Below, piece by piece: positions 1-44,368 of a stretch of DNA of 44,368 bases. Below the pieces are notes generated by a model. The model ran no database searches, was not told where the DNA came from, and saw nothing but the letters and a program-made list of their open reading frames with translations. The position numbers were made by a program, and so were the translations under genes. The stretch is from contig SHZS01000008.1 in assembly GCA_009692105.1 (NCBI GenBank), forward strand, positions 1 through 44,368. The letters run 5' to 3'. Positions within the stretch are counted from its first letter, which is position 1, and each line of letters starts with the position of its first letter. The DNA is from Gemmatimonadota bacterium. GTDB taxonomy: Bacteria > Gemmatimonadota > Gemmatimonadetes > Longimicrobiales > Gaopeijiaceae.

Positions 1-1085
1 GCGAGCCTCGTATGACAGAGGAGGCCTGCCACCAAGAGCACGCCGAGGTCCCCGGCGATCAGGAGCCACCCGAGCTCCTCGGGGACCCCGCGGAGAAGAC
101 CGAGGCCGACGAACGCGAGGACCACCCCTCCGGTCGCCCAGATCGCCCACCGCTTCCAGGCCTTCCCAACAGTCTGGACCGCCGCCCCTTCAAGCTGGCC
201 GACTCCGGCTCCGGAGCTCATCGGCGGTGGGCCGCCAGCCACCCCTGACGCAGCGACGGCGTTTCCTTCGCCACGGCCTGGGTGCCGCCCCGGACCGAAG
301 GCCATGACGAAGCTTAAGAGGTATATCCCGAGTGGAACCACCCAGAGCAAGGGAACCGGAGATATCTCACTCGTGATGTGCGTGGTCACCCCGAGGAGCA
401 GGCTCGACGGGACGAACGCGAGCACGGTCCAGCTCAGCCGGCGCTCAGCCGAGAGCGGCGCAGGGGTGAGGGGAGCGGCGGAGCCCGGAGCGATCGCGGC
501 GGCACCGCCGCGCATCGCCGCTCCGCAGGCGAGGACGAGCAGGGCGATTCCCACGAAGGAGACCTTCCACACGAGCGCCTGCTGGTCGAGGGTCAGGAAG
601 GGATCGATCACGAGAGGGTAGGCGCCCAGCGCCAGGAAGCTACCCAGGTTGCTCGCCGCATACAGGAAGTAGGGGTCGCCCCGGTCGCCGTGCTCAGACC
701 TGGAGAACCAGCGCTGTAGAAGGGGGGCTCCCGCCGAGAGCGCGAAGAACGGAGGACCCACGCTCACGGTGAGGAGCCCGAGGAGCCAGAGGACCGGGGC
801 CTGCTCTCCGGGAGCCTCCCAAAGGAAGAGGCTCCATGGGACCGCGATCACCGCGAGGGCGAGCACCCAGGCGTGGAGCGCGAGCTGGCGCGCGGGACGG
901 AGGCGATCTAGGAGGAGGACGTATGCGTACCCCGCGAGGAGAACCACCTGATAGAACATCAGACAGGTGTTCCACATCGCTGGAGAACCGCCCAGGGCCG
1001 GAAGAAGCTTCTTCCCGAAGAGGAGCTCGACCCAGAAAATCAGGGCGGCGTTTGCGAGGACGGCGAGGGAGAAGAGGCCCTTCAC
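1..1085 (-). CDS. Spermidine synthase-like membrane protein, N-terminal part (partial, runs off left edge)
   Basis: Reading from a GTG at 1085 towards base 1 gives an open frame of about 361 residues with no stop. It is very hydrophobic, with repeated membrane segments, and contains phrases typical of the membrane half of fused MFS/spermidine-synthase-like proteins: FYQVVLLAGYAYVLLLD near residue 45, PFFALSAGAPLLQRWF near 112, YAASNLGSFLALGAYP near 142 and PLLWVVPLGIYLLSF near 245. The GTG overlaps the stop of the upstream glycosyltransferase as GTGA, so the two are probably translationally coupled and the start is well supported. In this family a Rossmann aminopropyltransferase-like domain can follow the membrane part; here it would lie outside the window. 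The real substrate of such proteins is generally unknown. Family placement is by recognition of the motifs. Confidence 0.75.
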   Translation of the reverse strand, partial: MKGLFSLAVLANAALIFWVELLFGKKLLPALGGSPAMWNTCLMFYQVVLLAGYAYVLLLDRLRPARQLALHAWVLALAVIAVPWSLFLWEAPGEQAPVLWLLGLLTVSVGPPFFALSAGAPLLQRWFSRSEHGDRGDPYFLYAASNLGSFLALGAYPLVIDPFLTLDQQALVWKVSFVGIALLVLACGAAMRGGAAAIAPGSAAPLTPAPLSAERRLSWTVLAFVPSSLLLGVTTHITSEISPVPLLWVVPLGIYLLSFVMAFGPGRHPGRGEGNAVAASGVAGGPPPMSSGAGVGQLEGAAVQTVGKAWKRWAIWATGGVVLAFVGLGLLRGVPEELGWLLIAGDLGVLLVAGLLCHTRL

Positions 1086-1903
1086 CGACCCTCAGTCTCT
1101 GCCACGGACTCCGACGCATGCGGCGCGGGAGATGCCTTCTGCGGCTCGTCCCAAGGATCCTGCTCCGGACGCTGCCACCGGACGGCCCTGGGGGGGAGGA
1201 GGTTCGACCGGAGGATGTGCCAAAAGGCGGCGACCCCGTCCGTCCAGCGGATCTTCTTCCCCTCCGCGTAGGACCGTCCCCGATAGGAGATCGGAAGCTC
1301 ATAGATCCGGGCCCCGGCCTGCGCGAGCCGCGCGGTGATCTCGGGCTCGATCCCGAAGCGGTCCTGAGTAAAGGGAAGCGTTTGGAGGAGGTCCCGCCGG
1401 ACCACCTTATGGCAGGTCTCCATGTCGCTCAGGTTCAGGTCCGTCAGGATGTTCGACAAGAGGGTGAGGCCCTGGTTCCCGACGAAGTGCCAGAAGAGGT
1501 GTACTCGGTGCTGGCCCCCCAGAAAACGAGACCCGTACACGGCATCGGCCCAACCCCGAAGGATGGGATCGAGCATCTCCAGGATGTGGCGCGGGTCGTA
1601 CTCTAGGTCGGCATCCTGGATCGCCACTACATGTCCTGTCGCTACCTGGAACCCGGCCCTCAGAGCTGCGCCCTTTCCTCGATTGCGCACATGGAGGATC
1701 AGGCGGTCAATCACCCCTCTTTTCTCAAGCAAAGTGAGGATCTCGTCGCTCCCATCATTCGAGCCATCATCCACCACGATGAGCTCGACAGAGAGAGGAA
1801 GCTCGCGGACCCGGGCGAGGATCGCCTCGATCGTGTTCCGCTCGTTGTACGATGGCACCACGACGGACAGGCGCAGGCGATCCCAGGGCAGATCGGGATT
1901 CAC
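1082..1903 (-). CDS. Family 2 glycosyltransferase (dolichyl-phosphate mannosyltransferase-like)
   Basis: The protein is 273 residues from a GTG at 1903. It has a GT-A fold: nucleotide-binding start LSVVVPSYNE at about residues 10-19, VELIVVDDGSNDGS, the metal-binding region VAIQDADLEYDP, and a C-terminal part with ETCHKVVRRDLL and a Y-G-R-S-Y element typical of DPM1/polyprenyl-phosphate sugar transferases. It should move a hexose from a nucleotide sugar to a lipid carrier or envelope acceptor at the inner membrane face. The start is chosen because the GTG overlaps the regulator's TGA as GTGA; a longer frame upstream would lie over the regulator's helix-turn-helix region. Its own stop overlaps the next gene in the same way. 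Co-transcription with a two-component system suggests regulated envelope glycosylation; that is inference. Confidence 0.88.
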   Translation of the reverse strand: MNPDLPWDRLRLSVVVPSYNERNTIEAILARVRELPLSVELIVVDDGSNDGSDEILTLLEKRGVIDRLILHVRNRGKGAALRAGFQVATGHVVAIQDADLEYDPRHILEMLDPILRGWADAVYGSRFLGGQHRVHLFWHFVGNQGLTLLSNILTDLNLSDMETCHKVVRRDLLQTLPFTQDRFGIEPEITARLAQAGARIYELPISYRGRSYAEGKKIRWTDGVAAFWHILRSNLLPPRAVRWQRPEQDPWDEPQKASPAPHASESVAETEGR

Positions 1904-3267
1904 TCGCTCAGCCCGTAGCTTCTGATCTTTCTGTACAGCGTCGAAGGGTCGATTCCGAGCACCTCGGCCGCGCGCGTCTTGTTTCCGGCCTCGGCCTGGA
2001 GCACCCACTGGATGTAGGCCCGCTCGATCACATCGAGCGTGGGGTTCGCGGGCGCGCCCTGGCCCACGAAAGCCTGGGCCAGAGGCGACAACACGCTCTC
2101 GGGAAGCGCGGACGCCTGGATCACAGCGCCGACCGTGAGGACGGCCGCCCGCTCGAGCGCATTCTCGAGTTCTCGGACGTTCCCCGGCCAGTCGTAGCGC
2201 ACAAGCGTGGCCTCGGCCTCCTCGGAGAGCTCCAGGGAGTTCCCCTGCTCTTCCGCCAAACTCCTCACGAAGTGCTGCGCGAGGAGGGGAATGTCCTCCC
2301 TACGGGCGCGAAGTGGAGGCAATGGGATAGCAATGACATTCAGCCGATAGTACAGGTCGCTCCGGAACTCCCCGCGACGGATCTGCTCCTCCAGGTCGCG
2401 ATTCGTCGCGGCGATGATCCGCACATCCACGGAGACAGGCTCGGTGGCTCCTACCGGAATGACCTCCCTCTCCTGGATCGCCCGGAGGAGCTTCACCTGC
2501 GTCTGCGGCGAGGTTTCCCCAATCTCGTCCAGGAGAAAGGTGCCCCCGTTGGCAGCCACGAGGAGCCCGTCTCGGTCCTTCACAGCTCCGGTGAACGCCC
2601 CCTTCACGTGGCCGAAGAGCTCGCTCTCGAGCAGGCCCTCGGGAAGCGCCCCGCAGTTGATGGAAAAGAAGGGCCGCTCACTCCGCGCGGAGCGGGCGTG
2701 GATATAGCGGGCCACCACTTCCTTCCCCGTACCACTCTCCCCAGTGAGCAAGATCGTCGAGTCAGTGGGCGCTACGGTCTCCGCTAGGTCCAGGATCTCG
2801 GTGAAGTTCGGGCTCCGCCCAACAGGACGCTCACCCCTCCCCCTCTCCCGCCGGCGGATCTCCTGGCGTAGCTCGCGGTTCTCCGCGCGGAGGACGCGCG
2901 CCTCTCCCGCTCGTCGGCAGATCGCGAGGAGCTCGTCGTTCGCGAATGGCTTCTGGAGGTAATGGAAGGCCCCTTCGTTCACCGCTCGCACCGCCGACTG
3001 GAGCGAGGCCTGCGCGGTCATGAGCACGACAGCCATCTCCGGGTCCACCTCCCGGGCCCGCGACAGGATGTCGAGCCCAGTGGCCCCCGGCATGCGGATG
3101 TCCGAGACCACGAGGTCGGGCTGCTCTCGCTCGAGCGCGGCGAGCCCGTCCTTCCCACCGAGGGCAGTCACGACCTGGTAGCCTTCGCCGCGGAAGAGGA
3201 TCCCGAGCGACTCCAGGATCCCCGACTCATCGTCCACCAAAAGAACCTTCATCTGCCGTTCACGCAT
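1900..3267 (-). CDS. Sigma-54-dependent NtrC-family response regulator
   Basis: The 455-residue protein has three domains in order. A receiver spans about 6-120, with the acidic pair in VLLVDDES, phosphoacceptor Asp56 in VVSDIRMPG and the conserved Lys106. An AAA+ sigma-54 interaction domain spans about 148-375, with Walker A GESGTGKE (176-183), the sigma-54 contact loop GAFTGA (223-228) and Walker B FLLDEIG (244-250). A Fis-type helix-turn-helix is at the C-terminus (AGNKTRAAEVLGIDPSTLYR). It should activate transcription from -24/-12 promoters when phosphorylated by the kinase encoded just upstream, whose stop it overlaps. A second ATG at 3252 begins directly at the receiver and is an alternative start. 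I found no convincing -24/-12 promoter in the window, so the target genes are unknown. Confidence 0.95.
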   Translation of the reverse strand: MRERQMKVLLVDDESGILESLGILFRGEGYQVVTALGGKDGLAALEREQPDLVVSDIRMPGATGLDILSRAREVDPEMAVVLMTAQASLQSAVRAVNEGAFHYLQKPFANDELLAICRRAGEARVLRAENRELRQEIRRRERGRGERPVGRSPNFTEILDLAETVAPTDSTILLTGESGTGKEVVARYIHARSARSERPFFSINCGALPEGLLESELFGHVKGAFTGAVKDRDGLLVAANGGTFLLDEIGETSPQTQVKLLRAIQEREVIPVGATEPVSVDVRIIAATNRDLEEQIRRGEFRSDLYYRLNVIAIPLPPLRARREDIPLLAQHFVRSLAEEQGNSLELSEEAEATLVRYDWPGNVRELENALERAAVLTVGAVIQASALPESVLSPLAQAFVGQGAPANPTLDVIERAYIQWVLQAEAGNKTRAAEVLGIDPSTLYRKIRSYGLSE

Positions 3268-4978
3268 TTACAGGCACCCCGGCGGTCACCTCTTCCCCTG
3301 GGAGGTAGACGTTGAACTCGGCGCCTCCCCCGCTCGCCCGCTCGACGAGGACGATGCCCTGATGCGCTTCCACGGCCCGGTAGACCACGGATAGACCCAG
3401 TCCCGTCCCCCCTTCACGCGTCGTGAAGAAGGGATCGAATATGCGCTCTACCTGCTCCTCGGGAACGCCCGGCCCGGAGTCCGCCACGCGGATACGTACG
3501 GGTCGGGGAACGTCGATCTCGGGAAGGAAGCGCCCCCCCCCGAGGTCCTCCACCTCGAGCCGCACGACCCCCCCCCGAGGGGAAAACTGGACGGCATTCA
3601 AGATCAGGTTGAAGAGGGCGCGGTGGAGCAGGTCCGCGTCCCCAGGCGCATGGACGGGGGTCAGGGGGGGCGTGAAGGCGATCTGTACGTCCCGCTCAGA
3701 GGCATCCGGATGCCTCCGCACCACCGTCGCGCACTCGCGCACGAGATCGCAGAGGTCCAGGGGCCGGACCCGGCCGATTCGAACGCGCGCGAAGTCGATG
3801 AAGTCCGAGAGCAGCCGGCTCAGGCGCTCGGATTCACGGACCACCATGCGCGTGAGTGTCTCCCGGTCGGATGCATCCAGCGAGGGGCTCGCGAACTGCT
3901 CGACGGCACTCCGGATCGAGGCGAGCGGGTTCTTGATCTCGTGGGCCATGGCGGCCGACAGCTCCGCCACCGCCTCGAGGCGCTCGGCCCGCCGGTTCAG
4001 CAGCTCGAGCCTCTCGAGGTCCGTGATGTCCTGGAAAATGGCCGTCACCGCGCGGGGCATCCCCGGCTCCTCCCGGAGCGTGGTGCTGACCCCCAAGGTG
4101 ATGCGTTCTCGGCCCCGCAACGAGGACGCCTTATGCCGGAACAGCATGACCCCGCCCTCGAGAGATCGCCGGAGGAGAGCGGCGAGCTCGGGGGCGGCTC
4201 GCTCCACCGCTTGAAGGACGGGAGCTCCCAACCACTGCCGCGCATCCATCCCCAGGAGGTTCTCCGCCGCGGAATTCATGTAGTGGAGCCTCCCGTCACC
4301 ATCCACAGTGACGACCCCCGTGTTGATCGTGCCGAGGATGTCCCCCGTGTCCATCCGAAGGCGCCGAAGTTCGGACTGCACGGCCCCGAGTGCGATCCCG
4401 GCCCCGCGGAGCCGGTCTCCCAGGATTCCCGTTGCGAGAGCGACGAGGGCAAAGAGCCCGACCTGGAGGAGGATCGGGCCACCGAGCGTCTGGGAATGTC
4501 CCCACACGATGTCCGCGAAGTAGAGGATCGCCGCGAGGGCACCGATGAGCACCCCGCCGGGCAGCGGGAGGAGGAGGGCTCCCTCGCTGATGACCAGGAT
4601 GTAGATCCAGACAAGGTTGCTGTCTCCACCCCCCGTGATATGGACAATCCCCGTGACGAGGAGGACGTCGAAGATCACCTGCCCGTATAAGAAGTTCCGG
4701 CTCGGCTCACGCTTGAGGATGTGGGTATACCAGAAGCCCCCGCCGCTGACGAGGAGCCCGAGCACGAACATGCTTGTCGCCAGGAACGTCTGTTGGGGCT
4801 GCGCCCGGGCCCAGACGAAGAGGGCCCCGAGCAGCACTCCAGAGACCAGGGCGACCCGGCCCGCGTAGAGCCATCGGAGCAGGTCGGCCCGCGCGAATAC
4901 ACCCGCACCCTCACGAGCGTAGCGGAAAGGCAGTGGCCGAGTCCAGAACGGCCCGCCCTGAGCGGATCGGTCAGTCAT
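3260..4978 (-). CDS. Membrane sensor histidine kinase with PAS domain
   Basis: The protein is 572 residues from the ATG at 4978. The first 190 residues form about six membrane segments without a large external domain. A PAS-type segment follows (GDILGTINTGVVTVDGDG). The HisKA phosphoacceptor helix has the H-box MAHEIKNPLASIRS, and the ATPase domain has the N-box LFNLILNAVQFSP, the G1 box DSGPGVPEEQVERIFDPFF and the G2 box GGTGLGLSVV. It autophosphorylates and should pass phosphate to the adjacent NtrC-type regulator. The start at 4978 is preferred over a GTG at 5020 because its ATG overlaps the stop of a small upstream frame as ATGA and because the GTG version only adds a proline-rich stretch. 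The signal is unknown; the multi-pass N-terminus suggests sensing within the membrane. Confidence 0.93.
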   Translation of the reverse strand: MTDRSAQGGPFWTRPLPFRYAREGAGVFARADLLRWLYAGRVALVSGVLLGALFVWARAQPQQTFLATSMFVLGLLVSGGGFWYTHILKREPSRNFLYGQVIFDVLLVTGIVHITGGGDSNLVWIYILVISEGALLLPLPGGVLIGALAAILYFADIVWGHSQTLGGPILLQVGLFALVALATGILGDRLRGAGIALGAVQSELRRLRMDTGDILGTINTGVVTVDGDGRLHYMNSAAENLLGMDARQWLGAPVLQAVERAAPELAALLRRSLEGGVMLFRHKASSLRGRERITLGVSTTLREEPGMPRAVTAIFQDITDLERLELLNRRAERLEAVAELSAAMAHEIKNPLASIRSAVEQFASPSLDASDRETLTRMVVRESERLSRLLSDFIDFARVRIGRVRPLDLCDLVRECATVVRRHPDASERDVQIAFTPPLTPVHAPGDADLLHRALFNLILNAVQFSPRGGVVRLEVEDLGGGRFLPEIDVPRPVRIRVADSGPGVPEEQVERIFDPFFTTREGGTGLGLSVVYRAVEAHQGIVLVERASGGGAEFNVYLPGEEVTAGVPVNA

Positions 4979-5157
4979 CGGGGGGAAGAAGAAGGTAGGC
5001 CTGTGTGCTCGGCCACCCACTCGCGGATCCTTCTCAGTTGGTCCTCCACGCGGCGAAGAGTCGATCCGAGCTTCGGACGCGCCGCGGGAGCACCCGCCGG
5101 AACACTACCTATTGAGGGGCACGTCCAGGGTCTGGCCAGCGTAGATTCTGGTCGCAT
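4975..5157 (-). CDS. Possible small protein coupled to the sensor kinase
   Basis: A 60-codon frame ends in a TGA that overlaps the kinase ATG as ATGA, the same coupling used elsewhere in this operon. The ATG at 5157 lies inside the end of the LysM gene, overlapping it by about 50 bases. The C-terminal half (GSTLRRVEDQLRRIREWVAEH) looks like an amphipathic charged helix; the N-terminal half is of low character. A shorter version could start at the in-frame GTG of the VEDQL segment, giving about 24 residues. I recognise no family. It may be a genuine small coupling peptide or only a chance frame in an intergenic stretch of about 125 bases. Confidence 0.3.
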   Translation of the reverse strand: MRPESTLARPWTCPSIGSVPAGAPAARPKLGSTLRRVEDQLRRIREWVAEHTGLPSSSPR

Positions 5158-6409
5158 TCATTCCGTTCTGCTCTCGGATCTCGTCCACGGTCGTACCGAG
5201 GCGGCTCGCGATCACGGAGAGGGAATCGCCGCTCCGCACGGTGTACCGCAAGACCCCGCTCCCGACCGCGGCGAGGGGAATCACGAGCGTCTGTCCCGCG
5301 ACGATCCGACTGCCCCGGATCCCATTCGCGGCACGGAGGAGGTCCTCCGTCACCCCGTATTGCGCCGAGATCGTCCAGAGCGATTCTCCAGGCCTTACGC
5401 GGTGTCTCGCCTCTTCGACCCCGGAGCGCTCGCCCTCGGAGGCCGTAGCAACCCGGGAATTCGCCACGGCACCCGCGGCGATCAGACGAGGCGACGGGAG
5501 CGTGGACGAGAGATCGGCCGACGCGCTCGGCCCCCCGGCGGACGCGTTACCCAGGGCTACCTTACCCACAGCAGGGGCCACCGGGACCGGCGTCGATCCA
5601 GCGACCGGCAACCGAAGACGCTGGCCCGCACGGACGAGGTCGCCGGACATCCCGTTCTCGGTTCGGAGCCGAGCTACCGACGTGCCGTAGCGAACCGCGA
5701 TCTCGGACAGGGTCTCCCCCCTAGTCACCTGGTGGGTCACCTCGGCGGTCCCCTCGTTCGGCCTCGTGGCTGGACCCGATGGTCCCCGATCGGCCAGGAC
5801 CTCAGAGCTTCCAGTTCGGGCCTGCACGTAGCGCGCGTAGGGGCGAGGGAAAACGGCCACATGATAGTGTGGGGGGTTCCGCTCGCGCGTCGCCTCCACC
5901 ACCCCATGAGCCTCGAGCGAGAGGAGCACGGGCTCGAGCCAGGCGCGGCAGCGGCCGCGGGAGCTACGCCGGAGGTCCACGGCCATTCCCGCGGGATGCA
6001 CGGAGCGATCGGACGCGTTCGCCGGCTGCAACGAGAGCGGACGAGTCAGGCTCGTGACGACCAGTTTCTCGCCGCAGGCCGTTCGATACTGGGACGCGAG
6101 CCGCTCGACGAAGAGCTTCACCTCTGGGCGAGCGAAGGGAAACGAGACCTCGACCAGCTCGAAGTCGGATTCTCCGACGATCGGAATGAGATACCCTTCC
6201 TCCACGAAACGGCGGAGCTGCGTGCTCGTACGAAGGAGGGTGTAGTCGTGAGCTCCTGCCTGGGCATCCTGCCGGTCCAGTGAAGCCTGTGAACCCAGCA
6301 GCGACTGCCCTTCGAGCGCTCCGACGGGAGCGAGCAGGACCCCGACCAGGGTAACAAACGCTCCCAGGCTGGGAACGAAGCCGTTCTCGCGGGCTGGGGT
6401 CATGGCCAT
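5105..6409 (-). CDS. Secreted DUF5715-like protein with three LysM repeats
   Basis: About 434 residues from the ATG at 6409 (another ATG at 6403 is equally possible). The N-terminus is a signal peptide or anchor (FVPSLGAFVTLVGVLLAPVGAL). The next 150 residues carry SDRSVHPAGMAVDLR and NPPHYHVAVFP, which resemble the zinc-ligand pattern H..D....H of M15-type D-Ala-D-Ala peptidases and the DUF5715 family. Three LysM domains follow, each starting with a Y/H-x-V-x-x-G-(D/E)-(S/T)-L phrase: HQVTRGETLSEIA, HRVRPGESLWTIS and YTVRSGDSLSVIA. LysM binds peptidoglycan, so the protein is probably held on the wall. Whether the N-terminal domain is an active peptidase is uncertain; the two His and one Asp are present. 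Confidence 0.82.
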   Translation of the reverse strand: MAMTPARENGFVPSLGAFVTLVGVLLAPVGALEGQSLLGSQASLDRQDAQAGAHDYTLLRTSTQLRRFVEEGYLIPIVGESDFELVEVSFPFARPEVKLFVERLASQYRTACGEKLVVTSLTRPLSLQPANASDRSVHPAGMAVDLRRSSRGRCRAWLEPVLLSLEAHGVVEATRERNPPHYHVAVFPRPYARYVQARTGSSEVLADRGPSGPATRPNEGTAEVTHQVTRGETLSEIAVRYGTSVARLRTENGMSGDLVRAGQRLRLPVAGSTPVPVAPAVGKVALGNASAGGPSASADLSSTLPSPRLIAAGAVANSRVATASEGERSGVEEARHRVRPGESLWTISAQYGVTEDLLRAANGIRGSRIVAGQTLVIPLAAVGSGVLRYTVRSGDSLSVIASRLGTTVDEIREQNGMNATRIYAGQTLDVPLNR

Positions 6410-6564
6410 CCGTAAAGCCAGGCGTGGCGTAGCAGAATGCGGAATCGCACCAACCAATAAACAAATGATTCCGCACACGCAAGCACGCGCTTCGGGCCGT
6501 CCGGAGCAAACCTCTGCCGCTCCCCCCTCAGCCTCGGCCTATCCGACTCGCCCGTCGGCCGGCC

Positions 6565-7188
<624 letters not shown>

Positions 7189-7230
7189 CAGGTCAGCTCT
7201 CCCTTTCGTCGGTTTGCGTGTCTGCGGGCG

Positions 7231-8475
7231 TCAGCTCGGGCTCGGCAGCAGCTCCGGTCCCAGGAGGTAGCAGAGCCGCTCGAGCAGGATCTCCCGTGCG
7301 CGCAAGGCGATATCATCCATGGACGGGGAGTCATGGTACTGCTCGGCGATCCGACCCCGGATCTCGCTCAATGACGGGATCTCGGGAAGGTGGACTTCGC
7401 GGAGGTATGCGACGGCCTCCTCTCGCGCCCGCTGGAGAGAGGCCGCCGCCTCGAGGCGCGTGTGCGCGAGCCTGACCTTCAGCTCGGCAAGTCCAGGCCG
7501 GCGGTCCGAGGCGGCCTTCAACTCCCGCGCGATGTGCTCGACCGGGAAGGACTCGGCAACCTCCCGCGCCACCTGCTCCACCACCTTGCGCCCGAGCCGG
7601 ATCTCCCCGGCGAGCAACGCCTTGGGAGGGGCACGTAGGTCCCGGACCAGACCGGCCCAGAAGAGCACCTTCAAGACATAGTACGAGATGTCGACCTCCC
7701 ACCAGAAGAAGCCCTGGCGGGTCGAACTCTGGTAGCGGTGGTGGTTGTTATGCCACCCCTCACCGAGCGTGATGATCGCGAGCCACCAGTTGTTCCGGGA
7801 ATCGTCCGCCGTGACATACCGCTGGTTCCCGACGACGTGAGCAAGCGAGTTGATCGAGAAGACGCAGTGGTAGAGGATCACGGTGCTCAGGATGAAACCG
7901 ACGAAGAGCCCGGGCCATCCAGCGAAGAGATAGCACCCAACCCCGAGTGCCGCGGCCGGAAGGTACGGGTGTTCGTCCAGCCACCGGAGCTCAGGGTACT
8001 GCGCGAGGTCCTGGACCGTGGAGTAGTCCGCCCTGGACTTCCGCTTCGAGAAGATCCATCCGACGTGGGAGAAGAAGAAACCCTCGTGCCGTGGGGAGTG
8101 GACGTCCTGGGGCGTGTCCGAGTGTCGGTGGTGGTGCCGGTGGATGGCCGACCACCACAGAACCCCTCGCTGGGCCGAGGTTTGGCCCAGGAAGGCCAGA
8201 AAGAACTGGAACCCGCGGCTCGTCTTGTAGGACCGGTGGGCAAAGTAGCGATGGAACCCCGCGGTGACGGCCCACATGCGAACCAGATACAAAGTGACGC
8301 ACATGACCACCGAGGTAACCGTGAACCCTGACCAGAGCACCCCGAGTGCCGCGAGGTGGATGATGGCGAAGGGAATGGCGTCGGGATAGACGATATCGCT
8401 ATGCGGCTCCCCGGCGTCGGCGTGCCCGCCCGGTGCCTGCCCGGATCGTGCGAGAGTAGGAGTCTCCGAAGACAC
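7231..8475 (-). CDS. Acyl-CoA/acyl-lipid delta-9-type fatty acid desaturase with C-terminal extension
   Basis: The protein is 414 residues from a GTG at 8475 with a strong AGGAGG site upstream. It has the three histidine boxes of membrane di-iron desaturases: HRYFAH (75-80), HRHHHRH (112-118) and HNNHH (near 260). Between them are pairs of hydrophobic segments. The family inserts a cis double bond into saturated acyl chains using oxygen and electrons from ferredoxin or cytochrome b5. The last 120 or so residues are charged and helical (KVVEQVAREVAESFPVEH and onward) and have no desaturase motifs, making the protein longer than many bacterial relatives. No electron donor is fused or adjacent. 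It probably tunes membrane fluidity. Confidence 0.93.
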   Translation of the reverse strand: MSSETPTLARSGQAPGGHADAGEPHSDIVYPDAIPFAIIHLAALGVLWSGFTVTSVVMCVTLYLVRMWAVTAGFHRYFAHRSYKTSRGFQFFLAFLGQTSAQRGVLWWSAIHRHHHRHSDTPQDVHSPRHEGFFFSHVGWIFSKRKSRADYSTVQDLAQYPELRWLDEHPYLPAAALGVGCYLFAGWPGLFVGFILSTVILYHCVFSINSLAHVVGNQRYVTADDSRNNWWLAIITLGEGWHNNHHRYQSSTRQGFFWWEVDISYYVLKVLFWAGLVRDLRAPPKALLAGEIRLGRKVVEQVAREVAESFPVEHIARELKAASDRRPGLAELKVRLAHTRLEAAASLQRAREEAVAYLREVHLPEIPSLSEIRGRIAEQYHDSPSMDDIALRAREILLERLCYLLGPELLPSPS

Positions 8476-8589
8476 GGCTTGACCTCCTCGAAAGGGGGGC
8501 CCGATTTTCTAAAGGAGCGGTGTCGGCCGCGGGCCGGCTCGCTCGTGGGAAACGATCAGGTGGTCATGGGGCCGGCGGGTGGCCGACCG

Positions 8590-8805
8590 CTACTTGTACC
8601 GATAGGTGATTCTACCCCGGGTGAGGTCGTATGGTGACATCTCGACCTTCACCCGGTCGCCTTCCAGCACCCGGATGTAGAACTTCCGCATCTTCCCAGA
8701 CAGGTACGCCAGGATCTTGTGGCCATTCTCCAACTCGACCCGGAAGTTCGCGTTCGGAAGAACTTCCTTCACCGTGCCTTCTACTTCGATTGCGTCGTTC
8801 GACAA
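8590..8805 (-). CDS. infA: Translation initiation factor IF-1 (TTG start)
   Basis: The 71-residue product is an S1-like OB-fold protein with the IF-1 signatures [38 protein letters not shown] and the C-terminal [17 protein letters not shown]-1 binds the ribosomal A site and works with IF-2 and IF-3 in initiation. The start is the TTG at 8805: AGGAG lies six bases upstream, the length matches the usual 72 residues, and there is no ATG or GTG at the right place. A longer frame back to 8859 adds a non-conserved Gly/Pro-rich stretch. It is not next to ribosomal protein genes. Confidence 0.94.
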
Positions 8806-8938
8806 GCACAACTCCTGTTCGCCTGGGCCGGCCGAACGTCCCAGCGGCCCGCCCGGCACTGTGATCGCTGAGGTAAGTTAATCGGACGCCGCCCTTTCTG
8901 AAACGAGGACAGGCGCCCTCCCCAGCTCTGGAGATCCC

Positions 8939-9211
8939 ATGAAACCGCTTACAATCGCGCTCATCCTGCTGGGGATCGCCGCCTTTATCGGCGGGGTCGT
9001 GTGGACAACCCTACAGGCGGCCGAGGTGGAGTGCGAGGTCTGCCTCGTCTTCGGGGGCACGGAGGTCTGCCGCCTGGGCCGAGGGCCCTCCGAGGAGGAC
9101 GCCCGCACTGCCGCGCAGCAGAGCGCCTGTGGCGGAAACACCTCGGGCATGGCGGAAAGCATCGCCTGCCTGAACCGCGCCTCGAGCCGGGAAACCTGCT
9201 CGGCACGCTAG
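8939..9211 (+). CDS. Small membrane-anchored or secreted Cys-containing protein, unknown
   Basis: The 90-residue protein starts at an ATG preceded by GGAGA. Residues 4-25 are one hydrophobic segment that could be a signal peptide or an N-terminal anchor (the sequence continues TTLQAAEVE). The exported part has six cysteines: two in CEVC, then one each in GGTEVCR, QQSACGG, ESIACLN and RETCSAR. The even number suggests disulfides. No known family is recognised. It is divergent from infA and convergent with psd. Confidence 0.7.
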   Translation: MKPLTIALILLGIAAFIGGVVWTTLQAAEVECEVCLVFGGTEVCRLGRGPSEEDARTAAQQSACGGNTSGMAESIACLNRASSRETCSAR

Positions 9212-9217
9212 GCACGA

Positions 9218-9238
9218 GGGGCCTGCGGCTTCGGCCCC
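9218..9238. terminator. GC-rich hairpin between convergent genes
   Basis: GGGGCC at 9218-9223 can pair with GGCCCC at 9233-9238 around a nine-base loop. It lies in the 31-base gap between the plus-strand small gene and the minus-strand psd, where a shared terminator is expected. There is no T-run on either side, so it may not be an intrinsic terminator. Confidence 0.3.
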
Positions 9239-9242
9239 CGGT

Positions 9243-10172
9243 CTAGTCGGCAACCGGACCCTGGAGCAGGGGCGAGCCCATCCGCACCTCCTCTCCGGGC
9301 CGCAGACCCGGGGCGAGCCTCGGCAGCGTCCCTCCCGCGGACCCCAGGAGCAGGACAACGGTGGACCCAAGATGGAACGCCATGATCTCTTGGCCCCGCT
9401 CGATCGGGAGGGGCGGATCGTAGCGCCTCACTTCGATCTCCCGGCCTCCCTTCCGGTTGGTGACACCCCTCCCATCCGGTCCATTCCAACCTAGGTCGAA
9501 CGCAGCCGAGATCCGGCCGACGTTGAACGCCCCCACGGCCACGACTGCCATGTCGAGCGCCCCACGCTCCATCAGCGTCACGAGGCGCTCGTTCCTCGGA
9601 AAGAGGTCCGGGATCGAGCGCACCGAGTCTGGACCCACGGGGAGGAGCCGTCCCGGGACTGAGCGAGCTTCCCGGAGCACGCCGCCCAGGGGTGAGTGGA
9701 TACGATGGTAGTGCCGCGGGCTCAGGTAGATCGTGACGAAGAGCCCGGAGCGAAATCGCTCGGCGTCTGACCCTCCCCCTAAGAGGGCCGCTACCGGGTA
9801 GGTGATCCCCTTCGCTTGGATGGCGATCCCCTCCTCCAGGGGACCGCAGGCGCCGATGATCCCGTCCACGGGGCTCCCCGGGATCCCGCCGTGCAAGGGA
9901 AATGGGCGGACCCCGGGTCGGAGCGTCCGAGCGAAGAAGGCCGAAAGGGTCGGATAGTGCTCGGGGGGGTGCGCCGCATCAGCCAGGTCCACGTCGAAGA
10001 GACGTGCGAACCCCCGGTTCACCCTCCCCTGAAGCTTCCTGGGCAGGCGGAACTCAGCCAGCCGCCCCCACACCATGGAGATCGCGCCCTGGGGAAGAAG
10101 TCGCAGAAGTCGGAGGGAGACGGACGGACGTACAGGAACCCCACCACCCTTCCAACCCTCCCCATCCGCCAC
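9243..10172 (-). CDS. psd: Phosphatidylserine decarboxylase proenzyme
   Basis: About 309 residues from a GTG at 10172. It makes phosphatidylethanolamine from phosphatidylserine at the inner membrane. The LGST self-cleavage motif (MAFHLGSTVVLL, serine near 270) gives the beta chain and a pyruvoyl-capped alpha chain. Other family marks are FFARTLRPGVRPF, the Asp in SPVDGIIGACG and the histidines in YLSPRHYHRIHSP. The N-terminus SLRLLRLLPQGAIS matches the usual start of bacterial Psd, so the true start must lie before the ATG at 10076; the GTG at 10172 is the nearest in-frame choice but lacks a clear ribosome site. Upstream residues of the longest frame fall within the next gene and are rejected. 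Confidence 0.9.
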   Translation of the reverse strand: MADGEGWKGGGVPVRPSVSLRLLRLLPQGAISMVWGRLAEFRLPRKLQGRVNRGFARLFDVDLADAAHPPEHYPTLSAFFARTLRPGVRPFPLHGGIPGSPVDGIIGACGPLEEGIAIQAKGITYPVAALLGGGSDAERFRSGLFVTIYLSPRHYHRIHSPLGGVLREARSVPGRLLPVGPDSVRSIPDLFPRNERLVTLMERGALDMAVVAVGAFNVGRISAAFDLGWNGPDGRGVTNRKGGREIEVRRYDPPLPIERGQEIMAFHLGSTVVLLLGSAGGTLPRLAPGLRPGEEVRMGSPLLQGPVAD

Positions 10173-10201
10173 CGTTCGAATCGAAGGACCGGAGCCCTGA
10201 A

Positions 10202-11059
10202 CTAATGCACGAGCAGGACAATGCCGACGACGACGCCCATTGCGCCAAACAGGCGCTTGACCGAAAGGGGCGAGCCTTCCATGCTGCTCGCCTCCCGCGT
10301 CCAGGCGAGGATGGTCCCGCAGGTGTTGCTCGCATACCGGACGGACGTGCTCGACCCGTGGTAGACCTCGATGGCTTCGAGCTCCGCGGGGCTGAGCACT
10401 TCGTCGATCGCGATCGGCATGTTGAAGGGCGCCCCGTCCAGCACGAGCTGGGGCACGCACCCCCCCCTCAAGAGGACCTGCCTGGACTGCCCGAGGCCCC
10501 TGGGCAGAAGCACGCGGGTGCCGGCGATCCCGTAGAACAGGTCCGAGACACGGCTCGGGTGCCTCGCCTCAATTTCTTCGCGCGTGAGTGTGGTTCCGAG
10601 CCCGCGCTCCCGCCTCTCATAAAACCCACTGAGCTCGAGGCGGGTCCGCCGGAGGGCAATCACCACGATCGGCTCAAGCTGGAGCACGGAAGGCGTCAAC
10701 TCGATGAGGAAGTCCATCGTGGGGTTTAGGGTCAGGTCGGTCTGATAGGTGATAGGGGAATAGGAGAGGATCGAGACCCGGATCTCGTACGCGGCCGGGG
10801 GAAGGCCTGCGATCTCGAACTGTCCGTTCGCGCGGGAAAGCCCCTCCCAAACAATCTCCCCGTCGGGGCCCGGCTCCACGAATGCAATTTGGGCCGCTCC
10901 AAGCGCCTTCCCGTCCGAGCGGTCCACGATCCGGCCCGTGACGAAGACCCCGGCCTGGCCGTTCCCGGTGATCGGCTGCATCGGATCCTGCCCCTGTAGA
11001 AGGGGAGGAAGCAGGGCAGCCAGACCCACCGCGAAAGACACGAGAACGCGAAACCGCAT
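10202..11059 (-). CDS. Carboxypeptidase-regulatory/TonB-plug protein without a beta-barrel
   Basis: The 285-residue protein has a signal peptide (VLVSFAVGLAALLPPLLQGQ), then a carboxypeptidase D regulatory-like beta domain at about 38-120 (GRIVDRSDGKALGAAQIAF, GQFEIAGLPPAAYEIRV), then a TonB-dependent receptor plug-like domain at about 125-255 (PIVVIALRRTRLE, RVSDLFYGIAGTRVLLP, QVLLRGGCVPQLVLDGAP, LSPAELEAIEVYHGSS). It stops there with a hydrophobic tail (GAMGVVVGIVLLVH) and has none of the roughly 500-residue barrel of a transporter. It may be a periplasmic or membrane-anchored adaptor. Two cysteines (GGCVP and NTCGT) could form a disulfide. A full receptor is excluded because the frame closes cleanly and psd follows at once. 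Confidence 0.8.
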   Translation of the reverse strand: MRFRVLVSFAVGLAALLPPLLQGQDPMQPITGNGQAGVFVTGRIVDRSDGKALGAAQIAFVEPGPDGEIVWEGLSRANGQFEIAGLPPAAYEIRVSILSYSPITYQTDLTLNPTMDFLIELTPSVLQLEPIVVIALRRTRLELSGFYERRERGLGTTLTREEIEARHPSRVSDLFYGIAGTRVLLPRGLGQSRQVLLRGGCVPQLVLDGAPFNMPIAIDEVLSPAELEAIEVYHGSSTSVRYASNTCGTILAWTREASSMEGSPLSVKRLFGAMGVVVGIVLLVH

Positions 11060-11356
11060 AGAGCCTCCAGAAGGAGGACAGAAGTGGGGGGCTGTCCTGA
11101 CGGGCGCCCCCGAACTCCTGATCGGCAGAATAACTGGCGGATCGGAGCGACGCCATGATCGCTGCGCGATCGATCCGGGTGGCTTCTCTCATTCGAACAC
11201 CGCCAAGCCTCGAAGGGTCCGGCGCCCCCGTCGCGGCCGGGGAATCCCGGACCCCCGCCCCGGGGTAGGAGCCCCGACGATCGCGCCCTTGGGCGAGTTC
11301 GATCGGGCGAGCTCCGGCCCCTCGGCACCTGCCGTTCCCTTGGAGGAAAGGTCCCC
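11060..11356. other. Divergent intergenic region between plug protein and M28 peptidase
   Basis: These 297 bases separate two divergent genes and should hold both promoters. I see several GC-rich inverted repeats (for example GCGATCGATC near 11170) but no clear -35/-10 pair. A strong ribosome site, GGAGGAAAGG, lies at the right end before the ATG at 11357. No RNA gene was recognised. Confidence 0.5.
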
Positions 11357-12418
11357 ATGGCCCTCCCTTTGGCCCTCCCTTTGGCCCTCCCTTTGCGCGC
11401 GACGAGTTCGTGGTCTCTGGTTCTGTTCCTTACCGTCGCCGTTCACGGGAGCGCAGCCCAGGCACAAGCTCCTGCCGTCTCGCAGGTCCTAGCGAGCCGG
11501 GTGAACACCATCCGCGAGGAGACCGTCCGTGCTCATGTAGCGTTTCTCGCCTCGGACGAGCTCCTCGGGAGAGACACGCCCAGCCCCGGGCTCGAGCAGG
11601 CGGCCCAGTACTTGGTGGCCCGATACCAGGAATACGGGCTCTCGCCGGCCGGCGAGGGAGGGACCTTCATGCAGCGCTTCCCCTACCGAACCTTCATGGT
11701 GCCAAACGTCCTCGCGATGGTCCCGGGGCGGGACCCGGTGCTCCGGAACGAGTTCGTCGTCCTGAGCGCGCACATGGACCACGTCGGGATCGGGACTCCG
11801 GTGGCCGGCGACTCCATCTACAACGGGGCGGACGACAATGCATCCGGAACCACCGTCCTCCTCGAAGTCGCGCGCGCCCTTGCATCCCTTCCAGAGTCGG
11901 AACGCCCGCGGCGAACCGTGGTCTTCGCTCACGTAAGTGGCGAGGAGAAGGGTCTCCTGGGCTCGGCATGGTGGGTGGATCACCCGACCGTGCCGATTAA
12001 GGCTGTAGTCGCGGACGTGAACGTGGACATGGTGGGAGGGGACGCGCATCCCGACACCGTCGCGGCCCTGGGCGGCGAGTTCTCGTCGCTGGGCCCTCTC
12101 ATTCGGGCAGTTAACGCGAGTGTGCCGGGGCTCCGGCTCACGACCTCGGGAGACCTGTGGCCTCAGGAGGGCCTCTTCTTCCGCTCCGACCAGTTCAACT
12201 TCATGCGCAAGGACATCCCCGCGCTCTTCCTCTTCAACGGGCTCCACGAGTGCTATCACCAGCCCTGCGACGACCTGGACTTCGTGAGCGTGGAGAAGAT
12301 CGTCCGAGTGGCCAGGCTGATCGCGCACACCGTTGCCGAGATCGCCAATCAGGATGCACGGCCGCAGTGGAATTCGGGCGCACTCGACCGGGTGAGGAGC
12401 ATCACTTCCGGACGCTAG
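11357..12418 (+). CDS. Secreted M28-family zinc aminopeptidase
   Basis: The 353-residue protein begins with a signal peptide whose first part is a repeat-encoded ALPLALPLALPL, followed by a hydrophobic core and an AQAQA cleavage region. The catalytic domain shows the five M28 zinc ligands: His in SAHMDHVG, Asp in NGADDNASG, Glu in SGEEKGLLGS (with the catalytic Glu beside it), Asp in VNVDMVG and His in CYHQPCDD. Such enzymes remove N-terminal residues from peptides outside the cytoplasm. GGAGGAAAGG precedes the ATG with good spacing. Its 3' end overlaps the convergent addA-like gene by 17 bases. Its substrate is unknown; a second, PDZ-containing M28 enzyme lies at 31.9-33.2 kb. Confidence 0.92.
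   Translation: MALPLALPLALPLRATSSWSLVLFLTVAVHGSAAQAQAPAVSQVLASRVNTIREETVRAHVAFLASDELLGRDTPSPGLEQAAQYLVARYQEYGLSPAGEGGTFMQRFPYRTFMVPNVLAMVPGRDPVLRNEFVVLSAHMDHVGIGTPVAGDSIYNGADDNASGTTVLLEVARALASLPESERPRRTVVFAHVSGEEKGLLGSAWWVDHPTVPIKAVVADVNVDMVGGDAHPDTVAALGGEFSSLGPLIRAVNASVPGLRLTTSGDLWPQEGLFFRSDQFNFMRKDIPALFLFNGLHECYHQPCDDLDFVSVEKIVRVARLIAHTVAEIANQDARPQWNSGALDRVRSITSGR
11360..11395 (+). repeat. Three perfect 12-bp tandem repeats in a signal-peptide coding region
   Basis: The unit GCCCTCCCTTTG occurs three times head to tail directly after the ATG of the M28 peptidase, encoding Ala-Leu-Pro-Leu each time. The unit is a multiple of three, so copy-number change would lengthen or shorten the signal peptide without breaking the frame. 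Confidence 0.9.
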
Positions 12419-15400
12419 GCAGCTCCTTCGTCCGCCCGGGAACAAGGAAAGCCATTACGCCCGTCACCCGCTCCATGGGCACCCCCTCGCTCTGGCTGAC
12501 CGCGCGGGCGTACGCTTCCACCTGGGGGGCGTAGAAGGACATGCGCCTTTCGAGGGCCACGTCGTCCCCCGGATCCAGATCGTCAGTCTTCCAGTCCACT
12601 ACGAGGAGCCGGTCGCCGGCGCCGTCCGGGATCCGGAGGAGCCGGTCTACGGACCCGCGGAGCAGCCGGTTGCCGTCGCGGGCCACAATACTGAGCTCCC
12701 TCTCGACTCGGGTGCCGGCGGGGAAGGAGGCCCGGGTCAGGAGAGCCCGGATCTCGGGCTTCGACACCCACCCCAGGAGATCGCGGAGCAAGGCTCGCGG
12801 GTCCCGGATCCGCAGCGCATGCTCGCTCACGCGGGCGAGAAGAGTCTCCTCGTCGGGGATCCCATCCTCGAGCCAGCCGATCGCTTCGAGCCACACGTGC
12901 GCGGCCGTCCCGACCTCGAGCGCGTCCCGCCGACGAGGCCGCAGAAGACGCTCGAGCGAGACCTGGCCGCCCCCCTCGAGCTCAGACGGAACGGTCCATG
13001 CGAGGAGCCTCTGCCTCGGGCCGACGGAGAGCCGGAGAGGCTCATCGGAACGCGGATCTTGCCGTCCACCTCCGGCGTCCGGAGCCCGTAGCCGGGAGGC
13101 GACTCTTTGCTCCCTCCACCACTCTCGGACTCCTTCCTCCCGGAGGATGGCACCTTCGTCCGCGCTCGCGTCGGGTGCGAGCGCCGTCCGGAGCACACGG
13201 GCGGCCGTCTTCGCGCCGGACCGACCGCCGGGGTCGGGTTTCACATAGACATAGACGGCATATCGCGCCCGAGTGAGTCCCACGTAGAGCCCCCCAAGCG
13301 CGTCCCGAGCTTCGCGCTCCCGCGCCTGGGCGAGCGCACCCTCTACCTCTGGGAAGAGGGGGAGAGCGGCCTTCCGGACCCATGGCAACACACGGGTCAC
13401 TGGGCCCATCCCCCCCTCCCGATAGGGCAGGTATTGGCCTGGGCGATCTCCGGTTACGAGTAGCCCATCGAGCTCGGGAAGGACGACGGCATCGAACTCG
13501 AGCCCTTTCGCCCGGTGAAGCGTCATGACCCTGACAGCCGATGCCGCCGGATCCTCAGCCCGGACGGAGCTAACCATCCTCACGAATGCGGAGGGTCGAA
13601 GCGTCGCCCGTCCCTCCCAGCGGAAGGCCAATTCCGCGAGCTGTCGCATCCGCCTCCGGTCTCGCTCCGGGAAGCTGGGGGAGAGCTTGCGGATCCATTC
13701 CGAGATCACCTGGCCGTACCCTTCTTCCAGAAGTCGCTCACGGACGTGCCTGGAGACCTCTCCGGCCCGGGCATCGTCCGCCCAAGTCTCAGCCCCGAGC
13801 CCGACGAGTTCGCCCACGGGAGTACGCGCGACCAGATACCGAGAGATGCGGTCTCCGGGGTGGTCTGCTAGGCGGAGCAGCGCGAGGAGCGCGAGCACGG
13901 GTCCGGAGTCGGCAACAGGGACTCCGCCCTCTTCGCTCGCCTCGAGCCCCAGGGTCCGGAGCCGCGCCATGAGATGCGCGCCCGCCCGGTTCGTTCGCGT
14001 GAGCACCCCGATCGTGGCGCCGGGAACCCGATCGTGGAGCTCCTTCACGGCCCGTGCCGCGTGCTCGAGAAGACGCGGGAGCTCCCGGCCCCCCCAGCCC
14101 GGTTCCTCGGGCGGCCCGACCTCCATCCTCCAGTATCCGGGGAGCCCGTCCGCGGAAATGTGGGGTTCGAAGGAGCTAGCCCAACGCACCGCCACGTCCC
14201 TGACGTCCTCGAGTACCGGGTTCGAGGAGATCCCCGCACAGAGCCGATTCACCGCGTCGAGCACGACGGGAGAGGAGCGCCAGCTCTTAGAGATCGTGAC
14301 CGGTTCGAGGCCATACCGGGCGGCGATCCCCTCCAAGATGCGGGGCTCCCCTCCTCGCCAGCCGTAGATGGACTGCTTCGGGTCGCCCACTAGGAGGGCG
14401 GCCCGCTCTCCCTCGTGCCCGGACAAGATCTCGCCCACGATGGGCTCGAGAGCGGCCCACTGGGGGTTCGAGGTGTCCTGGAACTCGTCGATCAGGACGT
14501 GGCGAACCCTACCATCGAGCCGGTAGAAGAGCTCGTCTCCCCGCCCCAAGGATCCGGCTCGCGCGAGGAGGTCGGTGAGGTCATCGAACGAGTAGAGCCC
14601 TTCCGCCCTCGCCAGGGTCTCAAGGCGCCGGTCGTAATCGGGAAGGAAGCGCCCGAGGGCTTGGAGCCGCCCCTGGTAGCTCGCGGCCAGTGCAGAACGA
14701 GCCTTGTTGATGAGAGTGCCGTAGAGCGCGAGGAGCGACGGCGGGACGTCTTTCCCCTGATAGGTTGCCTTACTGTCGAGGAGCGCTTTCGCGACGCCGA
14801 CGTTGAGGAATTCGATCCAGTCGCGGCGGCGAAGGGATTCGACCGCGCCGTCTCGCGCGCTGATCCAGCTCTTGTCCGGGATTCCTTTCGCGGTGTGGGG
14901 AACCGTGGCGGCCGCGAGCTGGTCGACGAGAGCCGTTACCTGCAGATCGTCCGCTTCGGTGTAGGCCTCGGCCCCTCTCTCGAACCCCCAACGGCCCATG
15001 CCCGGACCCTCCAGCTCCCTGAACGTGGCGTGGAGTGCCTTGACGCCGCTCAGGAGCGCCCCGTGTACATCTCGGTCGGCGTCGCCGCGGCCTATCAGGC
15101 GGACGAGCTCGATAAGCTCATTCGCGTTCCCGAGAGAGAGAACGGCCTCGACGGCTTCGGACCGGAGACGCTCCGCATCCGGGTCGTCAAAGTCGGCCAC
15201 GGTCCACGCGCTGGGGAGACCTAACTCCAGGGCGAACGAGCGGGCCACCTGATGGAAGAAGGCGTCGAGCGTATGGACGTGGAGCCGGTGGAGACTCCGC
15301 AGCGTACGGGTAAGGAGCTCGCCGCACCCTTCCTGAGTGAGCCGATCGCGCGGAACCTCGGCCGGGAGGGACGCCTGAAGCTCCGCTGCCAAGAGCGGGT

Positions 15401-15620
15401 CCTCGACCGCCCGAGCCAGTCGCAGGAGGACCCGGTCAACGATCTCCCCGGCAGCCTTCCGTGTGAATGTGGACGCGAGGATCTCTTCGGCGGGCACCCC
15501 GATGGCCAGAAGTCCGATCAGGCGGGAGGAGAGCCGGTGGGTCTTCCCCGAGCCGGCCGAGGCGAGGACGAGCTCTCGGCCTAGGACGGGCCCTGGCGGG
15601 AGGTCGAAAAGGTCAGGCAT
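12402..15620 (-). CDS. addA: UvrD/Rep-family helicase-nuclease, AddA/RecB-like
   Basis: The protein is 1072 residues from an ATG at 15620. It is a superfamily 1A helicase: Walker A LVLASAGSGKTHRLSSR, motif Ia STFTRKAAGEI, motif II LIDEFQDTSNPQWAAL, motif III LLVGDPKQSIYGWRGGEP, motif V VMTLHRAKGLEFDAVVLP and motif VI YVGLTRARYAVYV. The C-terminal 200 residues hold a RecB-type PD-(D/E)XK nuclease (RGSVDRLLR and LLVVDWKTD). It should unwind and degrade broken DNA ends for recombination together with its partner. Its ATG overlaps the stop of the upstream partner gene as ATGCCTGA. No RecD or RecC homologue is present, so the AddAB type is the best call. Confidence 0.92.
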   Translation of the reverse strand: MPDLFDLPPGPVLGRELVLASAGSGKTHRLSSRLIGLLAIGVPAEEILASTFTRKAAGEIVDRVLLRLARAVEDPLLAAELQASLPAEVPRDRLTQEGCGELLTRTLRSLHRLHVHTLDAFFHQVARSFALELGLPSAWTVADFDDPDAERLRSEAVEAVLSLGNANELIELVRLIGRGDADRDVHGALLSGVKALHATFRELEGPGMGRWGFERGAEAYTEADDLQVTALVDQLAAATVPHTAKGIPDKSWISARDGAVESLRRRDWIEFLNVGVAKALLDSKATYQGKDVPPSLLALYGTLINKARSALAASYQGRLQALGRFLPDYDRRLETLARAEGLYSFDDLTDLLARAGSLGRGDELFYRLDGRVRHVLIDEFQDTSNPQWAALEPIVGEILSGHEGERAALLVGDPKQSIYGWRGGEPRILEGIAARYGLEPVTISKSWRSSPVVLDAVNRLCAGISSNPVLEDVRDVAVRWASSFEPHISADGLPGYWRMEVGPPEEPGWGGRELPRLLEHAARAVKELHDRVPGATIGVLTRTNRAGAHLMARLRTLGLEASEEGGVPVADSGPVLALLALLRLADHPGDRISRYLVARTPVGELVGLGAETWADDARAGEVSRHVRERLLEEGYGQVISEWIRKLSPSFPERDRRRMRQLAELAFRWEGRATLRPSAFVRMVSSVRAEDPAASAVRVMTLHRAKGLEFDAVVLPELDGLLVTGDRPGQYLPYREGGMGPVTRVLPWVRKAALPLFPEVEGALAQAREREARDALGGLYVGLTRARYAVYVYVKPDPGGRSGAKTAARVLRTALAPDASADEGAILREEGVREWWREQRVASRLRAPDAGGGRQDPRSDEPLRLSVGPRQRLLAWTVPSELEGGGQVSLERLLRPRRRDALEVGTAAHVWLEAIGWLEDGIPDEETLLARVSEHALRIRDPRALLRDLLGWVSKPEIRALLTRASFPAGTRVERELSIVARDGNRLLRGSVDRLLRIPDGAGDRLLVVDWKTDDLDPGDDVALERRMSFYAPQVEAYARAVSQSEGVPMERVTGVMAFLVPGRTKELPSVRK

Positions 15621-18552
15621 GCGATTTCCTCTCGTCTTCCTCCAGACGGAGCACACCCCCACCCACAACCGGGGCGAGGGGGTGCGTCGGCTCGATCCTG
15701 GACGTCGCCGGATTGTGCTCGAAGCGATTCTGCCGGAGGAAGCGGACCACCTCCCGAGCCCGCTCGAGCGCCTGGCCCAGCTCGTCCGGCGTCCACTCTG
15801 CCCAGGCTACGCCAGCCAACGCTGGATCCCTTGGAAGGGAGAGGTAGCCGACCCGGAGGCTCTCCAGAGCGGGGGTCGGCACGACGGGCTCCCCCCCATC
15901 GCGCAGGAGGGAGGGGGCCAGGTAGCGATAGAGGGGAAGCTGGAGATCGACCCAGACCTTGGCGGCATCCCGTCCCCGCCGGTGAACCTCGTCGGGGGTG
16001 AGCACCCGCTCCCCGGTCTTGTAGTCCAGGATGCAGAAGACTCCCGTCTCCACGTTCTGGTCCACGCGATCCACCTTCCCCGCGAGGCCGATCGGCTCTC
16101 CATCCACGGCGAGGGATGCACCCTCACCCACGAAGGACAGCTCGACCCCTTGGATCCGCCACCCCGCGCTCATCCACTCCGCCTGCCATCGGGCGAAGGC
16201 GTGTAGGCGTCGTCGGAGCTGTTCCACCTGGATCGTGACGGCTGGAAGGGGACGCGATCCGAACCGCTCGCGGGCCTCCAATTCCAGAATTCCATCGAGC
16301 GCATGCCGGATCTCGCTCTCGCCGACGAGCTCCACGGTATCCCCCCGCCCGTACCGCCGGAGGACCTCGTGGGCGAGCGTCCCGAACCGGAGCGGGTCCA
16401 GCTCACGGGCCCGGTCGTCTTCACTCTCGAGGCCCAAGATCCGCTCGAGCGCGTAGCGGTACGGATCCGCCAGGATCTCCCGGAAAGCGGTGACCCGGAT
16501 CCGCTTGGGGGGCGCCGGTGCGGAGATCACCGGCTCGGGAGGGAGGACGAGAGGCGTTCCTTCTCCACCGGGGACCGCCCCCGCCCGCAGCTCGCCCCTC
16601 CCCTCGAAGAACATCCGGATCCGCCGGGCCGCTGTCAGGGGCTCGTCCGCGAGGAGGAGCCTCGAGATGTGGAGCGGGTTCCCTTCCGGGTCCTGCCGCC
16701 CCGCGACGAAGAGCGTGTCCGGCCGGGTCGCGAGGATGGTCCTCACGTATAGCACGTCCCTAGCCCAGCGCCCTCGGTTGTCGAGGAGCCCCAGCGCCTG
16801 CTCCAGCGCGTGGGGGAGGAAGGGATCGAAGGTGACGGACTGTGGAAGGTGAGGCTCGTTGGCCCCGGTCACGACGAGGACCGGGGCATCGTCCAGCGCC
16901 AGCTCGAGCCAACCCAGGAGCTCGATCGCCTCCTCGTCCGCCGCGGGTGGCACGAACTCCCCGGAGAGCCCCTCGATGACGGTTCGGAGTGCCCCGGACG
17001 CCGAGACGACCTCGTCCAGGGCGGAGGCGCGACCCCCCTCGAGGTCCGCCAGCCCCTCGAGCCCCTCCAGGATCCCGCCGACCTTCGCCATCACCTCCAC
17101 GAGCTCCCGATCTCGAGCGCGTGCACGGTGGTACGTTCCACTCCCGTAGACGGACACCAGGAAGCCCCGGATCCGCTCCGCCCATTGTGAGAGCGGCCGC
17201 GAGCCCTCGAGCGGGCGGAGAAGCTCGAGGAAACCGTCCCGGAACTCACCGAGACTCCGTCCCAGTGCTTCGCTTACCCGCTCCCCACCCATGGGCAGGC
17301 GCTCGCCAACTCGCCCCAGCCGGGACGGGAGGTGGAGCGCCTGATAACGATCAGCGACGGAGGGAAGCACTCGCGACACGGCCGAGCGGACGCTCCCTCC
17401 ATCGCCGGGACGGGGGTCGAGACGACGCTCCACCTCGGGATGGCGGATGAGGTCCGCAAAGCCCTCGAAGCCCCCGCCCTCCAGCCCGCCCTCCAGGTAG
17501 ACCGCCACCCCGGCGAGCAGCCGGTACAGCGCAGTCCGCTCTATTCGCCGTCCCTCCGCGTGGCGCGCCCGGATCCCCTCCTCTTCCAGCCGCTCGACGA
17601 CGTACGGAACCACGTCCCGGTCAGGAACTCCCACGGATATCTCTTCAGCAGAGCGACCGCGGGCCACATGCCTCAGGTGCTCCACCAGGACATCCGCTTG
17701 CTCGCCGGGGGCGGTCACCACTCGGATGGCCGAATCCGGAAGCACACACCCCTCCTCCTCCCACGCCTCCGGGATGAGGCACCCCAGGTGATCGAAGTAT
17801 GCGGCGAGGTCGGCGGGCGCCCCGATCAGGATCTCGACGGGCGCAGGCGCCCGGACCGCCTCGAGGAAGGCCCGAGCAACGGGAGGCAGATCGGGTGCAC
17901 CAATGACCCAGAGTCGGTTAGTGGTCAGAACCCGGCCCTCCTCGAGGGCATGCCGGCGCGAACCCTCCCGGTCGGACCACCCCCCCGCAGCGAGGAGGGC
18001 GCGGTACTCCTGCTGGGCCCTCGCCAGAACCATCCACCGTTCCTCGTCACTGAAGAGGAGGCCTTGCCGACACCTCTCCGCGACCTCGTGGAACCCGAGG
18101 CCCGCGGCACCCACCCGGTCGTGTAGGCTCTCGAGGGTCGCCGCGATGGACGAACGCAGGCCGTCCACGTCTAGCTCCGAGGGCGCGGGCGCAAGGACGG
18201 CCAACTCGTCCGGCCGGATCGAGCCAACGGCCTGGCGCCATGCGCTCCGAGCGGCCACGGGATCGGGGAGGGGGCGGGCGGGCAGGTACAGGTGCTCCGG
18301 CATGCCCCCGACCGTCGTAATCCCGGGGGGCCGCAGCGGCCTCCCGTCCGCCTCCGTGCGTGCGAGGAGGATCTCGACCAACCGCCGCCCGGCCCGGGCT
18401 ACGGGCAGCACCACGAGGTGGTTCGAGAGATCGGCGACATGGCCCTCGGGGGCACTCGCCAGGAGCGCGTCCGCCGCGGCCCAGAGGATGGGCTGCCGCC
18501 ACCCCAGGTACCCGAGGTGGCACCCACCTTCTGCGGCCTTAGATTGGTCCAC
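15613..18552 (-). CDS. addB: AddB-like helicase-nuclease partner (PD-(D/E)XK family)
   Basis: The 979-residue protein starts at a GTG (18552) with AGGGCGGA just upstream. The first 600 residues resemble an inactivated helicase scaffold, as in AddB; a normal Walker A is not seen. The C-terminal 250 residues hold a RecB-like nuclease: FGTLAHEVLRRYG, GKVDRVDQ, the catalytic ILDYKTGE and the following Q-LPLYRYL. Both this and the AddA-like partner therefore carry nuclease motifs, matching the two-nuclease AddAB layout. AddB proteins often have four Fe-S cysteines flanking the nuclease; I do not see that set here. It is the first gene of a two-gene operon and divergent from the holin-like gene. 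Confidence 0.85.
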   Translation of the reverse strand: MDQSKAAEGGCHLGYLGWRQPILWAAADALLASAPEGHVADLSNHLVVLPVARAGRRLVEILLARTEADGRPLRPPGITTVGGMPEHLYLPARPLPDPVAARSAWRQAVGSIRPDELAVLAPAPSELDVDGLRSSIAATLESLHDRVGAAGLGFHEVAERCRQGLLFSDEERWMVLARAQQEYRALLAAGGWSDREGSRRHALEEGRVLTTNRLWVIGAPDLPPVARAFLEAVRAPAPVEILIGAPADLAAYFDHLGCLIPEAWEEEGCVLPDSAIRVVTAPGEQADVLVEHLRHVARGRSAEEISVGVPDRDVVPYVVERLEEEGIRARHAEGRRIERTALYRLLAGVAVYLEGGLEGGGFEGFADLIRHPEVERRLDPRPGDGGSVRSAVSRVLPSVADRYQALHLPSRLGRVGERLPMGGERVSEALGRSLGEFRDGFLELLRPLEGSRPLSQWAERIRGFLVSVYGSGTYHRARARDRELVEVMAKVGGILEGLEGLADLEGGRASALDEVVSASGALRTVIEGLSGEFVPPAADEEAIELLGWLELALDDAPVLVVTGANEPHLPQSVTFDPFLPHALEQALGLLDNRGRWARDVLYVRTILATRPDTLFVAGRQDPEGNPLHISRLLLADEPLTAARRIRMFFEGRGELRAGAVPGGEGTPLVLPPEPVISAPAPPKRIRVTAFREILADPYRYALERILGLESEDDRARELDPLRFGTLAHEVLRRYGRGDTVELVGESEIRHALDGILELEARERFGSRPLPAVTIQVEQLRRRLHAFARWQAEWMSAGWRIQGVELSFVGEGASLAVDGEPIGLAGKVDRVDQNVETGVFCILDYKTGERVLTPDEVHRRGRDAAKVWVDLQLPLYRYLAPSLLRDGGEPVVPTPALESLRVGYLSLPRDPALAGVAWAEWTPDELGQALERAREVVRFLRQNRFEHNPATSRIEPTHPLAPVVGGGVLRLEEDERKSHA

Positions 18553-18584
18553 TCCGCCCTCGCACCCCAGACGCCGATGCCCCC

Positions 18585-18965
18585 GTGCGGAACCTGATCG
18601 TCCGACTCTTCGTAAACGCAGTGGCCCTCTGGGTCGCCGCGCGTATGGTGGACGGAATCGCCCTCAGCGGTGCGTTCTGGGAGGTGCTTCTGGTCGCGGC
18701 CGTATTCGGGCTGGTGAACGCACTCCTCAAGCCGCTCCTCATCCTCCTCTCCCTGCCCTTCCTGATCCTCACGCTCGGCCTCTTCACGATCGTCATCAAC
18801 TCGCTCCTTCTAATGCTCACAGCCACTCTCGTGGACGCCTTGGCGGTGGAGGGGTGGTGGGCCGCCCTAGTTGGGAGCGTGCTCATCTCGATCGTGAGTC
18901 TCCTCTTCTCGATGCTCCTCCCGGAGGACCAACACGGCCCAGGCTGGGCCACAGGACCAGAATAG
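18585..18965 (+). CDS. Phage-holin-4 superfamily membrane protein
   Basis: The 126-residue protein from a GTG has four hydrophobic segments and the family phrase FGLVNALLKPLLILLSLPFLILT, broken here as FGLVNALLKPLL followed by a second helix. This family is common in bacterial chromosomes; despite the name most members are not phage genes, and their role is unknown. It is only 32 bases from the start of the divergent addB-like gene, so the promoters must overlap or lie inside the genes. No phage genes are nearby. Confidence 0.85.
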   Translation: MRNLIVRLFVNAVALWVAARMVDGIALSGAFWEVLLVAAVFGLVNALLKPLLILLSLPFLILTLGLFTIVINSLLLMLTATLVDALAVEGWWAALVGSVLISIVSLLFSMLLPEDQHGPGWATGPE

Positions 18966-19048
18966 CTCGTGACCACGTTCCTACCGAGTATTAATATGAG
19001 GAGGTTTCCCGGATACACACCATCACGCCCCCCGCCGGTGTCTCGCGC

Positions 19049-19484
19049 TTGATCCGCTGCCCCGATGGTCCGTGGGGACGACCTTTGCTCGCCTCCAGGC
19101 TTTTACTCTCACTCACGCTCGCCGCGTGTGAGGACTCGTCGACCGGCTCAGAGCCGTCGCCCGTGGGGGTGTACGCGCTCCTCTTGGTCGCCGGGGATGA
19201 GCTCCCCACCATCCAGTCGGAGAGCCACGAACGTGCGGGTCGATCTCGTATTGGGAGGCTTCGAGGTCCGCGCGAACGGCAGCTGCGAACAGGGGTTCGA
19301 GTTTCTGGACACGTTCGCGGACTCGGCGCGGGCTCGCGTCAGCGTGCGCGACTGCTCCTGGGAACGTACCGGGAACACGCTCGTGATGGCGCGCGAGGAC
19401 GGATACCGCGCGACGGACCAGATCCTCGGGAACCGGCTCAACATGACCGGCTACGACAACCAGAGCTTCGTCTACGAGAGGTAG
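19049..19484 (+). pseudogene. Small lipoprotein gene split by a frameshift
   Basis: Two overlapping frames together make one plausible protein. The first, from a TTG at 19049 or 19085, gives a lipoprotein signal (LLASRLLLSLTLAAC with the lipobox LAAC), then PSPVGVYALLLVAGDELPTIQ. The second frame, shifted by one base, gives VRVDLVLGGFEVRANGSCEQ and continues to NQSFVYER before a stop at 19484. The switch must occur around 19205-19235. Alone, the first frame reads on into Arg-rich sequence and the second lacks a signal. A single-base sequencing error or a real mutation would both explain it. The family is not recognised; the G-x-Y-x-L-x-x-x-x-G-x-x-L-P pattern is common in small Gemmatimonadota lipoproteins, from memory. 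Confidence 0.6.
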
Positions 19485-19488
19485 AGCC

Positions 19489-20718
19489 TCAGTACCTCGG
19501 TAGGCTGGGATCGACCTCTTTCTGCCAGGCGCGGATCCCACCCCTGAGGTTCCAAACCTTCCGGAATCCTGCATCCCGCAGCTGCTTCAGGGCCTTCGCG
19601 CTCCTTGCCCCGGTCTGGCAGTAAAAGACGATCTCCTCGGCAGAGTCAAGCTCCGGGAGACGCTCGAGCAGGGTGTCGAGGGGGATCAGGTCCGCCCCGT
19701 AGACAGCCAAGTTCACGATCTCCCATTCGTGCGGCTCCCGCACATCCACCACGCGGATCGTGTCGCCGCGCTCCAGCCGCTCGTGGAGCTCCTTCGCGGA
19801 GATCGTCGGAACGTCCGCGTGATCCTCGGCCGCTCCTTCCTCGTAGCTCGGGACGCCGCAGAACTCGAGGTAGTCGATGAGCTCCGTCACCGTGGGGTTC
19901 GTGCCGCAGACCGGGCACTCCGGGTTCTTTCGGAGCTTTAGGGTCCGCCATTCGATGGCCAGGGCGTCGAAGAGGAGGAGGCGACCGATCAAGGGCTCCC
20001 CGCGGCCGATGATGAGCTTGATCGTCTCCAGCGCCTGGAGGGCCCCGATGATCCCCGGGAGCACGCCAAGCACACCTCCTTCGGCACAGCTCGGGACCAT
20101 TCCGGGGGGCGGGGGCTCCCGGAAGAGGCACCGATAGCACGGCCCGTGGCGGGCGTCGAAGACCGAGACCTGGCCCTCGAACCGGAAGATGGATCCGTAA
20201 ACGTTCGGCTTCCCTAGGAGCACGCAGGCGTCGTTCGTGAGATAGCGGGTCGGGAAGTTGTCCGTCCCGTCAACAACGACATCGTAGGGCCGGATCACGT
20301 CGAGGGCGTTCTCGCTCGTGAGCCGCACCTCGTGCGGGACGATCTCCACGTGGGGATTCACGTCGTTCAGGCGCTCCGCGGCGGACTCGATCTTCGGGCG
20401 GCCCACGTCCTTCGTCCCGTGGAGGACCTGCCGCTGCAGATTGGTCGTGTCCACCACATCGAAGTCCACGATCCCGATCTTCCCGACCCCGGCCGCAGCC
20501 AGGTAGAGCCCCAGGGGGGATCCGAGCCCGCCCGCGCCGATCATCAGGACGCTCGCGTTTTTCAGCCGACGCTGACCCGTCATCCCCACCTCGGGCATGA
20601 TGAGGTGCCGCGAATAGCGCTCGATCTCCTCGTGACCCAACCTGGGGAGGTCTCCGGAAGGGACGACCCACGGAGGGAGACCCCCGGGTCCGGTCGAGTT
20701 GCCGCCTTGCGCGCTCAT
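19489..20718 (-). CDS. moeZ: MoeZ/MoeB-type adenylyltransferase with C-terminal rhodanese domain
   Basis: The 409-residue protein is an E1-like enzyme with a sulfurtransferase. Residues 25-265 are ThiF/MoeB: nucleotide-binding GAGGLGSPLGLYLAAAGVG, NLQRQVLHG, CYRCLFREPPP, CAEGGVLGVLPG and the CPVCG half of the zinc site. Residues 300-405 are rhodanese with catalytic Cys in VFYCQTGARSAK. Such enzymes adenylate the Gly-Gly end of MoaD/ThiS/CysO-like carriers and then load sulfur as a thiocarboxylate. It is the last gene of the cysH-sir-unknown-moeZ run, seven bases after its neighbour. The candidate carrier is encoded about 8 kb away (28.9-29.2 kb). It may also serve molybdopterin synthesis. Confidence 0.93.
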   Translation of the reverse strand: MSAQGGNSTGPGGLPPWVVPSGDLPRLGHEEIERYSRHLIMPEVGMTGQRRLKNASVLMIGAGGLGSPLGLYLAAAGVGKIGIVDFDVVDTTNLQRQVLHGTKDVGRPKIESAAERLNDVNPHVEIVPHEVRLTSENALDVIRPYDVVVDGTDNFPTRYLTNDACVLLGKPNVYGSIFRFEGQVSVFDARHGPCYRCLFREPPPPGMVPSCAEGGVLGVLPGIIGALQALETIKLIIGRGEPLIGRLLLFDALAIEWRTLKLRKNPECPVCGTNPTVTELIDYLEFCGVPSYEEGAAEDHADVPTISAKELHERLERGDTIRVVDVREPHEWEIVNLAVYGADLIPLDTLLERLPELDSAEEIVFYCQTGARSAKALKQLRDAGFRKVWNLRGGIRAWQKEVDPSLPRY

Positions 20719-20725
20719 GTTCTGT

Positions 20726-21322
20726 TCAAGCCACGAGGTGCTGATGGACTTGCTGTGCCGCCTCGATCCGGACCTCGAGCGCGAGGCGGTCCCGGGGATC
20801 GTTCTTCACCCGGGACACCCGGACCGGGCGCCCTCCATAAACCGAGCTCGCGGCTTCCTGCACCACTTCGCTCAGGGCCTCGAATCCGGCGTCCGTATTC
20901 GGGGCTCGGAGCCGGTCGTTCGATTCGACCCGAACCAGCGACGCGTCGAATCTGAACTTCCCCTCGATCCGGGGATCCCCTTCGAGGCGCCCGGCCACCA
21001 GAAGCGCGTACCTGAACGTGGAGGCCACGGCCTCCTTCGCGTCTCCCGCCATCCGGACCCGGCGCTGAGCGAGTAGCCCGAACCGCCCGTCCGCCCGGTC
21101 CAAGGCAAAGCTGAGCTCCTGGGCGACCAGCATGATCCCTGGGCTGTCGGGGGTGTGCGCGTAGTCGGCGACATCGAGGAGGATGAGGTCGAGGGCCCGG
21201 TCCCGGATCCACTCGTGGAAGATGGGCACGAAGAGCGACGCGTCGTCCACGATCTCCGGAGAGGCGGAAGCGTAAAGCTTCACGCAGACCCGGTAGAACC
21301 CGGTCAGCTTGTCCTTACTCAC
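20726..21322 (-). CDS. Unknown protein translationally coupled to sulfite reductase
   Basis: The protein is 198 residues from a GTG at 21322 that overlaps the sulfite reductase stop as GTGA. Longer frames upstream fall inside the reductase gene and are rejected. It is soluble and mixed alpha/beta in look, with VPIFHEWIRDRALDLILLDVADYAHTP (broken here after VPIFHEWIRD) and GIMLVAQELSFALDRADGRFG as its more distinctive stretches. It has one cysteine and no recognisable catalytic motif. I do not recognise the family. Position between sulfite reductase and moeZ, with coupling on one side and a seven-base gap on the other, argues for a role in sulfite reduction or sulfur transfer. Confidence 0.85.
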   Translation of the reverse strand: MSKDKLTGFYRVCVKLYASASPEIVDDASLFVPIFHEWIRDRALDLILLDVADYAHTPDSPGIMLVAQELSFALDRADGRFGLLAQRRVRMAGDAKEAVASTFRYALLVAGRLEGDPRIEGKFRFDASLVRVESNDRLRAPNTDAGFEALSEVVQEAASSVYGGRPVRVSRVKNDPRDRLALEVRIEAAQQVHQHLVA

Positions 21323-23634
21323 TTCGTGACTCCCTTCGTGAGCCTCACGGCCGAGCCACTTGCGGCCGCCCGGGCCTCGAGGAGCCGCGTGTAGCACCCG
21401 TGGGCCGCCTCGATGAAGAGCTGGGCCTCCTCCACTCGCCTCCGGGACTCGTCCCCGTCGCGGACCCGCCCGCCCGCCTCGTGCGCACTCTGGAGATAAC
21501 CCCATTCCTTCGCGCCCACGAAGCGCTCGAAGAAGATCTCCGTATCGATGAACTTCGCCTCGAACTCCGGGAAGACGATCAGGGGATCGCCCTTCTGGTC
21601 CGGGTTCTCCACCTTGAGAAGCCCCTGGGCCGCGAAGATCATCGCCTGGTAGGCAAGCCTCCCGGCCTCGTCGAACCGGTTATCGCCCGCCCTGACGTCG
21701 TCCACCAGCACGGAGGCGTCGAACACCTTCGATTCCGCGTTGGCGAGGCTAAACTGCGTGAGAGTCACGACCTCTCCCGCGCACTCGCCCACGCCGATGT
21801 CTCCGATGGAGTACTCACGGGCGTCGTGCCAGTCGATGTAGAAGCTGGGATCCGTCTCGTACGCCGGAACGGCGATCAGATCCTCGAGCTTCCCTTTGAT
21901 CTCCTTCTTCCCGACCCGCATCACCCATCCGCGGAATGTCTCCTCCGGCTGGCGCTCCTTCGTGAAGAGCTCCAGGAGACGATCCACGGCCTCGGGGACA
22001 CGCTTGGACGGCACGGCGCCCATGGCGAGGCCGTAATTCCCCGCGTTCTCCTCGAGTGATCCGCCCAGGAGGAGCTGAAAGTGGGGGACCTTGTACGCAC
22101 CGATGTTACGGCTCGAGCCGTAAAACCCGATGTCCGCGATGTGGTGCATCCCGCAAGAGTTCGGGCACCCGCTCACTTTGACGTGCACGTCCTTCAAGAC
22201 CGGATCCAGGTGGAGGCCCCGATCGTGTAAACGCTCCCTCAGCTCCGCGCCGAGCCCCCGCGCGCTCGCGATCCCTAGCTTGCAGGTGTCGGTGCCAGGG
22301 CACGCCGTCACGTCCGTGATCGATCCAGCTCCCGTGACGACCAGCTTGGCCACGTGCAGGTCGTTGTAGAGCGCGATGAGATCCTGCTCGTGGATCCACC
22401 GGAGGAAGAAGTTCTGGTCCACGTTCGTCCGGAGTGCCCCGGGGGCATAACGGCGCACGAGGTCGGCGAGCGTCCGCGATTGGCGCGAGGTGATGTCGCC
22501 CAGCGGAAGGTTGATCGTCACTCCCACGAAGCCCTTCTGACGCTGGCGATACACGTTCGTCTTCGACCATTCCTCGAATCCGGCCGCAGACTTTGCCGAC
22601 CCGTCCGTGGCGGCCTTCGGAAGCCCCTCGATCTGCGGGAGGTGCGCCTCGTCGAGCCAGGCGTCCCATCGGGGATCCCGCTCCAGAACGGCGAGCTCCT
22701 CGTCCACCAGGCGGTGGAATTCCTCGATCCCGAGCTGAGCCACGAGGAACTTGATCCTCGCCTTATTTCGGTTCCGCTTCTCCCCGAGACGGGCGTACAC
22801 GCGAGCGATCGCCTGGGAGACCGGAAGCATCTGAGACTCGGGCATGAACTCGTAGAGCACCTTGGCGACGTGAGGGACGGGACCGAGCCCTCCCCCCACG
22901 ACCACCGTGAACCCGCGCTCCTCCTTCCCGTCCACCTCTCGGATGGCGGCGATGAACCCCAGGTCGTGCATCATGACGCGGGCGCAGCCTTCGTGCCCAC
23001 ATCCCGAGTAGGCGATCTTGAACTTCCGGCCGAAGTCCTGGACGTCTGGATGTCCGAGGAGAAAATAGGTCTCGGCCTTCGCGTAGGCCGAGATGTCGAA
23101 GCGCTCGTCCGTGCAGATCCCGGCCTTCGGGCAGCCGGTCACGTTCCGCACCGAGTTCCCGCACGCCTCCCGCGTCGTGATCCCGACCGAGGCGAGCCGC
23201 CGGTGCATGTCGGGGGTATCTTCGATGTCCACGTAGTGCAACTGCACGTCCTGGCGCGTCGTGATGTGGAGGACGGCGTTCGAGTACTCCTCCGCACAGT
23301 CCGCAAGCACCTCTAGCTGCTCGGCCGTAACCCGCCCGTACGGGATCTTGATCCGCTGCATCCCGGGGGCATCGAACTCCGTCTCAGGACCCTTGGTGAG
23401 GCCCCGGCGCCGGAAGAGGATCTCCTGCGTCTTCGTGCCGTCGTAGCGCTGGCCGTTGTCGTAGCGCTGCCCGTACGCGCCTCTCCGGAGGCGCAACTCG
23501 GCGAAGACCTTTTCCTCGATCTTGAGCTGCTTTCGGAGCTCCATCTGCGCCTCGAACGAGTCGATCTCCTCCGCCATTGCTGGGGGGATCCGATCGGCGA
23601 GGACCTCCTTCCAACTACGCTGTGCTTGGCTCAT
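21319..23634 (-). CDS. sir: Ferredoxin-type nitrite/sulfite reductase with C-terminal extension
   Basis: The protein is 771 residues from the ATG at 23634; a longer frame to 23784 lies partly in cysH. It has the two-fold NIR_SIR layout: a ferredoxin-like half domain (GMQRIKIPYGRVTAEQLEVL, HITTRQDVQLHYV), a first siroheme domain, a second half domain (NLPLGDITSRQSRTLADL) and the cluster-binding cysteines in CPGTDTC and GCPNSCG that hold the 4Fe-4S/siroheme pair. It reduces sulfite to sulfide with six electrons, or nitrite to ammonia; the cysH neighbour favours sulfite. After about residue 600 there are 150 or more extra residues (ANAESKVFDASVLVDDVRAG, FEAKFIDTEIFFERFVGAKE) that look like a helical HEPN-type domain. 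No flavoprotein subunit is nearby, so ferredoxin is the likely donor. Confidence 0.94.
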   Translation of the reverse strand: MSQAQRSWKEVLADRIPPAMAEEIDSFEAQMELRKQLKIEEKVFAELRLRRGAYGQRYDNGQRYDGTKTQEILFRRRGLTKGPETEFDAPGMQRIKIPYGRVTAEQLEVLADCAEEYSNAVLHITTRQDVQLHYVDIEDTPDMHRRLASVGITTREACGNSVRNVTGCPKAGICTDERFDISAYAKAETYFLLGHPDVQDFGRKFKIAYSGCGHEGCARVMMHDLGFIAAIREVDGKEERGFTVVVGGGLGPVPHVAKVLYEFMPESQMLPVSQAIARVYARLGEKRNRNKARIKFLVAQLGIEEFHRLVDEELAVLERDPRWDAWLDEAHLPQIEGLPKAATDGSAKSAAGFEEWSKTNVYRQRQKGFVGVTINLPLGDITSRQSRTLADLVRRYAPGALRTNVDQNFFLRWIHEQDLIALYNDLHVAKLVVTGAGSITDVTACPGTDTCKLGIASARGLGAELRERLHDRGLHLDPVLKDVHVKVSGCPNSCGMHHIADIGFYGSSRNIGAYKVPHFQLLLGGSLEENAGNYGLAMGAVPSKRVPEAVDRLLELFTKERQPEETFRGWVMRVGKKEIKGKLEDLIAVPAYETDPSFYIDWHDAREYSIGDIGVGECAGEVVTLTQFSLANAESKVFDASVLVDDVRAGDNRFDEAGRLAYQAMIFAAQGLLKVENPDQKGDPLIVFPEFEAKFIDTEIFFERFVGAKEWGYLQSAHEAGGRVRDGDESRRRVEEAQLFIEAAHGCYTRLLEARAAASGSAVRLTKGVTK

Positions 23635-23716
23635 TATCTGCCGTCCCGATCCACGTAGAGATGCAAGACCCGCATCGTAAACTTCGAACCCCACCTCACA
23701 GATTTCGATACCCGGC

Positions 23717-24451
23717 TCATAGCTGATGGAGCCCGCACTCCGTTCGGGTGCTCCCCCGCCACCGGCCGGCCCTCTCGTGCTCACCGGGAAGGGTCGGGGT
23801 GGTCAGGGGCTCGTCCCCGATGCTCGCGTAGCCCTCGTCATGCAGCGGGTGGTAGAGGACCCGGTTCACCATCACGAACTCCCAGACCTGATCGAGCGTC
23901 CAACGCGCGAGGGGGTTCACCTTTGTGCGGCCGCTCTGCTCGACGATCGGAATTCCGGCGCGCGTCAGAGACTGGTCCCTCCGGCGACCGTTGACCCACC
24001 CCTCGAACCCGGTCAAGGCCTCCTTCATCGGCTCCACCTTTGTGAGCTGATGGAAGAGCTCTTCGTCCCGCTCCCAGAGGCGCGGGCCATGCTGAGCCTC
24101 GAACGCCTCCCTCGACGCGGCGGGCTTGAAGACCCGGAGATCCAGTCCATAGTGGCTTCGGACGTGCTCCGCGTGCGCCAGCGTCTCCGGAAAGTGGTAG
24201 AGAGTGTCGACAAAGAGCACCGGAACTCGAATGTCCTCCTCGGCCATCATGTGGATGAGCACCATCCCACTGGGTCCAAAGGTCGAGGATATGGCAACGC
24301 GCCCATCGGGGAAGGCGGCTGTGGCCCAGCGAAGCACCTCTCGAGGATGGGCGGTCTCAAACTGCTGGTTCAGCTCCGCGGCCTCCTCCGGGGTGAGCGG
24401 AGCCGGACCGACCACGGGATCGGCCGCCATGCCATCCGCCGTGATGCCCAT
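23717..24451 (-). CDS. cysH: Phosphoadenylyl-sulfate (PAPS) reductase
   Basis: About 244 residues from the ATG at 24451, which has GGGAG eight bases upstream; longer frames back to 24562 add a low-complexity Gly/Glu stretch. The fold is the adenine nucleotide alpha-hydrolase type (AISSTFGPSGMVLIHM, VLFVDTLYHFPETL, KVEPMKEAL, GRTKVNPLARWT). The catalytic cysteine is the only one, in the C-terminal ECGLH. The two Cys pairs that bind a 4Fe-4S cluster in APS reductases are missing, so it should use PAPS rather than APS. It makes sulfite for the reductase encoded 83 bases downstream. A terminator hairpin lies between its start and the upstream CbiX-type gene. Confidence 0.93.
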   Translation of the reverse strand: MGITADGMAADPVVGPAPLTPEEAAELNQQFETAHPREVLRWATAAFPDGRVAISSTFGPSGMVLIHMMAEEDIRVPVLFVDTLYHFPETLAHAEHVRSHYGLDLRVFKPAASREAFEAQHGPRLWERDEELFHQLTKVEPMKEALTGFEGWVNGRRRDQSLTRAGIPIVEQSGRTKVNPLARWTLDQVWEFVMVNRVLYHPLHDEGYASIGDEPLTTPTLPGEHERAGRWRGSTRTECGLHQL

Positions 24452-24563
24452 CGTCTCGACTCCCGCCTCGGGGATGCCTTCCACCGTCGTCTCCACCTCG
24501 CCGTCTCCACCTCGCCCTTGTCCGCCCTCGGTGTTCACCCTCGGTCGTCGGTGCCGCCACAAA

Positions 24564-24598
24564 CAAAAAACCCCGACCTCTTCTTTGAGAGGTCGGGG
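24564..24598 (-). terminator. Intrinsic terminator between cbiX-type gene and cysH
   Basis: CCCCGACCTC (24571-24580) pairs perfectly with GAGGTCGGGG (24589-24598) around an eight-base loop. Reading the minus strand, six T residues follow at once (24570-24565). This is a strong Rho-independent terminator. It may end transcripts of the CbiX-type gene whose stop is at 24723, or act as an attenuator for cysH, whose start is about 110 bases further on. Confidence 0.85.
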
Positions 24599-24722
24599 CC
24601 GAAGTCCTCAGCGCAATCTAGTGTCTACGCGGAGCGTCTCCCGGACCCACCCCCCAAAGGGAAGGTCTGATAGCAACACATCGCGCAACAGGTAGCAGCG
24701 TTTCGGGTCATGGCCTGGGAGT

Positions 24723-26216
24723 CTAGGCCCGGCCACGGGTCGCGTCAAGTGCGCGTCCGGCAAGATCTAGGGTCTCTTTCGCCCTGCCGAGGAGCACCGA
24801 GCAAGGCTCCGGACAGGGCGTCCGATCGACGTCCGGCCCCTCTCCGTCGTCGTCCTCCCCGACCCCGGCCCAGGTGGGGGTGCGAAGGCAATGTTCGCGG
24901 GCACAGCACACGCCCACCAGCTCCCCTACCTCAGCCGCGGAGATCCTGCCTATCCCCGCGTAGATCCCGCTCTGGCGGGCGGCGACCTGCTCGAAGGGTG
25001 TAACGCTGAGCCGGCCCTGGGCCGCCAGGTAACGGTGGACCGGAGCCGCGGGATACAGGTGCGTGAACACCTCCCACAAGCCCTCCGGGCCGAGGCCGGC
25101 AAACCGCCACCCCGCCACCAGGTCCGGGGCGGTCTTCAGGGGCCGGTGCCCGCCTGTGTTCGAGAGGGCCGCCAATTCCACCGCTTCCTCGAGGTCCCGG
25201 AACTTCCTGAGCTCCGACGGATCCCGATCGCGGTCCGCGAGGTGTCGGACCTCGAACCGTGGCTCGCCGGACGCTGAGCTCTCGCACAACCGCACTGCCG
25301 TCTGGAGGAAGACCCTACCCCCCACGCCCGCTTGGGAGATCCAATCCAGGAATTCGTACCGGGCATTCGTCACATCGGCCGGAGTCGCTCCAGCTCCCTC
25401 CACTACCGGGGGCACGGTCGCGTTCCCCGGGCGTGCTCTCTCCTCGGCTACCAACTCCCGGACCACATCCGTCAAGGCGGGGTGGGTGCCCACGGGCTGC
25501 GCGTACCAGATCGTGGTCGAGCCACGCTCCGTCCTCCCCCCCGAGAGCGCCAGCGCACGCGGCAGAGTCGTCCCCACGTGCCACCCATCCGACATGAAGA
25601 AGGGGACGAGGATCAGATACGAGTCATCGAAGGCGTCCAAGAGCCCCTCCACCCGTGGCTCCTCGTCCAGGAAGGCCGCGATCACCCGTCGGTACCGCCC
25701 TCGGCCTTGGAGCCGCTCTACCAGGGATCGCGTGGTGCCTCCGGATCCTGGGTGCTTCTCGGTTCCATGCCCCACCACTACCAGCGTGGCCCGGGCCTCG
25801 TCCGCCGGATCGAGAGGGGCCACCTCCCTCGCCCGTTCCAACACGAACCCTTCCATCGCTGGGTGTGCTCCCACGGGGCGGCAGTACCGGATCGTCCTTC
25901 CGGCGCGCCGCGTGGTCCGGCCCGTGAGGCCGAGCTCCCTCGGGATGACGCTCTCCGTGAAGTAGCCCGTGCTCGTGAGGCAGGGCACGACGAACACATC
26001 GTGGCTCTCGATCAGGTCCATGGCGGAGTGGAGGTGTGGGTCCTCCTTCCAGAACCCCACCCGGACCTCAGCGAACGCCCGCTCCTTTCGCAGGCGTCTC
26101 GCAAGCTGGTGCACCGGGCGAGCCGAGTCCGGGCTGTGCTGAGAACCGTGCCCGACGAGGAGTAGCGCTGCGGCCGACTCTGGCCTCTCGGATCCCCCGC
26201 CTCGCGTCCTTGACAA
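24723..26216 (-). CDS. Tandem CbiX-type sirohydrochlorin chelatase with DR2241-like Fe-S C-terminus
   Basis: The 497-residue protein starts at a TTG (26216), the only in-frame start before the first motif. Residues 16-120 and 140-250 are two CbiX half-domains, each opening with a VGHG phrase (LLLVGHGSQH, LVVVGHGTEKHP) and each with an HPA loop (VGAHPAMEG, VGTHPALTD). CbiX/SirB proteins insert Fe or Co into sirohydrochlorin. The C-terminal 200 residues carry cysteines in VCCAREHCL and TPCPEPCS, matching a 4Fe-4S domain described for Deinococcus DR2241. With cobA divergent and sulfite reductase downstream, iron insertion to give siroheme is the likely role. No NAD-dependent precorrin-2 dehydrogenase is seen in the window. 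Confidence 0.9.
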   Translation of the reverse strand: MSRTRGGGSERPESAAALLLVGHGSQHSPDSARPVHQLARRLRKERAFAEVRVGFWKEDPHLHSAMDLIESHDVFVVPCLTSTGYFTESVIPRELGLTGRTTRRAGRTIRYCRPVGAHPAMEGFVLERAREVAPLDPADEARATLVVVGHGTEKHPGSGGTTRSLVERLQGRGRYRRVIAAFLDEEPRVEGLLDAFDDSYLILVPFFMSDGWHVGTTLPRALALSGGRTERGSTTIWYAQPVGTHPALTDVVRELVAEERARPGNATVPPVVEGAGATPADVTNARYEFLDWISQAGVGGRVFLQTAVRLCESSASGEPRFEVRHLADRDRDPSELRKFRDLEEAVELAALSNTGGHRPLKTAPDLVAGWRFAGLGPEGLWEVFTHLYPAAPVHRYLAAQGRLSVTPFEQVAARQSGIYAGIGRISAAEVGELVGVCCAREHCLRTPTWAGVGEDDDGEGPDVDRTPCPEPCSVLLGRAKETLDLAGRALDATRGRA

Positions 26217-26476
26217 GGTCGAAACGCCTCCCCCACATACGCTTTGTGCCAGAGGCGCGCCGTTCCGAGGTTCGAGGCGCGCAGCCCGAGAATCACCACG
26301 GTGCCTTCGATCTCAACCTAACGCAGCTCTACCGCGGCGCTGAAGGGATCGGCGGAGGGTGATTTGCGACCAGGACCGGACGAAGCCCCCACCTCTCGAG
26401 AGGCCGGGGCTTTTTTCATTCGAGCAGCGCCTCTCGGGAGGGAGCGGGCTCGCTGGGCATGATGCTAGTTTGACGC
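26217..26476 (+). promoter_or_regulatory. Divergent control region and leader of cobA
   Basis: This 260-base gap separates the minus-strand chelatase gene from plus-strand cobA. It holds a hairpin with GCGCGCC (26255-26261) pairing to GGCGCGC (26276-26282), a GATTTGCGACCAGGAC stretch at 26361-26376, and the terminator at 26385-26416. A TAGTTT box at 26466-26471 sits five bases before the cobA ATG and could be a -10 element for a leaderless transcript. Since no plus-strand gene lies upstream within the gap, the terminator is either an attenuator in a long leader or an insulator. Confidence 0.5.
26385..26416 (+). terminator. Terminator or attenuator upstream of cobA
   Basis: A hairpin with outer pairs GCCCC (26385-26389)/GGGGC (26406-26410), two mismatches, and an inner perfect 12-base palindrome CCTCTCGAGAGG is followed by six T residues (26411-26416). 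It ends 60 bases before the cobA start. It has no upstream plus-strand gene to terminate, which favours attenuation. Confidence 0.8.
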
Positions 26477-27238
26477 ATGGGAACCGTATACCTGGTGGGA
26501 GCCGGCCCGGGCGACCCCGACTTGATCACGCGTAAGGGCGCGAGACTTCTGAAGGTTGCCGGGGCCGTCGTACACGACGCCCTGGTGAGCCCAAAGCTCC
26601 TGGACGAGGTGAGCGTCGGCGCCGAGCTCCACGACGTGGGCAGGCGGGCTGGCACGAAGCGCCTCGAGCAATCCCAGGTGAACGAGCTTTTGATCGAACT
26701 GGCCGCCTCGCACGAGGTGGTGGTTCGCTTGAAGGGGGGAGATCCGTTCGTGTTCGGGCGGGGCGGCGAGGAGGCCATCGCCCTGAAGGCGGCCGGAGTC
26801 TCCTTCGAAGTGGTGCCGGGGGTGACCTCGGGGGTGGCGGTCCCTGCGTACGCCGGCATCCCCCTCACTCACCGAGGAATCGCCTCGTCGGTGACCTTCC
26901 TGACCGGACACCAGGTCACCTCCCCCATCGCGGCGGGTTCAGAGCGTACTGCATGGCTCATCGGTGACGGGACCATCGTCGTGTTCATGGGACTCCTTCG
27001 GGTCGACGCGATCGCCCGAGGCCTCGTCGAACGCGGGCTCTCTCCCGAGACCCCCGCCGCCCTGATCGAGTCCGGGACCTACCCATCTCAGAGAACCGTG
27101 ACAGGTACGCTCGCCGACATCGGCGACCGCCTCCGCGGGATCGAGGTCTCGGGGCCGGCGCTCATCGTGGTGGGAGAGGTGGTGGCACTTCGAGACCGGA
27201 TCCGCTGGTTCCAGGAGGAAGGCGGAAGACCGGGATGA
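26477..27238 (+). CDS. cobA: Uroporphyrinogen-III C-methyltransferase (SUMT)
   Basis: The 253-residue protein is a stand-alone SUMT, methylating uroporphyrinogen III twice with SAM to give precorrin-2, the entry to siroheme and cobalamin. Motifs: VYLVGAGPGDPDLITRKG (residues 4-21), VVHDALVSPKLL, VRLKGGDPFVFGRGGEE and VVPGVTSGVAVPAYAGIPLTH, split here for length as VVPGVTSG and AYAGIPLTHRG. It lacks the CysG dehydrogenase/chelatase half; the chelatase is the divergent CbiX-type gene. Its stop overlaps the ATG of a truncated ABC ATPase as ATGA, an odd partner for this function. No good ribosome site precedes the ATG; a TAGTTT box lies just upstream. Confidence 0.95.
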   Translation: MGTVYLVGAGPGDPDLITRKGARLLKVAGAVVHDALVSPKLLDEVSVGAELHDVGRRAGTKRLEQSQVNELLIELAASHEVVVRLKGGDPFVFGRGGEEAIALKAAGVSFEVVPGVTSGVAVPAYAGIPLTHRGIASSVTFLTGHQVTSPIAAGSERTAWLIGDGTIVVFMGLLRVDAIARGLVERGLSPETPAALIESGTYPSQRTVTGTLADIGDRLRGIEVSGPALIVVGEVVALRDRIRWFQEEGGRPG

Positions 27239-27447
27239 CGAGCCACGAGGCGGTGATCGCGGTGAAAGGCCTCACCAAGCGATTCGGGACGATCGAGGCC
27301 CTGTGCGGCATCGATCTTGAGGTGCGGCCGGGGGAGATCTTCGGCTTCCTCGGCCCGAACGGGGCCGGGAAGTCGACCACGATCGGTATCCTGTGTACCC
27401 TCCTTCGTGCGACCTCCGGCAGCGCGACGGTGGCGGGCCTGGCGTGA
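27235..27447 (+). pseudogene. ABC-2 exporter ATPase, N-terminal fragment
   Basis: Seventy residues match the start of a drug-type ABC ATPase: IAVKGLTKRFGTIEALCGID, then Walker A GFLGPNGAGKSTT and TLLRATSGSATVAG. The frame stops there, so the Q-loop, signature, Walker B and about 240 residues are missing. The TGA overlaps a GTG that continues directly into the interior of an ABC-2 permease. The simplest reading is one deletion of about 0.9 kb removing the rest of the ATPase and the beginning of the permease. Alone the fragment cannot bind or hydrolyse ATP productively. Confidence 0.85.
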
Positions 27448-28085
27448 GCTACGCGCAGTTCATCTTCCCGGGGATCATGGGAATGGCGGTGCTCTTCAGC
27501 TCGATCTTCGGAGCCATGAGCATCGTATGGGACCGGGAGTTCGGGTTACTGAAGGAGGTGCTGGCCGCTCCGATCGACCGCTCGACCGTCGCCGTGGGGA
27601 AGGCGCTGGGAGGCACTTCCCAGGCGATGATCCAGGGGCTGGTACTCCTGCTCCTGGCGCCCGTCGTTGGCGTCCGGCTCTCGCTCCTCTCGATCGTGGA
27701 GCTGATCCCGATCACCTTCGCGCTGGCGTTCGCCCTCTCTTCGATGGGCGTGGCCATCGCATCCAGGATGCGCTCGATGCAGGGCTTTCAGGTCGTGACG
27801 AATCTGATCATGATGCCCATGTTCTTCCTGTCCGGAGCACTCTTTCCGCTTCGGGGCCTTCCGGGCTGGATGATGGTCCTGACCCGGCTGGATCCGGCAA
27901 GCTATGGGATGGATCCGCTTCGGCGGGTCGCGCTGGCCGGACTCCTCCCCGCGGAAGTGCGAGGGAGCCTGGGCCTCACAGTGTTCGGGAGGGTACTTCC
28001 GATCGGGGTCGAGCTCGCCGTCTTGCTCAGCTTCGGGCTCGTCATGCTGGGGATCGCAATCCGGAACTTCCGGATCCGCGACTGA
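27444..28085 (+). pseudogene. ABC-2 type permease lacking its N-terminus
   Basis: The frame from a GTG at 27444 gives 213 residues that begin in the middle of an ABC-2 permease (SYAQFIFPGIMGMAVLF, IVWDREFGLLKEVLAAPIDR) and continue normally through LFPLRGLPGWMMVLTRLDPASYGMD, split here, to the end NFRIRD. Typical members have about 60 further residues at the N-terminus including the first membrane helix. Five membrane segments remain. A GTGA overlap with the ATPase fragment would allow translation, but the product probably is not functional. An assembly collapse is an alternative. Confidence 0.8.
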
Positions 28086-28148
28086 CCCATCCCACCGTCA
28101 GGCGTCAGGCGACACCTGCCCCGAGCCTAGGCTCGGGTCGCCACCGCG

Positions 28149-28394
28149 TCACGGCGCCGCGAGCCCGAAGTGCGTGTAGTTCTTGGCGATGTAAGCCGTC
28201 CATTCCGAGGGCACGTCCGTATCCGGGAAGATCGCCTGGACTGGGCATTCTGGCTCGCACGCCCCGCAGTCGATGCACTCTTCAGGCTGGATGTAGAACA
28301 TGTCGTCCGCCTCGTAGATGCAGTCCACAGGGCAGACATCCACGCAACTCGCGTCTTTCGTACCGATGCACGGCTCGGCGATGATGTAGGTCAT
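28149..28394 (-). CDS. fdxA: 7Fe (3Fe-4S/4Fe-4S) ferredoxin
   Basis: Eighty-one residues from the ATG at 28394. Cysteines at 9, 17, 21, 25 (C-x7-C-x3-CP-x2-C) and 40, 43, 46, 50 ([12 protein letters not shown]) have the same spacing as the Azotobacter FdI-type 7Fe ferredoxin, where residues equivalent to 9, 17 and 50 bind 3Fe-4S and 21, 40, 43 and 46 bind 4Fe-4S. It is a soluble electron carrier and a plausible donor to the sulfite reductase or the desaturase in this window. A longer upstream frame is Arg/Gly-rich and rejected. Confidence 0.93.
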
Positions 28395-28488
28395 TGGCCA
28401 CCCTCGGTTTGATCCTTCCCCTCGTCGGTCCCTGTCTACTTTCCCCGCCCTGACTACCTGACTCGCCCTCCTTCCCGTGTCCCCGGAG

Positions 28489-28944
28489 CTACCCGATCGG
28501 AAGCTCTCGCGGCGACTCCGGAGCCCCGGGGTCCCATCCCCACGCTCGCAGGGCGGCATCTCCATCCGCCCCGCCCACCCCCACGATCAGCCAGAGCACT
28601 TCGGGCCAGAACTCCATGTACCCGCGGTCCACGGACGAGGGGACCGGCTGGCCCGCCGGATGGGAGTGATAGAAGCCCACAATCCCTTCCCCCGACCCCC
28701 GGAGCGCACGCTCTTCTTCAATCACCCTGCGGGGATCGATCGTGAACCTGGTGCTCCTCCGGTCAGCGGGCGCCTCGTTCGTGCAAGGAACCGCGCGCAG
28801 GACCCGAACCCTCGCCTCCTCGACCCGACCCACAAGGAGCCCGCATGCCTCGTCGGGCGACGCGTCCCTCGCGTCCTCGATGACGGCGTTCCGCGCGTTG
28901 GTCGAGAGGAAGGCCCGTCGGATCCCTCCCTCTCCATCACTCAC
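28489..28944 (-). CDS. JAMM (M67) metallopeptidase, Mec/QbsD-like
   Basis: The protein is 151 residues from a GTG at 28944 that overlaps the stop of the MoaD-like gene as GTGA. It has the JAMM zinc pattern: Glu in [10 protein letters not shown], then [16 protein letters not shown] (H-x-H-P with Ser and Asp following). Bacterial members next to ubiquitin-like carriers cleave after the Gly-Gly, as Mec does on CysO-cysteine and QbsD does on QbsE. Here the carrier ends in Gly-Gly plus five residues, so this enzyme could expose the Gly-Gly, release an amino acid, or both. The start is fixed by the overlap; an upstream start at 28959 is less likely. Confidence 0.9.
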
Positions 28945-29231
28945 CCGGCCGTCCCCCACCCTCCCGCGATGGAGGGCACGATGGACACCTCGTCGCCTCC
29001 CTTCACCGGCGTCTCCAACTCCTTCTCGTATCGGATGTCCGTGCCGTTCACGAACACGTTCAGAAACTGCCGGACCTGCCCATCGTCGCCCATGATCCGG
29101 CCGAGCAGCTGCGGGTGTGCGTTCTTCAGGTCCGCAAATAGCTCCCTCACGGTGGTCCCTTCCGCACTCAGCTCCGACAGCCCGCTCGTGAGCTTCCTTA
29201 GGGCGCTGGGAACCCGAACCGTCACGCTCAT
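28941..29231 (-). CDS. MoaD/ThiS-family sulfur carrier with a five-residue tail after Gly-Gly
   Basis: The 96-residue protein has a beta-grasp fold: SVTVRVPSALRKLT, TTVRELFADLKNAHPQL, FLNVFVNGTDIRY and GGDEVSIVPSIAGG. The Gly-Gly at 90-91, normally the very C-terminus, is followed by WGTAG. Carriers of this kind (CysO, HcyS, QbsE) are adenylated, thiocarboxylated and used as sulfur donors; several are made with a masked end that a JAMM peptidase removes. The JAMM gene directly downstream fits. It lies 76 bases after thrC on the same strand. MoaD itself (molybdopterin) is an alternative, but no MoaE or other moa gene is present. Confidence 0.9.
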   Translation of the reverse strand: MSVTVRVPSALRKLTSGLSELSAEGTTVRELFADLKNAHPQLLGRIMGDDGQVRQFLNVFVNGTDIRYEKELETPVKGGDEVSIVPSIAGGWGTAG

Positions 29232-29307
29232 CCTATCGCCTCCTCACGCTGCGCGAGCTCAGCGGGGCTCCGTCCGGGTCCCCCGAAACGCCGCGAATCC
29301 ATCGTAC

Positions 29308-30579
29308 CTACGCCGCCCCATTTCCCACCAAGCGCTCCACCTCGGAAAGCCTCGGCTGGATCGGGTCCTCCAACCGGAAGGTGGAGCGGGCGGCCTCCGG
29401 GGTCTTGAGCCCATTCCCGGTGATGCACAGCACCGTCGGCCCCCCTGGTGCGAGCCGCCCATCCAGCGCAAGCCGCGCGGCCGCGGAAACCGTAACGCCT
29501 CCGGCGGTCTCCGTGAAGACGCCCTCGAGGGTGGCTAGGGTCCCGATCCCGCGCACGATGTCCTCGTCCGACACCGCCTCCCCCCACCCCCCTGTCTCTC
29601 GCATCGTCTCCAGCGCGAATAACCCATCCGCCGGGTTCCCGATCGCGAGGGAACGGGCGATGGTGTCGGGCTTCTGGACCGGTCGCACCTGCCGCTCCCC
29701 CCTTTGCAACGCGCTCACGATTGGCGAGCAACCGGCCGCCTGCGCCCCAAAGATCCGGGGCTCGGGGCCCTCGTCCACCAACCCGACCTTCGTCAGCTCC
29801 CAAAAACTCTTCCGAAGTTTCGTGATGAGGGAGCCTCCCGCCATCGGAACCACCACGTTCGCTGGAAGGGTCCACCCGAGCTGCTCAGCGATCTCGAACC
29901 CCATCGACTTCGAGCCCTCGCTGTAGTAAGCGCGCAGGTTGACGTTAACGATTCCCCAACCGAATCGGTCGGCGACCTCCGCGCAAAGGCGATTCACGTC
30001 GTCGTAGACACCCTTCACCCGGATCACCCGGGCGCCGTGCACGCCGGTAGCCACGATCTTCTCGGGCTCCAGATCCTCCGGTATGAAGATCCAGGCCTGG
30101 AGCCCCGCGGTCGCCGCTTGGGCAGCGACTGCATTCGCGAGGTTCCCGGTGGAGGCGCACCCCACGACCTTGATCCCGAGCTCGCCGGCCCGCTGCAGCG
30201 CTACTGCGACGACTCGATCCTTGAAGGATTGGGTGGGGTGGTTGGACGAGTCCGCCTTGATCCAGAGATCTTGAATCCCGATGGCCTTCCCAAGGCGGGG
30301 GGCGCGAAGGAGGGGCGTGCACCCCACACCCAGCCCGCGAGTTGGCTCCTCCGCCACCGGCAGGAGCTCCCGGTACCTCCACATGTCCGAGGGGCGGGAG
30401 GCGATCTTCTCTCGCGTCAGCTTCCCGCGCAGCCCCTCCGTGTCGTATATGACTTCGAGGGGGCCGAAGCACTCCTCGCAGACGTGATACGGCCCGCTCT
30501 CGGTCTCGGTCCCGCACATGCGACATCGCAGCATGTCGAGCGCCGCCGACTGGCCGAGCAACGTCTTGGTCGTGTTCAT
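29308..30579 (-). CDS. thrC: Threonine synthase with N-terminal zinc ribbon
   Basis: The 423-residue PLP enzyme converts O-phosphohomoserine to threonine. Cys19, 22, 34 and 37 (CRMCG, CEECF) form a small zinc ribbon, as in many ThrC of the long actinobacterial/archaeal type. The PLP lysine is Lys120 in PTQSFKDR; CASTGNLANAVAAQAA and the C-terminal LCITGNGLKTPE complete the fold. It heads a thrC-carrier-JAMM-ferredoxin run on the minus strand. Phosphohomoserine is also a precursor of methionine, so the sulfur carrier beside it could act on the same branch; that is inference. The upstream 367 bases hold a possible leader. Confidence 0.95.
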   Translation of the reverse strand: MNTTKTLLGQSAALDMLRCRMCGTETESGPYHVCEECFGPLEVIYDTEGLRGKLTREKIASRPSDMWRYRELLPVAEEPTRGLGVGCTPLLRAPRLGKAIGIQDLWIKADSSNHPTQSFKDRVVAVALQRAGELGIKVVGCASTGNLANAVAAQAATAGLQAWIFIPEDLEPEKIVATGVHGARVIRVKGVYDDVNRLCAEVADRFGWGIVNVNLRAYYSEGSKSMGFEIAEQLGWTLPANVVVPMAGGSLITKLRKSFWELTKVGLVDEGPEPRIFGAQAAGCSPIVSALQRGERQVRPVQKPDTIARSLAIGNPADGLFALETMRETGGWGEAVSDEDIVRGIGTLATLEGVFTETAGGVTVSAAARLALDGRLAPGGPTVLCITGNGLKTPEAARSTFRLEDPIQPRLSEVERLVGNGAA

Positions 30580-30694
30580 CTCCTCGATCGTCTCCCTTGC
30601 GACGTGCCCCCGTGGAGACGCCTCGCCTGTTTCCCTGCCGGTCGGGCGAAAGATCGCCAGAAACGGCGATCGGGCAACCCGCCTGCGTAGGGTC

Positions 30695-30737
30695 CAAAAG
30701 AACGAGCCCCGGCCTCCGTGGAAGGTGGCTGGGGCTC
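30695..30737 (-). terminator. Possible attenuator hairpin upstream of thrC
   Basis: GAGCCCC (minus strand, 30737-30731) pairs with GGGGCTC (30710-30704), a 7-bp stem with a partly paired 20-base loop. It is followed by GTTCTTTTGG. The T-run is only four long, so termination would be weak. Confidence 0.45.
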
Positions 30738-30760
30738 ACGCACTCCGTCGAGTCCGCTTT

Positions 30761-30859
30761 CTAGCTCCGAGAGCCTCCGGACACGACCGTACCCATTCCG
30801 CCCCCCTCCAAGGAGGGAGCCGACATCGAATAGCGGCACATGTAGTTGCTAGAAGCCAT
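30761..30859 (-). CDS. Possible 32-residue leader peptide upstream of thrC
   Basis: The ORF starts at an ATG (30859) and encodes a Ser/Gly-rich peptide starting MASSNYMCRYSMSAPSLEGG and ending SGGSRS. It has seven Ser and eight Gly residues but only one Thr and no Ile, so a classical threonine/isoleucine attenuator is not indicated. No strong ribosome site is seen; a second ATG (seventh codon) is possible. It is given because of its place before a terminator-like hairpin. Confidence 0.3.
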   Translation of the reverse strand: MASSNYMCRYSMSAPSLEGGGMGTVVSGGSRS

Positions 30860-30910
30860 GCTTGGAAGGCTACGGAGGGGAGGTTGGGACGTCAAGGTGG
30901 CGTCCGCCCG

Positions 30911-30939
30911 TTGACCTCGATCTGACCCGCGCCTAGTGT
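30911..30939 (+). promoter_or_regulatory. Candidate promoter for a leaderless dehydrogenase transcript
   Basis: TTGACC (30911-30916) and TAGTGT (30934-30939) are separated by 17 bases. The predicted start point falls at or next to the ATG at 30947, and there is little room for a ribosome site, so the mRNA may be leaderless. Confidence 0.45.
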
Positions 30940-30946
30940 CGGAGCC

Positions 30947-31882
30947 ATGAACCAGCCGCTCCCGTCCATCGGCTTCCTCGGCCTCGGGATCATGGGCCAT
31001 GAAATGGCCCGGAACCTCCTCAAGGCCGGCTTCCCGCTCCTCGTCTGGAACCGCACGGCCGGCAAGACAGCAGCCCTCGCCGCCGAGGGGGCGCGCGTCG
31101 GCACGGGGCCGGCCGACGTGGCCCAGCGCTCGGACGTCGTGATCGTGTGCGTGAGCGACACTCCCGACGTGGAAGAGATCGTGCTGGGGCCAGGAGGGGT
31201 GCTCGCTGGCGCACGCCCCGGAAGCCTGGTCGTGGACATGAGCACGATCAGCCCCGCCAGGACCCGGGAGATCGCGAGGCGCCTGGAGGAGCGGGGCGTT
31301 CACATGCTGGACGCCCCGGTGAGCGGGGGGAGCGAGGGTGCGACGCGAGGAACGCTGAGCATCATGGTCGGCGGGGATGCCACGCAGGTCGAGCGAGCCA
31401 TGCCGGCCTTCCGCGCCATGGGGAAGACGATCACGCATGTGGGACCCGCCGGCGCAGGTCAGACGGTCAAGCTCGTGAACCAGATCGTGGCCGTGGTGAA
31501 CATGCTGGCCATGGCCGAGGGCCTCCTCTTCGCGGAGGCTTCGGGAGTCGATCTCGACAAGGTGCTCGAGGCCATCACGGGGGGCGCGGCCGGGAGCTGG
31601 ATGCTCGCCAACCGAGGGCCGCAGGTGGTGGCGCGGGACTGGCGCCCCGGCTTCATGATCGACCTGCAACAGAAAGACCTTCGCCTCGCGCTCGAGGTCG
31701 CGGACGAGATGGGCGTTCCGCTCATCGGAGCGGGGTTGGTGTTCCAGCTGTACCGCACGCTTCAGCACGCAGGGTTCGGACGCGAGGGAAATCAGGCCCT
31801 CGCGAAGGCGCTCGAGCGTCTGGCGGGAATCGAGATTGGGACCGGCGGCGTCAGCGGGGGGGGAGTAGTAGGGGCGACGTAG
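30947..31882 (+). CDS. NAD(P)-dependent beta-hydroxyacid dehydrogenase (HIBADH/GLYR family)
   Basis: The 311-residue protein has an N-terminal Rossmann domain with GFLGLGIMGHEMARNL (residues 9-24), LVWNRTAGK, the substrate-binding DAPVSGGSEGATRGTLSIMVGG (about 118-139; the GG pair marks the family) and the catalytic lysine in GQTVKLVNQ. Members oxidise 3-hydroxyisobutyrate or reduce glyoxylate, succinic semialdehyde or tartronate semialdehyde; the exact substrate cannot be told. It is cytoplasmic and monocistronic. Its last 32 bases overlap the convergent M28-PDZ gene. Confidence 0.92.
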   Translation: MNQPLPSIGFLGLGIMGHEMARNLLKAGFPLLVWNRTAGKTAALAAEGARVGTGPADVAQRSDVVIVCVSDTPDVEEIVLGPGGVLAGARPGSLVVDMSTISPARTREIARRLEERGVHMLDAPVSGGSEGATRGTLSIMVGGDATQVERAMPAFRAMGKTITHVGPAGAGQTVKLVNQIVAVVNMLAMAEGLLFAEASGVDLDKVLEAITGGAAGSWMLANRGPQVVARDWRPGFMIDLQQKDLRLALEVADEMGVPLIGAGLVFQLYRTLQHAGFGREGNQALAKALERLAGIEIGTGGVSGGGVVGAT

Positions 31883-33203
31883 GGCGCTCCCGCAGGCGGA
31901 CGGGGAACGTCAGCTCCGCGCCTCCCCTCACGACCGTGGCTTCAACCTCGGTCCCAGGCGTGAACTGCTCCAGCGCCGCAGTCATGACGTAGAGGTCCTC
32001 GATCTCGATGGACCCCAGCCGAATCAGGACGTCCCCGGCCTTGAGCCCCGCCTCGTCCGCCGGCGAGCCTCCGGTTACCCCGCTCAGGCGAACCCCGAAT
32101 GCCACGGGGGCGAAGTCCGGGATCGTCCCCAGGTACGCACGGTTCGCCGTGGATACGGGGCCCTGCGGAGCACCAGCCCCGGACAGATACGTGAGGCGCA
32201 TCGGCCGGTCGGCGACAGCCCGAAGCGTGGCCTCCACGAGCCCGGCGACCCGCTCGAGCCCATCGCGATCGATGAGCTCCCAGTCGTCCTCGGGGCGATG
32301 GTATTGCCCATGCACGTTCGTGAAGAAGTGCAGAACGGGAACTCCACCGGCGTAGAACGCGGCGTGATCGCTCGGGCCGTATCCCTCTGGAGAGCGGGCC
32401 AGGGTGATCCCGTGCTGGGGTTCCAGCGTGTCCAGGATCTGGTTCCACTCCGCTGCGGTCCCGGTCCCATTCACGATAAGGGGACCTCTCCCGAGCCGAC
32501 CCACCATGTCCAGGTTGATCATCCCGACCGTCCGTTGGACGGGGAATGGAGGATCCCGGACATACTGGCTGGAGCCCAGGAGCCCGGACTCCTCCCCCGA
32601 GAAGGTCACGAACACCACCGAGCGGGCTGGCCGCTTCGCGGCGAGCGCCTCGGCGACCGCGAGGACCGCGCCCACGCCCGAGGCGTTGTCGTCCGCCCCG
32701 TTGTGGATCTGCCCGGGGGCTTTGGCGAGAGAGCCGAAGCCCTCTCCCCGCCCCAAGTGGTCGTGATGGGCCCCCAGGACGACGACTTCGAACCGAAGGT
32801 CCGGATCCGTCCCGTCTAGGATCCCGCTCACATTCATCCCAGTGCCGCCCATGGCGTGCGGATTCACCACGCTGGTCAGATCGACCGCCTGGAAGTAGCC
32901 CCCTCCGGGCCCCCCTGGACTCACGGGCCGGAGCCCAATCCTGGCGAACTCATTGGCGACGTACTCGGCTGTGCAGCGCTCCCCGGGAGTTCCCGCCAGG
33001 CGCCCCTCGAGCAGGTCGTCGGAGAGGTAGCGGACCGCGGCGAACGGCTGCTCCAGGTCCCCCACGTGCCCCGCTGGAGCGGGGCACGTGATGCCGCGCT
33101 GGGGGGAGGCCTCTTGGCCCACCACCCAAGCCGGAGCACCCACGCCCAGCGCGAGGCCCAGCAGCGCTGCGAGCGCCAGGATCCTTCCCGTGGTGCTCCT
33201 CAT
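31851..33203 (-). CDS. Secreted M28 peptidase with C-terminal PDZ domain
   Basis: The 450-residue protein starts at the ATG at 33203 with a signal peptide (ILALAALLGLALGVGAPAWVVGQ, split: ILALAALLGLAL then GVGAPAW). The peptidase domain shows all M28 metal ligands: VLGAHHDHLG, NGADDNASG, SGEESGLLGS, INLDMVG and YHRPEDD. About residues 350-440 are a PDZ domain (GVRLSGVTGGSPADEAGLKA and GDVLIRLGSIEIED). The PDZ may recruit unfolded or C-terminal peptides. It is an extracytoplasmic aminopeptidase or carboxypeptidase; the ortholog is uncertain. It is divergent from an ABC exporter. Confidence 0.93.
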   Translation of the reverse strand: MRSTTGRILALAALLGLALGVGAPAWVVGQEASPQRGITCPAPAGHVGDLEQPFAAVRYLSDDLLEGRLAGTPGERCTAEYVANEFARIGLRPVSPGGPGGGYFQAVDLTSVVNPHAMGGTGMNVSGILDGTDPDLRFEVVVLGAHHDHLGRGEGFGSLAKAPGQIHNGADDNASGVGAVLAVAEALAAKRPARSVVFVTFSGEESGLLGSSQYVRDPPFPVQRTVGMINLDMVGRLGRGPLIVNGTGTAAEWNQILDTLEPQHGITLARSPEGYGPSDHAAFYAGGVPVLHFFTNVHGQYHRPEDDWELIDRDGLERVAGLVEATLRAVADRPMRLTYLSGAGAPQGPVSTANRAYLGTIPDFAPVAFGVRLSGVTGGSPADEAGLKAGDVLIRLGSIEIEDLYVMTAALEQFTPGTEVEATVVRGGAELTFPVRLRERPTSPLLLPPR

Positions 33204-33330
33204 GGGAGCCTCGGTTGAGGGGTGCGGACGAAGGATGCGGACGGCCGACTCGAACTCAACGTCAATCCAGGAACGCGGCGAAGCAATAGCGCGCAGGCAC
33301 GGTACGGTCGCTCCGGGGTAGGAGAGCGCC

Positions 33331-35217
33331 ATGTCTGAAAGAAGCGACTCGTCGGCCACGGCCGTGCAGAAGCAGAAGGGACTCCGTATCTCGAGCGTCA
33401 ACCAGGAGGTGAGGGATCTCCTCTGGCGTCATCGCGCGATGCTGGGGTTCGGATTCGCCCTGATGCTCGTGAACCGAACCGCCGGATTCGTCCTTCCTGC
33501 ATCCTCGAAGTTCCTGATCGACAACGTCCTCGCTGAGGGGAACGCGGGGCTCCTGGTCCCCCTCGCCATCGCGGTGGGCGCCGCGACCCTGCTTCAGGGG
33601 CTCACCTCGTTCGGCCTCAGCCAGGTGATAGGCGTCACTGGGCAGCGAGCGATCGCCGACATGCGCCGCCGTGTCCACGCGCACGTCATGCGCATGCCCA
33701 CCTCCTACTTTGACCAGTCGAAGAGCGGGGGCCTCATCACCCAGGTCATGGAGCATGCGGATGGGATCCGGAACCTCATCGGAACGGGGATTATCCATCT
33801 CGTGGGTGGCTTCCTCACGGCTGCGATCGCACTCGGGGTCCTCTTCTGGCTCAACTGGCCAATGACGACCGCCGCGATCGTCCTGCTCGCCGGGTTCTCG
33901 GGCATCCTGGTGTATGCCTTCCGGAGACTCCGGCTGAAATACCGTGAGCGGTACAAGCTGATGGCGACCCTTAACGGGCGACTGGGGGAGGCCCTGAGCG
34001 GGGTCCGGACCATCAAGGTCTACACAGCGGAGCGAAGGGAAGACAGGGTTTTCACCAAGGGGATCTTCGCCCTCTTCCGGAGCATCGCGAGCACGATCAC
34101 TTGGACAAGCGCGGTTGCGGCCGCCTCGACCGTCATCGTGGGTGCAATCCTTATCCTGATTCTGGTCTGGGGGGGACGCGCCGTCATCGCCGAGACGATG
34201 ACCCTCGGCGACCTGATCATGTACGTCTTCTTGATTGGTCTCATGGCATTACCCCTGGTGCAGTTGGCGGGGATCGGCACGCAGATCACGGAGGCCTTCG
34301 CGGGGCTCGACCAGATCCGTGAGCTGATGGCGCTACCCACGGAGCGGGACGGGGATGCGCTCCGGGAGCCAATCGGGCCCCTCGACGGGGAGATCACCTT
34401 CGAGAACGTCTCGTTCCAGTACGAGAATGGGGCTCCCGTCCTTCGCGGCGTGTCGTTCCAAGCGCCGTCGGGCACCACCACGGCCCTCGTCGGACCATCC
34501 GGCTCGGGAAAGTCCACGCTCATCTCGCTCGTCCTCGCCTTCGCAAGCCCGAAGGCGGGGCGGATCCTCGTGGACGGCCGTGACCTCTCGACGCTCCGCC
34601 TCGGGGACTATCGGTCCCAGCTCGGCGTAGTCCTCCAGGACAACTTCCTGTTCGACGGCACGATCGGAGACAACATCGGCTTCTCGAAGCTCGGGGCCAC
34701 AGACGATGAGATCCAGGACGCCGCCCACGTCGCGCACGCCGACGAATTCACCAATCGTTTCGACGATGGTTACGACACGATCGTCGGGGAACGAGGGGTG
34801 AAGCTCTCGGGAGGGCAGCGACAGCGGATCGCGATCGCCCGGGCGATCCTGGCCGACCCGCGGATCCTCGTCCTGGACGAAGCCACCTCGTCCCTCGACT
34901 CCGAGTCCGAGGCGCTCATCCGGGATGGGCTCCTCGCCCTTCGGCGCGGACGCACAACGTTCGTGATCGCGCATCGCCTCTCGACGATCGTTTCCGCCGA
35001 CCAGATTCTCGTGCTGGACGGGGGGGTGATCGTCGAGCGGGGGGCCCACGCGGAGCTGCGCTGGGCCGGGGGGCTCTACCAGCGGCTCTATGAGATGCAG
35101 TACCGGGTCGAGATGGATGCGTTCGTGAACCCCGGTGAAGAGCTTCCGCACGTGGATGCCCCTTCTACCAAGGTGTCTGGGGTGAGGGTCCGGGTCCCCG
35201 GCCGCGAGCGGCTCTGA
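33331..35217 (+). CDS. ABC exporter, fused membrane and ATPase domains (MsbA/multidrug type)
   Basis: The 628-residue half-transporter works as a homodimer. Residues 35-330 form six membrane helices (FGFALMLVNRTAGFVLPAS, WPMTTAAIVLLAGFSGILVY). The ATPase domain has Walker A VGPSGSGKSTL, Q-loop VLQDNFLFDG, signature KLSGGQRQRIAIARAIL, Walker B ILVLDEATSSLD and the H-loop IAHRLSTI. It probably flips lipids or exports hydrophobic compounds. An AGGAG precedes the ATG. Immediately after its stop comes LemA, whose ribosome site overlaps the stop region, so the three genes to 37.7 kb may be one operon. Confidence 0.94.
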   Translation: MSERSDSSATAVQKQKGLRISSVNQEVRDLLWRHRAMLGFGFALMLVNRTAGFVLPASSKFLIDNVLAEGNAGLLVPLAIAVGAATLLQGLTSFGLSQVIGVTGQRAIADMRRRVHAHVMRMPTSYFDQSKSGGLITQVMEHADGIRNLIGTGIIHLVGGFLTAAIALGVLFWLNWPMTTAAIVLLAGFSGILVYAFRRLRLKYRERYKLMATLNGRLGEALSGVRTIKVYTAERREDRVFTKGIFALFRSIASTITWTSAVAAASTVIVGAILILILVWGGRAVIAETMTLGDLIMYVFLIGLMALPLVQLAGIGTQITEAFAGLDQIRELMALPTERDGDALREPIGPLDGEITFENVSFQYENGAPVLRGVSFQAPSGTTTALVGPSGSGKSTLISLVLAFASPKAGRILVDGRDLSTLRLGDYRSQLGVVLQDNFLFDGTIGDNIGFSKLGATDDEIQDAAHVAHADEFTNRFDDGYDTIVGERGVKLSGGQRQRIAIARAILADPRILVLDEATSSLDSESEALIRDGLLALRRGRTTFVIAHRLSTIVSADQILVLDGGVIVERGAHAELRWAGGLYQRLYEMQYRVEMDAFVNPGEELPHVDAPSTKVSGVRVRVPGRERL

Positions 35218-35224
35218 GGGGAGC

Positions 35225-35812
35225 GTGATTACCTACCTGATCCTCGGGATCGTGGCGGCAGCGCTCGTCCTCGGCGTCTTGCCATACAACCGCCTCGTCC
35301 GCCTCCGGGAGCGCTACCGCAACGCCTTTGCTCAGATCGATGTCCAGCTCAAGCGGCGCTACGACCTGATCCCGAACCTGGTCGAGGTCGCCAAGGGATA
35401 CCTCCAACACGAGCGGGAAACTCTCGACGCAGTCATCCGGGCCCGGAACAACGCGCAGGCCGCGGCGGGGAAGGCGGCCTCGAATCCGGGGAACCCGGCC
35501 GCCATGCAGGGTCTCGGCGGAGCCGAGCTGGTCCTCGGGCAGCAGCTCGGCCGGTTCTTCGGGCTGGTCGAGTCGTATCCATCGCTCAAGGGGAGCGAAA
35601 ACATGCTCCAGCTCCAGGAAGAGCTGGGGTCCACCGAGAACCGCATCGCCTTCGCCCGCCAGGCCTATAACGACGCAGTCATGCGTTACAGCGCGGCTCG
35701 CGGCTCCGTGCCGACGCTCTTCGTGGCGAACGCGCTCGGCTTCTTCCCCGCCGAGTTCTTCGAGATCGACGCGCCGGGAGAGCGGGGAGCCCCCCGCGTC
35801 TCCTTCACCTAG
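35225..35812 (+). CDS. lemA: LemA-family membrane protein
   Basis: The 195-residue protein from a GTG (GAGGGGAG just upstream) has one N-terminal membrane helix and a long coiled helical body with the LemA hallmarks RNAFAQIDVQLKRRYDLIPNLVEVAKGY (seen as QIDVQLKRRYDLIPNLVE) and TENRIAFARQAYNDAVMRYS. LemA proteins are thought to act with M48 peptidases in membrane quality control; the M48 gene is eight bases downstream. Confidence 0.93.
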   Translation: MITYLILGIVAAALVLGVLPYNRLVRLRERYRNAFAQIDVQLKRRYDLIPNLVEVAKGYLQHERETLDAVIRARNNAQAAAGKAASNPGNPAAMQGLGGAELVLGQQLGRFFGLVESYPSLKGSENMLQLQEELGSTENRIAFARQAYNDAVMRYSAARGSVPTLFVANALGFFPAEFFEIDAPGERGAPRVSFT

Positions 35813-35820
35813 GGCACGAC

Positions 35821-37670
<1,850 letters not shown>

Positions 37671-37674
<4 letters not shown>

Positions 37675-38185
37675 CGAACCGCGTTCGCCCCGGCCTGGCA
37701 GGCCACGCCATCCTGGGTACCCATGGCCCCGCTGCACCCGATCGCGCCCACGATCCGTCCACCCACCACGAGGGGGAATCCACCAGGGGAAACCGCGATC
37801 GTGGGATCCAGCGTCGGCACGTAGGCACCGGTGGGCGTCTGCATCAGGTCGACGAACACCTGCGTCGGACGGCGGAATCGAGCCGACGTCCGGGCCTTGT
37901 TGATCGCGATCTGATTCGAGGCGTTCTGGGTCCCGTCCATGCGGTAGAAGTAGACGAGCTCACCCGCTGGATCCACGACCGCAATCGCGAGCTTCCAGTT
38001 GCGGGGCCGCACGCTGCGCTCGCAATCACGGCCTGGACGATTGGGGCCGCCTGCGCAGCCGTGACCGGTTCACCGTACGCTATGTCGAAGGGCATCGCGT
38101 CCGGGACGGGCGCCTGTTGAGCGGAGCCCCATTTGGCAGCGAAGATTCCGGCAAGAAGGAGCCCGATCGAGCAAAGCTTTCTCAT
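37671..38185 (-). pseudogene. Secreted GlcG/HbpS-like (DUF336) gene with a frameshift
   Basis: The first frame from ATG 38185 (GGGGAA upstream) gives a signal peptide (MRKLCSIGLLLAGIFAAKWG) and FDIAYGEPVTAAQAAPIVQA. Near 38003-38010, in a GGGGCC run, the match moves to another frame: RNWKLAIAVVDPAGELVYFY, QIAINKARTSARFRRPTQVF, GGFPLVVGGRIVGAIGCSGA and the stop at 37671. Together they make a normal-length GlcG-like protein of about 170 residues. The family binds heme or small ligands. One added base restores the frame, so this may be a homopolymer sequencing error. Confidence 0.75.
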
Positions 38186-38349
38186 GGGTAATTCCCCTGG
38201 TGTCGACCGGCAGCTCGCGGTCCCGCCCCGAGCTCACCGTAGGATTAATGGCCCCAACAATGGGCGGCGCCTGCAGCCGCGATCCCGCAGGTGTGCGGGC
38301 CGCGCGCGCTCACCGCGGCGAAACTCACGCCGCCTGCCGATCGTTTCGA

Positions 38350-38646
38350 TCAATCATCGACCAGCCCAGCCACGCGAAGCACCGTATTCCAGTTTCGAGC
38401 CGTTCCCCGGGTGCCGAGGGTCCTCTCGATCCGGGTCATAGTGATCTTCGAGCGGCCGATCCCGTCGGGATAGTAAATGTAGGCGTGCCTGCCGTTCACA
38501 TGGACGACCTCGCTGCCCTGAATCACTTATCGCAGCGCGCTCCCCTTCCCCTTCCCCTGCGTCTCCTTCAGGAAGGTCACTACGTAGTGGCCAGGGTCCC
38601 CCTCCGCCGCATCGGGCATCGGATTCCGGGAGACGACGAAACGCCA
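38350..38646 (-). pseudogene. DUF1697 C-terminal remnant with in-frame stop
   Basis: Reading the minus strand from 38643 gives RFVVSRNPMPDAAEGDPGHY, then VTFLKETQGKGKGSALR, a TAA at 38529-38527, and then VIQGSEVVHVNGRHAYIYYP, DGIGRSKITMTRIERTLGT and RNWNTVLRVAGLVDD before a TGA. The phrases VVSRNPMPDAA, YYPDGIGRSK and RNWNTVL are those of the DUF1697 family. The N-terminal half is missing; a TAA at 38649 closes the frame, and different coding sequence abuts it. Confidence 0.7.
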
Positions 38647-38649
38647 TTA

Positions 38650-38734
38650 TGGAGGGGTCCGAGCAGACCGCGAAGAGCGGATCCGTGCGGGCGGCACGCT
38701 CCCACATCTGCTTCAGCGCATCGAGGTCGGTCAC
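38650..38734 (-). pseudogene. N-terminal fragment resembling a SAM-dependent methyltransferase
   Basis: From a GTG at 38734 the minus strand reads TDLDALKQMWERAARTDPLF then AVCSDPS, a pattern seen at the start of some class I methyltransferases. The similarity ends at 38650, exactly where the DUF1697 remnant begins. A junction of two decayed genes is the likely reading. The match is short and from memory. Confidence 0.4.
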
Positions 38735-38748
38735 GAGCGCACCCCGTC

Positions 38749-39312
38749 CTACCACCCCATCCACTCGCGCAGACGCTCGATGTGCGCCAGGTGATGTCGT
38801 CCGTGCCAGGCGTAGAGCTGGAGCATGTACTCCAAGGTGAGCCGCCCTCGCTCAGGGTGGAGAACGATCCGGCGAAATTGGTTCTCGGCAAGAGAGCGCA
38901 GGAACCGCACCCAGCGACGGTGAAGCATCTCCAGGAGCACCAGAGAGGACTCGATGTCCTCTCCCCGTGCGTCGATGAGCTGCGCCCACGACGCCTCATT
39001 ATACGACCTTACCTTCGGCTCGTCCTCGGTCATCGCGAGCTTGAACCGCACGTACCCGTTCATGTGGCTATCCGGGAGATGGTGCACCACCTGGCGCACG
39101 GTCCAGCCGGCCGGCCGATAGGGGGTATCCAGCTGCTCGGCGGACAAGTCCGAGACCGCCGTCCGGAGATCCGTAGGCAGGGCCGAGAGATCGTCGATCA
39201 GGGCACGCCGCTCCTCCGCGGAGAGCCCGGTGCGGGCCCGGAAGCGCCCGATCGGATAACTCAGGCGCTCGGCTTCTTCACTCGCGCGTACCGCGTCGGA
39301 ACGCTTCGTCAC
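38749..39312 (-). CDS. DinB/YfiT-type putative metal-dependent transferase
   Basis: The protein is 187 residues from a GTG at 39312 with GGGAAG upstream. It is a four-helix DinB-fold protein: PIGRFRARTGLS, GWTVRQVVHHLPDSHMNGYV (first His ligand), and YAWHGRHHLAHIERLREWMGW with two more His ligands. This matches the YfiT/BstA group, which moves low-molecular-weight thiols onto substrates in some bacteria. The thiol in this organism is unknown. It is intact amid a run of broken genes. Confidence 0.9.
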   Translation of the reverse strand: MTKRSDAVRASEEAERLSYPIGRFRARTGLSAEERRALIDDLSALPTDLRTAVSDLSAEQLDTPYRPAGWTVRQVVHHLPDSHMNGYVRFKLAMTEDEPKVRSYNEASWAQLIDARGEDIESSLVLLEMLHRRWVRFLRSLAENQFRRIVLHPERGRLTLEYMLQLYAWHGRHHLAHIERLREWMGW

Positions 39313-39378
39313 GCTGACATCTTCCCTTTCCGGCGCCCGCGAGCACCGGGTGCGACCCACGGGTCAGCCCGTGCGGCG

Positions 39379-39675
39379 TCATTCTATCAGATCCACGAAC
39401 TGCTGGAGCGCCTCGTCCCACCGGCGTCCGGCCAGCCAGAGCACGACACCCCAGGCCCCCGCCATGATGAGGCTGTGATACCATGGATAGGACTCAAAGA
39501 CCAGGGGCGTGAAGGCGGTGGCGCCGGGGGAGATTCTCACCTCCTCCACGCCCGCCAGAACAAGGATCGGCCACCCGAGGTCGAGGGCCACCACCGCCGC
39601 GATAAGCCAGCCGAGGCCTACGGCCGGCGAATAGCGCCTTGCACCGAACGCGAGCGCCAAGTGACCGACAAACAT
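39379..39675 (-). CDS. Short membrane protein, probably truncated
   Basis: Ninety-eight residues: three hydrophobic segments with MFVGHLALAFGARRYSPAVG, VALDLGWPILVLAGVEEVRI and SYPWYHSLIMAGAWGVVLWL. This is like the first part of a multi-pass family whose members, as I recall, run to about 200 residues and open with an F-x-G-H-x-A phrase. Here the frame ends early with RRWDEALQQFVDLIE, which is unlike the family. It may be a remnant fused to other sequence. Confidence 0.5.
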   Translation of the reverse strand: MFVGHLALAFGARRYSPAVGLGWLIAAVVALDLGWPILVLAGVEEVRISPGATAFTPLVFESYPWYHSLIMAGAWGVVLWLAGRRWDEALQQFVDLIE

Positions 39676-39700
39676 GGTCTCGGTGCTATGAGCCGTTCGC

Positions 39701-40073
39701 CTACGAACCGTCTGGCGCGACGGGACCCGGCCTTAGATGGGGGCGCATCAGGACCCCCAGGTACGCCACCATTACGAGGGGAATCCCGAGGGTCCCGACC
39801 AGGACCACCCCGAAGGGCATGAGCACCGCCGCAGGGTTCGTTGCCAGCACGACCCCGAACTGGCCCGTCAGGAGCAGGATCGCCCACCTCCACGGCCTCT
39901 GACGAATCAGAAACCCTACCAACGCGGCGAGCGCACCCATCAGGGTGGTACCCCACCCACGCATAGCTCCAATGCTCCCACGACGCCTGAACCCCGGTGA
40001 GGAGAGGGATCAAGGCTTCCACCGCAACCCCCAGCAGGACACACGCGATCGAGAGCTGCCGCGAGAGACTCAT
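39701..40073 (-). pseudogene. Small membrane protein gene split by a frameshift
   Basis: The ATG at 40073 overlaps the aquaporin stop as ATGA and opens MSLSRQLSIACVLLGVAVEA followed by GVQASWEHWSYAWVG. Near 39948-39960, in GTGGGGTACC, the match moves one frame to TTLMGALAALVGFLIRQRPW, then TGQFGVVLATNPAAVLMPFG, and a stop at 39701. Joined, they give a protein of about 120 residues with three or four helices. The second frame has its own ATG, so two small products cannot be excluded. No family is recognised. Confidence 0.55.
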
Positions 40074-40753
40074 GGCAATGGTGCCTTCGAGACCTGACCA
40101 CGGTTTGCAATCAGGCGGAACATCATCACGGCCCCGGCGGCGCCCAGCAGGGGGGCGGCCACGTAGAGCCACAGGTCCGCCACGTTCCCCGTCACGACGC
40201 TCGGGCCCAGCGATCGGGCGGGATTCATGGAGGCCCCGCTGATGGAGCCGCCAAACAGGGCGCCAAGCGTCAATGTCGCTCCGATTGCCGCCCCGGCCAT
40301 GATACCGGCTTCTTTCCCTCCCGTGGTTACACACAGAATCACGAAAACCAGGAAGAAGGTGAGGATCACCTCGACCGCAAAGGCCTGAGGGACCCCCATC
40401 GTCGGCACCGTAGCTCCCAGTGTGGCATGGCCCGGAAACATGAGGCCGAGGATTGAGCTCGCCGTCACCGCCGCAGCGCACTGAGACAGGACATACAAGA
40501 GGAGATCACGGGGCGGAAGACGCCCGGACAGCCAAACCCCGAAACTCACCGCTGGGTTGAAATGTCCCCCAGAAATCGGACCGACCGCGTAGATCATTGC
40601 CATGACAGTGAGCCCGAGCGTCAGGCTCACGCCTACGTGGGTAACGGCCCCTCCGGAGAGATCGTTCGCAACAATTGCTCCGGTAAGAGCGAACACCAGC
40701 GCAAAGGTACCGACGTACTCCGCCAGGGCGCGTCTCCAGAGTTCGGACTGCAA
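40070..40753 (-). CDS. Aquaporin (MIP family)
   Basis: The 227-residue channel has six membrane helices and the two NPA boxes: SGGHFNPAVSFGVW near residue 66 and SGASMNPARSLGPSVV near 180. The arginine after the second NPA (NPAR), part of the selectivity filter, is present. It carries water or small neutral solutes; aquaporin rather than glycerol facilitator is suggested by its short loops but not proven. It is followed by a coupled, frame-broken membrane gene. Confidence 0.93.
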   Translation of the reverse strand: MQSELWRRALAEYVGTFALVFALTGAIVANDLSGGAVTHVGVSLTLGLTVMAMIYAVGPISGGHFNPAVSFGVWLSGRLPPRDLLLYVLSQCAAAVTASSILGLMFPGHATLGATVPTMGVPQAFAVEVILTFFLVFVILCVTTGGKEAGIMAGAAIGATLTLGALFGGSISGASMNPARSLGPSVVTGNVADLWLYVAAPLLGAAGAVMMFRLIANRGQVSKAPLP

Positions 40754-40916
40754 TCGACACCTCGCTGTGTCTAAGTAGAGGATTCCATGAAAGCGAACGG
40801 CCGTCGCATCTCAGCGTGAGACCAATGAACAATTGGAGTTGTCATGGGAAAGAGCAACATCTCGTGGTTGCTTCCTCGCATGGTTAGATGCCACCCCAAA
40901 CGCAGGACGAGATCTC
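40754..40916. other. Intergenic region between aquaporin and VOC gene
   Basis: Divergent promoters are expected here. It is slightly richer in A+T than its surroundings (around 40760-40870). I see no clear -35/-10 pair and no RNA gene. Confidence 0.4.
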
Positions 40917-41396
40917 ATGTCCGCGAAGCAGAAAGTCACCACCTGCCTCTGGTTCGATGACAACGCCGAGGAGGCAATGAGCTTCTACGTCTCGATCTTC
41001 AAGCATTCGAAGGTGCTCGGCGTTTCCCGCTTCGGAGATGCAGGGCCGGGACCGAATGGTTCGGCCATGATGTGCACATTTGAGCTCGCGGGGCAGCAGT
41101 TCATGGCTCTGAACGGTGGCCCGCACTTCAAGTTCACGGAAGCCATCTCCCTATTCGTGACCTGCGATTCCCAGGAGGAGGTGGATGAGCTCTGGAGCAA
41201 GCTCATATCGGGTGGCGGTGCGCCGTCACAGTGCGGATGGCTCAAGGACAGGTACGGGTTGTCCTGGCAAATCATCCCCTCGGTGTTGATGGAGCTGATG
41301 TCGGACCGGGACCCCGAGAAGTCGAAGCGGGTCATGGAGGCGATGCTTCGGATGGTCAAGATCGACATCAAGGGACTGAAGGCGGCGTACGGGTAA
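40917..41396 (+). CDS. VOC-superfamily protein, PhnB-like
   Basis: The protein is 159 residues from an ATG at 40917; a longer frame upstream to 40833 is not conserved in character. It has VTTCLWFDDNAEEAMSFYVS, FELAGQQFMALNGGPHFKFT, ISLFVTCDSQEEVDELWSKL and GWLKDRYGLSWQIIPSVLME, the pattern of the 3-demethylubiquinone methyltransferase-like/PhnB branch of the vicinal-oxygen-chelate fold. Function within this branch is generally unknown. It is a soluble, intact gene inside the decayed region. Confidence 0.9.
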   Translation: MSAKQKVTTCLWFDDNAEEAMSFYVSIFKHSKVLGVSRFGDAGPGPNGSAMMCTFELAGQQFMALNGGPHFKFTEAISLFVTCDSQEEVDELWSKLISGGGAPSQCGWLKDRYGLSWQIIPSVLMELMSDRDPEKSKRVMEAMLRMVKIDIKGLKAAYG

Positions 41397-41399
41397 TCT

Positions 41400-42165
41400 T
41401 CAGGTGATCTGGCTGAGCTCTGGCACGTCGAACAGCCGGGCCCAGTTCTTCGGGCGCACCAGTTCCGCTGTGCCTCGCGGGATGTAGTGGCAGAACAGCA
41501 GATTGCAGAAGGACCTTCCACTCGCCGGTGGCATGGGGTCTCGGTAGTGCCACTGGCTGCTTCCTGAGAAGACCATGGCCTGCCCAGGCTCCAGAGAGTG
41601 GGTGGTGAAACGATGGGACGGAGACCGCCTGATCTTCTCTTCCCAATCCGCCCCTCAGGCGTCTGTTTCCGGATCCGGCTAGGGAAGCACCTGACTGAAG
41701 TGAATCGGCCAGGGCGCGCTCTGGTCGACGCATAGGTCGAACGTCCACTTGGCCCTCGGGCGCATCCATGTGCACCGCGCACACGCCCTTCGCCGTGTAC
41801 AAACTCAGAAAGTTGTACGCCGCCTCGACGGGTTCGCCCGCCACCTCACTCACGAGGACGGCCGTGCGTTCCTGGAGAGAGGTGAGAGAAGGATGGTCGT
41901 GAACCACAAGGCGCCCGAACCGCTGCGCCTCATGGAGCTCCAGGTCGGTCGGCCGCAGAGACGCCACCGTACGTCTGACGTCAGCGAGGGATGCGTCGTC
42001 GAGTGGGCACGTGAGGAGGGTCGGCTCGAAATTCGGCCTGGTTCGGAATACGACGAAGGCATCCACGAAGGCGGCAAGCGCCCCTGGCTTGACCCTCCGG
42101 ATGATCGCTTCGGCGGCCCGATACTTCGTTAGCCATACGGAGTCGTACCAGGGAAAGGCGCCTTC
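41400..42165 (-). pseudogene. Decayed 2-oxoglutarate/Fe(II)-type oxygenase-like gene
   Basis: Minus-strand frames join to one protein: PWYDSVWLTKYRAAEAIIRR, LRPTDLELHEAQRFGRLVVH, NFLSLYTAKGVCAVHMDAPE; then, one base shifted near 41750-41758 (a GGG run), AKWTFDLCVDQSAPWPIHFS; then a TAG at 41681-41679, a TGA at 41657-41655, and GADWEEKIRRSPSHRFTTHS, MVFSGSSQWHYRDP and LVRPKNWARLFDVPELSQIT. The H-M-D in VHMDAP and the His in SQWHYRDP would be the iron ligands. One frameshift plus two stops make decay more likely than error. No good start codon is seen at the 5' end. Confidence 0.65.
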
Positions 42166-42425
42166 CGTGATGGCCGCACCTTGATGAGCTTGGCGGCTAG
42201 GAGGACGAATAGTCCAATCACCACACCGGACACGACGCCGATCACGGGACCGATCACCAGCATCATCCCGCTGGGCCCCACAGTGCGCGGTGCGATCAGG
42301 TAGGCACTGAACCCGAAGATCACGAGCCAAAACGCCGGCTCGACTGTGGATGGAATCCAGAACACGGTGGCGACAGCCATGACCAGCCCGAACAGCGACA
42401 GCTGGAGGACGAGCTTCCAGTTCAT
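42129..42425 (-). CDS. Small membrane protein, unknown
   Basis: Ninety-eight residues from an ATG at 42425 with AAGGAGA seven bases upstream. Two or three hydrophobic segments are seen (LSLFGLVMAVATVFWIP, FWLVIFGFSAYLIAP, GPVIGVVSGVVIGLFVLLAA). The opening MNWKLVLQLSLFG is like a small family I have seen in Bacteroidota and Gemmatimonadota, with no known function. Its last dozen codons overlap the start of the decayed oxygenase, so the C-terminus may be read-through into it. Confidence 0.6.
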   Translation of the reverse strand: MNWKLVLQLSLFGLVMAVATVFWIPSTVEPAFWLVIFGFSAYLIAPRTVGPSGMMLVIGPVIGVVSGVVIGLFVLLAAKLIKVRPSRKAPFPGTTPYG

Positions 42426-42541
42426 GGGTTTCTCCTTACATCGATGGACATCCCGGCCTTGTCCGCTCGGGACGAACGCCACTTCTTCATGGGCCCCAGA
42501 CGAGCGCATATCCCATACGTCCGCCCCGTACAGGAGATCCC

Positions 42542-42997
42542 ATGAGCACCAGTTCACCCATCGCAGCCGACTCCACCAAGCGCCACGAGCCTGAATCCCT
42601 TCGCGCCCACTCCCTCTCGGCCTCGCTGACCGTGAAGGACCTCCAGAAGAGCCTGACCTGGTACCACGAGGTGGTGGGCTTCACCATCGACCAGAGGTAC
42701 GAGCGCGAGGGGACGCTGAGGGCGGTGGCGCTGAAAGCCGGGGACGTGCGGATCTTGATCGGCCAGGACGACGGGGCCAAGGGATGGGACCGGGTCAAGG
42801 GCCAGGGGCTCTCTCTGCAGATCACGACAGTTCAGAACGTCGATGAGATCGCGGCACGGATCAAAGAGCTCGGTGGCACCCTCGACTCGGAGCCGACCGA
42901 CATGCCGTGGGGAGCACGCGTGTTTCGGTTGCAGGACCCGGACGGATTCAAGCTCACGATCTCGTCGGAGAGAAGGGACCCAGCGAAGACTCCCTAG
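42542..42997 (+). CDS. VOC-family glyoxalase/bleomycin-resistance-like protein
   Basis: The 151-residue protein has AGGAGA before its ATG. It has LSASLTVKDLQKSLTWYHEV, AVALKAGDVRILIGQDD, LQITTVQNVDEIAARIKELG and the C-terminal VFRLQDPDGFKLTIS, the usual VOC fold ending. A metal ligand Glu at the very end is replaced in part (DPDGFKLTIS rather than DPDGNxxE). Substrate unknown; the family includes antibiotic-binding and detoxifying enzymes. It overlaps the convergent corA by four bases. Confidence 0.9.
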   Translation: MSTSSPIAADSTKRHEPESLRAHSLSASLTVKDLQKSLTWYHEVVGFTIDQRYEREGTLRAVALKAGDVRILIGQDDGAKGWDRVKGQGLSLQITTVQNVDEIAARIKELGGTLDSEPTDMPWGARVFRLQDPDGFKLTISSERRDPAKTP

Positions 42998-43974
42998 AAC
43001 CATCCTCTGCGCTTGAAGAGATAATAGGGCAGGACCGCAGCCACGAGCATGAGCACGATGGAGAACGGGTATCCAAACACCCACCTCAGCTCGGGCAGGT
43101 ACGTGAAGTTCATTCCGTAGATGCTGGCGATCAGGGTCGGCGGCAGGAAAACGACCGCCAGCACGGAGAAGAGCTTGATGATGTTGTTCTGCTCGATGTT
43201 GACGCTCCCCAGCGTGGCATCGAGGAAGAAATTGACCTTGTCGGAGAGAAACGTCGCGTGATCCGAGAGCGCGGAGACGTCTCTTCTCATGGTGCGCCAG
43301 TGCTCATCCAGAGCTTCGCCGACGACCGTTGGGGTCGCCTCGCCGACGAAACCGAGCAGCCGGCCGATGCTTACCAAACTCTCGCGGGCGTTGGCCGCTC
43401 GCTCACCGTTCCGCCCGATGCGCGTGAGCACCGCCGTATGATCCACAGTCGGCTTCCTAACCGGATGTTGGTTGGGATCTGCGAAGATGATCGCGGAAAC
43501 AGCGTTGAGATCAGAGCCGACGAATTCCAGAATATCCGCCACGCGGTCGATGATCTCGTCCAGCACTCCCATGAAGACCTTCTGAGCGGTCGAGAAGGCG
43601 GCGGGAGTCTTCCGAAACTTGGACTCAAACGCTGTGAAGGGCGTTATCTCCGCAAAGCGCAACGTCAGTAGGCGCCCCGACTGATAGGCGAAAGTCACGG
43701 AGGTAGTGCCCGGCTGCGGAGTGTCCGCGCGTCTCATGACCGTCACGGTCATGAACACCGTCTGGTTCTCCACATACAGGCGGCTGGAGATCTCGATCTC
43801 CTCGATGTCCTTCCGCGTGGGCAGCTCGATCCCCAGAGCCGACTCGACGGCCCGCGTCTCCTCCGCCGAAGGATCGAGCATGTCGATCCAGGTAGCACCC
43901 TGTAAACTGCCGGCGCCGTCAGACAAAGGCCGGTCTAACCGGAGGCCGCCGGAAGCCGTAAAGGCCGTCACCAT
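42994..43974 (-). CDS. corA: CorA-family magnesium/divalent cation transporter
   Basis: The 326-residue protein has a large N-terminal cytoplasmic domain (WIDMLDPSAEETRAVESALG, RKDIEEIEISSRLYVENQTV), a long stalk helix and two C-terminal membrane helices. The pore signature is IYGMNF (near 286-291), followed by the last helix FSIVLMLVAAVLPYYLF and a basic tail FKRRGWF. Magnesium uptake is the usual role. It starts one base after the rhodanese gene stop, so both are probably one operon. Confidence 0.94.
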   Translation of the reverse strand: MVTAFTASGGLRLDRPLSDGAGSLQGATWIDMLDPSAEETRAVESALGIELPTRKDIEEIEISSRLYVENQTVFMTVTVMRRADTPQPGTTSVTFAYQSGRLLTLRFAEITPFTAFESKFRKTPAAFSTAQKVFMGVLDEIIDRVADILEFVGSDLNAVSAIIFADPNQHPVRKPTVDHTAVLTRIGRNGERAANARESLVSIGRLLGFVGEATPTVVGEALDEHWRTMRRDVSALSDHATFLSDKVNFFLDATLGSVNIEQNNIIKLFSVLAVVFLPPTLIASIYGMNFTYLPELRWVFGYPFSIVLMLVAAVLPYYLFKRRGWF

Positions 43975-43975
43975 A

Positions 43976-44368
43976 TCACATACTCTCTAACGGCAGACCC
44001 GCGTCACCCCAAGCCGTGAAACCGCCCGTCAGGCTATAGACGGCAGTGTACCCGAGTTTCGCTAGACTGGCGGCCGCCTCCGTGCTCATGCGACCGGTCC
44101 TGCAGTACAGGACGATCTTGGCATTCTTGTCAGCCGGAAGCCTGTCGAGGTGCTGCTCGATCTCATTGAAGGGGATGGAGGCATCCGTGTCCGGCAGGTC
44201 ACCCTGGAAGGGGATGTGCACGTTGATCAGTGGGAAATCCTTGTGGGAGAGCATGGCCTGCAGCTCGGGCACGGTAACATCTTTGTAGGCGCCTCCGGCG
44301 ACCGCTACGGTCTGACCAACCTCCGAAGCAGCCTCGGTCTGCTCGCCACTTTCCGCACATGCAGTCAT
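43976..44368 (-). CDS. Exported rhodanese-domain protein (partial, start probably outside window)
   Basis: The 130 residues seen end in a rhodanese domain (about 27-125): VTVPELQAMLSHKDFPLINV, then the catalytic cysteine in IVLYCRTGRMSTEAA and GYTAVYSLTGGFTAWGDAGL. The visible N-terminus TACAESGEQTEAA looks like the stretch after a lipobox, so the true start with its signal peptide is probably beyond the right edge. The protein would be a periplasmic or outer-surface lipoprotein. Role unknown; link to corA is by operon only. Confidence 0.8.
   Translation of the reverse strand: MTACAESGEQTEAASEVGQTVAVAGGAYKDVTVPELQAMLSHKDFPLINVHIPFQGDLPDTDASIPFNEIEQHLDRLPADKNAKIVLYCRTGRMSTEAAASLAKLGYTAVYSLTGGFTAWGDAGLPLESM

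Follow-up and report, generated by a model that had tools for sequence, protein, structure and literature searches.

The classical attenuators of amino-acid operons (trp, his, ilv) combine a leader peptide with mutually exclusive antiterminator and terminator structures. The loci described here would share this layout, but with Cys codons as the control codons and with sulfate reduction and siroheme synthesis genes as the regulated genes. In mycobacteria, polycysteine leaderless short ORFs reportedly serve as attenuators, as Canestrari et al. are said to have described in 2020. Here too, short Cys-rich ORFs precede cysteine or sulfur genes, and in the window a -10 box is found at a distance of 7-8 nt ahead of both leader ATGs, which makes them leaderless; unlike the mycobacterial ORFs, each leader ORF is followed by a strong intrinsic terminator. 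Cys-rich leader ORFs were predicted earlier in Actinobacteria, in a study that describes the mycobacterial cases as lacking conserved terminators and suspects Rho (PMC1262725). The polycysteine case of M. smegmatis is termed translational in a further report (PMC13236596). In Rhodobacterales, the uORFC-8-2 motif before cysS consists of a tandem-Cys uORF followed by an intrinsic terminator, for which ribosome-mediated attenuation was proposed (PMC8632094). The order of a Cys-codon uORF and an intrinsic terminator is the same as here, while the phylum, the genes (cysH and SUMT), the number of Cys codons (up to eight) and the absence of an Rfam match in the window are different. A literature search combining Gemmatimonadota with leader peptide or transcription attenuation, which covered few subscription papers, returned no published report of a Cys attenuator in this phylum.

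The window, i.e., the whole stretch of 44,368 nucleotides that was analyzed, holds a sulfur gene cluster. SUMT (cobA in the initial annotation) is located on the plus strand; a CbiX-type chelatase, cysH and a sulfite/nitrite reductase gene lie on the minus strand, as do genes for a ThrC-like PLP enzyme, a ThiS/SAMP-like protein and a JAB protein. The chelatase carries two CbiX matches. The comparison below starts from what can be seen directly in this DNA and in that of relatives, namely terminators, leader ORFs, promoters, antiterminator complementarity and their distribution (Table 1).

Table 1. Features of the SUMT, cysH and ThrC-like loci (window coordinates).
Feature	Coordinates	Strand	Remarks
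cysH (PAPS/APS reductase)	23717..24562	-	followed by sulfite/nitrite reductase gene 21319-23784
Intrinsic terminator of the cysH attenuator	24565..24600	-	hairpin and T-run
Cys leader ORF, MTRNAATCCAMCCYQTFPLGGGSGRRSA then stop	24625..24711	-	leaderless; conserved across genera
Promoter TTGACG-N17-TAGACT	24720..24748	-	8 nt before the leader ATG
Divergent CbiX-type chelatase, TTG start	24723..26216	-	Pfam; DR2241/Fer4_23 C-terminal domains
38-aa GTG ORF, VPEARRSEVRGAQPENHHGAFDLNLTQLYRGAEGIGGG then stop	26246..26362	+	spacing of true leaders, no control codons
Second hairpin of the initial annotation	26255..26282	+	7 bp, 14-nt loop, -15.4
Intrinsic terminator upstream of SUMT	26383..26416	+	stem-loop 26383-26412, T-run 26411-26416; 60 nt upstream of the SUMT start
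TAGTTT, candidate -10 box for leaderless transcription	26466..26471	+	no -35, unconserved
SUMT (uroporphyrinogen-III C-methyltransferase), 253 aa	26477..27238	+	no Shine-Dalgarno; start fixed by in-frame stop
Terminator before the ThrC-like gene 29308-30579	30703..30738	-	follows the leader ORF 30761-30859
Met/Cys-containing leader ORF, MASSNYMCRYSMSAPSLEGGGMGTVVSGGSRS then stop	30761..30859	-	leaderless
Promoter TTGACG-N17-TAGCCT	30867..30895	-	7 nt from the ATG of the Met/Cys leader

The predicted cysH attenuator in the window and its family

A complete predicted attenuator lies between cbiX and cysH (24748-24565, minus strand), 1.7 kb from the SUMT site, with its parts in the order promoter, leaderless Cys ORF, antiterminator segment and terminator. 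When the frames are read by eye, a poly-Cys leader with a terminator is present at all 14 cysH loci of the family with upstream DNA (15 rows, of which G023 was dropped for having only 14 nt upstream at a contig end). An automatic test that requires a terminator together with either three Cys in 12 codons (strict) or two in four (loose) recovers 12/14 and 13/14 of these loci, respectively. The strict test is passed by one of 214 genes (cysH itself) in a 285-kb genome sample, which comprises the window and 14 other stretches of the window's own genome (G000, a 1.6-Mb assembly in which the window is contig C30) and in which gene starts were set by a GC-frame heuristic rather than a gene finder. 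None of 85 other SUMT genes and none of 11 ThrC paralogues pass, and among cysH genes outside the family one of the 20 rows examined (15 + 5, from a longer match list) is positive, namely G240. A scan of the complete G000 genome for the bare poly-Cys DNA pattern gives two matches (the cysH leader and one site on contig C49), against six for the reversed control. The stop codon lies 53-67 nt from the T-run in 15 of 17 leaders.

Five of the cysH leaders can be aligned. The terminator pairs are kept in 58/60 cells and the competing antiterminator pairs (GGUC-GGG with CCC-GACC) in 35/35, so both mutually exclusive pairings are retained. Covariation in this five-sequence alignment is no stronger than in shuffles (202/500 and 500/500 equally good); since the pairs hardly vary, it speaks neither for nor against the pairings. 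Judged by energy alone, the antiterminator of the window's cysH is not significant (P 0.335), as is the case for most single antiterminators. The arrangement suggests that sulfate assimilation in the family is under the control of leader-peptide attenuation, with the Cys-rich leader peptide of the relatives and of the window's cysH probably sensing the cysteine supply.

Variants of the layout occur elsewhere. In G143 (L211), a second Cys-rich ORF (MTQQTGLCWCCCTVTPREGRVPTSR then stop) with its own terminator is found nearer to cysH than the far Cys leader, possibly as two attenuators in series. In G240 (L241), which lies outside the window's family, a Cys-rich ORF (TCATTVCCKACCMCARS) and a terminator precede cysH.

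A second leader before the ThrC-like operon

The minus-strand region 28489-30895 contains a ThrC-like/ThiS-SAMP-like/JAB operon behind a promoter, a Met/Cys leader and a terminator. Met-rich leaders precede the ThrC-like gene in G115 (with ISMCGCSMMASSLEE), G023 (with ASMCDCSMMTPTREE) and G101 (starting MRAAMMCMALMVAPP), and a poorer one, starting MTAASRMREAG, in G032; the ThrC-like homologues of G001, G016 and G019 have no terminator in front. Going by its leader, this would be an operon for homocysteine/methionine and not for threonine.

The promoter pattern TTGAC-N16-18-TANNNT has 10 sites in the 285 kb, three of which lie within the window. The leaderless gene at 30947 has the strong form, TTGAC-N17-TAGNNT (30911-30949, plus strand), with 7 nt separating it from the start codon.

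The terminator upstream of SUMT

The initial annotation had noted a strong hairpin with six T residues 60 bases before the SUMT gene and no plus-strand gene between it and the divergent chelatase. Both statements hold. Segment 26375-26420 folds with a dG of -21.9 (z -3.44; 1/200 shuffles equally good) and the wider segment 26366-26416 with -20.7 (z -2.06), which identifies the hairpin as a genuine intrinsic terminator. It is the sole match of a generic terminator scan of 25900-26800 (1 versus 0.4 expected), and clean hairpins with at least five T occur only twice in the 285-kb sample, at SUMT and at cysH. Neither the ORF list nor Pfam, which assigns the chelatase to CbiX, gives a plus-strand gene in the interval.

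The second hairpin claimed ahead of the terminator can form, but its stability does not exceed that of shuffles (z -0.89, 31/200 equally good) and is ordinary at the local GC content. The folding of 26246-26380 as a whole is likewise no better than that of shuffles (z 0.25). No frame of the SUMT leader contains a run of Cys or Met codons, and hence there is no leader ORF with the Cys-codon run of a Cys attenuator. The best score for a family-type promoter, the only type scanned for, is 4.4, at the level of the shuffled mean (4.5), and the best antiterminator (-12.9 kcal/mol, P 0.45) is at chance level. Rfam covariance models produced no relevant match under gathering and E-value thresholds, the best weak one being a human lncRNA (E 4.2), so that neither a riboswitch nor another known Rfam leader is recognized. 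From the stop of the 38-aa GTG ORF to where the first five T end, the distance is 53 nt, as in true leaders; the ORF may be a relic or due to chance.

We compared the eight closest family homologues of SUMT (the window's included) with 85 others in the class, i.e., 93 of 95 rows after dropping one of the two rows each for G310 and G296. For the 85 others, any terminator within 450 nt was counted, and some of them have short upstream stretches at contig ends. A terminator precedes SUMT in six of the eight (G000, G115, G016, G140, G141 and G028) versus 8/85 others (Fisher P 9e-5). It is missing in G023, which has a terminator-like stretch without T-run (P 0.095), and in G030. In G115 and G016, the terminator is conserved in position as well as in sequence (local scores of 40 and 48 versus shuffled maxima of 28 and 25), while the leader upstream of it shows no conservation with either (P 0.32 and about 0.89). 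A search of 58 genomes (relatives, own included) with the intergenic DNA gave short chance-level matches apart from the terminator in G016, and a plasmid search gave none.

Four of the eight closest homologues, all from sister genera, do have a Cys-codon leader ORF with a terminator directly before SUMT: G016 (SRMCCMCSTCCCPLCLGEAGEG), G140 (REACLCCGLPSPMGEGDRAAR), G028 (RKACLCCGLPSSPGEGCRSGG) and G141 (RKPCPCPGLPSSSGEEFPAGR), the last with fewer Cys than the others. In these four, the distance from the stop codon to the T-run is 54-62 nt. Directly behind its Cys codons, G016 has a segment complementary to the terminator on its 5' side, the 5' arm (-27.0 kcal/mol, P 0.005), a putative antiterminator in textbook layout; the best antiterminators of G140 (P 0.655), G141 (P 0.29) and G028 (P 0.475) are no better than chance. 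A scan for Cys ORFs in all SUMT upstream regions irrespective of a terminator was noisy (27 sense versus 10 antisense), and a terminator was therefore required. The SUMT match of G030 (L022, C9:21602-22348) has one in-frame TAG.

Origin of the SUMT terminator

With a probability of roughly 0.5, we favor the reading that the SUMT hairpin is what remains of a Cys attenuator: the terminator survived, while the lineage of the window lost or replaced the peptide sensor. The hairpin would be the part that ends transcription in a ribosome-mediated (leader-peptide) attenuator, a type that the family appears to use in sulfate assimilation. Where all parts are present, as before cysH in the window and before SUMT in sister genera, a short ORF with many Cys codons would be translated just behind RNA polymerase. 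If Cys-tRNA is short, the ribosome would stall on the Cys codons, and the G-rich segment behind them would engage the terminator by pairing with its 5' arm, letting transcription continue. If cysteine is ample, the ribosome would reach the stop codon, the terminator would form and transcription would end. At all loci, it is the cysteine signal and the switch that we infer. With the sensor gone and the terminator kept, SUMT in the window would be expressed by partial read-through and/or from a start downstream of the terminator.

The proposal of the initial annotation that a cis-acting leader regulates SUMT is thus upheld in part: the terminator, the SUMT leaders of the sister genera and the cysH attenuator argue for it, whereas the sensing half was not found. 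For the window's SUMT, the attenuator reading is only half-supported, because the terminator alone is conserved, and Cys codons, a family-type promoter and an above-chance antiterminator were not found. As a counter-reading, GC-rich terminators before SUMT could also have been gained independently. On the reading favored here, Gemmatimonadota would join the bacteria with Cys-codon attenuation by intrinsic terminators, the siroheme gene SUMT would join the genes under such control, and the attenuator would be seen at different stages of gain or loss across related genomes. Such short leaders are testable and would reveal the amino acid to which a given sulfur operon responds.

Alternatively, the terminator may act as an insulator that blocks stray plus-strand transcription, with SUMT transcription starting at or next to the ATG and TAGTTT as the -10 box. 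We regard this as unlikely, though worth weighing. The ATG at 26477 is fixed as the start because of the in-frame stop TGA at 26471-26473, and it lacks a Shine-Dalgarno sequence, which fits a leaderless transcript. A leaderless gene with a full promoter exists at 30911-30947, and TANNNT 11-13 nt before the ATG is enriched in the window's genome (7/182 genes versus 6/1069 internal ATGs, P 0.001). The TAGTTT box that had been pointed out before the ATG is indeed present, but no -35-like sequence is found 16-18 nt before it, it lies 5 nt from the ATG where the observed distances peak at 7, and it is absent at that place in G115, G023 and G030. In G115, an AGGAG between terminator and ATG is better suited to a leadered transcript. 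Moreover, an insulator with a leaderless start gives no reason for several genera to have retained this terminator before SUMT.

It is rather improbable that the attenuator is intact and that the RNA of 26246-26380 senses something else, which could be a protein, a tetrapyrrole ligand or, by way of the 38-aa ORF, another amino acid. In favor of this, G000 and G115 share the terminator although their leaders have otherwise diverged, the stop of the 38-aa ORF is as far from the terminator as in true leaders, and a TTGACA at 26210 is at promoter distance from the GTG of this ORF. Yet, the segment has no Rfam match, no structure beyond that of shuffles and no leader sequence conserved with G115. 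The TTGACA was rejected as a weak candidate for a leader promoter because the start codon region of cbiX gives this sequence as its reverse complement, so that coding conservation would explain it, and because it lacks a -10 (CCACAT matches 2/6).

Even less credence is given to a scheme in which separate leader-peptide sensors cover the whole sulfate-to-cysteine/methionine cluster, i.e., Cys for cysH and Met plus Cys for the ThrC-like/SAMP-like/JAB operon, and in which the sensor of SUMT was exchanged for a new kind (e.g., a tetrapyrrole- or protein-sensing RNA). If it were true, the Met-type leader would imply that the ThrC-like operon makes homocysteine/methionine via a protein thiocarboxylate and not threonine. 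Finally, a terminator without a plus-strand gene ahead could mark the 3' end of a short transcript (a small RNA, or an antisense RNA to the cbiX 5' region), but this is very improbable given that no Rfam RNA, family-type promoter or conserved sequence is found ahead of it, and that the terminator nonetheless recurs before SUMT downstream of unrelated sequence.

The terminator palindrome CCTCTCGAGAGG (26392-26403) has a near copy, CCTCTCGGGAGG (26430-26441), located 38 bp downstream. No further match occurs in the 285-kb sample, and the RNAs of the two are able to pair; they may represent an operator pair, a duplicated hairpin or a structure formed after read-through. Right after SUMT, an ABC-2 membrane protein is encoded (27393-28085, plus strand), whose Pfam profile is matched only from position 50, the N-terminal part apparently being missing.
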